DNA of 64,000 nucleotides from Bernardetiaceae bacterium (lineage in GTDB: Bacteria; Bacteroidota; Bacteroidia; Cytophagales; Thermoflexibacteraceae): positions 20,756 through 84,755 of the forward strand of contig JANWVT010000015.1 of the NCBI GenBank assembly GCA_025056255.1, written 5' to 3'. The notes beneath the pieces were generated by a model that saw only the letters and a list, made by a program, of their open reading frames with translations, made no database searches and had not been told where the DNA came from. Below, piece by piece: positions 1 through 64,000 of this stretch. The position numbers and the translations under genes are program-made. Each line of letters starts with the position of its first letter. Position 1 is the stretch's first letter.

Positions 1-1551
1 GAAGAAATGCGCATGTTGCGGGGAGGAGAAATTGCTATTATTTTTCAAGAACCCATGACCTCACTTAACCCAGTGTTCACCTGTGGCAACCAAGTGATGG
101 AGGCTATTCAACTGCATCAGCCCGAACTTTCTTATGCTGCAGCCCGCCAACGCACATTAGAAATGTTTGAAAGGGTGAAGTTGCCGCGTCCGGAACGCGT
201 TTTCAAAGCTTATCCGCACGAAATATCAGGCGGACAGAAGCAGCGAGTTATGATTGCTATGGCACTCTCTTGCAACCCCGCTTTGCTAATTGCCGACGAG
301 CCTACTACCGCCTTAGACGTAACCGTACAACACCGCATTTTAGAGTTGTTCCAAGAATTGCGCGAACAAATAGATACTTCTATCATATTCATCAGCCACG
401 ACTTGGCAGTTATTGGAGAAGTAGCCGACCGGCTGTTGGTGATGTACAACGGCAAAATAGTAGAACAAGGTGCTACATGGGACGTATTCTCCTCTCCACA
501 GCATCCTTATACCAAAGGATTGCTTGCCTGCCGTCCGCGCTTAGACATTAAACTAAAAGTACTGCCAGTTATCTCCGATTTCATGGATACAGATGCCGAA
601 GGTAACATAACTGACCGCCAAGAAAATAAATTTAAGTCAGTAGGACAGGCACTTTTGCTCAACTTTCAAAGTAAAGACGAGATTTTGACGCGTCAGGAAG
701 CCTTACTGGCACAAAACCCCCTAATAGAAGTTCGCAACTTGCACGTGCACTTTCCAATAGAACGCAACCTATTGGGTAAAGTTACGCGCGTACAAAAAGC
801 CGTTGATGGAGTGAGTTTTGAAATTTATCCGGGCGAGACCTTGGGGCTAGTAGGCGGAAGCGGCTGTGGCAAAACTACCTTAGGGCGAGCTATTCTCAAC
901 TTAGTTGACCACGTATCGGGAGAGGTTTACTACAAAGGGCGCAACATTTTAAAAATGGCAAAACACGAGTTGCGCGCATTACGCCGTGAAATTCAGATTA
1001 TCTTTCAAGACCCTTACTCCTCGCTCAACCCACGCATGACCATCGGCGAAGCCATCATGGAACCCATGCGATTCCACAATTTGTACGAAAATGATAGAAA
1101 ACGAAAAGAAATTGCCATTGACCTGCTCGAAACAGTTAATATGAGCAGTGTGCACTTTAACCGTTTTCCACACGAGTTTTCAGGTGGACAACGCCAACGG
1201 ATTTGCATTGCTCGTACCCTAGCCCTGCAACCCAGATTTATCATTTGCGACGAGTCGGTTTCTGCTTTGGATGTGTCTGTACAAGCACAAGTACTTAACT
1301 TGCTCAATCAACTCAAGGAGAAGTTCAAACTCACTTATATTTTCATTTCGCACGACCTGTCAGTAGTGAAATTTATTTCCGACCGCATCTTAGTAATGAA
1401 AGAAGGGAAAGTAGTGGAGTGCGGGTTTGCAGAGGAAATCTACGAGCGCCCTCAACACGACTACACTCGCCAGCTGATTCAGTCAATACCCAAAGGAACG
1501 CTGGAAGACATACGCCGCGCCATGCTGCGCCGCAAGATGCGCAAGGCATAA
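1..1551 (+). CDS. Oligopeptide/dipeptide ABC transporter ATP-binding protein, DppD-DppF-like fused tandem ATPase (5' truncated by window edge)
   Basis: Frame open to base 1; FQEPMTSLNPV, ISGGQKQRV, ADEPTTALDV in first half, then second NBD with GGSGCGKTT Walker A, FSGGQRQR signature, and Opp C-terminal motif. Confidence 0.93.
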   Translation, partial: EEMRMLRGGEIAIIFQEPMTSLNPVFTCGNQVMEAIQLHQPELSYAAARQRTLEMFERVKLPRPERVFKAYPHEISGGQKQRVMIAMALSCNPALLIADEPTTALDVTVQHRILELFQELREQIDTSIIFISHDLAVIGEVADRLLVMYNGKIVEQGATWDVFSSPQHPYTKGLLACRPRLDIKLKVLPVISDFMDTDAEGNITDRQENKFKSVGQALLLNFQSKDEILTRQEALLAQNPLIEVRNLHVHFPIERNLLGKVTRVQKAVDGVSFEIYPGETLGLVGGSGCGKTTLGRAILNLVDHVSGEVYYKGRNILKMAKHELRALRREIQIIFQDPYSSLNPRMTIGEAIMEPMRFHNLYENDRKRKEIAIDLLETVNMSSVHFNRFPHEFSGGQRQRICIARTLALQPRFIICDESVSALDVSVQAQVLNLLNQLKEKFKLTYIFISHDLSVVKFISDRILVMKEGKVVECGFAEEIYERPQHDYTRQLIQSIPKGTLEDIRRAMLRRKMRKA

Positions 1552-1558
1552 AAGCTGC

Positions 1559-2227
1559 TTAAAAAGTACTTAGAGAAATACCAAGCATGAAAGGCACTAT
1601 AGCTGCTCTTTGGGGAGATTTGCCCGCTCGAAAAAGTTCGGACAAACCATAGTAGCCAAAAAAACTAAACGAACTATATCCTACCCTACCGTAGATACCA
1701 TAACGCAATGGATTGAGTTGAAAATCGTCTTTGTATTTGTTGATGCCTTCCTGATAAATCACTTTTGTATGCGAACTTACCCGAACTCCTAATTTACCGC
1801 CTGCTGCTATGCGAAAGGCACGCCGCCCACTACCAGAGGAAAACCGAAATTCAGCAGGCAAGTCAGCATAGTTTACAGCAAGTAGCGAACGCCGCACACT
1901 TGTTTGTGAAATATCTACCAGTTGTGCACTGCCAGCAGACTCGACAAGTGTTACCCGATTGGCAAATCCATATTTTTCCATCCCAGCACCCACACCAACA
2001 TTGAACGAAATTCGATTGCTGATGCGAACATTTTTCATGTAGTAAATATTGATACTACGCGATTGCATCGGGATTAGCTCCATTTCTTGTGGTGCACTGC
2101 GCAAGCCAGAAATGCCTAAATCTGCTACCAAATTAATAGGGGCGCGCTTGAGCAAGCCCAGTTGTGCTTGTACTGTCTTTGCACTGCCTACAACCAAGCA
2201 TAAAGACAAAAAAAGTTGCTTTATCAT
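1559..2227 (-). CDS. Predicted outer-membrane beta-barrel / porin-like hypothetical protein
   Basis: MIKQLFLSLCLVVGSAKTVQAQ signal peptide (better start than the ORF-track Met at 2326), alternating beta pattern, C-terminal aromatic F. Confidence 0.6.
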   Translation of the reverse strand: MIKQLFLSLCLVVGSAKTVQAQLGLLKRAPINLVADLGISGLRSAPQEMELIPMQSRSINIYYMKNVRISNRISFNVGVGAGMEKYGFANRVTLVESAGSAQLVDISQTSVRRSLLAVNYADLPAEFRFSSGSGRRAFRIAAGGKLGVRVSSHTKVIYQEGINKYKDDFQLNPLRYGIYGRVGYSSFSFFGYYGLSELFRAGKSPQRAAIVPFMLGISLSTF

Positions 2228-2443
2228 GTCATCTTTTGTTAAACCGTGTATCCAAGTAGACAAAGATAACATGCCAAAGTTGCAATTTACAGCCTTGCTA
2301 AGCGCAAAACACAAGGCGGCAAGCAAAATAAAATGCCTGATACTGCGTAAATGATGTAATTAAGCATTTGAAAAATGCGACTTATGCACACAAGTCATCG
2401 TTGCGTGCCGCTGTTGCGCAATTATGATTTGTGTGTGCAGATA

Positions 2444-2632
2444 TTAAGTCTGTTTTTTGCCGAAATAAAAAAATGACAATATCGAACCAATTAGTATCAG
2501 TATCAGAGAGCCCCACACATAACCTTTCCCAAACTCTGTTAACTGAGTATAATAAGGGAGATATTGCAGGGATTGCACCGCACCGAGAATAATGAGAAAA
2601 CAGCCTATTATAAGTGAAGCAATGCGCAACAT
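2444..2632 (-). CDS. Small two-TM-helix membrane protein, hypothetical
   Basis: 62 aa with two hydrophobic helices (MLRIASLIIGCFLIILGAV... YVWGSLILILIGSILSFFYFGKK). Confidence 0.45.
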   Translation of the reverse strand: MLRIASLIIGCFLIILGAVQSLQYLPYYTQLTEFGKGYVWGSLILILIGSILSFFYFGKKQT

Positions 2633-2677
2633 AGGTCAGAGATAGTGCTAACAGGTTAGTAGTTGTACATAGTAAGT

Positions 2678-2714
2678 AAAAACATCCCGAAGAAAGTTTT
2701 CGGGATGTTTTTAT
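2678..2714 (-). terminator. Rho-independent terminator downstream of the Bor-like gene
   Basis: aaaacatcccgaa-gaaag-ttttcgggatgttttt perfect stem with flanking A/T tracts. Confidence 0.75.
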
Positions 2715-2735
2715 AGTCATATCTTGGTCAACAAG

Positions 2736-3051
2736 CTATTTTTTTACAATAGTGGTGGTAGGAGTGTAGAGCCCGCCTGTAATAGCATTTAGAAGTCCAT
2801 CTACAAAAGTATGTACCACAGTCACAGTGTAATCTGTAGCACCACCTGCCATTTTGGTTGGGTCAGAAGTATTAATAGGTGCCAAACCGAATAATAGATA
2901 ATGGTTTTTAGCTCTTACTTCTACACCCGACTGAGCACCTTTACCTACATTGTAGGTATAAAGTGTAACAAGAAGTGGTAAAAAAGGATAAAAAGATAAT
3001 ACAACCAATGCTCTGCGCAATAAATGCTCTGAAGGTTTTAATGGTATTCAT
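2736..3051 (-). pseudogene. Bor-family (lambda Bor/Iss-like) lipoprotein gene, apparently frameshifted by one base
   Basis: ORF 2736..3020 encodes KNHYLLFGLAPINTSDPTKMAGGATDYTVTVVHTFVDGLLNAITGGLYTPTTTIVKK, Bor-like; ATG at 3051 in another frame gives MNTIKTFRAFIAQSIGCIIFLSFFTTSC signal peptide/lipobox; deleting one A of 2960-2962 joins them. Confidence 0.65.
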
Positions 3052-3640
3052 TTTAGGGTACTTGTTAGTAAATTATAAATATTGCCTACTCTTTGGCTTT
3101 TCGGCATCCGCCACCTGATTGTTAAGGATTTCGGTGTTGTTCCTTTTTATTGCAAATTATTAATTTTTCTAAATTAAAAAACATTTTAACAGTTAATTAA
3201 CAAGTTTTTAACAAAATACTTACAATGCATTCAGAGCGTCATATAAAATCAATACGAGGCATGTAAATAAATAAATATAAGTAAATTTATAATTTCGAGC
3301 ATATATTACAATCAGCTCCCACCTGAAACTATTACCCGAGTACAACAACCCCACAAGGCTTTAAAAGCCTGTTAAACTTGTTCGTGATACATTTTGAAGT
3401 GTGACAAGAAGTGTGAATCTGCGAAATAGGATGAATATTTTAGCAAAAACTATCCAGCAAGTTGACATCTTTTTAAAAGATAGGCAAAAAAACAACAAAC
3501 ATTCACGGGTGCGAATAAATGTTTACATAAATACACCATATCTTACAAGCACAGAAGAGAAAATCACTTCTGAATTAATAGTTTTTTGTGGTTAAATTCG
3601 TCAAATATTTAGTACAAGGGCATCGATACAGCAGAAAAAT

Positions 3641-4852
3641 ATGGTTGCATCCTCAAAATTGCTCTCTGCCGAAGAAGCACTCCAAATAATTACACAGTCA
3701 GCACCTCCTTCACCAACTGAAATAGTCGGTTTGTCAAGAGCTGCAGGGCGGATTTTGCGCCAACCTGTATTTGCCGACCGCGACTTTCCTCCTTTCGACC
3801 GCGTAACAATGGATGGCATCGCAATAGCATATGCTGCATTTGCGCAAGGTAACCGGCAGTTTCGCATTGCACATACAGTTATGGCTGGTTCGGTGCCTCC
3901 TCCCCTAACCCATCCGACCGAATGCGTGGAAATCATGACTGGAGCCCCCTTGCCTCATGGCGCCGACACAGTGGTACGCTATGAAGACCTTGCACTGCAC
4001 GGTAGCATAGCTGTCATTAAGCCCGAAGCAACAGTAGTACCACAACAGAACGTTCATCGCCGAGCAAGCGATGCAACTGCTCAAAGTCTGCTTATAAACA
4101 CGGGCTGTATGCTTACTGCCTCACAAATAGCCGTAGCAGCTGCTTGTGGTTATCACACGCTTGCTGTCTCTCGCCTGCCTAAAACAGCTATTGTTAGCAC
4201 TGGCGACGAGTTAGTACCCATAGAAACTCATCCTGAACCTCATCAAATCAGACAGTCGAATATGTACATGCTGGCAGCCCAGCTCCTACCCTATGGCATT
4301 GAGGCAGAAATGATTCATGTAGCTGACCAACCACAAACGATTATTGATACACTAATGCCTTTATTAGAGCAGTGCGAATTAATTATCCTGAGCGGGGGCG
4401 TTTCGGCAGGTAAAGCCGACTATATCCCCACTTTATTGAAAGAAGCAGGCATAGAAATTTTATTTCATGGTGTGCAGCAAAAGCCGGGCAAACCACTGCT
4501 ATTCGGCAAATCGCATCGCACAACTGTTTTCGGACTACCCGGCAATCCAGTTTCGGCTTTTATGTGTATGAAAAGATATGTAACCGCTTGGTTGCAAAAG
4601 TATTTGCTGCAAAACGCGCCGCTACCCACCTATGCCTGCCTTGCAGCAAACGTATCTTCTCCCCCTGCCCTCACCTATTTTTTACCAGTCCAATCATTTA
4701 CTGACCAGCACGGAAAAGTGTGGGCAGTACCTCAGGCGGGTAGCGGTTCTGGCGATTTTGTGAACCTTTTAGCAGCAAATGCTTTCTTAGTGCTTCCCCC
4801 CAGTCAAACTCCTTTCCAAAAAGGAGAAACCTTTGCTTTGCTACCTTTCTAA
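3641..4852 (+). CDS. moeA: Molybdopterin molybdenumtransferase MoeA
   Basis: FDRVTMDGIAIAY, MTGAPLPHGADTVV, STGDELV, LSGGVSAGKADY, GLPGNPVSAF motifs. Confidence 0.95.
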   Translation: MVASSKLLSAEEALQIITQSAPPSPTEIVGLSRAAGRILRQPVFADRDFPPFDRVTMDGIAIAYAAFAQGNRQFRIAHTVMAGSVPPPLTHPTECVEIMTGAPLPHGADTVVRYEDLALHGSIAVIKPEATVVPQQNVHRRASDATAQSLLINTGCMLTASQIAVAAACGYHTLAVSRLPKTAIVSTGDELVPIETHPEPHQIRQSNMYMLAAQLLPYGIEAEMIHVADQPQTIIDTLMPLLEQCELIILSGGVSAGKADYIPTLLKEAGIEILFHGVQQKPGKPLLFGKSHRTTVFGLPGNPVSAFMCMKRYVTAWLQKYLLQNAPLPTYACLAANVSSPPALTYFLPVQSFTDQHGKVWAVPQAGSGSGDFVNLLAANAFLVLPPSQTPFQKGETFALLPF

Positions 4853-4913
4853 TGCAGTTCAACAAAAAAAATGTATTTTAGTGCGCATAAATTTAGCACA
4901 ATAAGGCTTCATT

Positions 4914-6722
4914 ATGTCTAATTATTCCAAGCTGTACCTGACAGCACTTGCCGGCGTGGCTTTGTCTGTTGTTAGCTATTTTTTTATCAACTATCCGAAT
5001 AGCCTTTGGGACGAGTTGCTTTTAGTGGCATTAGTGGCAAGCTTCTTATTACTACTTGTTCTCAATTACCTTTATTTTGTTAAGCCTGTACAAAAAATTG
5101 CAACAGAAACAAAGAAAATAGCAGAAGGCAACTATAAGATTCATTTGGACTATACGGGTAACGCTGAGGTAGATCAAATTAGCTATGCTATTAACAAAGC
5201 GACTAACAGCATCAATTCAGCAGAACAATTTATTAAGCAAATCAGTGAAGGAAAGTTAGATGCGACTTTTCAAACTACCGACCGCGAAGCCCTCCAAAAA
5301 GATCCCTTAGTACAGGCGCTCCTGCTCATGAAAGAGCAATTGGTCATCATCAACCAAAAAGAACAAGAATCAAAATGGACTACACAAGGGTTGGCTTTAT
5401 TTGCCGATATTTTGCGTACCAGTCAGAAAACAGAGCAGGAAATAGCAGCAGATATTATTGGTAATATGGTGCGTTATGTAAACGCAATTCAAGGAGCACT
5501 CTACGTAGCCTTAGAGGACCAAGAGCAAAACATCTTTTTGAATTTAGCAGCTGCTTACGCACTATCAGATGAACGATTGGCAAAAAAACAGATTTTACCC
5601 GGAGAAGGATTGGTAGGGCAGGCTTTCTTAGAAAAAAAATATTTCTACCTCGACAATATCCCACCTGAATACATCCGCGTTGCTTCTGGATTGGGCGAGT
5701 CGGTTCCCAGATATTTGCTCATTATGCCCCTACAAGCCAACGAGCAATGCTACGGGGTCATAGAAATTGCTTCCATGACAAGCTTTCCCCAGTACGTTAT
5801 CGATTTTGTAACACGCGTGAGCGAAAACATAGCTGCAACAATTGCTACAGTAGTTGCCAACCAAAAAAATCTCCGCTTACTGGAAGAATCGCAAGCCATG
5901 ACCGAGCAGCTGCGCGCTCAGGAAGAAGAAATGCGCCAAAACATGGAAGAATTGATGGCTACACAAGAAGAAATGGCAAGAAAACAATTAGAACTCGAAC
6001 GCTCGCGCGAGCAGCTACAACGAGCAAAGGAAGAAATAGAACAAAACGAACGGGAACTGCGCAGAGTAGCCCAAGAACAACAAACAATGATTGCTCAGCT
6101 AGACCTGCAGAAAAAGAAACTGGAAGCCAACGAAACAGTTTTAAAAAAAGCGTATGAAAAAATGCGCAAAAGCCAAGAAGAAGCAGAAAAGAAGAGCAAA
6201 GAATTAGAAGAAGTGAACAAACAATTGCTGGCACAAAAAAGCAAAATTGAAGCAAACGAATTGATTTTGAGAAAGTCATACGAAAAAATGCGCCAGCAGC
6301 AAATGGAATTCAAAATGAAAGAGACAGAGTTGACACTCAACAGCCAAGTCAATAAAGCCCTAATCAAAGCATTAGACGGTTTTTACTATGCTTGCGACGC
6401 CAGCCAAGACTACCGCGCTATACTCATAGAAGGTAACTTCCAAAGTCTCACTGGCTATTCTGCTGAGCTATTCCTAAGTCAACAATTACATTTAAGTGCA
6501 CTTATTCATCCAGAAGATAAGCCTTATGTAGATCAACAAGTTGCTGCTGCTATTGAAAACTTCCAAGGCTACACGCTTACCTATCGGCTTGTCAAAGCCG
6601 ATGGAACCACCAGAAAAGTATGGGAAAAAGGACATCCTATATTTGACAATAAAGATGTCATCAGTCATTTAATAGGCTTCATCATAGACTACGATTTAGC
6701 AGAAAAATTAAACCTTGCTTAG
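4914..6722 (+). CDS. Membrane sensor protein: TM-HAMP-GAF-long coiled coil-PAS, no histidine kinase domain visible
   Basis: Two N-terminal TM helices, HAMP-like PVQKIATETKKIAEGNY, GAF (EGLVGQAF...), glutamate/lysine-rich coiled coil, C-terminal PAS/PAC. Confidence 0.8.
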   Translation: MSNYSKLYLTALAGVALSVVSYFFINYPNSLWDELLLVALVASFLLLLVLNYLYFVKPVQKIATETKKIAEGNYKIHLDYTGNAEVDQISYAINKATNSINSAEQFIKQISEGKLDATFQTTDREALQKDPLVQALLLMKEQLVIINQKEQESKWTTQGLALFADILRTSQKTEQEIAADIIGNMVRYVNAIQGALYVALEDQEQNIFLNLAAAYALSDERLAKKQILPGEGLVGQAFLEKKYFYLDNIPPEYIRVASGLGESVPRYLLIMPLQANEQCYGVIEIASMTSFPQYVIDFVTRVSENIAATIATVVANQKNLRLLEESQAMTEQLRAQEEEMRQNMEELMATQEEMARKQLELERSREQLQRAKEEIEQNERELRRVAQEQQTMIAQLDLQKKKLEANETVLKKAYEKMRKSQEEAEKKSKELEEVNKQLLAQKSKIEANELILRKSYEKMRQQQMEFKMKETELTLNSQVNKALIKALDGFYYACDASQDYRAILIEGNFQSLTGYSAELFLSQQLHLSALIHPEDKPYVDQQVAAAIENFQGYTLTYRLVKADGTTRKVWEKGHPIFDNKDVISHLIGFIIDYDLAEKLNLA

Positions 6723-6729
6723 ATAAAAA

Positions 6730-7173
6730 ATGAGTGAAAAAAGTGATATTTTTTACGAAATACTCTTTTCGCAGCCTATTTTTGTTATAGATGACAAAGC
6801 AGCGTTGCCCAGCGAAGCTGTTCACAATGCTTCGCAATCGGTTTTAGTAGTATGCAGTCGTTGGCCACTTTTTCCACAAGAAGAGGAATTGTTATCCAAA
6901 ATTTTGCAAGCTGCTGCTATTAGCCCAGCTATAGTAAAAAAAATAAGCATAGAACAATACCAACCAGCAGCCCGACTAAATAAATCACACATTTTGTTTT
7001 TTGTCCATCCTGAACAACTTCCGCCAGAATTAGCCACTTGGGGTGCATATGTGCAAGCACCTGTTTACGAAAACACACACGTAATTATTGCAAATGACCT
7101 TTCTGCACTTGCTACTGACATAGGCGGTAAAAGAAAATTATGGGATTTGCTAAAAAAATTGTTTTTGCAATAA
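6730..7173 (+). CDS. Conserved-looking hypothetical protein (Bacteroidota small alpha/beta protein)
   Basis: 7 bp downstream of the sensor gene; continuous 147 aa ORF. Confidence 0.6.
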   Translation: MSEKSDIFYEILFSQPIFVIDDKAALPSEAVHNASQSVLVVCSRWPLFPQEEELLSKILQAAAISPAIVKKISIEQYQPAARLNKSHILFFVHPEQLPPELATWGAYVQAPVYENTHVIIANDLSALATDIGGKRKLWDLLKKLFLQ

Positions 7174-7180
7174 ATTTATC

Positions 7181-9328
7181 ATGAAAAACATCATTCAACT
7201 ATTGGTTAGCTGGTTAGCTCTTGTTATCCTTGCCAGCTGTTCGTCCAAACCCTCTGCTGATATGGAAAACCAAAACTTACCTCAGCCGCCTGTTGCAAAA
7301 GTGATACCTAAAACCCTCATTGCACATGGGCACACCCGCATAGACAATTATTATTGGCTCAATAACCGAGAAGATACTGCCGTAATCAACTACTTAAAGG
7401 CAGAAAATGCATATTTAGATGCTGTTATGCAGCCTACTGCCGCCTTGCAGGAAAAACTTTTCCATGAAATGAAAAGCAGAATTAAAGAACAAGATGAGTC
7501 TGTTCCCTATTTCCTGCGCGGCTATCACTACATCACTCGCTACGAACAAGGGGGCGAATATCCTATCTACACCCGTAAAAAAGGCTCTTTACAAGCCCCT
7601 GAGGAAATTATGCTCAATGTGAATGAAATGGCAAAAGGTTATGCCTACTATCAGGTAGGCGGACTGACCGTAAGCGACGACAATCGCTTGCTTGCCTATG
7701 CCGTAGATACCGTGAGCCGGCGTATCTACACCCTGTACTTCAAAGATTTGCAGACCGGTCAAACCCTTCCCGATGTGATTGCTAACACAACCGGCAATGT
7801 AGCATGGGCTGCCGACAGCAAAACCGTATTCTACACCCGACAAGACCTGCAAACTCTCCGCGCCTTCCAAATTTGGAAGCATGTGATTGGTACCCATCCT
7901 CAGGATGACCAACTGGTATATGAAGAAAAAGACGAAACATTCAACGTAGGGGTCTATCGCTCCAAATCTAACAAATACCTATTCATTGCTTCCAGTAGCA
8001 CCCTTACCACAGAGGTTCGCTTTTTAGATGCCTCTCAACCCAACAAGCCATTTACCGTTTTTTTGCCACGCGAGCGCGGACATGAATATGGAATCGACCA
8101 TGCTGGCGATAAATTTTACATCCGTACCAATTGGCAAGCGGAAAACTTCCGCATCATGGAGGCAGATGAAAAAACATGCAACAATAAACAAGCATGGAAA
8201 GAAATTATTCCACACCGAGCCGATGTATTTGTAGAAAGTTTTGATGTTTTTAAAAATCACATGGTTGTGGAAGAGCGCAAAGAAGGTCTGATTCGCTTGC
8301 GCATTCGCCCTTGGAGCAACCCCAGTGCCGAACATTACATAGACTTTGGAGAACCTGCTTACACGGCTGGACTGAGCAGCAACCCAGAGTTTGACACTCA
8401 AATACTACGCTACACGTATACTTCTTTAACTACGCCTAATTCGGTTTATGACTACGACATGGTCAATAAAACCAAAAAACTACTTAAACAGCAGGAGGTG
8501 TTAGGCGGATTCAACCGAGAAGATTACCAAACTGAACGGCTATATGCTACTGCCCGCGACGGTGTGAAAGTTCCTATTTCACTGGTGTACAAAAAAGGAT
8601 TTCAGAAAAATGGCAAAGCCCCCCTTTTGCTATATGCTTATGGCTCTTATGGCTTTTCAACTGATGTTTATTTTAGTTCTAACCGGCTGAGTCTGCTCAA
8701 TCGGGGCTTTGCTTTTGCCATTGCACACGTGCGCGGCGGGCAAGAAATGGGCAGGCAGTGGTATGAAAATGGCAAGCTGTTGAAAAAGAAAAATACTTTT
8801 TACGATTTCATTGACTGCGCCAAATATTTAATTGCAGCGCAATATACCTCTCCTGAGCATCTGTATGCCAATGGCGGCAGTGCCGGCGGCTTGCTAATGG
8901 GCGCTGTTGCCAACATGGCTCCCGAACTGTTTAAAGGTATCATTGCCGATGTACCTTTTGTAGATGTGGTTACTACTATGCTGGACGAGTCGATTCCTCT
9001 GACCACTGGCGAATATGACGAGTGGGGCAACCCCAATGACAAAACTTATTACGATTACATGCTCAGCTACTCGCCCTATGACAATGTAGAAAGAAAAGCC
9101 TATCCTAACATGTTGGTGCTCACAGGCTTACACGACTCACAAGTACAGTATTGGGAGCCTGCTAAATGGGTTGCCAAATTGCGCGCTATGAAAACCGACA
9201 ACAACTTGCTGTTGCTCAGAACCAACATGGAAGCGGGGCATAGCGGCGCCTCTGGTAGGTTCGCTCCTTTGAAAGAAGTAGCTCTGGAATATGCCTTTTT
9301 GTTACATCTGGAAGGCATTCGTGAATAA
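7181..9328 (+). CDS. Oligopeptidase B-like S9A peptidase, predicted lipoprotein
   Basis: KTLIAHGHTRIDNYYWLNNRED, GGSAGG nucleophile motif, GLHDSQV, C-terminal His in NMEAGHSGASG; N-terminal lipobox LVILASC. Confidence 0.9.
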   Translation: MKNIIQLLVSWLALVILASCSSKPSADMENQNLPQPPVAKVIPKTLIAHGHTRIDNYYWLNNREDTAVINYLKAENAYLDAVMQPTAALQEKLFHEMKSRIKEQDESVPYFLRGYHYITRYEQGGEYPIYTRKKGSLQAPEEIMLNVNEMAKGYAYYQVGGLTVSDDNRLLAYAVDTVSRRIYTLYFKDLQTGQTLPDVIANTTGNVAWAADSKTVFYTRQDLQTLRAFQIWKHVIGTHPQDDQLVYEEKDETFNVGVYRSKSNKYLFIASSSTLTTEVRFLDASQPNKPFTVFLPRERGHEYGIDHAGDKFYIRTNWQAENFRIMEADEKTCNNKQAWKEIIPHRADVFVESFDVFKNHMVVEERKEGLIRLRIRPWSNPSAEHYIDFGEPAYTAGLSSNPEFDTQILRYTYTSLTTPNSVYDYDMVNKTKKLLKQQEVLGGFNREDYQTERLYATARDGVKVPISLVYKKGFQKNGKAPLLLYAYGSYGFSTDVYFSSNRLSLLNRGFAFAIAHVRGGQEMGRQWYENGKLLKKKNTFYDFIDCAKYLIAAQYTSPEHLYANGGSAGGLLMGAVANMAPELFKGIIADVPFVDVVTTMLDESIPLTTGEYDEWGNPNDKTYYDYMLSYSPYDNVERKAYPNMLVLTGLHDSQVQYWEPAKWVAKLRAMKTDNNLLLLRTNMEAGHSGASGRFAPLKEVALEYAFLLHLEGIRE

Positions 9329-9350
9329 TAATAAATAATTTTACTAACCT

Positions 9351-10535
9351 TTGAAAACGAAAACAACTATGAGCAACTACAATCGGAAAATGCGCATGGG
9401 AATGGTAGGAGGTGGCATTGGTGCATTTATAGGAGCTGTACATCGCATGGCGGCTGCATTAGATGGCGAAATTGAACTGGTATGCGGAGCTTTTAGCAGC
9501 GACCCAGAAAAATCGCGCCTTTCAGGCCAACAGCTTTACTTGCCCCCCAACCGCGTGTATGGTAGCTTCGAAGAAATGATTCTCAAAGAAAAAGAACTGC
9601 CCGAAGGCGAGCGGATGGACTTTGTATCTATTGTTACTCCCAATCACATGCACTTCCCGCCTGCTAAAATGGCATTGGAAAACGGCTTCCACGTAGTTTG
9701 CGACAAACCACTTGCCTTCAACTTAGCAGAAGCTAAACAATTGGCGGCATTGGTGCACCAAACAGGACTTCTTTTTGCCCTTACTCACAACTATACTGGC
9801 TATCCGATGGTAAAAGAAGCTCGGGAGATTGTTCGCAGTGGGCAAATCGGCGAAGTGCGCAAAGTAATAGTAGAGTATCCCCAAGGCTGGCTGGCCACTT
9901 TGGTAGAGGTAACGGGCAGCAAACAAGCCTCATGGCGCACCGACCCTACTAAATCCGGAGCAGCAGGCTGCATAGGCGACATTGGCACACATGCTGAAAA
10001 TCTTGCCGAGTACATTACTGGTTTGCAAATTACCGAACTTTGTGCCGACCTGAGCATCTTCGTACCTGGAAGAAAATTAGACGATGACGGCAACGTGTTG
10101 CTGCACTTTAATAATGGAGCCAAAGGTATTCTGCACGCCAGTCAGATTTCCGTGGGTGAAGAGAACAACCTCAACATCCGCGTGTACGGTGAAAAAGGCG
10201 GCATCTGGTGGCATCAAATGGAGCCTAATACACTCGTTCTCACCTCCTTAGACCAGCCTAAGCAACTCATCCGAACTGGCGTAGGGAAACTTTCGGCAGC
10301 GGCTCAGGCTCATACGCGCATTCCAGCAGGGCACCCCGAAGGCTACTTAGAAGCCTTTGCCAACATTTACCGCAACTTTGCCCGCACTTTGCGCAGCCGA
10401 TTAAAAGGCGAAACCCCCAATCCCTTGTACACCGACTTCCCTACTGTGGACGATGGCGTGCGCGGCATGGCATTTATTGAAACCGTAGTAGCCTCATCGG
10501 CAAGCGACCGCAAATGGCATCCTTTTGTCGTATGA
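9351..10535 (+). CDS. Gfo/Idh/MocA family oxidoreductase
   Basis: [17 protein letters not shown] Rossmann motif, [24 protein letters not shown]. Confidence 0.92.
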
Positions 10536-11461
10536 GCTCCCCTACAAACTTAGAAAAACACTGGCAGGCTGTTATCCGACGCTTCGAAAACTATCTGAGG
10601 TTAGAACGTGGATTTAGTGAAAACTCGGTAGAAGCCTACAGGCGCGATGTAAAAAAATTGGCAGAGTTTGTTTGCATGGCGTATCCGCTGCTAGAAAGCC
10701 AGCAAGTAGAACTCTGCCATTTGCAGCACTTTATCCAACTACTTGCCGAGTGGCAGCTCTCGCCAAGCTCTCAGGCGCGCATCATTTCTGGGATAAGAAC
10801 CTTTTTCAAATACTTAGAAGAAGTTGAAAACTTGCCCCATAACCCTGCTGAACACTTGCAACCCCCTGTGGTAGATTATTTGCTACCCGATACGCTCAGT
10901 GTAGAGGAAATAGAAAAAATCATTAACAGCATAGACCTTTCGCAAAACGAAGGACATCGAAACCGTGCCATTTTGGAGGTGTTGTATAGCTGCGGGGTGC
11001 GCGTTAGCGAACTAATAGCCCTTCGCCTAAGCGATTTAATGCTCGACTTAGGCTTCATTCGCGTGCGAGGAAAAGGAAGAAAAGAGCGGCTCATTCCTAT
11101 TGGCAGACATGCCATCGAATCCCTACAACTGTACTTAACGCATGTGCGTGCACAACAACCCATTGCTCCTGGCAACGAAAACATCATTTTTTTAAATCGC
11201 TATGGCAAAGCACTCTCCCGCATAATGATTTTTTACATTGTCCGAAAAGCCGCTCAACAGGCGGGTATCCAAAAAAACGTCAGTCCTCATACCTTTCGAC
11301 ATTCCTTTGCTACCCACCTTATTGAGCGCGGTGCCGATTTAATTGCTGTACGCGACATGCTGGGGCACGAGTCAATTGTAACAACTGGCATTTATACCCA
11401 CCTTAGTCGCGAACATCTTAAAGAAGTAGTCAATCAGTGTCACCCTGCATCGAACTGGTAG
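10532..11461 (+). CDS. xerD: Tyrosine recombinase XerC/XerD
   Basis: R...HxxR...H/Y residues: LYSCGVRVSEL, SPHTFRHSFATHLIERGADL, LGHESIVTTGIYTH; ATGA overlap with upstream gene supports start at 10532. Confidence 0.9.
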   Translation: MSSPTNLEKHWQAVIRRFENYLRLERGFSENSVEAYRRDVKKLAEFVCMAYPLLESQQVELCHLQHFIQLLAEWQLSPSSQARIISGIRTFFKYLEEVENLPHNPAEHLQPPVVDYLLPDTLSVEEIEKIINSIDLSQNEGHRNRAILEVLYSCGVRVSELIALRLSDLMLDLGFIRVRGKGRKERLIPIGRHAIESLQLYLTHVRAQQPIAPGNENIIFLNRYGKALSRIMIFYIVRKAAQQAGIQKNVSPHTFRHSFATHLIERGADLIAVRDMLGHESIVTTGIYTHLSREHLKEVVNQCHPASNW

Positions 11462-12092
11462 AGCTGTTTTGCCAATAAAAGCGCACGGCATACGGCTCGG
11501 CATCTTTCCACTGCACAGCCGAGTAAGCACTCCGGTTGCTATGAGCATTTGGCAAAACATTACCTTGGTAATAGACCGACAAGTAAAAGCAAAGTTTTTG
11601 CAACTCGTCGTCAAAATACATGTGTTGAAAACGATGCTCCATTACTATTCCAAAGGCATGTAAATAGCGCAGTTGCCATTCTAAGTTATACATGCGTCTG
11701 AGTCGTCTGAAACGCATCACCTGGGGGGGCAGGTCTGGGGCATACAAGGCTAACCTTGCTTTGCTTTGTAGCCAAGGATGTTTTTCTAAATATTGCTCTA
11801 TTTGCTCTGCCAGCGAGATGCGCATGTACAAATCGCCAACTACATAATCTACTGGTAGCCGTCCGAAGCGTATGTATTTCCACTCTATAAACCTACTTTT
11901 CAGCAAATTGCTAAAATCAATAGCGTGTATAATACCCGGTAGGGCAACTGCCGTAAGAAACACTCTGCGGCGCGGGGTGGGAATCAGGTAGCGAATCAAC
12001 AACTCTCTTTGTGTTACCCAAAGTAAAGCTCGTTCATACGAGCGGCAAAGCATTACGGTTGAAGGCTCAGAAAACAACTGCAGCTCATGCAT
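11430..12092 (-). CDS. Hypothetical protein, 220 aa
   Basis: Long ORF on same strand 66 bp downstream of methyltransferase; overlaps the xerD 3' end convergently. Confidence 0.55.
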   Translation of the reverse strand: MHELQLFSEPSTVMLCRSYERALLWVTQRELLIRYLIPTPRRRVFLTAVALPGIIHAIDFSNLLKSRFIEWKYIRFGRLPVDYVVGDLYMRISLAEQIEQYLEKHPWLQSKARLALYAPDLPPQVMRFRRLRRMYNLEWQLRYLHAFGIVMEHRFQHMYFDDELQKLCFYLSVYYQGNVLPNAHSNRSAYSAVQWKDAEPYAVRFYWQNSSTSSMQGDTD

Positions 12093-12157
12093 TTGACTTT
12101 TTTGCTGTTTAATACCACAAGCCCTTATTGGTGCCTACTCATCAGTAAAATTTATGT

Positions 12158-12880
12158 TTATCTACTTTCTGTGTTGCCTGCTTTTTCAATTAGCACCAAA
12201 TAGCGAAATGCCCAGTGCCAACTGATTTGCCAGCGATGAGGCGCTAAGGGTTGCAACAGCTGTTCTAATTCATGCCTGCGAAAAGCTCGCAAAACCGAAA
12301 GAGGAGCATCGTGTTGTACCAAATAAGAACCACGTAGCATGCGCGTTAGTAAGCCAATGCCGTAATATGCCAGCGGATGGCGATGCAAGTCGTTGATAAT
12401 GATTCCTTTGCGAGCTTGTTGCAACAGTTTGGGTAGTAGTTGCGCCAGTTGCTCATCGGTGAAGTGGTGGCAAAAAAGGCTCAATACAAATACATCGTGC
12501 TGTACGGTGCCAAACTCTTCCGACCACAAGTCCATGCAGCGGTAGCGAATAATAGGTAGGTGTCGAGGGTGCGACTCGGCATATCGAATCATAAAAGGAT
12601 TGGCATCATAGCCAGTTAGTTGTAGGTCAATGCGCTTTTTGTGTGCCCATTGGGCAAAGCAGCGCAACGTATCCCCTCCACCGCAACCTACATCTGCTAC
12701 TGAAAGTGGTAAATGGCTGCGCGCCACAAAATATTTCAGTCCTTTGAGTGCTACAGCATTGCCTCCCAAGTAGGTATTGATATATTCAAGTTCGCGAAGA
12801 TTGGTTGCAAGTGCCTGACTGTCGAGTGTGAGGTCGTCCATCAGCTCAGGCTGATAACTGCGACGGCTAAAATGCGGCAT
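12158..12880 (-). CDS. Class I SAM-dependent methyltransferase
   Basis: VADVGCGGGDTLRCFAQWA SAM-binding motif I; overlaps the upstream PKS gene by 14 bp. Confidence 0.88.
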   Translation of the reverse strand: MPHFSRRSYQPELMDDLTLDSQALATNLRELEYINTYLGGNAVALKGLKYFVARSHLPLSVADVGCGGGDTLRCFAQWAHKKRIDLQLTGYDANPFMIRYAESHPRHLPIIRYRCMDLWSEEFGTVQHDVFVLSLFCHHFTDEQLAQLLPKLLQQARKGIIINDLHRHPLAYYGIGLLTRMLRGSYLVQHDAPLSVLRAFRRHELEQLLQPLAPHRWQISWHWAFRYLVLIEKAGNTESR

Positions 12881-14000
12881 AGTGGCAACAAGTATTTTGT
12901 AGCTGCAATATAGCCGACTCCATTGTTAGCCCCGGACCAAAAGCAGCGGCTAATACGTAAACTTTCTTTTCTGTCTGTGCTTGTTGGCGAAAGCTGTCGA
13001 GAAAATGTTTCAACACGAAAATAATCGTAGCAGAAGACATATTGCCATATTGTTGCATTACTTCATATGCCCAACGGTTTTCGTGCGGTGAAATGCCTAA
13101 GCCCATTTCTATTTCGGTCAAAATTCTTTTCCCTCCCGGGTGAAAAACGAAATAATCAATCACACTGAAAGGAATTTGCCATTTTTGGGTGGCTTGTTCT
13201 ATCAAAGGTCTGATTTTATTGCCTAAAATAGCAGGGACATATGCCGAGAGCTTCATTTCAAAGCCAAAATTGCCAATGTACCAAGCCATTTCTTTGTTAC
13301 TCTCTGGAATAATCCCGCTGTAAAATCCTTCCAAAGAAAGCAATCCTTGTTCTGGCCTAACACATTCCACAAGTACACTTGCTGCCCCGTCGGCAAAAAT
13401 AGCGTTTGCCAACAGCTGGTCTTCACTGTTAATTTTCTGAAAGTGCAAAGTACAAAGTTCTACATCTACAATGAGTACCTTGGCATCGGGGTAGGCTTTG
13501 CAGATAGCCGTAGCTGCTTGAAGCGCATTAAAAGCCGCATAACACCCCATGAAGTAAATACACGTTCGCTGTACCGATGGTGGTAGTCCCAACAGTTGAA
13601 TCAGGTCTATATCTAAGCCGGGAGCATACATGCCTGTACAACTAACCGTAATTAAGTGTGTAATTTGCTCAAAACAATCAACTGGCAAGCCCATATTTTT
13701 CACTGCAGCTGCTGCCAGCAAAGGTGCTTCGGATTGATAAATCCGCATGCGGTCTGCCGTAGAAGGAAAAGGCTCCAAATTTTCTGTTAAGGAGAAAAGT
13801 TTGCGCTGCCCACAATCAGAAAAGTCGGGAATAACACTGTAGCGGTTTTGAATACCTGTGGCGCGGTAAATTAATTTTACTTTTCTTATCTCGGCAGCAG
13901 AAAGCGCCAAGGTGGTTGCTATCCACTCGGATGCAAATTCCTGCCCAATGGCATATGTAGGAACTGCTGTACCGATGGCTGTAATGTGCGGCTTACGCAT
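12867..14000 (-). CDS. Type III polyketide synthase (chalcone/stilbene synthase family)
   Basis: Thiolase-fold; candidate triad Cys (YFMGCYAAFNAL), His (FVFHPGGKRIL), Asn (YGNMSSATIIFVL); start MRKPHITAIGTAVP at 14000, alternative 14030. Confidence 0.9.
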   Translation of the reverse strand: MRKPHITAIGTAVPTYAIGQEFASEWIATTLALSAAEIRKVKLIYRATGIQNRYSVIPDFSDCGQRKLFSLTENLEPFPSTADRMRIYQSEAPLLAAAAVKNMGLPVDCFEQITHLITVSCTGMYAPGLDIDLIQLLGLPPSVQRTCIYFMGCYAAFNALQAATAICKAYPDAKVLIVDVELCTLHFQKINSEDQLLANAIFADGAASVLVECVRPEQGLLSLEGFYSGIIPESNKEMAWYIGNFGFEMKLSAYVPAILGNKIRPLIEQATQKWQIPFSVIDYFVFHPGGKRILTEIEMGLGISPHENRWAYEVMQQYGNMSSATIIFVLKHFLDSFRQQAQTEKKVYVLAAAFGPGLTMESAILQLQNTCCHYAAF

Positions 14001-14048
14001 TAAGCGAGTTTTTTGATTAATTTGCATCAATTTAACAAAAAATGTGAA

Positions 14049-14597
14049 ATGAGAAGTACCTCGTCGGTAAATTTGAATCCGTACGCATGCATCATCACAG
14101 CTGTGCTCATTGTTGTAAGCAGCTGTAAAAGCGCTTCTACGGTTAGCTATGCGCCACCATTTTCAATGGATTTAAGCGTATACCGCCCCGTGGTTGCTGA
14201 GCCAAAGCCTCAAAATACGCCTGTTGCAAACAATAGTAATGTGAATATCTCGACAAACGTGAACATCTCGGGCAGCATTCAGCCCAAGCTAAACGCCTTA
14301 CGCCAGGCAATGGCAGCCACTAACAAAAACATAAAGTTCTCACAAGGTTTTCGCGTAGTGGTTTATTCGGGCAACAATCGGGAGGAAGCCAACAAAGTGA
14401 TAAGCGAGGTGAGAAAACTTACAACAGAAACACCTGAGCTGGTGTATGAACAGCCCAATTTTAGGGTCAAATTGGGAAATTTTTTTACCAGAGCAGATGC
14501 CTTTGCACTTTATACACAAATCAAATCTAACTATCCTAACGCTGTAATTGTAAACGACCGTATTACGATTCCCATAGAAAAATATCGCTCTAATTAA
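14049..14597 (+). CDS. SPOR-domain-like lipoprotein
   Basis: Lipobox ...VLIVVSSC; C-terminal GFRVVVYSGNNREEANKV...FRVKLGNFFTRADA SPOR-like repeats. Confidence 0.75.
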   Translation: MRSTSSVNLNPYACIITAVLIVVSSCKSASTVSYAPPFSMDLSVYRPVVAEPKPQNTPVANNSNVNISTNVNISGSIQPKLNALRQAMAATNKNIKFSQGFRVVVYSGNNREEANKVISEVRKLTTETPELVYEQPNFRVKLGNFFTRADAFALYTQIKSNYPNAVIVNDRITIPIEKYRSN

Positions 14598-14614
14598 TTA
14601 AACCGACTCTGTTT

Positions 14615-15646
14615 ATGTTGTTTAAACTATTTGGCAAAACAGGCTTGCGCGTGTCGGAACTGTGCTTAGGTACTATGACCTTCGGAACAGAATGGAACAC
14701 TGGCGCCGACTATGAAACAAGCAAAAAAATATTTGATGCTTACACGCATTTAGGAGGTAATTTCATTGACACAGCCAACCGATACACCGAGGGCACAAGC
14801 GAAAAATGGCTGGGCGAATTTATTGCCTCCGACCGCGACTACTTCGTGTTAGCTACTAAATATACCCTGCACGACCAGCGCGACAATCCCAACGCAAATG
14901 GCAACCATCGCAAAAACATGATGCGTTCGGTGGAAAACAGTTTAAAACGACTGCGCACCGATTTTATTGACCTGCTTTGGGTGCACATGTGGGATTTTAC
15001 AACCTCACCCGAAGAAGTCATGCGCGGCTTAGACGATTTGGTGCGTCAGGGAAAAGTACACTACATAGGTATTTCCGATGCACCCGCCTGGATAGTAGCG
15101 CAGTGCAATACCCTTGCCGATTTACGCGGATGGACTGCCTTTGCCGGATTGCAAATAGAGTACAGCCTTGTGCAGCGCAGTGCCGAACGAGACTTGCTGC
15201 CCATGGCAAAACATTTTGGCATGGCTGTTACCCCTTGGGCACCTCTGGGAGCAGGTATTTTAACAGGAAAATACAACAACGGCATTCCTACCGAGCAAGC
15301 CGTACGGCTAAGCGAAAAAAGCATCAAGTACAATGCTCGCAATCGCGCTATTGCCCAAAAAGTTAGCGAAGTAGCCACTGCTATTGGCGCCACACCTGCC
15401 CAAGTGGCACTGGCTTGGCTCAGGCAACAAGGCGAACATATCATTCCCATTTTGGGCGCACGCCGATTGGAACAAATTAGAGATTGCTTAGCTTGCTTGC
15501 AAGTACACATTCCCGAAGAATACATGGCAGTATTAGACGAAGCAAGCCGGATAGAGCTGGGCTTCCCACACGACTTTCTACAACTACCCACCGTGAAAGA
15601 CGCCATTTTTGCCGACACGAAGGACAAAATTATTTTCCGAAAATAA
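14615..15646 (+). CDS. Aldo/keto reductase
   Basis: FIDTANRYTEGTSEKWLG, DFIDLLWVHMWD, TPWAPLGAGILTGKY, IIPILGARRLEQI. Confidence 0.93.
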   Translation: MLFKLFGKTGLRVSELCLGTMTFGTEWNTGADYETSKKIFDAYTHLGGNFIDTANRYTEGTSEKWLGEFIASDRDYFVLATKYTLHDQRDNPNANGNHRKNMMRSVENSLKRLRTDFIDLLWVHMWDFTTSPEEVMRGLDDLVRQGKVHYIGISDAPAWIVAQCNTLADLRGWTAFAGLQIEYSLVQRSAERDLLPMAKHFGMAVTPWAPLGAGILTGKYNNGIPTEQAVRLSEKSIKYNARNRAIAQKVSEVATAIGATPAQVALAWLRQQGEHIIPILGARRLEQIRDCLACLQVHIPEEYMAVLDEASRIELGFPHDFLQLPTVKDAIFADTKDKIIFRK

Positions 15647-15652
15647 ATCATC

Positions 15653-16105
15653 ATGTTCCATACTACCGACCAGCGCTTTATGCAGGAAGCCCTCCGCTTA
15701 GCTGTTTTAGCTGCTGAACAAGGCGAGGTTCCCGTAGGAGCGGTGGTAGTATGGCAAAACCACATTATTGGCAAAGGCTACAACCAAACCGTAATGCTCA
15801 ACGACCCCACTGCTCACGCTGAAATGATAGCTATCACCGCTGCCACACAACACTTAGGCGCGCGCTACCTCAACGAATGTACCCTGTACGTAACCTTAGA
15901 ACCTTGCCCTATGTGTGCTGGGGCGTGCTACTGGGCAATGCTAGGGCGCGTAGTATATGCCGCCTCCGATGAAAAAAATGGCTTCTCGCGCTTGCAAGTT
16001 TCTGCCAGTAACATATTTCACCCCAAAACTATTGTACATCAGGGTTTATTCGCCTCCGAAGCCGCTGCTCTGCTGAAACAATTCTTTCAAAAGCTACGAA
16101 GCTAA
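15653..16105 (+). CDS. tadA: tRNA-specific adenosine deaminase TadA
   Basis: HAEM and TLEPCPMCAGAC zinc-binding deaminase motifs, VPVGAVVV. Confidence 0.9.
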   Translation: MFHTTDQRFMQEALRLAVLAAEQGEVPVGAVVVWQNHIIGKGYNQTVMLNDPTAHAEMIAITAATQHLGARYLNECTLYVTLEPCPMCAGACYWAMLGRVVYAASDEKNGFSRLQVSASNIFHPKTIVHQGLFASEAAALLKQFFQKLRS

Positions 16106-16155
16106 ATTAACAGCTTTGCAACTTGTTGGTATTATGGTTGCCACAACAGCAATAA

Positions 16156-16186
16156 ATTGCAAGCTTAGGGAATTTACTTATCTTTG
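16156..16186 (+). promoter_or_regulatory. Bacteroidota-type promoter (ATTG-N19-TATCTTTG)
   Basis: TATCTTTG matches TAnnTTTG; 19 nt spacing from ATTG; 29 nt upstream of GTG start. Confidence 0.55.
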
Positions 16187-16215
16187 CCGGATTTGTCATT
16201 AAAATCAAATTCGCC

Positions 16216-17466
16216 GTGGTAGATTTATTCGAGAAACTCAAGACCAACCGAGGTCCCTTAGGGCAACATTCGCAAATAGCGCATGGTTATTTTGCTTTCC
16301 CCAAGTTAGAAGGCGAGATAGGTCCTCACATGATGTTTAGAGGTAAGAAGATGCTCAACTGGAGCTTGAACAACTACTTAGGGCTTGCCAATCACCCTGA
16401 AATTCGCAAAGTCGATACCGAAGCTACTCGCCAATACGGTTTGGCATACCCAATGGGCGCCCGCATGATGTCGGGTAACTCTACTATCATGGAGCAATTT
16501 GAAGCCCAACTCGCCGAGTTTGTGGGCAAAGAAGACGCTATGGTACTCAACTATGGCTATCAAGGCATCATGTCGGTGATTGATGCATTGCTGAGCCGCC
16601 ACGATGTAGTTGTATATGATTCGGAATGCCATGCCTGCATCATAGATGGCTTGCGCCTACACATGGGCAAGCGCTTCATGTTCCCTCATAACGACATAGA
16701 AAATTGTGAAAAACAATTGCAGCGCGCCACCCGACTCGCTAAAGAAACAGGTGGAGCTATTTTGGTGATTACCGAAGGCGTTTTTGGCATGCTGGGCGAC
16801 TTAGGTAAGCTCGACCAAATCGTTGCTTTGAAGAAAAAATATCAGTTCCGCCTGCTGGTAGATGATGCACACGGCTTCGGTACCATGGGTAAAACCGGTG
16901 CCGGCACCCCCGAGCACTTTGGCGTAATGGACCAAGTAGATTTGTATTTTTCAACCTTCGCTAAATCGATGGCAAGCATTGGCGGATTTGTTGCCGGTCC
17001 TGAAAATGTGATTGAATACTTGCGCTACAACTGTCGCTCACAAATTTTCGCCAAAACTTTGCCTATGCCCATCGTAGTAGGCAACATGAAACGATTGGAA
17101 ATGCTGCGCACCATACCCGAGTTGAAAGATAAACTCTGGGAAATTGTGCATGCTCTTCAAAGCGGCTTGAAAGCAAAAGGCTTCAAAATAGGTGCTTGCG
17201 AGTCGCCAGTAACGCCTGTTTTCCTCAGCGGAGGAACTAATGAGGCAGCCAACTTAATCATAGACCTGCGCGAAAACTATCACATTTTCTGCTCCATTGT
17301 CATCTACCCAGTGGTGCCCAAAGATGTCATCATGTTGCGGCTTATTCCTACTGCTGCACACACCCTTGAAGATGTGAACCGCACCATTGACGCATTTGAA
17401 AAAATATCCGACAAACTGCGGAGTGGCGTTTACGCACAAAGTCAAATTGCAACAGTAGCGCAATAA
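16216..17466 (+). CDS. Alpha-oxoamine synthase family PLP enzyme, serine palmitoyltransferase-like
   Basis: WSLNNYLGLANHPE, DDAHGFGTMGKTGAGTPEHF, TFAKSMASIGGF PLP-Lys motif; GTG start. Confidence 0.85.
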   Translation: MVDLFEKLKTNRGPLGQHSQIAHGYFAFPKLEGEIGPHMMFRGKKMLNWSLNNYLGLANHPEIRKVDTEATRQYGLAYPMGARMMSGNSTIMEQFEAQLAEFVGKEDAMVLNYGYQGIMSVIDALLSRHDVVVYDSECHACIIDGLRLHMGKRFMFPHNDIENCEKQLQRATRLAKETGGAILVITEGVFGMLGDLGKLDQIVALKKKYQFRLLVDDAHGFGTMGKTGAGTPEHFGVMDQVDLYFSTFAKSMASIGGFVAGPENVIEYLRYNCRSQIFAKTLPMPIVVGNMKRLEMLRTIPELKDKLWEIVHALQSGLKAKGFKIGACESPVTPVFLSGGTNEAANLIIDLRENYHIFCSIVIYPVVPKDVIMLRLIPTAAHTLEDVNRTIDAFEKISDKLRSGVYAQSQIATVAQ

Positions 17467-17486
17467 ATAAGATGCATTTTAGTTTT

Positions 17487-17512
17487 GCCCGATAGCCCCA
17501 GACCTATCGGGC
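17487..17512 (+). terminator. Rho-independent terminator
   Basis: gcccgatag-ccccagac-ctatcgggc followed by tttt. Confidence 0.85.
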
Positions 17513-17539
17513 TTTTCTATTTTCCAGCATGCAAGGGAT

Positions 17540-17740
17540 GCGATAAAACATTTGAACAATTCAACTTCCAACCGCTGTTATAGGTTGGCTATTGCACGCA
17601 AGGATAGGAGATGACCTGTTCGGCCGCCGTTGTTCGTATCCTTGCAACCAATATTGCTTTGAAAAGGCAAAATAAAAACCAGCTTTTTCAGCCAATACTT
17701 GTGTTCTTTCATCTGTAAAAGATTGACTATCAAGCTAACT
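17540..17740. repeat. Candidate copy A of degenerate dispersed intergenic repeat
   Basis: Shares ccgccgttgttcgtatccttgc block and gactatcaag with copies B/D; contains GCAAGGATA...TATCCTTGC inverted repeat. Confidence 0.4.
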
Positions 17741-17805
17741 ATAAACAACTCGCGTTCTCATAACAAAATTTGCTTACTTTTGATGCATACAAGACAACGC
17801 GAAAT

Positions 17806-20235
17806 ATGAAAAAACTACTGTTGAAAAGCACCTTGCTGCTTCTGGGCAGTTGGTGTGTTGTTGCTCATTTGCTGGCTCAAACCGACATTAAGTATCAAAC
17901 GCCGCCGCAACCTATTGCCGACTTGGCTAATGCACCTTCCACTCCTGCCGTAAGCATAGATAGCAAAGGAGAATGGATGGTTTTTCTTCTACAACAAGAA
18001 CTGCCCAGCATTGCAGAACTGGCTCAACCCGAATTGCGATTAGCCGGCTTGCGCATCAACCCTAATACCAACGGACCCAGTCGCGTAGGCTACACAGTGG
18101 GCATTAAGCTACGCAAGCTGATGGGAAAAGAAGAAATAGAAATAAAGGGAATGCCTGCTAATCCGCTGATTTCCAACGTATCGTGGTCGCCCGATGAAAA
18201 GAAAATCGCCTTTACACACACTACTGACAAACACATTGAATTGTGGGTAATAGACGTTGCCACTGCTACTGCTAAGCGCGTAGGAGATTTTGCACTCAAT
18301 GCTGTACTGGGCAATCCCTTCGAGTGGATAAGCGACAGCAACCGGTTACTGTGTACCATTGTGCCCCCCAACCGGGGTAATGCACCCACTCCCGACCATG
18401 TACCACAAGGTCCGGTAGTGCAGGAAAACGTAGGTAAGCGCGCTCCGGCACGTACTTACCAAGACTTGCTCAAATCGCCTTCCGACGAGAAAATATTTGA
18501 GTATTACGCTACTTCACAAGCCATTATTACCGACCTAAATGGCAAATGGACACCCATCGGAGAAGCAGGCATGATAGCCGATGCCTCTGCCTCTCCTGAC
18601 GGACGTTTTGTGATGATGCAAATTGTTCACCGTCCTTTCTCCTACCTGGTGCCTGTTAACAACTTTCCCTATTTAGTTGCCATATACGATGCTGCAACAG
18701 GCAAACAACTCAAAATTTTAACAGACCGCCCCTTGGCAGAAAATCTTCCTACTGGCTTTGATGCGGTTCCTGCAGGACCTCGTCGTCATAGTTGGCGCGC
18801 CGATGCACCTGCTACCGTCATATGGGTAGAAGCCCAAGACGAAGGCGACCCCAAAAAAGAAGTGCCCATCCGCGACCGCGTATTTTCCCTGCCTGCCCCT
18901 TTTGAAGGGCAACCCAAAGAAATTCTGGCAACCAAATTCCGCTTTACCAACATTACTTGGGGCAACGAAAAGATAGCTTTCGCCCGCGAACGCTGGTGGG
19001 CAACACGCAAAGAACTAGTGCACCTCATTCACCCCGAAGGACAAACTCCCCCCGTAGTACTATTTGACCGCTCCTATGAAGACACCTACACTGACCCGGG
19101 CACACCACGCACCAAACGCAATGCCTTTGGGCGCAATGTGTTAGACATACAAAAAGACAATACCCTCTTCTTTTTTGGAGCAGGCGCTTCCCCCGAAGGC
19201 GACCGCCCATTTGTAGATTGGTGGAACTTGACTACTAAGAAAGCTACTCGCTTGTGGCGTTCAGAAGCACCTTACTACGAACGACCTGTTGATATTATTA
19301 ACAATGAAAAGCAATTGCTTATCACTATTCGCGAATCAGTTACGGAAAATCCTAACTATTTTCTACGCGACCTGAAAAAGAAACAAATTACCCAACTGAC
19401 CTTTTTCCCCAATCCATATGCAGGACTGAAAGGAGTTACCAAACAACTTATCAAGTACAAACGCGCCGATGGCGTGGACATGAGCGCCGACTTATACCTG
19501 CCTGCCGGTTATAAAAAAGAAGATGGACCCCTGCCTTCGTTCGTATGGGCTTATCCGCGCGAGTATAAAAGTGCAGCAGCAGCAGGGCAAGTAAGTGGCT
19601 CGCCGTATCGCTTTACGCGCCTCTCTTGGGGCTCGCCTATTTTTTGGGTAACGCGAGGCTATGCGGTGTTCGATAACGCGGCTATGCCCATTGTAGGTGA
19701 AGGCGATAAACAACCCAACGACTCTTTTGTACAACAATTAGAACTCAACGCACGTGCATTAATAGAGGAAGGAACCCGCTTAGGCGTGATGGATAAAAAT
19801 AGAGTTGCTGTTGGGGGACACTCTTATGGCGCCTTCATGACCGCCAACTTGCTAGCCCATACCGACTATTTCCGAGCAGGTATCGCCCGAAGCGGTGCCT
19901 ACAACCGCACACTTACGCCATTCGGATTTCAAAGCGAAGAGCGCACCTTCTGGGAGGCTCCCGAAGTGTATAACCAAATGTCGCCTTTTATGTATGCCGA
20001 TAAAATCAAAGAGCCTCTCTTGCTTATTCATGGCGAGGCAGACAACAACTCTGGCACCTTCCCTATTCAAAGCGAACGGTTTTACAATGCTTTAAAAGGA
20101 CACGGCGCAACCGTGCGATTTGTATTGCTGCCTCATGAAAGCCATGGCTACCGCGCCAAAGAGTCAGTGATGCACATGCTTTGGGAAATGGACCAATGGT
20201 TGGAAAAATACGTGAAAAACGCCACCAGTAACTAA
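17806..20235 (+). CDS. S9 family (prolyl oligopeptidase-type) exported peptidase
   Basis: Signal peptide MKKLLLKSTLLLLGSWCVVAHLLAQ; WD-like N-terminus; GGHSYGAFM nucleophile, HGEADNN, LLPHESHGY. Confidence 0.92.
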   Translation: MKKLLLKSTLLLLGSWCVVAHLLAQTDIKYQTPPQPIADLANAPSTPAVSIDSKGEWMVFLLQQELPSIAELAQPELRLAGLRINPNTNGPSRVGYTVGIKLRKLMGKEEIEIKGMPANPLISNVSWSPDEKKIAFTHTTDKHIELWVIDVATATAKRVGDFALNAVLGNPFEWISDSNRLLCTIVPPNRGNAPTPDHVPQGPVVQENVGKRAPARTYQDLLKSPSDEKIFEYYATSQAIITDLNGKWTPIGEAGMIADASASPDGRFVMMQIVHRPFSYLVPVNNFPYLVAIYDAATGKQLKILTDRPLAENLPTGFDAVPAGPRRHSWRADAPATVIWVEAQDEGDPKKEVPIRDRVFSLPAPFEGQPKEILATKFRFTNITWGNEKIAFARERWWATRKELVHLIHPEGQTPPVVLFDRSYEDTYTDPGTPRTKRNAFGRNVLDIQKDNTLFFFGAGASPEGDRPFVDWWNLTTKKATRLWRSEAPYYERPVDIINNEKQLLITIRESVTENPNYFLRDLKKKQITQLTFFPNPYAGLKGVTKQLIKYKRADGVDMSADLYLPAGYKKEDGPLPSFVWAYPREYKSAAAAGQVSGSPYRFTRLSWGSPIFWVTRGYAVFDNAAMPIVGEGDKQPNDSFVQQLELNARALIEEGTRLGVMDKNRVAVGGHSYGAFMTANLLAHTDYFRAGIARSGAYNRTLTPFGFQSEERTFWEAPEVYNQMSPFMYADKIKEPLLLIHGEADNNSGTFPIQSERFYNALKGHGATVRFVLLPHESHGYRAKESVMHMLWEMDQWLEKYVKNATSN

Positions 20236-20265
20236 TCAGTGGAGCAACACCTGCTTAGCCAGCAA

Positions 20266-20296
20266 AACCCGACAGATTTTCACAATCTGTCGGGTT
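20266..20296 (+). terminator. Rho-independent terminator
   Basis: aacccgacagatt-ttcac-aatctgtcgggtt followed by T run. Confidence 0.85.
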
Positions 20297-20363
20297 TTAT
20301 TATGATAAAAGTGCAATTTATGTTTTTTTAATCTTTAAGCGGCTGACTATCAAGATTATTGTA

Positions 20364-20655
20364 AGTAGTTGTTTAGGTTTCTGTAAGGTCAATTTTGCCA
20401 AATTCATGTTCATCTATGCAGGCAAATTCGCCCTTGTTCGTATCCTCGCCCCTTACCGCATATGAAGAGGCTGCAACAGCGAAAAAATTTTGGAGTGTAG
20501 AGGGAAGAAAATTTTGCCATTCGAAATCCTCAATCCAAACTTCCGTAGCAAGGCTGTTTTTCAGCTACAAAATCCTGTCAATCCTGCCTGCCCAAATCAT
20601 TTAGGTTTTAATGTTTCCCTCTGTAAAACCCAAACCTGTTCTAAGCCATTCGCAC
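20364..20655. repeat. Copy B of dispersed intergenic repeat
   Basis: Blocks agtagttgtttaggtttctgtaaggt, cgcccttgttcgtatcct, aaggctgtttttcagctac, aaaatcctgtcaatcctgcctgcc recur in copies C, D, E. Confidence 0.6.
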
Positions 20656-20727
20656 TAATATTGCGCAAATCCAACAACAGAAACCCACAGTGAATAGGCA
20701 TTTGAAAATACCTAAAAGGCTGTTTTG

Positions 20728-21798
20728 TCACTCAATAAACAAATAGTCGTAGTGCACCAGTGGTTTTTGTCCTTTTTTGCCAATGCGTTCTTTTGCTTTC
20801 TCAGCACCGTATTGAGCAACGCCCACGCCAATAAGCTCGCCCTGTGGATTGTAGATTTGCACCAAATCGCCTTTTTCAAATTGTCCTTCTATGTGGGTAA
20901 CACCTACGGGCAATAGACTAATTGCCCGTTCAGAGGTAATGGCATCTACCGCTCCCTGATTGAGAAACACCTTTCCTTTGGCAAAGTCGCGGCTGTGGGC
21001 AATGCGCTTTTTGATACCGGAAACCTTTTTGTGCGGCTTAAAATAAGTGCCTCGATGCAGATTTTGCAATAATACATCTGTGAGAATATGGGGGCGCTTC
21101 CCGTTGACAATGTGTACGCCAATACCCAACTGTGCCACTCTGCGCGCTATGTTAGTTTTAGTGAGCATTCCCCCGCGTCCGAATCCTGATTTTTCGGTGC
21201 TGATAAAGCGCGACAGGTTCATTTCGGCAGATACCTCCTCAATCAGCCGACTTTCGGGATGTTGCGGATGCCCTGTATAGATGCCCTCCACATTGCTCAA
21301 AATCAGCAAGGCATCTGCATCCATCATAGAGGCAACCAGCCCTGCCAATTCATCGTTGTCAGTAAACATTAATTCTGTTACCGATACCACATCATTCTCA
21401 TTAATGATAGGCAGAATGTGATGTTGCAGCAGTCCAGAGAAGCAGTTTTTGATGTTAAAATAGTGATTGCGGTCGCGGAAATCGTCTTTGGTAACAAGCA
21501 CTTGGGCAATAGTGATACCCTGTTGTTCAAAAAGGCGGTGATAAAGTTGCAAGAGTTGAATTTGCCCAACGGCTGCTAATACTTGCCGCCTTGTAACTTG
21601 GTCGGTGCCATCGGCGAGTTGCACGCGTCCTCGGGCAGAGGCTACAGCACCGGAAGAAACAAGCAACACTTGTAGCCCACAATTACGCAATGCTGCAATT
21701 TGTTCAACCAAATGTGCAATATGTGTTTCATCGGGCAAACCTTCTTCGGTTGCTAATACATTAGAGCCAATTTTAACGACCACTCTGGAATATTTCAT
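20728..21798 (-). CDS. proB: Glutamate 5-kinase with C-terminal PUA domain
   Basis: VVVKIGSNVLA, VSSGAVASARGR, GRGGMLTKTNIARR, C-terminal PUA-like FEKGDLVQIYNPQGELIGVGVAQY; start MKYSRV at 21798. Confidence 0.93.
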   Translation of the reverse strand: MKYSRVVVKIGSNVLATEEGLPDETHIAHLVEQIAALRNCGLQVLLVSSGAVASARGRVQLADGTDQVTRRQVLAAVGQIQLLQLYHRLFEQQGITIAQVLVTKDDFRDRNHYFNIKNCFSGLLQHHILPIINENDVVSVTELMFTDNDELAGLVASMMDADALLILSNVEGIYTGHPQHPESRLIEEVSAEMNLSRFISTEKSGFGRGGMLTKTNIARRVAQLGIGVHIVNGKRPHILTDVLLQNLHRGTYFKPHKKVSGIKKRIAHSRDFAKGKVFLNQGAVDAITSERAISLLPVGVTHIEGQFEKGDLVQIYNPQGELIGVGVAQYGAEKAKERIGKKGQKPLVHYDYLFIE

Positions 21799-21998
21799 AA
21801 GAGGTGCCAATATGCAACCGCAAAATAAGCATACATCGAACACAATGGATGCTCATTGTTGGCAGAGAGATTTTTATTGACTAATCAAAGCACATCAGTT
21901 TGCTGCTCATAATTTGCAGCTTTATTTTCCAACTGTAAAGTTGCCTCTACACTTGTCTTGTGAGCTTGCCCATTGCTAACCTGCCCAAAGTAGGCTGC

Positions 21999-22240
21999 AT
22001 GTAAATTGAGTAGTGGGGAGCGTTTATGCCGTTGCACGCCGCCCTTGCACACCGCCGTTGTTTTATGTCTGCACAATCAACCCTGTTGCCAGTAGTAGGT
22101 GCTACAATCTGGCAAGGTTGTTTTTCAGTTACTCAATGCTTAAACCCTGTAAATCTTGCCATTTTGTCTAAATTATGTTAGGTTTTTATCCATCATGTTT
22201 GCCGATGCAAAACCTAAACATGCTCTAAACTTATCAGGTC
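21999..22240. repeat. Copy C of dispersed intergenic repeat
   Basis: accgccgttgtt..., aaggttgtttttcagttact, gttaggtttttat, aaacctaaacatgctctaaac blocks shared with B and D. Confidence 0.55.
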
Positions 22241-22298
22241 TTAGGCATTGCTCCCGACCAAATCCAGTTCAATTTATCCCAATACTTACTAAAAAAAT

Positions 22299-22330
22299 AA
22301 ACCCGACTATCTATGCTGATAATCGGGTTT
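22299..22330 (-). terminator. Terminator of ssrA
   Basis: aaacccgactatc...gataatcgggttt inverted repeat immediately 3' of tmRNA on minus strand. Confidence 0.75.
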
Positions 22331-22342
22331 GATAGTATGCAG

Positions 22343-22704
22343 TGGAGTTGGCGGGATTCGAACCCGCGTCCAGAACATGGCTTTGTCAAGCTTTCTACAT
22401 GCTTAGTTTCCTTTGATTGTCGGGCTGAGCCAGGCGGGAAACACGCCGAAACTCAACCTTAGTTGTTGCTATCTCGCTTGTGCTTAACAACGTCACACAA
22501 GCCAGCGCCGCATTGCGATGTTCCGATTGGTAGCCGGCAGCGCAGGGGCTACCCGGAACACAGGTGCCTAATCCTCCGGATTAAGCAGCCAGAGCGAAGT
22601 TATTTTCGCCAGTTATTGTTCGGAAGGTTTTATTTACGGGAAATACCTCCAACTCCCGGCATGCTTACTTGCAAACACTCATGCTGTCAAAACCAGTCAA
22701 CCCC
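22343..22704 (-). ncRNA. ssrA: Transfer-messenger RNA (tmRNA); tag GENNFALAA encoded at 22581..22610
   Basis: 5' GGGGTTGACTGG pairs with 3' CAACTCC; T-arm GGACGCGGGTTCGAATCCCGCC; tag GGC GAA AAT AAC TTC GCT CTG GCT GCT TAA; CCA not encoded. Confidence 0.95.
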
Positions 22705-22737
22705 AATAAAACAATGAACACTTTGTCTATAAGACCA

Positions 22738-22745
22738 CAAAATTA
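22738..22745 (-). promoter_or_regulatory. Putative -7 box for ssrA (TAATTTTG)
   Basis: Matches TAnnTTTG 34 nt upstream of the mature tmRNA 5' end; no clear -33 TTTG. Confidence 0.35.
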
Positions 22746-22772
22746 GCAAAAAAGTTGCATAAGGTGCGAAAT

Positions 22773-23537
22773 TTATGAAACAGGTCGTAAGCTTACTACT
22801 ACTACTGCCGCCCCAAAGGTTAGTTGGAAACGCAGCAAGTCTTTGCTGATGTCTATAATTTTCCAGACTTCTACTTCGTTGCCGTAGTCAAAAATAAGGT
22901 CTGTGCCTGTACTGTTGAATCGCCAGGTACCTTCTATGGTTTGTGGGTCGGAGGCGGCGCATTTGGTAGGTCCTTCATCGCGCACAAATTTGTTGGCTTT
23001 GAAAAAGATATTCAAATTGTCGCGCACGCATGGCGGAACGCCTGCTGGAAAGGGTTGTCCGTTGAGCGTAACGTCGGTGATGCGCCAGCGCTTACCACCA
23101 GGACCTGCCAACAAGCCGCTGTTATTTTTACTGATTACAGTAAACTCCGTATTTACGTAAAATGAACCAATAGATTTGACATTGGTGCGAAACTTTCCTT
23201 CCCAATTGTTAAGGCTGTCAGCAACCGCATTGATGTAATACTCGCCTGCTTCTAAGCCCACAAAACGAACCACACCGTTTTCGGCTGTTTGTTTCGGTGG
23301 CTTTACGGGGTTAGTTTCATTGAGCCAGTCTTCGCGGGTGCGGTAAATCGCCACGTCGGCACGAGGAACGCCGTCGCCAAATCCGTTTAGCACGTACAGT
23401 TCCAAAACAGCATTAGGTTGCCCCTCGCCGCATCCACCCACTGCTAACATCACCAGCGGCATAAAAAATTGCAGCTTGCGGTGCCACAACTGCAACCATT
23501 TCCAAGTGCAAACAGTATCGGTTTTAAATTTTGCCAT
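22773..23537 (-). CDS. Predicted lipoprotein with carboxypeptidase-regulatory-like domain
   Basis: Lipobox MLAVGGC; GVPRADVAIYRTRE...NGVVRFVGLEAGEYYINA pattern. Confidence 0.6.
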   Translation of the reverse strand: MAKFKTDTVCTWKWLQLWHRKLQFFMPLVMLAVGGCGEGQPNAVLELYVLNGFGDGVPRADVAIYRTREDWLNETNPVKPPKQTAENGVVRFVGLEAGEYYINAVADSLNNWEGKFRTNVKSIGSFYVNTEFTVISKNNSGLLAGPGGKRWRITDVTLNGQPFPAGVPPCVRDNLNIFFKANKFVRDEGPTKCAASDPQTIEGTWRFNSTGTDLIFDYGNEVEVWKIIDISKDLLRFQLTFGAAVVVVSLRPVS

Positions 23538-23732
23538 GAGCAAAAATAACGATTCACCTTTATTTTGGTATATTTATAGGAATACACAAGTTGCCATCTT
23601 TGCAAACATCCTTTATAAGGATGTTGACTATCAACAAATTGGCTTACTTCTATTGATTATTCTCATGGCAGCAAAGGCAATGTAACAACCCGCTGGTTTA
23701 CCTATCAGGTTTTTTCAAAAAATGACTGACAA

Positions 23733-26700
23733 ATGAAACACATAAACTCAACAAACATGCGCTTTTGTACCTTGTGGCTTCTGTGCTATATGCTGACCTA
23801 TGCTGCAAGAGCCACACATATTGTAGGCGGCGAGTTTCAGATGACCCACGTAGGTGGGAACTCCTACCGCATTACACTCAACGTTTATTTTGATGCAGTA
23901 AATGGCAATCCTGCGGCTATTGACCGACCTACGGTGCGTATTGGCGCATTTTCCAAAACCAATAACCGCCTGATTCAGGTGTTTGAATTGCCGTTGGTAG
24001 AGGAACGCCCCGTAAACTACACGGTTCCGGCTTGTGCAGTTGGGCAAATTGTAACAAGGCGCATTACCTACATGGCAACAGTAGTTCTCAATCCCAATAT
24101 GTACACCGAAGAGGGCGGATACTACCTAAGCTGGGAACGCTGCTGTCGCAACAATGTGATTGACAATATCATAGCGCCCGGTGCATCGGGGCAGACTTTC
24201 TACATGGAATTTCCGCCACTCATTCGCAACGGAGCACGGTTCATCAATTCATCCCCTAACCTGACCTTGCCTGTTAGTGACTACGCCTGTGCCGGGCAGC
24301 CTTTCACGTTTAATTACGGTGCCACAGACCCCGACGGCGACCGCTTAGTATATGAACTTCGCACGCCCATTAACGGCACGAGCACGCAGGCAAATCCTGC
24401 TCCCAATCCACCCAATCCGGGACCGTATCCGCTTGTGCGCTTCGTGCCGGGCATCGGGGTAAACAACATGATTCCGGGCACGCCTCCTCTGCAAATTAAC
24501 AGTGCAGGCGTACTCACCGTAACTCCGCAAACGGCAGGCTTGTACGTATTTGCTATTGCCATTTCCGAGTTTAGGGGTGGAGTAAAAATTGGCGAGACGG
24601 TTCGCGAGTACCAGTTGTATGTTCTGAATTGCCCTCGCAGCCGCCCGCCGGTAGCTGAGGTGGACAATCCCGCCCGCCCAGGTACATTTTTGACTGCACG
24701 CGATACGATTCGGTTCGGAGCGGATGATACCAACCGATGCGGTACGCTGGTACTTTCTGACCAAGACCCCAACACCATTCTAACCATCAGTGCGGTACCG
24801 ATTAATTTTACAGATGCTGCTGGTTTTACTTTCCCGGGTCGTGTGTCTTTGCCAAACGGAGGTACAGTGCGCCAGCAGTTTTGTGTACCGGAGTGCCCGC
24901 AGCGCTTTGATGCCAACGGCAGACCGCTGCCCTACACGTTTGATTTCATTGTAACTGATAACAGTTGTCCGCTGCCGCAATCCGATACAGTGCGGGTGAA
25001 CGTATTGGTGGAAGTAGCACCGAACACTCCTCCGCAGTTAGTAGCAAACCTCGCCCGCTACGACAGCATCCGACGCGAATATACCGTTGAGGTAGAAGTT
25101 GGTCAAAGTCTGAACTTCACTCTGACGGCAACTGACCGCGAAAACAACACGCTACGCCAATTGATGGAAGGCATAGGTTTCAATCCTGCGGCTTTGGGAA
25201 TGAGCCTGAGCGGTACATTAAGCGGTACGCCTCCACTGCGCAACACCTTTCAATGGACACCCCGTTGCGATTTGCTTGCGCCCAATGAAGCACAACGAGA
25301 ATATGTCCTTCGCTTCACTACAACCGACCAGCCACGTTGCCAACAACCCCGAAGCGTACAAACTACTGTTCGCATTATTCTGAAAAACAAGCAGGTGCCC
25401 AATCAGAAACCGGTGCCCACGGTGGGCAACCTGCGCTTTGACCCTGTAACAAGGGTATTTTACGATACTGCTTTTGTTGGCAGCCCGATTAGTTTCCCTG
25501 TTAGGGGAACAGATGCCGACCGCGACAGTATTCGCCTGAGTGCCAGAGGGGTTGGTTTTGACTTAGCAGCCGTTCGCGCTCAGTTTCCAACGCTGGCGGG
25601 CTTGCCGCCGTTAAACGGCACTTTCCAATGGACGCCGCCCTGCGAGTTGGTAGCAAATTTGCGCCCGGGCGAACATCGCGCATTTGATTTTGAGTTTCGC
25701 GTACAGGATTTCCAGACTTGTCCGCCTGCTACTTCCGACTCGCTGGTGCGGGTGCGCCTGTTTGTAAAAACTCGCCCCAATCTGCCCCCTGTGGTGCGTC
25801 CTAACCTGCCCTTTGATGCCCGCACGCGAACCTATTTTGATTCGGTTGTAGTGGGAGGAACCTTTCATTTCACTGTGCAGGGAACCGACAACGAACGCGA
25901 CAGCGTGCTGATGCGCTTGCAAGGCATCAACCTTAATCCACAGGCACTGGGCATGGCATTCCCCGATGTGCGTGGCAGAGCACCCGTTACAGGTACTTTC
26001 CGCTGGGCAACTAACTGCTCCTTATTAGCAGACAGCACCCGCGCACAAGATTTCTTTGTAAATTTTCTCATTAATGATTTTGATGAATGTGGGCGTCCTA
26101 AATTTGATACGGCACGTGTGCGGCTGCGCATACTGCCCAACTCTACTCCCAACAGGCGACCGATGACAAGTGCCGAGTTGCCATTGCGGACAGGATTTAC
26201 CAAATTCTATGTGGATACCGTAGAGCTTGGAAGACCCTACACGGCAAACATTCTGGCAGACGATGCCGACCGCGACAGCTTATTGTTGTATGTGTTGCCG
26301 CAAGGGTTCAATTTGGCAAGTGTAGGTATGCAATTTGCGAACCGCAGCGGAAGACCGATTTTGCGCTCAACGCTCACATGGAATCCGGATTGCAGTTTAC
26401 TGCCCGATTTGGCAAGAGGCGTATTCAGTCGCACATTTGACATGGATTTCGTTACCCGCGATTTCAGAAACTGCCAACCCTTCGCCGCCGATACTATCCG
26501 CGTCCGCTTGGTATTGCTCTACCGTCAGCAAAACAACCGTGCGCCTGTAATTACGGCAACCGACCTGACACAGACTTCGGCGAAGAGCTATTTTCGCGAG
26601 GTGCGGGCAGGTGAACAGGTGCGATTCAACATTCGCGCTACCGATGCGGATAACGATACGCTAACGCTTACAGGCACGCCGATTGGCTTTACTTTGGCAG

Positions 26701-27536
26701 CAGCAGGCATCTCACTTACGCCTAATCCGGTAACAGGGCGCGGAACCGTGCAAAGCACTTTCTCGTGGCAACCTCCTTGCAACTTGCTGACCAACAACGA
26801 ACCCCGCGATTTTCAGTTGGTTTTCGCAGCCTCCGACCGTCGGCTTTGCAACTTAAACCGTTCCGATACCATTCGCATTACATTGCGATTGCTGCCCGTG
26901 CCCAACCCCAATCCGCCGACCATTAGCGCCAATTTGACGCCAGTGCCGCAAACTCGCCGCTACCTCATCAACATTCAGCCCGGTCAGCCTGTTGTGTTTA
27001 ACGTGCGCGGCGACGATGCCGACCGCGACTTCATTACCATATCGGCTGAACCTCAGGGATTTGCACTAACCGACTTCGGGATGAATTTTCAAAACAGAGA
27101 AGGAGTTGCACCGTTGGATGCACCTTTCAACTGGCTGCCCGACTGCAATATGCTCAACCGGCGCAGAGAGTTTGATATTCGCTTTGCCGTGCGCGATAAA
27201 AATGATTGCGGACTGAGCCGTACCGATACAATTTTGGTGCAAATGCGCTACGCTGCCGAGTTTGACCTGCGCAATTTTCAGCCTGCCAACGTGTTCACTC
27301 CCAACGGCGACGGCATTAACGATACCTTCCGTATTCCGAACTGGCCCCCTGAAAATTGTCAAAATGCATTTGTCAAAATTGAAATTTACAATCGCTGGGG
27401 CAGGCTTGTTTTTCGGAGCGACCGCAAAGATTTTGAATGGGACGGCAACGGATTTCCCTCAGGGGTCTATTATTACACCATTTCTTTCACCAACAGTAAT
27501 TTTAAGGGCACCGTAACAAAAGTAGATGAAATGTAG
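23733..27536 (+). CDS. Giant secreted repeat protein with gliding-motility-associated (CHU_C/type B T9SS) C-terminal domain
   Basis: Signal peptide; THIVGGEFQMTHVGGNSYRITLNVYFD N-terminus; C-term NVFTPNGDGINDTFRIPNW...VKIEIYNRWGRLVFRS...FPSGVYYYTI. Confidence 0.88.
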   Translation: MKHINSTNMRFCTLWLLCYMLTYAARATHIVGGEFQMTHVGGNSYRITLNVYFDAVNGNPAAIDRPTVRIGAFSKTNNRLIQVFELPLVEERPVNYTVPACAVGQIVTRRITYMATVVLNPNMYTEEGGYYLSWERCCRNNVIDNIIAPGASGQTFYMEFPPLIRNGARFINSSPNLTLPVSDYACAGQPFTFNYGATDPDGDRLVYELRTPINGTSTQANPAPNPPNPGPYPLVRFVPGIGVNNMIPGTPPLQINSAGVLTVTPQTAGLYVFAIAISEFRGGVKIGETVREYQLYVLNCPRSRPPVAEVDNPARPGTFLTARDTIRFGADDTNRCGTLVLSDQDPNTILTISAVPINFTDAAGFTFPGRVSLPNGGTVRQQFCVPECPQRFDANGRPLPYTFDFIVTDNSCPLPQSDTVRVNVLVEVAPNTPPQLVANLARYDSIRREYTVEVEVGQSLNFTLTATDRENNTLRQLMEGIGFNPAALGMSLSGTLSGTPPLRNTFQWTPRCDLLAPNEAQREYVLRFTTTDQPRCQQPRSVQTTVRIILKNKQVPNQKPVPTVGNLRFDPVTRVFYDTAFVGSPISFPVRGTDADRDSIRLSARGVGFDLAAVRAQFPTLAGLPPLNGTFQWTPPCELVANLRPGEHRAFDFEFRVQDFQTCPPATSDSLVRVRLFVKTRPNLPPVVRPNLPFDARTRTYFDSVVVGGTFHFTVQGTDNERDSVLMRLQGINLNPQALGMAFPDVRGRAPVTGTFRWATNCSLLADSTRAQDFFVNFLINDFDECGRPKFDTARVRLRILPNSTPNRRPMTSAELPLRTGFTKFYVDTVELGRPYTANILADDADRDSLLLYVLPQGFNLASVGMQFANRSGRPILRSTLTWNPDCSLLPDLARGVFSRTFDMDFVTRDFRNCQPFAADTIRVRLVLLYRQQNNRAPVITATDLTQTSAKSYFREVRAGEQVRFNIRATDADNDTLTLTGTPIGFTLAAAGISLTPNPVTGRGTVQSTFSWQPPCNLLTNNEPRDFQLVFAASDRRLCNLNRSDTIRITLRLLPVPNPNPPTISANLTPVPQTRRYLINIQPGQPVVFNVRGDDADRDFITISAEPQGFALTDFGMNFQNREGVAPLDAPFNWLPDCNMLNRRREFDIRFAVRDKNDCGLSRTDTILVQMRYAAEFDLRNFQPANVFTPNGDGINDTFRIPNWPPENCQNAFVKIEIYNRWGRLVFRSDRKDFEWDGNGFPSGVYYYTISFTNSNFKGTVTKVDEM
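25020..27249 (+). repeat. Six imperfect ~120 aa protein repeats inside the CHU_C protein
   Basis: Each carries a D-rich motif (ATDREN, GTDADRDS, GTDNERDS, ADDADRDS, ATDADNDT, GDDADRDF), an F/LxWxPxC motif and a downstream Cys. Confidence 0.8.
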
Positions 27537-29457
27537 CATCGCCTCCGTACTTTTGCTCATGAGGCTTGTTTATTTTTTTATCGGAATAAATTTGGCGCTT
27601 GCATGGCATCAAACCGTTTTTGCACAGGTTTTGCGCACCCGCGCCGATAGCCTAGAATATTTCATCTGGCAGGCAGCATGGGAGCAACGGCAGGCGACAG
27701 AACGAACTCTGACTTTGCTCCAAAACAAAAATAACCTGCTGCCTTTCAAGGAGTTGGACAACTTCCGTTTTGCTGCTGTATCTATCAGCGACGGACCCAT
27801 GCTGCCCGATTTTGGCAACACGCTGCAACTGTATGCCCCCGTTAAACTTTTCTCGGCGCGTCGGAACCTGACAAGGCAGATAGCCGACGATTTACTGACA
27901 AAAATGCAGCCCTATAATGTTGTCATCATCAGCTTGCATGGCAAGCCAGACTTGTTGCAACAGATGCGCACCATTGAGTCGGAAGTAGCCTATCTTATCA
28001 ATCAGTTAGACCGTAGAACAAAAATTGTGTTGGCTGTATTTGGAAGCCCGATTCAATTGTTGCAGATAGACCGGTTAGACCGCATAGAGGCAGTAGCCCT
28101 TACCTACGACGATACCCAAGATGCCCAAGAACTGATGGCGCAAGCAATTTTTGGTGCAATCGGTTTTCAAGGTAAGTTGCCATTCCATTTACCTCCTTTA
28201 TTTGAGAAAGATGCGGGAATAATGACCCAGCCATTGGGCAGGATGAAATTTACTTGGGCGGAAGAACTGGGGCTTACCCGATTGCAGCTACGCCCCGCCG
28301 ATTCCATTGCCCGAATGGCAATAGAAAAACAGGCAGCACCCGGTTGCGTAGTGTTGGCAGCCAAAGACGGCAAAGTTTTTTACTACAAAGCCTTTGGTTT
28401 TCAAACCTATGACTCGCTGCTGCCCGTTCAGAAAAACCAAGTGTTCGACCTTGCCTCTATCACCAAAATCAGCACTTCGATAGCAGCACTGATGAAATTG
28501 TATGATGATAAAAAAATAGACATAGACAAGCCTTTGGCACGTTATGAGAAGTCTTGGGCAAAAACCAATAAAAAAAGTTTGACCTTAAAAGAAATCCTTA
28601 CTCATCATGCAGGTTTAAAGGCATGGATTCCGTTTTGGCAAAATGCTCGCCAAGCCGATGGCGCACTTCGCCCTGACGTTTTCAGTAAAGACTCCACTCG
28701 GGTTTATTCACTGAAAGTTGCCGATAAGCTCTACATCAACCATCATTATTTGGATAGCATCTTTCAGCAAATCCGAAATTCGCCATTAGGCAAACGCGGT
28801 GAATATGTGTACAGCGACCTTTCCTATTACTACTATCCACGAATAGTGCGACGACTCGCCGGAAAAAATTTTGATGATTTTTTGGATGAAAACTTTTATG
28901 CACCTTTGGGTGCTTCTACCCTAACCTTCAATCCATTAAATAAGGGCATCCCCTTGCGCAACATTGTGCCTACCGAGTTAGATACAGCCTTTCGCAAGCA
29001 ACTGTTGCACGGCACAGTACACGACGAGGGCGCTGCTATGATGGGAGGCATTTCCGGTCATGCAGGGCTTTTCGGCAATGCAGCAGACCTCGCCAAACTG
29101 ATGCAAATGTATCTGAACGGAGGGCTCTACGCTGGCAAACAATACTTAAAGCCAGAAACGATAGCATATTTTACTCGCTGCCACTCTTGTAATGGTAAAG
29201 ACCCTGCCAAAACAAACCCAAGAGGTATCGGGTTTGACAAACCTCGCAGTAACAATACGGCACCTTCCGCTTCTGCAGAAAGTTTTGGGCATTCAGGGTT
29301 TACCGGCACTTTTACATGGGCAGACCCTGCCAACGGTTTGCTATACATTTTTCTTTCCAATCGAGTTTATCCTACGCGCCAAAACAACCGGCTTTCTGAG
29401 TTGAGCATTCGCAGCAACATGTTGGAGTCATTTTACCAGTTGTTCAAACGCAATTGA
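27526..29457 (+). CDS. Serine hydrolase: GH3 C-terminal-like domain fused to class C-type beta-lactamase domain
   Basis: ATERTLTLLQNKNNLLPF (GH3_C-like), then FDLASITKIST (SxxK), YSDLSYYY, FGHSGFTGT. Confidence 0.82.
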   Translation: MKCSIASVLLLMRLVYFFIGINLALAWHQTVFAQVLRTRADSLEYFIWQAAWEQRQATERTLTLLQNKNNLLPFKELDNFRFAAVSISDGPMLPDFGNTLQLYAPVKLFSARRNLTRQIADDLLTKMQPYNVVIISLHGKPDLLQQMRTIESEVAYLINQLDRRTKIVLAVFGSPIQLLQIDRLDRIEAVALTYDDTQDAQELMAQAIFGAIGFQGKLPFHLPPLFEKDAGIMTQPLGRMKFTWAEELGLTRLQLRPADSIARMAIEKQAAPGCVVLAAKDGKVFYYKAFGFQTYDSLLPVQKNQVFDLASITKISTSIAALMKLYDDKKIDIDKPLARYEKSWAKTNKKSLTLKEILTHHAGLKAWIPFWQNARQADGALRPDVFSKDSTRVYSLKVADKLYINHHYLDSIFQQIRNSPLGKRGEYVYSDLSYYYYPRIVRRLAGKNFDDFLDENFYAPLGASTLTFNPLNKGIPLRNIVPTELDTAFRKQLLHGTVHDEGAAMMGGISGHAGLFGNAADLAKLMQMYLNGGLYAGKQYLKPETIAYFTRCHSCNGKDPAKTNPRGIGFDKPRSNNTAPSASAESFGHSGFTGTFTWADPANGLLYIFLSNRVYPTRQNNRLSELSIRSNMLESFYQLFKRN

Positions 29458-29543
29458 GTAAGCCCAATTTCGTTTATTTGGCTTACATTTGCTGCAATTT
29501 TGAGGCAGCTTTAACGCGCGGCATTGCATTTCTTTACGGAATC

Positions 29544-30427
29544 ATGAATGCCCTTGCCAATTGTCGTATGAAGCAACAAACTGATAGTGAGGAACATTGG
29601 ACGGAAATCATTCGTCCGGAAACACCTTGGTGGGATTTAAAACTCAAAGAACTGTATCGCTACCGCGATTTGGTGCGCATTTTTGTATGGCGCGATTTTG
29701 TGGCAGCCTACAAGCAAACCCTGCTAGGTCCTTTGTGGCATTTTATTAACCCATTTGCCAGTACCATTATCAACACCATTGTGTTCGGGGCTATTGCACA
29801 GATTCCGATGGAAGGCATTCCTCCGTTTTTATTCCAATTTACCAGCACCATGATTTGGAGTTATTTCGTGCGCTGCTTCGGTGCTGCCCAAAACACCTTT
29901 TTGAGCAATTCTCACATTTTCAGCAAGGTATATTTCCCACGTTTGGCAGTGCCTGTGTCAGGTGCTATTTCTGCTCTTTTGCAGTTTGGCATTTTGTTCA
30001 TTTTTTACCTGTTGTGCATTGGTTGGTACAACTGGCGCGGTGAGGCAGTAGGAGTAGATTGGCGCATGTTGCCCTTTTTTCCTGTAACGATGCTTGGTTT
30101 GGCATTGTCGGGCATGGGGTTAGGAGCCATTGTAGCTGCACTCACAACCAAATATCGCGACCTGAACTTGTTTGTGGGGTATGGTTTGTCGTTGCTGATG
30201 TACAGTTCTGCCGTAGTTTATCCTTTGTCTGCCCTACCGGACTACATCAAACAATATGCGTGGCTCAATCCATTGATAGCACTTATGGAACTTGGGCGCA
30301 GTGGCTTATTGGGAACAGGTGTTCCTGCAATTGAAAGTGTACTGCTAAGTGTTGTAATTTCTGTGTTGATATTTTTGATAGGTCTGATTATGTTCAATCG
30401 CGCCGAGCGCACCTTTATTGATACGGT

Positions 30428-30431
<4 letters not shown>
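29544..30431 (+). CDS. ABC-2 type polysaccharide/O-antigen export permease (Wzm-like)
   Basis: DLVRIFVWRDFVAAYKQTLLGPLWHFINP, six TM segments; start at MNALANC 29544. Confidence 0.85.
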
Positions 30432-32392
<1,961 letters not shown>

Positions 32393-32551
32393 TTAACGCC
32401 TACAAATTTAAGCATCTGAGGCAGATTTAGAAGAATTCTGAACCCTAATTCATCTTTCTGGTAATCAGAGACGCATAACGTTTGTAAAAAATCTAACAAG
32501 AACCACTTGCATTTTAAAATCAGGATTTGCATTTTTGCACCAGAATTGATT

Positions 32552-32639
32552 AGAGGGATGGCTGAGCGGTCGAAAGCGGCGGTCTTGAAAACCGTTGTGG
32601 GGCAACCCACCGGGGGTTCGAATCCCTCTCCCTCTGCCA
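32552..32639 (+). tRNA. tRNA-Ser(TGA)
   Basis: Acceptor AGAGGGA/TCCCTCT, anticodon loop CTTGAAA, long variable arm TGTGGGGCAACCCACC, T-arm GGGGGTTCGAATCCC, CCA encoded. Confidence 0.97.
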
Positions 32640-32803
32640 AGTGCCTCAGAATAGCTTCTGAGGCACTCTTTTTATGCTTTCTCTTTTCTCAGATTATCTG
32701 CTAAAAAATAAGACAAGCATGCAGCCACGCATCCGAAAAATCCAATTTGCACCTTGCCGCTGCTTACTATTGACCAGCTAAATCATAACAAATGTTTTCG
32801 TTG

Positions 32804-32849
32804 AAAAGTGAAAACAAAGCCATAATTTGTAGGCTTACTCTTCACTTTT
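32804..32849. repeat. Imperfect long hairpin in intergenic region
   Basis: AAAAGTGAA aaca AAGCC ataatttgta GGCTT actc TTCACTTTT, nested within TGACCAG (32771) / CTGGTCA (32866). Confidence 0.5.
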
Positions 32850-33007
32850 TGTTTGTGTTTTTCCACTGGTCAGCAGTTGATTGCCGAGTTGGGTTTTTAC
32901 ATTTTCGTTAAACTAATAAGAAAACTATACCGCCTACTCTAAATTGCTCATGGGAGCGCCCCACTTAGCTGTTTGGTTTAATTATCTTTGCCCAAAAAAC
33001 ATCGGAT

Positions 33008-33895
33008 ATGTTCTCAGCAGAGGCACAAAATCAGTTTTTTGAGTCGGTACTGTTTGAAGCAACAGGCTGGGAGCATCAGATTGTAGACATGCAATTTTTA
33101 CACGGTGGCTGCATCAACAACGCTGTAAAACTACACACCAATCATGATAAATATTTTTTAAAATTCAATGAGTCAGCATCGGCGTATGATATGTTTGAAG
33201 CAGAAATGCGCGGGCTGCAACTACTTGCTGAAACAGGAGCACTTACAACGCCCCGCGTAATTCATGCCGGCAAACAACAGGGTCGCTCATATCTTTTATT
33301 GGAATTTTTTGAACCTACCCTACCACAAAGCAATTACTGGGAACAACTTGGGCACGGAATTGCTCATTTACACCGCCACCGGCAGCAACAATTTGGACTG
33401 GCTTTTAATAACTACATTGGTAGCTTGCCCCAAAACAATGAGTGGATGAGCGACGGCATCGAATTTTTTATTGAGAAGCGCTTGCGTGTACAAGCCGGCT
33501 TGGCTTATTACAATAATTTGATTGATGCTTCGTTATTAAAGCAGTTAGATGATTTGTACTACAAGCTACCCAATTTGATACCCAACACATCGGCTTCTTT
33601 GTTACATGGCGACTTGTGGGGCGGCAACATTATTACGGGGCATCGGGGTGAGCCTTGCTTGATAGACCCAGCGGTCTATTTTGGCTTCCGCGAAGCAGAA
33701 ATTGCTTATACGCAACTCTTCGGCGGGTTTGAACAGCGCTTCTACGATGCCTACCGAGAAGTGATGCCTTTGGAAAGTGGTTTTCGCGAGCGGGTACCCC
33801 TCTACAACCTCTACCCCTTGTTGGTACACTTAAATTTGTTTGGAGAAAGTTATCTGAGTGGCATCCGACAGACGCTCCGACGTTTTTTAGACTGA
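33008..33895 (+). CDS. Fructosamine kinase family protein
   Basis: GGCINNAVKLHT, LLHGDLWGGNII, LIDPAVYFGFREAEIAYTQLFGGF; TATCTTTG -7 box at 32983. Confidence 0.93.
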   Translation: MFSAEAQNQFFESVLFEATGWEHQIVDMQFLHGGCINNAVKLHTNHDKYFLKFNESASAYDMFEAEMRGLQLLAETGALTTPRVIHAGKQQGRSYLLLEFFEPTLPQSNYWEQLGHGIAHLHRHRQQQFGLAFNNYIGSLPQNNEWMSDGIEFFIEKRLRVQAGLAYYNNLIDASLLKQLDDLYYKLPNLIPNTSASLLHGDLWGGNIITGHRGEPCLIDPAVYFGFREAEIAYTQLFGGFEQRFYDAYREVMPLESGFRERVPLYNLYPLLVHLNLFGESYLSGIRQTLRRFLD

Positions 33896-34033
33896 TTTAC
33901 ACGCAAGTAGAGGAAGCAAAAGGTATTGGGAGCAGGCATCATACAATCATCGGCAAATGCAACTTTACCGGCTGCTTAGCATGCCTTCAAACCATGCTAT
34001 TGAGTGTTGAACAGCATATTTTGAACGCTTACA

Positions 34034-34789
34034 ATGGGACAACAATTGCAACGCTTCTATCGGGAAGCTACAGAACTGGGAGGCATTCCTGCCCGTACCA
34101 AACTTTCTATGCTCACCAAAATATCTTCCATAGAGGCAACTATTATGGAAGATAAGCCAGAAATTGTGTCATCTTTTGAAAAAGCCATGCAACTAATTCG
34201 CAAAGAATTTGCAAAGTCGCCAGAAGGACGCATGGCAGATGCTTTGCCGCCAAGCACTTCTACTACTGTACAGACAGATAACCGCAGAAATATCGGGCTG
34301 CTTAGCGATTTCTTTGCCCAAAGGGCGCTGTATTTGCGCAATACTGATTTGCTATTTTATCGCATGACTGAGTTGCTTGCCCAAACCATGAATGTAGAGC
34401 GTGCTGGCATATGGTTATTCACCGAAGACAAATCGGCTATTGTTTGCCGCGATTTGTTCACCAAGTCCAACTCACAGCATACAGCCGGTATGCGGCTTGA
34501 AGCCAAGATGTTTCCGCGCTACTTTGCCACTATCCGAACAGAGCGCACCTTAGCAGCCAACAATGCCCATGTGCATCCCGGCACGAGCGAGTTTAGTGAA
34601 ATTTACCTCAAACCACTGGGAATCAACTCAATGATAGATGTTCCAATTTGGGTTAATGGCGAAATGGTAGGCGTGTTGTGCCATGAACACGTAGGAATGC
34701 CACGTATTTGGACTGCAGAAGAAGAGCAAACCGCATACTTGATGGCAAATGTTTTAGCTACCTTTATGGAGCTAAATCAATTCGCATGA
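34034..34789 (+). CDS. GAF-domain protein
   Basis: RAGIWLFTEDKSAIVCRDLF...INSMIDVPIWVNGEMVGVLCHEHVGMPRIWTAEEEQ. Confidence 0.8.
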   Translation: MGQQLQRFYREATELGGIPARTKLSMLTKISSIEATIMEDKPEIVSSFEKAMQLIRKEFAKSPEGRMADALPPSTSTTVQTDNRRNIGLLSDFFAQRALYLRNTDLLFYRMTELLAQTMNVERAGIWLFTEDKSAIVCRDLFTKSNSQHTAGMRLEAKMFPRYFATIRTERTLAANNAHVHPGTSEFSEIYLKPLGINSMIDVPIWVNGEMVGVLCHEHVGMPRIWTAEEEQTAYLMANVLATFMELNQFA

Positions 34790-35745
34790 GTTTCAGCAAT
34801 CGAATCACCCAACTATTAGGCATTCGCTACCCTATCATCCAAGCGGGTATGGTATGGTGCAGTGGTTGGCGCTTAGCGTCAGCTGTTGCCAATGCAGGCG
34901 GATTAGGCATTATTGGGGCAGGTTCTATGTATCCAGGAGTGCTTCGGGAACACATCCGCAAGTGCAGAGCTGCTTTGCAGCCCGGTGCCAAGTTTGCAGT
35001 AAATGTGCCTTTACTCTATCCAGATATAGACCAGCACATGGCAATTATCAAAGAGGAAAAAGTGCCCATTGTATTTACCTCGGCAGGCAATCCGGCTACA
35101 TGGACAGCCTATTTGAAAGAGGCGGGAATTTGCGTGGTGCATGTGGTTAGTAGTGTAAAGTTTGCGCGGAAAGCCGAACAAGCAGGAGTAGATGCAGTAG
35201 TAGCCGAAGGCTTTGAAGCCGGCGGTCACAATGGGCGCGAAGAAACCACTACAATGTGCTTGATTCCAATGGTGCGGCAAGCAGTTAGTCTTCCGCTAAT
35301 TGCAGCAGGCGGCATTGCCACAGGCGCTGCTATGCTTGCAGCTTTTGCATTAGGCGCCGAAGGAGTACAAATAGGTACTCGCTTTGCTCTTTCCGAAGAG
35401 TCTTCGGCTCATCCTGCTTTTAAAGCAAGGGCGCTAGCGCTTCCAGAAGGTGGTACAGAACTAGTCCTCAAACAGTTAGCACCTGTCCGGCTCATTAAAA
35501 ACGAATTTTACCAGCAAGTAAAACAAGCAGAATTGCAAGGAGCCAGCATAGAAGAATTGCGCAATTTGCTTGGTAGAGGACGTGCCAAAAAAGGCATTTT
35601 CGAAGGAGATATGGCAGAAGGAGAGTTGGAAATAGGACAAGTAGCTTCGTTAGTAACAAACATCTTACCAGCAGCCCAAATTGTAGAGCAAATTTGGCAA
35701 GAGTTCCAGCAAGAACTCGCTCGCCTTAGAGATTTGCCTGTGTAA
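34786..35745 (+). CDS. Nitronate monooxygenase / FabK-like flavoprotein
   Basis: YPIIQAGM, VNVPLLYPDI, VAEGFEAGGHNGREETT, AAGGIATGAAMLAAFALGAEGVQIGTRF; ATGA overlap fixes start at 34786. Confidence 0.9.
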   Translation: MSFSNRITQLLGIRYPIIQAGMVWCSGWRLASAVANAGGLGIIGAGSMYPGVLREHIRKCRAALQPGAKFAVNVPLLYPDIDQHMAIIKEEKVPIVFTSAGNPATWTAYLKEAGICVVHVVSSVKFARKAEQAGVDAVVAEGFEAGGHNGREETTTMCLIPMVRQAVSLPLIAAGGIATGAAMLAAFALGAEGVQIGTRFALSEESSAHPAFKARALALPEGGTELVLKQLAPVRLIKNEFYQQVKQAELQGASIEELRNLLGRGRAKKGIFEGDMAEGELEIGQVASLVTNILPAAQIVEQIWQEFQQELARLRDLPV

Positions 35746-35801
35746 ACTTTTTTTACAGTGAATTTTCCTCGGATAAGTAATCAGTGTAATTGCCTCCATA
35801 T

Positions 35802-35974
35802 AGTAGTGGTTTAGGTTTTTATAAGGTTCACCTTGCCAAACGCGTACTCATGAAGGTAAACTTGCCGTTGTTCGTGTCCTTACGGAGCACCCTGCCGCCA
35901 GTAAGGACGTACGTTATGGCATACCGGGGTGTTTTTTAGCTGTAAAAGCTAAACATACTCTAAAACATTCACCT
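35802..35974. repeat. Copy D of dispersed intergenic repeat
   Basis: agtagtggtttaggtttttataaggt, ttgccgttgttcgtgtcctt, gtgttttttagctgt, ctaaacatactctaaaacattc; contains GTCCTTAC/GTAAGGAC inverted repeat (35876/35901). Confidence 0.6.
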
Positions 35975-36216
35975 GTTTTTCCCATTTTGATATTTGGCTT
36001 GCCATAAGTCATAAAACAGTTCCCTTCGTTCTACTACGTTCACTGCAAATTGATGCTACAATAACAGGATTGCCATGCTTCCAACTCAGAAGCACTCAAA
36101 TAGAAGTTCATTCAGCGACAAGCAAAACGAATGTTGATTTTTTTGCAAAAAATAAGTCAAACAAAAACCTCACAAGATTTTATGAAAACTTTGTTTGACA
36201 TAGCCAACATAGCTAA

Positions 36217-36597
36217 TTATTTTTTTATGACTTTTTTCAGCAAGCGTGTTTTTCTTTCATCGAAGAGAGTGGCGTAATGTGGTGCATTGTAGTAGGGTGG
36301 AACAGAAAGTATTGCAGCCTCCTTTTTAAGATAAAATGAGTGTATGAGCCGATAAACTTCATCGGGAAAGTATTCTGCTGCATGCTGCTTCACTACTTGG
36401 ACAATAGAATCTGCCCAGCGGATTTTTGGCGTGTAATAAATAGCTAACAGCGAGTCTTGCGATACAAAATAGCTAATTTGCGTTTGTGCAAAATTGTAAA
36501 AAGGCATCGCTAAGTATATAAGTAGTCCCAATAACAACCTCATACCACTGTAATAACTGCTCAATTTCCTTAAAGATCTTTGCATTTTCATTTCCAT
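36217..36597 (-). CDS. Hypothetical exported protein
   Basis: Hydrophobic signal (LLLGLLIYLAMPFYNFAQ); start likely MEMKMQ or MKMQ. Confidence 0.45.
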   Translation of the reverse strand: MEMKMQRSLRKLSSYYSGMRLLLGLLIYLAMPFYNFAQTQISYFVSQDSLLAIYYTPKIRWADSIVQVVKQHAAEYFPDEVYRLIHSFYLKKEAAILSVPPYYNAPHYATLFDERKTRLLKKVIKK

Positions 36598-36777
36598 ATT
36601 GAGAATGGGCAAACTTTCACCAGTGAACAAATTATTTCCTCCCGTTCAATTATATTGAGAGAAATGATGCAAAACAAAAAAATCAATTTGTTTTAGCCGC
36701 AAATATTTTTCAGATAGCTACCTTATATGCTGCTCGTGTTAATTTCCGCCTCCGGAGAAACAAACAAAGCAAATAAG

Positions 36778-38268
36778 CTATTTTCTGGCTTCTGCCAATG
36801 AGGCGGCAAACTCCTGATTGTCAGGTTTTAACCGAACGGCATTCTCAAAGGCTTGCAGCGCTTCTTGTTTTTTTCCTTCTTTGAGCAATACTAATCCCAA
36901 AGTATGATAAGCAGCCGCATTTTCAGGGTCTAATGCCAGCGATTTTCGGGCATCTTCCTGTGCTTTAACAAGCTCGCCGAGCTGGTAGCGAGCAATAGCG
37001 CGATTGTTGTAGGCGTAAGCAAAATTAGGCTCTAAACTAATGGCTTGGTCGAAGTCTTTGATAGCCTCTGCATATTTTTTCATCTGATTGAGCAAATAAC
37101 CACGATTATTGAAAAAATCGGCTTGAGTATTGTCTAAACTAATGGCTTTGTTGTAGTCTTTCAGGGCATCTTCTAATTTGCCAAGTCCGCGCAGCGTACG
37201 TCCGCGCAGGTCGTAGGCATAAGCGTTGGCTGTATGTACTTCCAACACTTTGTTGAGGTCGGCGAGGGCTTCATCAAGTTTTCCTGTGGAGCGGTATAAG
37301 GCAGCACGGTCTAATAGGGCTTGAAAGTTATTAGGTTGTTGTGTTAATGCAGCGGTGTAGTCAGCAATGGCTGCGGAAAAGTTGCGGTCGGAGCGATGGG
37401 CTTTGGCACGCAACAGCAGTATATTTGTTGCTTTGGGCTGAAGGCTCAGCATTTTATTGTAATCTTTAATAGCTTCTTTAAATTGTCCTGTTGCTACCAA
37501 AATAGCAGCCCTTGCTTGCAAAGCAGAGAGGTCGTTAGGGGCAAGTTGGAGGTAAGAGGAGTAGTCGGGAAGCGCTTCGGCAGGTCCTTTGGTATTAGCT
37601 TTCAGCTCGGCGCGATACAGATATGCCATTTTTTCCTGTGGATTGAGTGCGATAGCTTTGTCAAAATCTTGGATAGCAGCGTCGTAATCATTTTCAGAAC
37701 TGAACAGCAACCCGCGCCGCACATAAGCTGTTGCAAACTGAGGCGAAATACTAATCAGCTTGGTATAGTTTTGTTTAGCTGCTTCAAACTCTTTGGCAGC
37801 TTCTAAGCATATGCCACGATTGATGTATGCTCTTTGAAGCGCTTCTATGTTGCGCTGAGCAGAGGCAATTGAAATGAAGGTGTTGTAGTGTTTAACTGCT
37901 TCTTTATAGCGCTTTAAGCCGAAGTTGGCATTACCTGCATTAAAATGATAGGTGGGCGTGTAGTCCGTCTCTATTTTGCGCTTTTGTCGTTCTTGTTCAA
38001 AATTTGCTAGCGCCTTGTTGTAGTCTGCCAGTGCTTCTTCGTACTTACCGAGCCGCTCGTAGGCAATTCCGCGACTGTTGTAAACAATAAAATTATCTTT
38101 GAGCTTGAGCGATTGCGTATAACTAGCAATAGCAGCCTCATATTTTCCAGCGCGCATGAGGCGCTCGCCTTCGTCAAAGTAGAAACGAGTTTTAGGTTGT
38201 GCATAGGTGCAAAGGTACATGGCAAGGCTGATAACACTCACAAACAGTTTTTTCTGCATAAAGTCCAC
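36778..38268 (-). CDS. TPR-repeat exported protein
   Basis: Multiple tandem TPRs (e.g. AYNNRAIARYQLGELVKAQEDARKSLALDPENAAAYHTLGLVLL); signal peptide. Confidence 0.92.
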   Translation of the reverse strand: MDFMQKKLFVSVISLAMYLCTYAQPKTRFYFDEGERLMRAGKYEAAIASYTQSLKLKDNFIVYNSRGIAYERLGKYEEALADYNKALANFEQERQKRKIETDYTPTYHFNAGNANFGLKRYKEAVKHYNTFISIASAQRNIEALQRAYINRGICLEAAKEFEAAKQNYTKLISISPQFATAYVRRGLLFSSENDYDAAIQDFDKAIALNPQEKMAYLYRAELKANTKGPAEALPDYSSYLQLAPNDLSALQARAAILVATGQFKEAIKDYNKMLSLQPKATNILLLRAKAHRSDRNFSAAIADYTAALTQQPNNFQALLDRAALYRSTGKLDEALADLNKVLEVHTANAYAYDLRGRTLRGLGKLEDALKDYNKAISLDNTQADFFNNRGYLLNQMKKYAEAIKDFDQAISLEPNFAYAYNNRAIARYQLGELVKAQEDARKSLALDPENAAAYHTLGLVLLKEGKKQEALQAFENAVRLKPDNQEFAASLAEARK

Positions 38269-38314
38269 TGAATTTTACTCTGATAAAAACTTCTGAAAAT
38301 ATTGTTCCAATTTT

Positions 38315-38977
38315 TTAAATAAAACACCTAAGCCGGAACTCGTCGAAATAGCGGTTGAATTCATCCTGAGCATCAGCAGGATTGGCAATGTCTTTGAAAG
38401 TGGAAACACCTCGTTTGTAGCGCACCAAGTTGGAAAGTGTAGAATAAAAAATTTCCAGCCCGCCAATACCAGCCAGTTTGGAAAGATGTTTGTACTCAAT
38501 ACTTTGGTCTTGCTTGTTAATAACACCAAATACTTCCAAAGGCTTCAAAGGGCGCTCTTTCTTCAACTCAGGCAATTGCTCTAAGAAAGCAGTAGTAGCA
38601 TTGATGTCTAATTGACTGGCTACAATAGGTACAATCAGAATGTCGGATGCCATAATGCTGTAATAAATAGTAGGGTCGGTAATTCTTCCCGGTGGCAAGT
38701 CCATAAAAATTAAATCATATTTTCGCTTAGCAAGCGTCAGTACTTTATCAAAATAATCTTGTGGGTTGGCTTGTTGCCAGTTGATTGCAAACACATCGAA
38801 AGACTTGGGGTTATTTTCTTGTAAAAAGATTTGTTTAATAGATAGTTGAGGGTCTGAGTCTATCACAAGTAGCTTTTTATCGGTGCGGTTATGGATAGCA
38901 GCAGCAGTGAGCATCAATAAGGTTGTTTTGCCCGACCCGCCCTTTAAGGTTACAAACGAAATCACTTTGGTACTCAT
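38315..38977 (-). CDS. ParA/MinD-like deviant Walker ATPase
   Basis: MSTKVISFVTLKGGSGKTTLL, LLVIDSDPQLS, YDLIFMDLPPG; start 38977 rather than ORF-track Met. Confidence 0.88.
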   Translation of the reverse strand: MSTKVISFVTLKGGSGKTTLLMLTAAAIHNRTDKKLLVIDSDPQLSIKQIFLQENNPKSFDVFAINWQQANPQDYFDKVLTLAKRKYDLIFMDLPPGRITDPTIYYSIMASDILIVPIVASQLDINATTAFLEQLPELKKERPLKPLEVFGVINKQDQSIEYKHLSKLAGIGGLEIFYSTLSNLVRYKRGVSTFKDIANPADAQDEFNRYFDEFRLRCFI

Positions 38978-39080
38978 GCCATTAGTGGATATTTCTGCTT
39001 GGGTTGATTTGTGTGCAAGGTTACTAAAAAGATTTGATGCTACATATGTAAACAAAGTTGCGCATAAAATGCTTGGTTGT

Positions 39081-40469
39081 ATGAAAAGGAGCAAATATTT
39101 TTTACTTGCAACAGCAGCTTGCCTGTGGAGCATAGCCTCTGCTCAAACACACGATTGGCAGCAATGGTGCCACTCTATCAAACAGCAATTTCCCGATGAA
39201 CAAAAACGAGCATATGCCATTTATCACTGGATTACGCGCAATATTCGCTACGACTGGGAGGCGTTTTATGCTGCACAACCTACTGACCAAAGCCCGACAG
39301 CGGTTTTACAAAGTGGCAAAGCCCTTTGCGAAGGATTTGCTACTTTGTTCCACTCATTTGCCAGTCAAGCTGGGCTACGCTGTCACAAAGTTATAGGCAT
39401 ATCCAAAGGTGTGCATTATCAGCCAGGTAGCCCACTCAACATTCCTGACCATGTGTGGAATGTGGTGCACATACATGGTAAATGGCAGTTAGTAGATGTC
39501 ACTTGGGGTGCGGGCGATGGCATTCATCAGCAACCCAACGACACCTATTTTATGATAGCCCCCGAAATGCTCATCTTTACTCACTTTCCCGAAGAAGAGC
39601 GCTGGCAACTTTTGGAAAAGCCCCTCACGCTGTATCAATTTGAACGCAAGCCTATTACATATCCACTTTTTACCGAGTTACGACCCGAGTTGCTCTACAA
39701 TGCTCGCGAGCTCATTATTCCAACCTCTTGCGATAGCGTAGAGCTACGCCTGAGAACTTCCCCAGAAGCAATCTTAATAGCAGCACTCACCGATGCACAT
39801 CAACAAAAACGCATTATCAAGGAAGGTATTGGCAACAGACTGGGCATAGTGAACATACGCATTAATGGCTTACAACGCGGACAAAGCTATCGGTTAGATA
39901 TATTCGCTGCTGCCGACAGTCGTAGCCGTGAACTACGCCAACTACTTACTTATTTCATTGCCTACGACAGCAAAATGAAATACACAACGCAGCCCAACAG
40001 CCACTTACGACCTGATAGCCTAACCCAAATGCCTACCGGATTTGTAATGAACTACATCATGCTACAACAACAGAAAGATTATGTAGGCGCCTTGGATTTG
40101 CTCTACGAATACATGCCTCGCTACAGCAAGAATGTATGGCTACAAACCTCTATTGGAGAAAACTTGGAAAAAATTGGACGTATAGAAGAAGCAGAACGCG
40201 CCTACTTGCAGGCAATTCAGCTGCAACACAATAACTACCGTGCCAACTATGCACTGGGCACGTTGTACTATAACCGCGCTTTTCAGGTAAAAGAATCTTT
40301 CAGTAGCATGAAGCCTGAAGCACAACAAGCCAACGCCGACCAAATGATGCACCAGATTCGCCAGTGGCTCACTAAGGCAAAACCCTACCTTCAAACTGCC
40401 TACCAACAGCGCCCCGACAACGAAAAACTCGCACAGGTAATTAAACAAATTCAGCAAATTTTGAAATAA
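39081..40469 (+). CDS. Exported transglutaminase-like protein with C-terminal TPRs
   Basis: Signal MKRSKYFLLATAACLWSIASAQ; SGKALCEGFATLF (Cys), DHVWNVV (His), LVDVTWGAGD (Asp). Confidence 0.88.
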   Translation: MKRSKYFLLATAACLWSIASAQTHDWQQWCHSIKQQFPDEQKRAYAIYHWITRNIRYDWEAFYAAQPTDQSPTAVLQSGKALCEGFATLFHSFASQAGLRCHKVIGISKGVHYQPGSPLNIPDHVWNVVHIHGKWQLVDVTWGAGDGIHQQPNDTYFMIAPEMLIFTHFPEEERWQLLEKPLTLYQFERKPITYPLFTELRPELLYNARELIIPTSCDSVELRLRTSPEAILIAALTDAHQQKRIIKEGIGNRLGIVNIRINGLQRGQSYRLDIFAAADSRSRELRQLLTYFIAYDSKMKYTTQPNSHLRPDSLTQMPTGFVMNYIMLQQQKDYVGALDLLYEYMPRYSKNVWLQTSIGENLEKIGRIEEAERAYLQAIQLQHNNYRANYALGTLYYNRAFQVKESFSSMKPEAQQANADQMMHQIRQWLTKAKPYLQTAYQQRPDNEKLAQVIKQIQQILK

Positions 40470-40707
40470 AAAACACTATCACACGCATCTAAGGTTCGAT
40501 AGACGAATTGTTTGCCCAAAAGACAACAAGCCTGCCAGCCTCCATATGCATGCATAGTGCATATCTAAGTCGTTGCTTGCGAGCACGATAAACTCAGTAG
40601 GGTTCGGAAAGACAGAAAAATGCCTATTGCGTTTGCTAAACACAAGTTAGCAGAAGAAGAACTTTTATTGTTAGATTTGAAGCCAACATAAGGAAACTAC
40701 TTGCTGC

Positions 40708-41433
40708 ATGAACAGTGTTATTGTTACTGGCTCCTCGGGAAGAATTGGCTCAGAAATCTGCCGTTTGTTTAAACAAGAAGGTTTTTTTACGATTGGCTTA
40801 GACCGTCAGCCCAAACAAAATACTGATATTCATATTCAAACCGACCTCAACCGATTCTGTACCGACCCAAACTACAGAAAAACATTGATACTACAACTAA
40901 GCAGCGTTATCAGCAAATACCCGCTCAAGTGCTTAGTAAACAATGCTGCTGAGCAATTGCTCAATAAAACTGATGACATTACCCCAGAACAATGGCAAAC
41001 TACCCTAAACGTTAACCTAACTGCTCCTTTTTTACTCATTCAACTCTGCCTGCCTTACTTAGAGGCTACTAAGGGCTCCGTTGTCAACGTAGCAAGTATT
41101 CACCAACAGCTTACTAAGCCTCGATTTGTAGCTTATGCCACCAGTAAGTCGGCTTTAGTAGGGCTCACCAAAGCCTTAGCCGTAGATTTGGCAGGTAGAA
41201 TCCGAGTGAACGCCATCAGCCCTGCTGCCATAGAAACGCCTATGTTGCGAGCAGGCTTTCCCAACCCCGACGACTACCGCAAACTCAACGAAATACATCC
41301 AGTAGGGCGCATTGGGCAACCTGAGGAAGTAGCCGAAGTAGCCATATTTCTGGCTTCCGACAAAGCAGGATTTATCAACGGTGCCAATATCCAAATTGAT
41401 GGCGGTATTAGTGGTGTTTTAAAAGATTTATAA
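40708..41433 (+). CDS. Short-chain dehydrogenase/reductase
   Basis: VTGSSGRIGSEI, VNNAAEQ, YATSKSALVGLTKALAVDLA, GGISG C-terminus. Confidence 0.94.
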   Translation: MNSVIVTGSSGRIGSEICRLFKQEGFFTIGLDRQPKQNTDIHIQTDLNRFCTDPNYRKTLILQLSSVISKYPLKCLVNNAAEQLLNKTDDITPEQWQTTLNVNLTAPFLLIQLCLPYLEATKGSVVNVASIHQQLTKPRFVAYATSKSALVGLTKALAVDLAGRIRVNAISPAAIETPMLRAGFPNPDDYRKLNEIHPVGRIGQPEEVAEVAIFLASDKAGFINGANIQIDGGISGVLKDL

Positions 41434-41457
41434 TTTTCTGTTCAAAGCAATACTCTG

Positions 41458-41874
41458 ATGATGAAACAAATAGATGCATATCCGCATACAGTTGTTTGGT
41501 ATGACGATGCGCAGCGATTTATGAAATGCGAACGATTTTGTAAAGCAGAGGAGTTCATTTGGGATGCCGACTACAAAGACCAAATGATGCGCTTAGTTGC
41601 ATTAGTCCAAGAAAAACAACCCTTGTATATTTTAATGGATTTGCGCCAATTTTTTTATCCGGTCAATCCTGAGCAGCAGCAGTGGATCAATGAAAAAGTA
41701 ATACCTCCTATTTTAGCTACGGGGGTTTTAAAGGGCGCCTTTGTACTGCCAACAGACATAATAGCAGCACTTTCTATAGAGCAAATTTATGATACCGAAG
41801 CGGCTGCCTCGCTACCAGTGCGCATGTTTACCAACTACCAAAAGGCACTTGATTGGTTAGGTGTTCAAGAGTAG
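41458..41874 (+). CDS. STAS/SpoIIAA-like hypothetical protein
   Basis: 138 aa alpha/beta pattern, PLYILMDLRQF. Confidence 0.5.
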   Translation: MMKQIDAYPHTVVWYDDAQRFMKCERFCKAEEFIWDADYKDQMMRLVALVQEKQPLYILMDLRQFFYPVNPEQQQWINEKVIPPILATGVLKGAFVLPTDIIAALSIEQIYDTEAAASLPVRMFTNYQKALDWLGVQE

Positions 41875-41969
41875 CACAATGTAGTTTTTTGAAAGAAAAT
41901 GTAAATCTTACCAAAAAACATTAGTTTTGCCTCATCATATCACCTTCTACATATATTTACTTTACTTGC

Positions 41970-43343
41970 TTATTTAGCCGGAATGCCTTCAGCTTTTCGG
42001 CTATTGTTTTTGCTTGCACTCTGTTGAGAGCAGACCAAAGAAGGCGCTGTTGCAGATAACTTATGATAACCAAAGGCTATTTCCATTTTCTCCCGTTCAA
42101 ACTCCCGCTCATTATTAGCAAGCCATACCGTAGCAACCCCGTTGCCAATAAAATTGGTAATAGCACGCGCTTCCGACATAAACCTATCTACTCCCAACAG
42201 TAGTGCCAATCCTTCTATTGGAATTACTTTGATAGCAGTCAGGGTGGAAGCAAGCACAATAAAACCACTACCCGTAACCCCTGCTGCACCCTTAGAAGTA
42301 ACCATTAAAATGCCAATTACTGTTAAAATTTGCATCAAATCTAAATGTACATTGTACACTTGTGCAAGGAAAATAGTTGCCATGGACAAATAAATTGTCG
42401 TTCCATCTAAATTAAACGAGTAGCCAGCAGGTACTACTAGCCCTACTACCGACTTGGAGCAACCCATTTTTTCCAATTTTTCCATTAGCGAGGGCAGAGC
42501 TGCTTCGGAAGAAGAAGTCCCTAACACAATAAGCAATTCATCGCGGATATATTTCAAAAAATCCCACAGGCTTACGCGATAGGTGCGCATGATGTACCAA
42601 AGCACAACAAAAATGAACAGTGCCATAGTAGTGTACACTGTAATCATTAGCTTGGCTAGTGGCAAGAGTGTTTTGATGCCGTATTTGCCAATGGTAAAAG
42701 CCATACCGCCAAATGCGCCTATTGGCGCCAGTAGCATCACCTTATGCAACGCCCAAAATATTGCTTTGGAGATAGGGTTGAGCAATTCAATAATCTGCTG
42801 TCTGCCGGCATAGTTGCTCATGAGTGTACCAAAAAGAATAGCAACGACTAGTACCTGCAGCGTAGAATTATCCATAAAAAACTGCCACCAACTAAACTCA
42901 GCCGAAGCCTGTGCATATTTAGAAACATCCCCACCTTTCACTTGGTTAGTAACAACACCCTCACCAGGACGTATCAGGTTGGCTACCACAATTCCAATAA
43001 TGAGCGCCACTGTGGTAACTACCTCAAAATAAAGCAGGGCTTTTGCTCCCACCTTGCCTACTTTCTTTAAATTGCCCATGCTAATAATACCCAGTGTAAT
43101 GGTCAGAAAGATGATAGGGTTGATAAATAATTTGACAATGCTAATAAAAGTTTTACCGAGAAATTCACTCAGAGTAGCACCTATTTCAAACTCTTGACCT
43201 AAGAAACGGGTTTTGAAAGGTGCTTCCATTATTTTGGCTAATGCCAATTCAGGATAGAAATGCCCCAGCAGCACCCCGAAAGTAATGGCAGTTAGTACCC
43301 AAAAAGTCAGATTGGAAAATACTCTTTTCATAAATTTATCCAT
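41970..43343 (-). CDS. Dicarboxylate/amino acid:cation symporter (DAACS family)
   Basis: LGTSSSEAALPSLMEKLEKMG, PAGYSFNLDGTTIYLSMATIFLAQ, DRFMSEARAITNFIGNGVATVW. Confidence 0.95.
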   Translation of the reverse strand: MDKFMKRVFSNLTFWVLTAITFGVLLGHFYPELALAKIMEAPFKTRFLGQEFEIGATLSEFLGKTFISIVKLFINPIIFLTITLGIISMGNLKKVGKVGAKALLYFEVVTTVALIIGIVVANLIRPGEGVVTNQVKGGDVSKYAQASAEFSWWQFFMDNSTLQVLVVAILFGTLMSNYAGRQQIIELLNPISKAIFWALHKVMLLAPIGAFGGMAFTIGKYGIKTLLPLAKLMITVYTTMALFIFVVLWYIMRTYRVSLWDFLKYIRDELLIVLGTSSSEAALPSLMEKLEKMGCSKSVVGLVVPAGYSFNLDGTTIYLSMATIFLAQVYNVHLDLMQILTVIGILMVTSKGAAGVTGSGFIVLASTLTAIKVIPIEGLALLLGVDRFMSEARAITNFIGNGVATVWLANNEREFEREKMEIAFGYHKLSATAPSLVCSQQSASKNNSRKAEGIPAK

Positions 43344-44253
43344 TAAACCATTGTAACAGGTAGTAAACAGGTAAGCAAGTAAATAAAGAAAGTGGCAAGC
43401 CAATGCCTACCATAGCTGATGCTAACTGAGGATGAAGTCCGTATTGTATAGCAATAATGGCAGCGGTATTCATAGGTCCTAAGGCTGCCCCAATAACGCA
43501 TATTTCTGCTACAATGCCTGTTTGTCCAGCTATTGGAAAAATGGCTAACCAAACCAGCAGTGGTGCTATCAACAACTTAAAGCATAGCCCAGTGCAAAGT
43601 TGTTTCCATAAATCGCGCTTTTCGATGAAATCTATTTGTAAACCCACCGAAAATAGCGCCAAGAAACTGAAAGGGGCAGCAATTTTTTGAAGGGCTTCTT
43701 TCACAAATACAGGAAAAGAAAGGTGCAGAAAGTTCATAGCAAGGGCAATCATGAATGCTATAAATACAGGAAAGCCCAACACATTGGCTAAAATAGTTTT
43801 CAGCGAAGGCTTAGCAGCGGCATAATAAGATGCTGTGATAACACCTAAGGTAGCGCAAACCATGAATGAGCCTGCTTGACTCATCAAAATACCAATGCGC
43901 AAGCCCTCTGTTCCGTAGAAAAGCTCGAAAATGGGAAAGCCTAAAAACGATACGCTCGGCACTCCTGCTGTCATAATCAACACGGCTTCGCTATGGCTAC
44001 TGAAACTATTCACTTTGCTTACTAGTTTGAAAAAGACAAAGCCTATTATGTACAAACACCAAGGCATGAGCACAGGCATTAGCATTTGGCTGTTTAGGCG
44101 CACTTCGGAGGCGTATACTAATGTAGCAGCCGGCAAGCACACGTAAAGCAGCAGTTGGTTGATAACCATATGCGCGTTGCCTTGTAAGAGGCTGCCTCTT
44201 TTGAAAGCAGCCCCTAAACTTAGGCATACTAGTAGGAAAAGGAGGTTTGTCAT
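43336..44253 (-). CDS. AEC family transporter
   Basis: Ten hydrophobic segments; NQLLLYVCLPAATLVYASE, ALGPMNTAAIIAIQYGLHPQLAS; 8 bp overlap with DAACS gene. Confidence 0.8.
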   Translation of the reverse strand: MTNLLFLLVCLSLGAAFKRGSLLQGNAHMVINQLLLYVCLPAATLVYASEVRLNSQMLMPVLMPWCLYIIGFVFFKLVSKVNSFSSHSEAVLIMTAGVPSVSFLGFPIFELFYGTEGLRIGILMSQAGSFMVCATLGVITASYYAAAKPSLKTILANVLGFPVFIAFMIALAMNFLHLSFPVFVKEALQKIAAPFSFLALFSVGLQIDFIEKRDLWKQLCTGLCFKLLIAPLLVWLAIFPIAGQTGIVAEICVIGAALGPMNTAAIIAIQYGLHPQLASAMVGIGLPLSLFTCLPVYYLLQWFNG

Positions 44254-44284
44254 GCGTGTAATAATTTTAGCAGCAGCTTAGCTA

Positions 44285-47248
44285 CTAAAAATTGAACAAG
44301 GCATTGATGTAGTAAAACGCTCCGTTAAACCCAAACTGGTTTGCATTTCGCGTAAAAGGCGTTTGTCCGTTGAAATACGATGCGTAGTTGGTAAATACGC
44401 GGTCTGGATAGACATCAAAAATGTTGTTGCCCCCTACTGAAACAGTAAGTTTATTTGTAAAGTTATAGCTCAGCACTACGTCGGTAAGGGTTTTTCCGCT
44501 GAAAGTTTGGCTGCGATGTGGCAGGTTAGCAGGCTTTTCCCATGCTGTAACCGGTCCGAAGTAGTTGAATCGCACAGTTGCATTGAGTTTGTGCCACTGA
44601 TACCCTAACGATACAAGTACTTTTTCACGCGGCTGACTGGTTTCTATTAGTGAAATACTAATGGTATCTAACAATACCACAGGGCGAGGGGAGCCTTCTT
44701 GTAACTGTGCAGGAGTGGGTTTAATACGGCTTACTTGTGTACGGTTCAAAGTAAGCGCTACACTGGCATTAAAACTCTTCCGTTCGTTGAAAGCGTGTTT
44801 GTAGGTAGTTACCAAATCGATGCCTTGTGTACGCGTATCAATCTGGTTGGTAAAGAAAGCTACTTCCTGAAAGCCGGGAAATAAATTGCGCAAGGCAGGG
44901 ATGTTATTTACTACGAGATTTTCGGTTACGATAATTCTGTCCTGAATGTCAATCTGATAGGCATCTAAGGTAACCAGTAGTTTATCTTTGATGTTAGTAG
45001 TTACACCTAAGTTGTAATTCCAAGAGGTCTCGGCTTTGGGTTCGCTAATGCCTAACTGCCGCAAGCGGGGCTCATCGCTGCGGAGTTGTTTGGTTTGGCG
45101 AATTTCGCCAGCTTGCACGGTGGAAGTAGTTACGCTGTTAAAAATTTGCTGCAAGGAAGGAGCGCGAAAGCCGCGGTTGATAGAGCCGCGTACTGAAAAA
45201 CTTTCGGTGAGTTTATAGCGGGTAGCTATTTTTCCAGAAAGGTTGCTGCCAAAGTCGCTGTAGTTTTCGTAGCGCAGTGCACCTGCCAGCAAGAATCGGT
45301 CGGTAATATCCGATTCTACGTCAACATAAATACCAATGTTAGAGCGGGTGGTGTTGGTCTCGTCTTCAGGGGCAATGCCGGGGCGTCCGCTGGAGCCGGG
45401 CAGTTTGCCGCGTGTACGTGCCAAAGGTCCTACTTTGTAGGAGTTCTCATCGCCGCGCACCAATTGGAAGCGGTCAATCCGAAACTGGCTGCCCATGGCT
45501 ATGTTGAAAGTTTTCGTTCCCAACAATCCAACGAAGTTTTTGGAAAGGTTTACCTCAGTAGTACTTTGCCCAAAGGCACTTTTACCCACATAAAAATCGC
45601 GCGGCGAGTCTGCACCCATAGAGGGGTTCGCTGTATTCTTGGCTTCTAAATCTAAGGAGTTGTATCCGTAGCCCGTGCTAAAATCGAAGTTCCATTCGCC
45701 AAATACTTGCCTGCGAATACCTACTACCCCAGAGTAGTCTAAGGTTTTACCGGGCAAAATGGGAGTATAGCCATCGGGCCAAATATCTGTGTTGGAATTG
45801 GCATTGGTTGGAATGGCATTGCGGAAAAAGCCGAACGCTTTGATTTGTTTGAGTGAATAGCCACCGAAAGCATATACCGACCACTTGTTGTTAATAGGAT
45901 AGCCAAAGTTGGCAAAGCCTTGGTAAGCAGTAGTTTGGTTGCTGCCGTACTCTGAAACGCGAAACTCACCTTCTACTGGCCACACGCCACGTGCGGCACG
46001 AGTGGCACGCTCTATCTCGCGGTTGGTAGAGTAAATATTGCCATTGAAAGGATCGGAGCGGTCAGTGCCATCTGCATGTTGGTAGTGCAAGGTTAGGTTC
46101 AGGTAGCTTTTGTCTTTGCCCAATCGGAAGCCATAATTTACGCCTGCTGTGTAGGTAGCACCGTCGCCTTTGGTAGTAATACCAAACTGCGACATAATCT
46201 TGCCCTTGTTAACGCTTCTATTTAGCCCCACGTTAACAATACCTGCAATAGCATCTGAACCATACTGAGCAGCTGCTCCATCGCGCAAAATTTCAATTCG
46301 GTCTAATGCCAATGCCGGAATGGTATTCATGTCGGTAACTACAGTGCCCTTTCCTACAGTAATGTTGAGATTAAGTGCCGAAAACTGATGGCGGCGTTTG
46401 CCTTCTATCAACACCAACACTTGGTCAGGGGAAAGTCCGCGCAATGTAGCAGGGTCAGCATAGTTAGCTACGCCATTGATACCATACTTGGCAGAGTTGA
46501 ACGAGGGAGAAGTAAATTGCAACATCTGCCCTACTTCTATCTGTCCAGTATTTTGCAAGTCTTTGAAATTCAACACATCAATAGGTGCAGGACGCTCTAC
46601 ATCGGTGCGTGCAATGTTAGAACGCGAACCCACAATAGCTATCTCACTCAATTGCAATGAAGCATCTTCCAATACAACAGAAAGGTTGGTGTCTTCTCCA
46701 ATAACTACTTCCTGCGTTTTGTAACCAATGAAAGAAAATACTAGTGTTTGTCCTTTGTCGGCATTGATAGTAAAGTTGCCTTCAGTATCGGTAGTAGTGC
46801 CTTTGCTGGTGCCTTTGATAACAATAGACACGCCCGGCATTCCCTCGCCTGCTGAGTTAGTTACCTTTCCCTTGATGGGATTATCTAATAACTCTGGAAC
46901 AAAATCTAAGTTTATCAAAGGAGGACTGAGAATAATTTGATTGCCCTTAGCTGTATAGGAGATACCCATGGGCAACAAAAGCTTGTTCAACACCTCCGAC
47001 AGCCGCTCATTTTTGGCTTCTAAGCTGATTTTGCGTTCAGCTTGAATGACTTTGGGGCTGTAAATAAAGCGCACATCGGCTAGCTTTTCTATCTGCAACA
47101 GTGCAGTTTTTATCTCTGCATTTTGCAGACTTAGAGAGACATTTTTTTCCAGCAAATCAATTCCACCAGCTAAAGCGGGAACTTGCCACAGCAGCATGAC
47201 TAACCATGCAAGCATCAGAGAAGAAGTAGTAGTCGTTTTCATATTCAT
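44285..47248 (-). CDS. TonB-dependent receptor with N-terminal STN and carboxypeptidase-like plug-linker domains
   Basis: STN-like NAEIKTALLQIEKLADVRFIYSPKV; GKVTNSAGEGMPGVSIVIKGTSKGTTTDTEGNFTI; plug VLVLIEGKRRHQ; AQYGSDAIAGIVNV. Confidence 0.93.
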   Translation of the reverse strand: MNMKTTTTSSLMLAWLVMLLWQVPALAGGIDLLEKNVSLSLQNAEIKTALLQIEKLADVRFIYSPKVIQAERKISLEAKNERLSEVLNKLLLPMGISYTAKGNQIILSPPLINLDFVPELLDNPIKGKVTNSAGEGMPGVSIVIKGTSKGTTTDTEGNFTINADKGQTLVFSFIGYKTQEVVIGEDTNLSVVLEDASLQLSEIAIVGSRSNIARTDVERPAPIDVLNFKDLQNTGQIEVGQMLQFTSPSFNSAKYGINGVANYADPATLRGLSPDQVLVLIEGKRRHQFSALNLNITVGKGTVVTDMNTIPALALDRIEILRDGAAAQYGSDAIAGIVNVGLNRSVNKGKIMSQFGITTKGDGATYTAGVNYGFRLGKDKSYLNLTLHYQHADGTDRSDPFNGNIYSTNREIERATRAARGVWPVEGEFRVSEYGSNQTTAYQGFANFGYPINNKWSVYAFGGYSLKQIKAFGFFRNAIPTNANSNTDIWPDGYTPILPGKTLDYSGVVGIRRQVFGEWNFDFSTGYGYNSLDLEAKNTANPSMGADSPRDFYVGKSAFGQSTTEVNLSKNFVGLLGTKTFNIAMGSQFRIDRFQLVRGDENSYKVGPLARTRGKLPGSSGRPGIAPEDETNTTRSNIGIYVDVESDITDRFLLAGALRYENYSDFGSNLSGKIATRYKLTESFSVRGSINRGFRAPSLQQIFNSVTTSTVQAGEIRQTKQLRSDEPRLRQLGISEPKAETSWNYNLGVTTNIKDKLLVTLDAYQIDIQDRIIVTENLVVNNIPALRNLFPGFQEVAFFTNQIDTRTQGIDLVTTYKHAFNERKSFNASVALTLNRTQVSRIKPTPAQLQEGSPRPVVLLDTISISLIETSQPREKVLVSLGYQWHKLNATVRFNYFGPVTAWEKPANLPHRSQTFSGKTLTDVVLSYNFTNKLTVSVGGNNIFDVYPDRVFTNYASYFNGQTPFTRNANQFGFNGAFYYINALFNF

Positions 47249-47284
47249 ATTACAGATTTAGGTTGAAAAATGCAAATTCAAGAA

Positions 47285-48277
47285 TCAATCACAGCCTTTG
47301 CCTACAATTAGCACTGCCGTACCTTTTATTTGGTAGGAAGCACCAATGGCACGAGTAAGGGCTTCTAATTGTGCATACATATCCATTTGGCTTAGGTCGC
47401 CTGTTAGGTTGCAGTTTGTCAGTTTGTTATTTTCCAAGCTAATTTGTATTTGGTAGGTGGTTTGTAAATCGTTAATTACTTGGGAAAGAGGGGCTTCTTG
47501 GTACTTAAATGCAGGCAACGCAGTAACAACAGGCGCCGGCTTCTCTACCAATGCGGTTACGAAATGTTGCTGTTGGGCATGGTAAACCACTTTTTGATTG
47601 GGAGTAAGCAAAACACCATTGTTTGAAGCATTAGCTGAATAGCGCTCAGAAACAGCAACCCTACCGCTTCGCACAGCTACTTCCGTTGCCGCATCTGCCT
47701 TTTGGCGAACAAAAAAGCTTGTTCCTAATACCTTGATAATCAAGTGATTGGTTTTTACATAGAAGGCTTTTTGAGGGTTGTGGACAACATCGAAAAAGGC
47801 ATCTCCTTGCAAGGTTACCTCCCGAACAGAATCTGTAAACGCATCGGGAAATTGCAAACCTGCATTGGCATACAATATCACTTTGCTTCCATCGGGAAGT
47901 AGTAGTTGCTTGGGTTTGGTGCTTGTATTGGTTGCCCGAAAATTTTCTTGTGGCTGATAGTTGAAGTAATAATAACTACCCAGTACGCCCACAAGCAACA
48001 CGGCAACAGCAGCAGCCATTTGCATCCACTTGCGCCGATACAGCGGTATTACAACGGGTGGCTCAGCAACAGTAGTTTGTTGGCTAATATGGCTCCACAT
48101 GCGTTCTGCAACTTGTTGCCACTCAGCTTCGGACAGTGTTGGCTGTTGAAGGTCTTCTTTCCACGCTTCAAACCAGCGGTCAACCAACAGACGTTCTTGC
48201 TCAGTACAAGAGCCATTGAGATACCGCTGCAATAATTCATTAAAAACCTGCCGATTCATTTCTTTGAGTTGTTTTAC
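47285..48277 (-). CDS. FecR family anti-sigma factor
   Basis: FRATNTSTKPKQLLLPDGSKVILYANAGLQFP, LQGDAFFDVVHNPQKAFYVKTNHLIIKVLGTSFFV, C-terminal STN-like domain; single TM. Confidence 0.92.
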   Translation of the reverse strand, partial: VKQLKEMNRQVFNELLQRYLNGSCTEQERLLVDRWFEAWKEDLQQPTLSEAEWQQVAERMWSHISQQTTVAEPPVVIPLYRRKWMQMAAAVAVLLVGVLGSYYYFNYQPQENFRATNTSTKPKQLLLPDGSKVILYANAGLQFPDAFTDSVREVTLQGDAFFDVVHNPQKAFYVKTNHLIIKVLGTSFFVRQKADAATEVAVRSGRVAVSERYSANASNNGVLLTPNQKVVYHAQQQHFVTALVEKPAPVVTALPAFKYQEAPLSQVINDLQTTYQIQISLENNKLTNCNLTGDLSQMDMYAQLEALTRAIGASYQIKGTAVLIVGKGCD

Positions 48278-48400
48278 CATTAAGAAACACAAGCAGGCTA
48301 CCTCCCTAAACGAAGGGAAAAATTTTTTTAGTAGAACACGAATTAGTTGTTGGTCAAGCCACTAACAACGGCAAATTTGCCATCATGAATTGTGAATGGG

Positions 48401-48470
48401 GCAAAACAAACCCTGTAAAAGCCTAAACAATTACTTAGGCAGGAGGCAGGATGAACAGGATTTTAGAATG
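48401..48470. repeat. Candidate copy E (inverted) of dispersed intergenic repeat
   Basis: Reverse complement aaaatcctgttcatcctgcctcctgcctaagtaattgtttaggcttttacaggg resembles aaaatcctgtcaatcctgcctgcccaaatcatttaggttttaatg in copy B. Confidence 0.45.
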
Positions 48471-48562
48471 GAGCAACCTGGGCACATGGCAGCACGTGTC
48501 TTTACTTGCAACAGGGTTGATTCATAAACACATGCGCTACATACGGCAGCGTGTACATTGAA

Positions 48563-51500
48563 TTACTGCTCAGTGATGACTTGTACCCACCCACGACAAG
48601 TTTTGCCTTCGGGCGAGGTGAGCAGATAAAAATAGGTGCCACTTGTTCCCTCTCCACCCCAGTCGTTGCGGTAACTCGCCGATTCAAACACAAGCCTTCC
48701 CCAGCGATTGAATATTTGCAGTTTCCAATTTTCGCGAATGTTGTTGATGACAAAAAAGTCATTTTTACCATCGTTGTTGGGCGTAATTACATTGGGCGGC
48801 AAGATATTTTCCACAGGTACTTCAATCGTACGGGAAGCTGTGCAGGCACGATTGCTTGCCGTAAGAGTGATGCGGTATATGCCCGAACGCGGATAGGTGA
48901 TGGTGCCAGGCGTTTGTCCGTTGAAAGTAGTGCCGTTATCTAACGACCAAACAAAATTAGTAGCATTAGTAGTGCGATTGATAAGCTGTAAAGTACCGGG
49001 GCTGCCACACTCTGCAGAGGTAACAGCTTCAAAATCGATGTTAATAGCTTGAAACACTTCCACTGTTAAGGCAGTGTCTATAAAACAACCGCCTGCATCA
49101 AAAATGCGCACTTGGTAACGCGTAGTTTGTGCTGGTCGGGCAATGGGATTTGCAATGGTAGGGTTGCTCAATCCTGTTGCAGGTGTCCACTGGTAGCGTA
49201 CTCCCCCTGAAGCACTCAACTGAGTTGCTTCATTAGAACAAATTGCAACATTAGGACTCAACCTAATACCTGCACGGAACAAAGTAGGATTAAAACTATT
49301 GACATCTACAAAAGCACTGTCCCGAGCGATACATTGCCCATTGCGCACCGTTAGGCGAATTAAGTAGCGTCCGTTGGCAGCATAGCGCTGTGCTGGCGGT
49401 TGAAAGCCTTCAAAGGTTCTGCCGTCGCCAAAATCCCACGTATAGGTTTCGCCATTGTTGATGCCGTTGTTGGTAATGCGTACTAATGGATTGGGTTCAC
49501 ACTGCCCTTCTACAGTTGCAGTGAATCGGGCAACTGGCTGCGGCACTACGGTTACTACAAGAAAAGTGTCTTTAATGCAGCCACCTTCGGCTTCTACACG
49601 CAGGTTGTAGCGAGTAGTTTGTTGAGGAGAGGCAATAGGATTGGCAATGTTGGGGTTGCTCAGTCCAGTGGCAGGTGTCCAAGTATAACGGGTGCCACCT
49701 GAGGCATTGAGTGGCACCGATTGTCCGCTGCAAATAGTAGGAGGAGCATTTAAGGTGACGTTTAAAGCGCTGATGCGTACAGTGGCTGTGTCGCGGCTGA
49801 CACAGTTGGCTTCTGTAACAGTAAGCACAATCCGATAAGTACCGGGGCGCTCGTATTGAAAAATGGCAGGTTGTCTGCCAGTAAAAGTTCTGCCGTCGCC
49901 AAAATTCCATTCAAACCTTTCGCCTCCGGTAGAATTGTTGACAATGCGCACCAATGTGTTAGGATTGCAAGGGTCGGCTAACTGTACAGTGAAGGATGCC
50001 TGTACGTTGCGCACTGTAACAGTAACAGCCGTATCATAAGTACAACCTGTGGGACTGGTAGCACGCAAGCGATAGGTAGTAGTTTGAGTGGGGCGCGCAA
50101 TAGGATTGGCAATATTAGGATTGCTCAGTCCAGTAGCTGGCGACCAAGTGTAAGTGCTGCTTGGGTCGCGTGTGTCGGCAAACAACTGCACCGATTCGCC
50201 ACGGCAAATGGTAGGAGGCGCCACAAGCTGTAGTTGCCCCGGACGTACGCGCACCGTATCGAAGGCTTGTGCAGGACGGCATGTAAAATCATTTTCGGCT
50301 GTTAACTGAATGGCATAGCGTCCTTCATTAGGGAATACATAGCGGGCGTCGCGCGTAGTGGCTGTAAAAATAATATTTCCATTTGCCAAGTCGCGGATTT
50401 CCCAACGAAAACGCGTGGCATTGGTACTGCGATTTACAAAACGGAAGTCGGCAGGGGCGCACTGTTCTTTGGTAGGATTGCCCGCCGCATCAGTAGTAAT
50501 AAAGGCTGCCCGTAGTTCATCTATATCAATTTTAAAAGCAGCATTGTTGCACCCCCCCGGTGCACGATTGACATTAGACCACACGTTGGGCGTAGCCGGG
50601 AAGTTATTGCTGCGGCAAGCGCAAACAGCATGGTAAATAATGCCATTTTTATCGAAGCGACTTGTGCCACCATCCACGTGGTCGCCGTCGTCTAAGCTAT
50701 TGCCACCCATGTAAGTGCCATAGATAAGCGAGCGCGCATTGGCACTCAACACAGCAATATAAAAATCATCTCCTGCAAAAGCAGAGCTTTTAATAGCACC
50801 AGCCGTAACAGGCATACCAGTTATGGAAGTGGCTTGCCCTGCCACAGAGCCCGGATAGGGTGGGAAATTATTAGTAAAGCCCCCCCACCCTGCCAAATAA
50901 ATATTCCCGCATTCGTTTACCAAAAAAGCAGTAGGAGACATGTCGGGTCTGCCGCGCGAAGCACCTACAACAGTGGAGAAAATAGTACGGTTCAGCGTAA
51001 GGGGCAAAGCATGGATAAACTGCCCACTACTCGGATTGCTGTACACACCAGCAGTAACAGGATAGGCGCCTACTGTTGTGCCAAATACATACACGTTGTT
51101 TTGTTGGTCTATATCTAACAAGTAAGCTTGGTTGAAGTTCGATGTGCCTAAAAAAGTGCTATTCAGCAATGCGCCTGCTGCCGAAAGTCGGGCAACAAAT
51201 CCATCCGTTGCACCTGCATAGAGACTGCTAAGGGCACCGGGCGTAATGGGAAAACTTGTGCTAGTAGTGCCTCCACAAACTACTACGTCGCCAGTGGAAG
51301 CTACACGAATGGCATAAGCAGCATCAAATCCATTACCACCTAGGTAGGTGCTCCATTCCAACGTGCTCAACGTAGGGCTCATGCGAAACACGACTGCATC
51401 AGTTGGTCCGCTTAACGAGGAGCTTAGGGCATTGCGCACAGGAAAATTAGTAGAGCGCGTACAGGAAGCAACGTACACGTTATCATTGTTATCCACTACA

Positions 51501-52861
51501 ACTTCGCCGCGCAATTCGTCGCCATAGTTTCTAATAAGTGGTGAAAACGAGGTAATCCCCGGTATTTCGCGCAAATTCACTCCGTCGTTACCCGAGCCGC
51601 CTACATAGGTAGAAGCAATAAGTTGATTGCCCAGATTATTGATAATGCTCAAAAAAATATCAGCACCAGAGAGGTACTCAATTCCATTAATAGGCTCATG
51701 AGCTACACCGCCGTTAAAAGTACGGTCGAAAGCTGCCACCGTAGTAGGGAAGTTTGCAGAGCCGGTAGTACCAAAAATGATTAGTTGATTGCGATTGTTT
51801 ACAATCATACTATGTGGTACCTCCGCGTTGCTGCCCCCTAAAAAGGTAGATACTAGCAAATTGCGTCCATCGGGGCTGAATTTTTGAATAGCTACGTCTA
51901 TTAACTCGCCAAATACCGCTTGGAACGCACCCACTGTAATTGGAAAGTTTCTGCCAAATACAGTGCCGCCCGTGTACGTATTGCCTTCACGGTCGAAAGT
52001 GGCACAATTGCCCCAGTTGTCGCTTACTGAACCCGAATAAGTGGAAAATACAAGTTGCGGGTCTATGATCAGGTCGTAATCAGGATGATACCCTTGAGGA
52101 AAATCGAAGCGCAAGATGTTGCCCTCCAGCACAAAACGCGAAGGCACTTCTACTTCCTCTCCGTTAATAACCTGAAAAGTATAAGGTTTGTATTCGGTAA
52201 TGGTTTGCAAGGAAGAACGGACTGTTAAGTTGCCGTTAGCTTCCAGTTTCAGCTCGCTTGCGCCCTCGTATTGCAGGGCAATCTGCATGGAGTTGGCATG
52301 CGGAGCCACTTCAAACTCATATTTCAGTGCTGTATGGTGGGTAAAAATGCGAAAGTTTATTCCCTGATAAACTTGTTGGTAGCGCACTTCGGCGTATGAT
52401 TTCACGTCGGTTGCCCAACGACTTTCATCTGAACCAATAAAATAGTGCTGCAAATTGGTTGCCTGCCCTAAGCCAACCATTTGAGGCGCAGGATTGGCAT
52501 TAATAAACTGTACCCTAATGCCATGTGCTTGTATTGTTTTCGGAGAGCGGGAAGAAGAGGCTTGTTCTATACGCGCTTGCTGCAAGGCATCAGAAACCTG
52601 TTCAAGATTTTTACCATGCCTGAGCTGGTGAACGCGTTGTTGGTCATAAAACCCGTAATGAATGCCAGTATTGAGCAAGAAAAAAAAGCCAGCAGGTATA
52701 TCAGCCCGATATCGAACAGACGATTCCCATTGTCCCTTATTTTCTGTAAAAAGATAAGCATGTTCGGTTTGCCGCAACCTTTTTCCAAATCCCTCCCCTG
52801 CTTGTGCTTGCCAAATAGCACTTACCAGTAACAATAAGAGTGAAAGGCATTTTTTTTTCAT
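48563..52861 (-). CDS. Giant secreted protein: SBBP-type beta-propeller-like N-terminal half, PKD-like domains, gliding-motility/T9SS CHU_C C-terminus
   Basis: FSTYLGGNGFDAAYAIRVASTGDVVVCGGTTSTSFPIT repeats; FEWNFGDGRTFTG PKD motifs; C-term ILPPNVITPNNDGKNDFFVINN...LQIFNRWGRLVFES. Confidence 0.92.
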   Translation of the reverse strand: MKKKCLSLLLLLVSAIWQAQAGEGFGKRLRQTEHAYLFTENKGQWESSVRYRADIPAGFFFLLNTGIHYGFYDQQRVHQLRHGKNLEQVSDALQQARIEQASSSRSPKTIQAHGIRVQFINANPAPQMVGLGQATNLQHYFIGSDESRWATDVKSYAEVRYQQVYQGINFRIFTHHTALKYEFEVAPHANSMQIALQYEGASELKLEANGNLTVRSSLQTITEYKPYTFQVINGEEVEVPSRFVLEGNILRFDFPQGYHPDYDLIIDPQLVFSTYSGSVSDNWGNCATFDREGNTYTGGTVFGRNFPITVGAFQAVFGELIDVAIQKFSPDGRNLLVSTFLGGSNAEVPHSMIVNNRNQLIIFGTTGSANFPTTVAAFDRTFNGGVAHEPINGIEYLSGADIFLSIINNLGNQLIASTYVGGSGNDGVNLREIPGITSFSPLIRNYGDELRGEVVVDNNDNVYVASCTRSTNFPVRNALSSSLSGPTDAVVFRMSPTLSTLEWSTYLGGNGFDAAYAIRVASTGDVVVCGGTTSTSFPITPGALSSLYAGATDGFVARLSAAGALLNSTFLGTSNFNQAYLLDIDQQNNVYVFGTTVGAYPVTAGVYSNPSSGQFIHALPLTLNRTIFSTVVGASRGRPDMSPTAFLVNECGNIYLAGWGGFTNNFPPYPGSVAGQATSITGMPVTAGAIKSSAFAGDDFYIAVLSANARSLIYGTYMGGNSLDDGDHVDGGTSRFDKNGIIYHAVCACRSNNFPATPNVWSNVNRAPGGCNNAAFKIDIDELRAAFITTDAAGNPTKEQCAPADFRFVNRSTNATRFRWEIRDLANGNIIFTATTRDARYVFPNEGRYAIQLTAENDFTCRPAQAFDTVRVRPGQLQLVAPPTICRGESVQLFADTRDPSSTYTWSPATGLSNPNIANPIARPTQTTTYRLRATSPTGCTYDTAVTVTVRNVQASFTVQLADPCNPNTLVRIVNNSTGGERFEWNFGDGRTFTGRQPAIFQYERPGTYRIVLTVTEANCVSRDTATVRISALNVTLNAPPTICSGQSVPLNASGGTRYTWTPATGLSNPNIANPIASPQQTTRYNLRVEAEGGCIKDTFLVVTVVPQPVARFTATVEGQCEPNPLVRITNNGINNGETYTWDFGDGRTFEGFQPPAQRYAANGRYLIRLTVRNGQCIARDSAFVDVNSFNPTLFRAGIRLSPNVAICSNEATQLSASGGVRYQWTPATGLSNPTIANPIARPAQTTRYQVRIFDAGGCFIDTALTVEVFQAINIDFEAVTSAECGSPGTLQLINRTTNATNFVWSLDNGTTFNGQTPGTITYPRSGIYRITLTASNRACTASRTIEVPVENILPPNVITPNNDGKNDFFVINNIRENWKLQIFNRWGRLVFESASYRNDWGGEGTSGTYFYLLTSPEGKTCRGWVQVITEQ

Positions 52862-52874
52862 TACAAACCGTTCG

Positions 52875-53825
52875 TTATTGTTGCGAAATCAAATAGGAAA
52901 TGTAAGAAATGTAAATAATCAGCAATACGCTGCCTTCCCATCGGTCAATTCTTCTGCCTTTGCCAGTAAATAGAAAAGCGAACATGGCAATTCCCGTACC
53001 GATATTAATGAGTAGCTCCATATTCATTTTAGGGTTGAAAGGAAGAGGAGCTACTACAGCACTTGCCCCCAAAATGAGAAAAATGTTCATAATATTGGAA
53101 CCAACTACATTTCCAATGGCGATATCGGAATTTTTCTTGTAAGCAGCCACAGCAGAGGTAGCCAACTCTGGCAATGAAGTACCAGCTGAAATAATGGTTA
53201 GCCCTATCACAGCTTCGCTAACCCCTAAATTGCGTGCCATGATAACGCCTCCGTCTACAATCCAACGACCGCCCAATACCAAACCGCCAATGCCTGCCAC
53301 CATGTACAAAACCGACTGATAAAGTGGCATAACTTTGATAGCCCCACCCGATTGCGGATCTGACTTAGCCACACTGACAATGTAGTACATAAACACACAA
53401 AAGAAGCAAAGCAAGATCAGTCCGTCGGAGCGCGAAATAGCAGAGTTAGTAGCACCGTTGAAAAATACATCATTAGCAACTAACCATGCTACAATGGCAG
53501 CCAATAAGTTTAAGGGAATCTCCTTCCAAATAGTATTGTGTTTTACATCAATGGGGTTGAGTAATGCTGAAAAACCTAAAATCACCATTACGTTGAAAAT
53601 ATTGCTGCCAATGGCATTCCCTACTGCCATGTCTGTATTACCCGACATGCTAGCCGTCAGATTTACTATCATTTCAGGAGCAGAAGTACCCAATGCTACA
53701 ACAGTAAGTCCAATAAGCAAATCAGAAACTTGGAAGCGTTTCGCTAATGAGGAAGCGCCATCTACTAACCAATTAGCGCCGAAAATGAGCAAAAATATAC
53801 CTATTACAAACAGAAAATACGCCAT
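52875..53825 (-). CDS. Calcium/sodium antiporter (CaCA family, YrbG-like)
   Basis: GLTVVALGTSAPEMIVNLTAS and GLTIISAGTSLPELATSAVAAYKKNSDIAIGNVVGSNIMN alpha repeats. Confidence 0.95.
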   Translation of the reverse strand: MAYFLFVIGIFLLIFGANWLVDGASSLAKRFQVSDLLIGLTVVALGTSAPEMIVNLTASMSGNTDMAVGNAIGSNIFNVMVILGFSALLNPIDVKHNTIWKEIPLNLLAAIVAWLVANDVFFNGATNSAISRSDGLILLCFFCVFMYYIVSVAKSDPQSGGAIKVMPLYQSVLYMVAGIGGLVLGGRWIVDGGVIMARNLGVSEAVIGLTIISAGTSLPELATSAVAAYKKNSDIAIGNVVGSNIMNIFLILGASAVVAPLPFNPKMNMELLINIGTGIAMFAFLFTGKGRRIDRWEGSVLLIIYISYISYLISQQ

Positions 53826-53915
53826 ATCGCAATTAGGTCGGTATGTAAGTTAACGCTTGCTAAGTTAATACATTCCTCATGTTTTATACAATTTTGCATC
53901 CTTTCGTAAAATTTA

Positions 53916-55010
53916 TTACATGCGCTCTGGCAATCTGTACGTTAATTTGCCATATAGGCGTTGCAAAAGAGCGCCAAAATTGGTAGCGGTGTTTGGCGAA
54001 GACAAACTTCTCAACTGTCCCCTTAATTTGTATAAGTGAAAAATGGATGGCGAGAGAGTACTGTGAGGAATAGCTAATAAGTTAGCCACAAAATCACCCA
54101 ACAGAAAACGCATGTAAGCAGGTACCCATCCTTTGAAAGGCATCAGAGGCAAATTAGTGGCGTTTTCTTCCATAGTGGCTATGAGTGCTTGGGTGAGCGC
54201 ACGCCCTTCTGGCGAGGCTTTAAACTGACGGCGCACAATAGCTTGGTCTAATAGAGCAGCTGTTCGCTCGTCAGCAGGTAGTAGTTGTTCTTGTACACCA
54301 ATAAAATGCCCTACCAAATTCCACAGATGCAAGTAGGCATGTGCTTGTTGATGAGCTAAGGCATAACCTATCTTCCGCAATCCTTTCAAGATAATAAAGG
54401 AAAATGCCATATTAGTGCCTGCCATGTCTTCTTGGTTAACAGGCACACCAAGCAAGCTATAGTTCCACTTGCCCAAGCGACGAATGTGGTAACGAACAGC
54501 GGCATGCATTAACCTAACGGTTATCATCATACGCATGGCGCGCGGCATGGCTGGTTTGAATATGTCAAAAGCATCTTCGTGGTGCATAGCCAGTACAAAC
54601 TGGGCAGTTTCGGCTAACCGGCGGCGAGTATCTTGTATGATGCGCTGTGAACGAAATAATACCTTCGCTCCATCAGCTGCTGCATAACAATAAGGCAAAG
54701 AAAGAAAGCCCAATAGCAGCATAATTTCATCAGCATATTGGTGAAAAAACTGCCTCCCTACATCGAGCAGCCGCGGGTTTACCCAGTCGGGCAATAGCTG
54801 ATAGTGAATCCAAAACGGATGTTCAGGGTACAACATAAGTGGCAGCTCTGTTTGGTCAGACTCCGCCCACCGATACAGTAGCGATAAAGACTCGCTCGGA
54901 TTGTCTTCAAATAACAAAGCCACTAAGCTATCTGCTGGGGCGTCGCCGGTTTGGCGCATAGCATCGAGCCGCTCGTCAATCGTATGATTGAAATGTGCAG
55001 TGGTTAGCAT
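53916..55010 (-). CDS. MpaB/rubber-oxygenase (DUF2236)-like protein
   Basis: VRLMHAAVRYHIRR, VPVNQEDMAGTNMAFSF, HLWNLVGHFIGV. Confidence 0.8.
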   Translation of the reverse strand: MLTTAHFNHTIDERLDAMRQTGDAPADSLVALLFEDNPSESLSLLYRWAESDQTELPLMLYPEHPFWIHYQLLPDWVNPRLLDVGRQFFHQYADEIMLLLGFLSLPYCYAAADGAKVLFRSQRIIQDTRRRLAETAQFVLAMHHEDAFDIFKPAMPRAMRMMITVRLMHAAVRYHIRRLGKWNYSLLGVPVNQEDMAGTNMAFSFIILKGLRKIGYALAHQQAHAYLHLWNLVGHFIGVQEQLLPADERTAALLDQAIVRRQFKASPEGRALTQALIATMEENATNLPLMPFKGWVPAYMRFLLGDFVANLLAIPHSTLSPSIFHLYKLRGQLRSLSSPNTATNFGALLQRLYGKLTYRLPERM

Positions 55011-55041
55011 ACGTATCTAACGCACTGTAAGAGACCTTTGT

Positions 55042-56517
55042 TTAGTTTCGCTGTGGAGGAACAGAAGTAGAAACTAACTCGCCTTTGCGCCACATCTCTA
55101 CGCGCTGTAGCTTTCCAGACTCGTCGTAGTACACCCACTTACCAATTTTGGTGCTGCCCAGTTGTTTACCATACGAGGCAATTTTACCGTTGGGATGATA
55201 GTTTTTCACGTCGCCGTTGATTTTACCGTGCCGATACATCTGTTCAGATGCCATATGACCGTTGTCGTGGTAATATTTTTGCCAGCCTTGCATCACGCCT
55301 TTAACAAAATTTTCTTCGGCAGCCAGTTTGCCGTTGCTATGCCAAGAAGGGCGAAGTCCTTCTATCCGATTGTCCACGTATTTTTCGCGACGCCTAAGCT
55401 GTCCATTCTCATGGTAATATTCCCAAGTTCCTACGGGTTTGCCCGCTACGTATTCTTGTATGGCTTTCAGATTGCCATTTTCGTAGTACGATTTGATTTT
55501 GCGGTCTTGCTCGTTGTTCCGATACACAATGCGCTCTTTGAGCTTACCGTTCTCATAGTAATAATCGTTTGTACCTTGTAGTTTGCCTTGGTGATAGTTT
55601 AGCTCACTCTTTAAGGCGCCGCTTTCGTAGTAGGTTTTCAGCGTACCATGCAAAACAGCTCCTAAAATAGCAGTCATAGAGCTATTTTGTCCTTCTAACA
55701 GTCCTTTTTGTTTCATTAGTACGCGCCCTTCTATCATTTTCTTGCCGTTGGAGCTAAATTTTCTAAAAACGCTGTAACGCTGATTGTCGCGCAAGATTTC
55801 AGTTTGCAACTGTCCGTTTCTGAAATACGAGCGGATGGTATCACCTGAAATTTGCCCGTTGATGTAGTACACTTCGCTTTGGGGGTTTCCGTTGTCGTAG
55901 AAAGTGGTCAGTTTGCCGTGTTGCAGGTGTTTTCTGTAATGGGCAATTTCTTTGGGGCAGCCGTTTTCGTAGTATTCTATGGCAGGACCGTTGAGCGAGT
56001 CGCGGTCGAAAACCACCTTAGATTTGATTCTGCCATTAGGGAAGTACGTATAAAAAGTATCTTGCAGGGCATCATCTACAAATTTGCCGCGCTGAATAAT
56101 GCGTCCTTGCAAATCGTAAACTAGTAACTCGCCTTGCCTTTTGTCATTTCTGCATTCATATTCCAATTTTTTTTGTCCAGTTGGATAATATTCAGTGAAA
56201 ATACCTTCTCTTTTCCCGTTAATAAAATTGCCATGTGCCTCTACTGCACCCGACTCGTAGTAGCGCACATATTTCCCTACCATGTTGCCATCTTCAAACT
56301 GCCCTTTGGTTTTTAGGCTACCACCTTTGTAATAACTAGTGTACGGACCATGCATCACTTCCTTGCCATCTTTCTCTTTGACAAAATATTCTTCCTTAAT
56401 AGCAACGTCCACTGAATCGAAATGGGTAATTACCTTTTTCAGCGGTTGCGCAAATACTGCATCGAGCATGCCTATTCCTATTAGGCAAACTGTCAGTATC
56501 AGATTTTTCATAAGCAT
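55042..56517 (-). CDS. MORN-variant repeat (YwqK-family) exported protein
   Basis: Many tandem YYxNGxLK / GxxxYYESG units; signal MKNLILTVCLIGIGMLDAVFAQ. Confidence 0.9.
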   Translation of the reverse strand: MLMKNLILTVCLIGIGMLDAVFAQPLKKVITHFDSVDVAIKEEYFVKEKDGKEVMHGPYTSYYKGGSLKTKGQFEDGNMVGKYVRYYESGAVEAHGNFINGKREGIFTEYYPTGQKKLEYECRNDKRQGELLVYDLQGRIIQRGKFVDDALQDTFYTYFPNGRIKSKVVFDRDSLNGPAIEYYENGCPKEIAHYRKHLQHGKLTTFYDNGNPQSEVYYINGQISGDTIRSYFRNGQLQTEILRDNQRYSVFRKFSSNGKKMIEGRVLMKQKGLLEGQNSSMTAILGAVLHGTLKTYYESGALKSELNYHQGKLQGTNDYYYENGKLKERIVYRNNEQDRKIKSYYENGNLKAIQEYVAGKPVGTWEYYHENGQLRRREKYVDNRIEGLRPSWHSNGKLAAEENFVKGVMQGWQKYYHDNGHMASEQMYRHGKINGDVKNYHPNGKIASYGKQLGSTKIGKWVYYDESGKLQRVEMWRKGELVSTSVPPQRN

Positions 56518-56563
56518 GTTTGGCTTAACAATAAAGGGTAATAGTTATTTGCATAGTTCAAAC

Positions 56564-57241
56564 TCAATTTTGCATACTTTTCATCTTGCGCATGTACATA
56601 ATGCCATTGCCCACATAATATGGATTGTAGGTAGTCGGTTTACCATATTTGGGATATAATTTACCTGTGTTGTGAAAATGAAAAGCATCGCGGTATGCCT
56701 TTCTTTTCAGCAAATATCCGTAAGTCTGCTTAGCCCAGACCATCCCCAAATACAAACTTCTGTTGCCTACTAATTCATCAATATGAATGCCAAGATGTAT
56801 GGCATGGTAACCCATAATTTGTAAAGGACCCCACGAAGTAGCCATTTTTCTCAACACTTGGTCGCTACATCCTATCAAATGCACATATTTAATGCCGTTG
56901 TACGATTCAAGAATACGGTTTTGCACGGCTTTTAATTTTAGGAACACATGAGGTTCATAACGACTGCCGGGCGGCACATTAGCCGAACACTCCAGCAAAA
57001 TCAATGCTTTAAAATAATCCGCAGGCAAGCCTAACTGCCGAGCATATGTGTCTACCTGTTTGCCGTAGTTAGCATTCACTTTTCTGATAGCATAGTCTAT
57101 TTCCCACTCGGTTTGGTTGCTTTTAAGCGGATAAACTTGCCAATGTTTTAGAAAAATATAAATCAAAATCGCTATTGAACCCAATGCTACTATGGCAATC
57201 CACAGATAAGGACGTTTAAATGAGACGCATAGAATGTGCAT
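56564..57241 (-). CDS. Membrane-anchored lysozyme/muramidase-like protein
   Basis: Single N-terminal TM; ALILLECSANVPPGSRYEPHVF and ATSWGPLQIMGYHA resemble lysozyme-like catalytic regions. Confidence 0.55.
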   Translation of the reverse strand: MHILCVSFKRPYLWIAIVALGSIAILIYIFLKHWQVYPLKSNQTEWEIDYAIRKVNANYGKQVDTYARQLGLPADYFKALILLECSANVPPGSRYEPHVFLKLKAVQNRILESYNGIKYVHLIGCSDQVLRKMATSWGPLQIMGYHAIHLGIHIDELVGNRSLYLGMVWAKQTYGYLLKRKAYRDAFHFHNTGKLYPKYGKPTTYNPYYVGNGIMYMRKMKSMQN

Positions 57242-57286
57242 TTCAATTTTTAAATATTATTTTTGTGTGAACTTATACTTTCAGCC

Positions 57287-58315
57287 ATGCGCAAAGATTA
57301 TCTCAAGGGCGAGCCAACCCATAACCCAGAAGATAAAGAGATAGAACGTGCGCTGCGTCCGCTTACTTTTGATGATTTTACTGGTCAAGAGAAAATTATT
57401 GAAAACTTAAAAATTTTTGTACAAGCTGCCAAAATGCGCGGCGAAGCATTAGACCACGTTTTACTGCACGGACCGCCCGGCTTAGGAAAAACTACCTTGT
57501 CTCATATTATTGCTAACGAGTTGCGCAGCAATATCAAAATTACTTCCGGTCCGGTGTTGGACAAGCCCAGTGACTTAGCAGGCTTGCTCACCAATTTGGA
57601 AGCTGGCGACGTACTTTTTATTGATGAAATTCACCGCCTCAATCCAGTGGTGGAAGAATACTTGTATGCGGCTATGGAGGACTACAAAATTGATATTATG
57701 CTCGACTCCGGACCTTCGGCACGCTCCATACAAATTGGGCTAAATCCCTTTACACTGATTGGTGCAACTACTCGAGCAGGCTTGCTTACCTCTCCCCTAC
57801 GTGCGCGATTTGGCATCAATGCCCGCTTGGAGTACTATAATGCAGACTTGCTCACTACCATTGTAAAGCGTTCTTGCCGCATTTTGCAAACCCCCATAGA
57901 CGACGAGGCTGCTTACGAAATTGCACGCCGAAGTCGCGGTACTCCACGCATTGCTAATAACTTGTTGCGTCGTACACGCGACTTTGCCCAAGTGAAAGGC
58001 AAAGGAAAAATTACGCTGGAAATTGCAGAAATGGCACTAGCAGCCTTAGATGTAGACAAAAATGGACTCGATGAAATGGACAATCGCATTTTGCTTACCA
58101 TTATCGAAAAATTTAAAGGAGGTCCTGTTGGCATTGCAACCATAGCTACCGCTTGTGGCGAGGAGGCAGAAACAATTGAGGAAGTTTACGAACCGTTCTT
58201 GATTCAGGAGGGATACATCAAAAGAACTTCCAGAGGAAGAGAAGCTACGCCACTTGCCTACAAACACTTGAAAATTGCTCCGCCTGCACAGTCAGGAACT
58301 TTATTTGCTGATTAG
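57287..58315 (+). CDS. ruvB: Holliday junction branch migration DNA helicase RuvB
   Basis: [69 protein letters not shown]. Confidence 0.98.
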
Positions 58316-58728
58316 TGTAAGCCATTAAGTTGCTCTTTTACCTTTTTGAGCGCCTCGTCGGTGAGTGGCTTGGTAATAAAAGTAATCACATACTTTTCGT
58401 TAATGATACGCTCAATGTCGCGCTTGTTGTCTGAACTCGATAGCACCACTATTTTACACTTCTGTTTTACGTTTTCAGGAAACCTACTAAACTCAAATAA
58501 AAAACTGAATCCGTCCACAATGGGCATGTTAATGTCTAAAAAAATCAGGTCAGGCAGCAGAGCAGGATTGTCTTTGGCATTCTCCAAATACTCCAACGCC
58601 GATTTTCCTGAGTTTTTCACTTCAATTTTAGGAGCAAATTTGGTTATCTCAATGATGCGTTTGCTGATGAAATTATCAGTATCATTGTCATCTACAAGCA
58701 TCACCAAGTTAATATTGCTATAACTCAT
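58312..58728 (-). CDS. Stand-alone response regulator receiver protein (CheY-like)
   Basis: [43 protein letters not shown]. Confidence 0.94.
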
Positions 58729-58806
58729 AGTGGTTCGGATTCGTTTAATTATTATTTTGAAAGTAGAGCAAATATAAGGTTTTCAGATAATTTCTATTGG
58801 AAAAAA

Positions 58807-59751
58807 TTATCCTTTGTTGTTTGTATAAGCCAACATAGCTGCACCAAACACACCAGCACTATCACCCAACTTAGGCGGTAGCAAAAGTAACTCCGGAGTA
58901 GGATTGAAAATGTATTGCTTTGCCTCTAAAAGCCCTAACGTATAGAGTTCTTGGATATTTCCCACGCCTCCTCCTAATACAATAGCATCAGGGTCTAAAA
59001 TATTGACAATGTTGGCAATGGCTTTCCCAAAAAAGTGTATTAAGCGCTCAATGGTAGCTTTGGCATGGGGGTCTGCTCCTTGCTGATATCGCTTGTAGAT
59101 ATTTTTGAGTTTATCTTGTTTGCCGCTAATTTGTGCATAATAGTGCTGCAATCCGGTTCCTGAAAGAATGGTCTCCACGCAGCCTATTTTGCCGCAATAG
59201 CACTTACCGCCGCTCTCATCTAAAAAATTATGACCCCACTCTCCACAAATGCCTTGTTTGCCATTGAGCAAAAAAGCCTCTCCTGCCGGCGTACCAACAA
59301 CAATGCCTCCACCCACGCCTGTACCCATAATGACACCAAATACCGACTCAAAATGAGATAGGTGTTCGGGTACAGCCCCTAATACAGCCTCTGCCAATGC
59401 AAAGCAATTGGCATCGTTGGCAATAAACACTGGTATTTGCAGCAGCGTTTCAAGGTCTTTGTGCAAGGGTTTTCCATTGAGGCACACGGTATTGCTGTTG
59501 CGCATCAATCCAGTAGCAGGGCTAATGCTGCCGGGCGTTCCTATGCCAATTTGCGTTGGACGCTGCCCCACCACAGCTGCTAACTGGTCGCAAAGTCGAC
59601 TGATTTGCTGCAAAATATGTTCATAGCCTTTTTCAGCTTCTGTATCTATTCGCAGGCGGGCTACCACGTCTTCTGCTTTGGGCGAGCGCAATACAATGCC
59701 TTCTATTTTAGTGCCTCCTAAATCGATTCCCCAAATGAAGTTCTGCACCAT
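58807..59751 (-). CDS. ROK family sugar kinase/glucokinase
   Basis: IWGIDLGGTKIEG, GVIMGTGVGGGIVV, CGEWGHNFLDESGGKCYCGKIGCVETILSG; start MVQNF at 59751. Confidence 0.95.
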   Translation of the reverse strand: MVQNFIWGIDLGGTKIEGIVLRSPKAEDVVARLRIDTEAEKGYEHILQQISRLCDQLAAVVGQRPTQIGIGTPGSISPATGLMRNSNTVCLNGKPLHKDLETLLQIPVFIANDANCFALAEAVLGAVPEHLSHFESVFGVIMGTGVGGGIVVGTPAGEAFLLNGKQGICGEWGHNFLDESGGKCYCGKIGCVETILSGTGLQHYYAQISGKQDKLKNIYKRYQQGADPHAKATIERLIHFFGKAIANIVNILDPDAIVLGGGVGNIQELYTLGLLEAKQYIFNPTPELLLLPPKLGDSAGVFGAAMLAYTNNKG

Positions 59752-59752
59752 T

Positions 59753-60901
59753 TCAAACCTTAATAATGATGTTACGTTTAAACATTTGCCATAAAACCAC
59801 ATACCAAGCACTTACCCATGTAAGTGCGTAGGCAAGTGAGGCGTCTTTGGCACTTAAAAATTTTCCGTACAATAAGTAAAGTAATGTACCAAGAGCTACT
59901 TCCTTGCCTTCGTATGTTACTTTGAAAATGCCAAGTGTTTCTGACAAAACACCGCTGAGTACAAACACAATAATAGCATTTACACCATATACTTGAAAAG
60001 GATAAGCCCAACGAGAATAGCCAAGTTGGTCGACAAAATAATAGCAAAGTGCTAATCCACACATGGCTTGTCCGCCTGTAAAAACAGCATAGGAGCTCGT
60101 CCACAGCGGTTTATTAATAGGAAAGAACCAATCCCAAACATAGCCGATAATAACCAACAGGCAACCTTCGGCAAATAGGCGAACAGTTTTCTGCTCGTTT
60201 GTCCATTGTTGATTTTTCATTGTTAGCCCTGCCCGTAGACCTATGATAACCGTAACTACGGCTGGCAGTGTACTGAGCAGTCCTTCGGGGTCTCGTTTTC
60301 GTTCTGCACCCGCCCACAGATGATTTTCGGTCAAAATGAGGCGGTCGATGTAAGCAGCTAAGTTGCCAAACTCCGAATCAATATTGCCTGCACCGTAGCC
60401 GGGCACTTCTACCCATGTCATCAGCCCCCAATATCCTAACAGTAGTGCTATGGCAATCCGGTAAATATTGATAGGCTTCACATATAAGAATAACAACGAG
60501 GCAATCAGATAGCACAAGGCAATGCGTTGCAGCACTCCCATAATGCGTATATGGGTTACCTGTTTGGAAATTGTCATGGTTTCAAAATCCCAAAAAGGAT
60601 AGGCAGCCATGAAAAGCCCCAGCCCAAAAATTTTTGCCGAACGAATCAGCACTTTGCGTATAGCAGCCGATTTACCTTGTTCCACAGTTGCCGAAAGCGC
60701 AAACACAATAGCAACCCCTACAATAAAAAGAAAAAATGGGAAAACAAGGTCAGTAGGCGTCCAGCCATGCCAGTCGGCGTGTTTTAGGGGCGCATACATA
60801 TGCTCCCAAGAGCCGGGATTATTGACCAAAATCATGCCGGCAATAGTAATGCCGCGAAATACATCCAACGACACGAGGCGTTGCGATTGGGCAAGCTTCA
60901 T
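59753..60901 (-). CDS. Heparan-alpha-glucosaminide N-acetyltransferase-like (DUF5009) membrane acyltransferase
   Basis: RLVSLDVFRGITIAGMILVNNPGSWEHMYAPLKHADWHGWTPTDLVFPFFLFIVG. Confidence 0.9.
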   Translation of the reverse strand: MKLAQSQRLVSLDVFRGITIAGMILVNNPGSWEHMYAPLKHADWHGWTPTDLVFPFFLFIVGVAIVFALSATVEQGKSAAIRKVLIRSAKIFGLGLFMAAYPFWDFETMTISKQVTHIRIMGVLQRIALCYLIASLLFLYVKPINIYRIAIALLLGYWGLMTWVEVPGYGAGNIDSEFGNLAAYIDRLILTENHLWAGAERKRDPEGLLSTLPAVVTVIIGLRAGLTMKNQQWTNEQKTVRLFAEGCLLVIIGYVWDWFFPINKPLWTSSYAVFTGGQAMCGLALCYYFVDQLGYSRWAYPFQVYGVNAIIVFVLSGVLSETLGIFKVTYEGKEVALGTLLYLLYGKFLSAKDASLAYALTWVSAWYVVLWQMFKRNIIIKV

Positions 60902-61059
60902 AAGCTTTTCATTTTCAGAATAAGTTAATGTTATATCGTTGTTTGATGTGCTAATTACAGAATTGATAGAAATAATACAATTTTCTTAGTGATTTTGAGA
61001 CTGTTGCTATTAGGCGTGGTTGCCGTAAAATTTGGTTTTTGAGGCAGTTATGTGTGTGA

Positions 61060-62391
<1,332 letters not shown>

Positions 62392-62461
62392 TGTGTGAAC
62401 TGGCAGCAAGCAGATGGGTTAAGAACAAACACCCATCCGCTTGTTGTTTTTCAAAATAATT

Positions 62462-63658
62462 TTAAAAATTCTTCCATCGTTGCACAATTTTGTTGCTCGA
62501 TTTTTCCTTCAAAATAATTTTCACTGAACCATCGGGCATTACCTCCTCTTTCACAAACCAGTGATGTTCGTCGTAGTCTTTCAAAGTGGACATCTTAGCT
62601 ACATTGGTTTTGCCGCGCCAAATTTCTAATTCAACAGGCTCCCAACGTTTAGTTTTCACCGACTTGTAGCAAGCATCCATAATAGCATTTACAATATAGC
62701 CATCGTAAAACGTTTCCTGACAGGCAGTGCCATTTTCAATAGCATCGAACATATCGGCGAACATATTATTGTATCCTAACTCGTGAACCTCATCTCCTAC
62801 CGGAAAAATCCAACCTTTGTCTGCTTCCGATTTTTCAGACACATAGCCTTCGCTGCCGGCAGCAGTGAATATCTCAAAACCTGTACGCAAAAAATTATCC
62901 AACCGCATGCTGCCTTCTGTTCCGCTTACTTCATCACGCAAGTCAAGCCCGCCACGGAACGTCCAGCTCACCTCAAACTGCGCCAAAGCGCCATTCTCAT
63001 AGCGAATCAAGCCCACTGCATTATCTTCTGCTTCAATGGGCTTCATCAATGTATCTGCCCAACAGACTACCTCTACTGGTCGGATGTCTTTTCCAATGTA
63101 ATTACGTGTGATTTCTATGCAATGACAAGCCAAATCTATAATAGCACCGCCTCCAGAAAGGTTGCTATCCCAAAACCAATCGCTATGCGGACCGGGATGG
63201 GTTTCGCGTGAACGCGCCCACATAGGTGTGCCTAACGCACCAGAGCGAATATATTGGAGCGCTTTCTGTGTTTTTGGGGTATACACCAAGTCTTCCAAGT
63301 ACCCATGAAAAACACCTGCTTTTTCAACTGCATCTAAAATTTCTTTCGCATCCTTAGCGTTCATTCCTAAGGGTTTAGTACATAAAACTGCTTTTCCTGC
63401 CTCTGCAGCTAACAAAACAGCCTCTTTGTGCAAAAAATTAGGCAGTCCTATAACTACTGTGTCAATATCTGAGTCATAAATGGCTGCCGCCATATCGGTA
63501 AAAACCTTTGGAATATTCCATTTACGTGCAAACTTTTCACCTTTTTCCTGAGAACGAGCATACACAGAAATTACTTTGTCGCGGCTGCGCAATCCGTGAA
63601 TGGACATGGTGTAGAAATCGGCAATAAAACCGCTGCCGAGCATGGCTATTTTTCTCAT
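62462..63658 (-). CDS. Gfo/Idh/MocA family oxidoreductase
   Basis: [53 protein letters not shown]. Confidence 0.93.
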
Positions 63659-63748
63659 TTTTCTGTTGTGTTTTGGTTGAAGCCAAATTGCAAAAAAATG
63701 CCAGAAGGAAAAAGTGAGATGGAGTAGTAAATTTGTAAAATAAAGGAA

Positions 63749-64000
63749 TCATACTGTTTCGGTGATGAGTTCCTTGACTTGCTTGTCTGCACAACCCAAA
63801 CCTATCAGAATCACCTGCTTGTTGTGGTGCAAGTATTTTCGATGATAGTCCCTCGCTTTGATTTGTGCAATGGCTTCCGCCGCACTGCCATTCACCTTGA
63901 ATTCAATCACAAAGAATGCCTCTGCCGTATGCACCACCACATCAATCCGACCTTTGGCAGTCTGCACTTCGGTTTGCGTGTAGGTCTGCATCAACGAAAA
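63749..64000 (-). CDS. C-terminal part of AAA-ATPase-like/PD-(D/E)XK nuclease superfamily protein (5' truncated by window edge)
   Basis: FSLMQTYTQTEVQTAKGRIDVVVHTAEAFFVIEFKVNGSAAEAIAQI; reading frame open to base 64000. Confidence 0.85.
   Translation of the reverse strand, partial: FSLMQTYTQTEVQTAKGRIDVVVHTAEAFFVIEFKVNGSAAEAIAQIKARDYHRKYLHHNKQVILIGLGCADKQVKELITETV

Follow-up and report, generated by a model that had tools for sequence, protein, structure and literature searches.

The split reading frame described here is best explained by a real and recent one-base insertion just past the lipobox cysteine, which probably disabled the sole Bor-family lipoprotein gene in this Bernardetiaceae genome and left a young pseudogene. 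The gene lies on the minus strand of the window, that is, the whole stretch of 64,000 nucleotides that was analysed (Table 1). The frame opened by ATG 3051 reads MNTIKTFRAFIAQSIGCIIFLSFFTTSCYTLYLQCR and stops at a TAA (2943-2941), its signal peptide ending in TTSCYT, while the Bor domain follows in a frame offset by one base, which is open from TTG 3020 to 2736. A one-base skip at the TTT 2962-2960 joins CYT in frame to YTYNVGKG; across the shift, the start of the Bor domain directly adjoins the lipobox cysteine. The extra base was placed in or next to this TTT, the exact base being uncertain within the few surrounding ones. When the 154 nt between the leader and the junction were dinucleotide-shuffled 20,000 times, an ATG-started lipobox peptide ending at the junction arose in only 2 cases, and we therefore do not attribute it to chance. 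The sequence-only reading had correctly described the lipoprotein leader with its early stop, the overlapping Bor-domain ORF devoid of a lipobox, and the joining of both by deletion of one A from the AAA at 2960-2962. Its "textbook" lipobox is indeed a lipobox, although with T instead of L at position -3 (permitted by the PROSITE-type pattern used in the shuffle test), and the "homopolymer" that it placed at the shift, a run of three Ts, hardly deserves that name.

Table 1. Features of the Bor locus and its surroundings, in window coordinates.
Feature	Position	Strand	Evidence
Second hairpin of the leader, upstream (ACCGAAATCC...AGGT), conserved in the genus with compensatory change	3114..3139	-	Leader alignment
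DUF805b RNA (RF02914), cis-regulatory leader	3083..3114	-	Covariance model 43.4 bits, gathering score 35.6
Lipoprotein signal peptide, ATG start, lipobox TTSC, 36 codons then stop	2941..3051	-	Translation; 2/20,000 shuffles by chance
Bor-domain ORF (PF06291), in a different frame from the signal peptide	2736..3020	-	Translation, Pfam match
TTT (AAA on the plus strand), point where the frames part	2960..2962	-	One base more than the G002 orthologue (alignment)
Strong hairpin (CATCCCGAA/TTCGGGATG, A5/T5 flanks), likely terminator 3' of Bor	2670..2720	-	Fold -19.6 kcal/mol, z -9.0
62-aa membrane protein, homologous-looking by eye to the ORF after Bor in G002 (conserved neighbour)	2444..2632	-	

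The assignment to the Bor family is well founded, since both the 94-aa ORF with its TTG start and no lipobox cysteine (78.5 bits, E 4e-22) and the joined reading (79.1 bits, profile positions 1-74), whose comparison with Pfam had been proposed from the sequence, are above the curated cut-off of 25 bits for Lambda_Bor (PF06291). Bor has been linked to serum resistance in lambda and E. coli. In common with the Lambda Bor/Iss family, the locus has a Bor domain far over the gathering score and a lipobox cysteine that would directly precede it, as it does in the relatives; it differs in its chromosomal place in Bacteroidota, where phage structural genes were not seen alongside, and in having the signal peptide and the domain in separate frames. 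A lipoprotein signal peptide with its cysteine in the same frame ahead of the domain was found in 29/29 relatives and is absent here and, because the frames separate just past the cysteine, we file the gene as a broken member of the family rather than a working one.

Bor is present in 30 of 297 genomes of the phylum, with no internal stop among the matches listed, and in only two of 13 genomes of the family, namely that of the window, in which no further copy was found, and the same-genus genome G002 (contig JANWWZ010000016.1 of the Bernardetiaceae MAG SKYG34). Searches of the other same-genus genomes G001 and G003 returned no Bor. All 29 loci of other genomes whose N-terminus could be read were uninterrupted, with a hydrophobic leader and a lipobox cysteine just ahead of the domain; three more could not be read by the script, at least two of these being close to a contig end. 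The window's Bor gene is the exception among the relatives read, none of which lacks a lipobox or starts at an internal Met, the arrangement that the sequence-only reading had named as contrary to its own. The G002 orthologue is about 70% identical in protein, is preceded by a leader RNA of the same type and followed by a similar small membrane ORF, but is encoded in one intact frame without the extra base, and a TM2-domain gene stands between its leader and Bor.

The age of the lesion can be judged from the same orthologue. Over the 75 codons past the shift, the window and G002 differ at 10, 7 and 43 first, second and third codon positions, respectively, with 37 codons changed synonymously and 13 non-synonymously; a second lesion was not seen in this part of the gene. 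Differences falling mostly in the third position indicate that selection acted on the gene until recently, and the codon-position pattern argues against a long decay; together with the absence of a second lesion, this mark of long selection indicates that the shift is either young or not real. If it is a young pseudogene, as we favour, transcription would still begin at the conserved leader and translation from ATG 3051 would terminate after 36 codons, the product being a tiny lipopeptide, CYTLYLQCR once processed. The lipidated Bor domain would not be made, and presumably none would be found at the outer membrane, a dispensable lipoprotein having lost its function through the insertion. We infer for this that the extra base is truly chromosomal and that the Bor domain is not produced from another start.

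A sequencing or assembly error, with the gene intact in the cell and encoding a normal Bor-like lipoprotein, is the strongest competitor, possible but less likely than the pseudogene. It would explain equally well why the remainder of the gene is undamaged, which counts against the pseudogene, and is in keeping with an otherwise well conserved gene whose leader and probable terminator are in place, and with a draft assembly of 107 contigs, some of only about 500 bp. Nevertheless, three Ts are not an error-prone homopolymer, and an error-rich assembly is unlikely. When about 638 kb of sequence from this assembly were compared with proteins encoded by roughly half of the G003 genome, of the same genus (202 aligned blocks, 213.5 kb), no verified frameshift besides that of Bor was found in the approximately 213 kb of aligned coding DNA; by the rule of three, this limits the rate to less than about 1 in 70 kb (95%). 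Candidates at L090, L091, L084, L183 and, in the comparison with L005, L087 were rejected as over-long reference ORFs running across gene boundaries, or as non-coding or antisense. No frameshift was found either in the split-looking neighbour genes checked in the window, whose overlapping ORFs belong to different families and are therefore not split genes. One isolated error is compatible with this bound, a further point counted against the pseudogene, and is possible because the Bor gene was chosen as the odd one out; assembly error, one of the causes offered by the sequence-only reading, thus keeps its place as a single event.

Recoding or slippage (programmed +1 ribosomal frameshifting, transcriptional slippage or phase variation) that yields the joined protein is very improbable, even though both halves of the gene look maintained. 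The junction offers TTT only, rather than a long homopolymer or repeat that could restore the protein by phase variation, and the only longer T runs (T5 at 2994 and T6 at 2985-2980) precede the cysteine, where slipping loses the lipobox; at the T6 it would give FLPLLVTL without cysteine. Unlike prfB-type +1 sites, the junction has no stop codon, and neither the frame arrangement nor the site is conserved, the relatives being single-frame and G002, of the same genus, being without the extra base. Among the four causes proposed from the sequence, it is thus the pseudogene that fits best, and phase variation and slippage were not sustained. A re-started gene, in which the ORF 2736..3020 is translated from TTG 3020 into an uncleaved, membrane-anchored Bor protein, is equally hard to credit: MRRALVVLSFYPFLPLLVTL does resemble an N-terminal anchor, but the spacing from the DUF805b leader is close to the usual one for ATG 3051, not for TTG 3020, and all readable relatives are lipoproteins. 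TTG 3020 is probably not the true start. Least likely of all is a genuine extra base that the cell passes by means of an unrecognised +1 recoding immediately past the lipobox, which, if true, would tune the amount of lipoprotein exported.

The choice of start draws support from the leader. From the end of the DUF805b RNA to ATG 3051 there are 31 nt, near the 16-29 nt that in most cases separate the motif from the ATG of the next gene in other genomes of the order, which makes ATG 3051 a plausible native start. The RNA scores above the gathering score of its family, from which it differs in that a second covarying hairpin lies directly in front in this genus and that the gene downstream is here Bor. 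This further hairpin is common to nine leaders of the genus, and in the structure predicted by RNAalifold each of the two hairpins has one pair alternating between G-C and A-U, in 6:3 and 5:4 sequences. Leaders of the DUF805b type with a second, covarying hairpin immediately upstream (window 3083-3139, minus strand; L003:1008-1067; L092; L093; L011; L012; L022; L031; L077) stand before genes of various kinds, many of which code for a signal peptide or a lipobox, and up to 10 matches occur in a single genome (G012). The window's own genome has a second, weaker match (G000:C19:122055-122086, the L077 leader), followed by an ORF in which no signal peptide is obvious (MNLIAKLCMDYLREEGYVPKL...). 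At the other end of the gene, the likely terminator was missed by a consensus terminator scan and seen in the fold, probably because the A/T arms of the hairpin also pair. Farther along the window, a type III polyketide synthase (chalcone/stilbene synthase-like; 12867-14030, minus strand) is followed by a methyltransferase gene (12158-12880).

In the sister genomes G001, G002 and G003, a TM2-domain gene lies downstream of the closest leader, and in G002 Bor comes after this gene. In the window's genome the TM2 gene is absent from the locus and the leader is placed immediately ahead of Bor (window 3051-3083 versus L005:4586-5005), the only other TM2 match being weak and within a 323-aa frame elsewhere; the simplest reading, ahead of a gain in the other genomes, is that the TM2 gene was lost in this lineage. 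With Bor absent from G001 and G003 and the TM2 gene missing here, the Bor locus is unstable in this genus.

Most likely, therefore, the locus reflects ordinary gene decay or, less likely, a single sequencing error, and a regulatory trick is not the likely cause. The finding is mainly a matter of annotation, since automatic calling would assign the Bor protein an invented start and leave it without a signal peptide. The two-hairpin DUF805b-type leader, which stands before varied and often secreted or lipoprotein genes and swaps its downstream gene within the genus, may outweigh the frameshift in usefulness.
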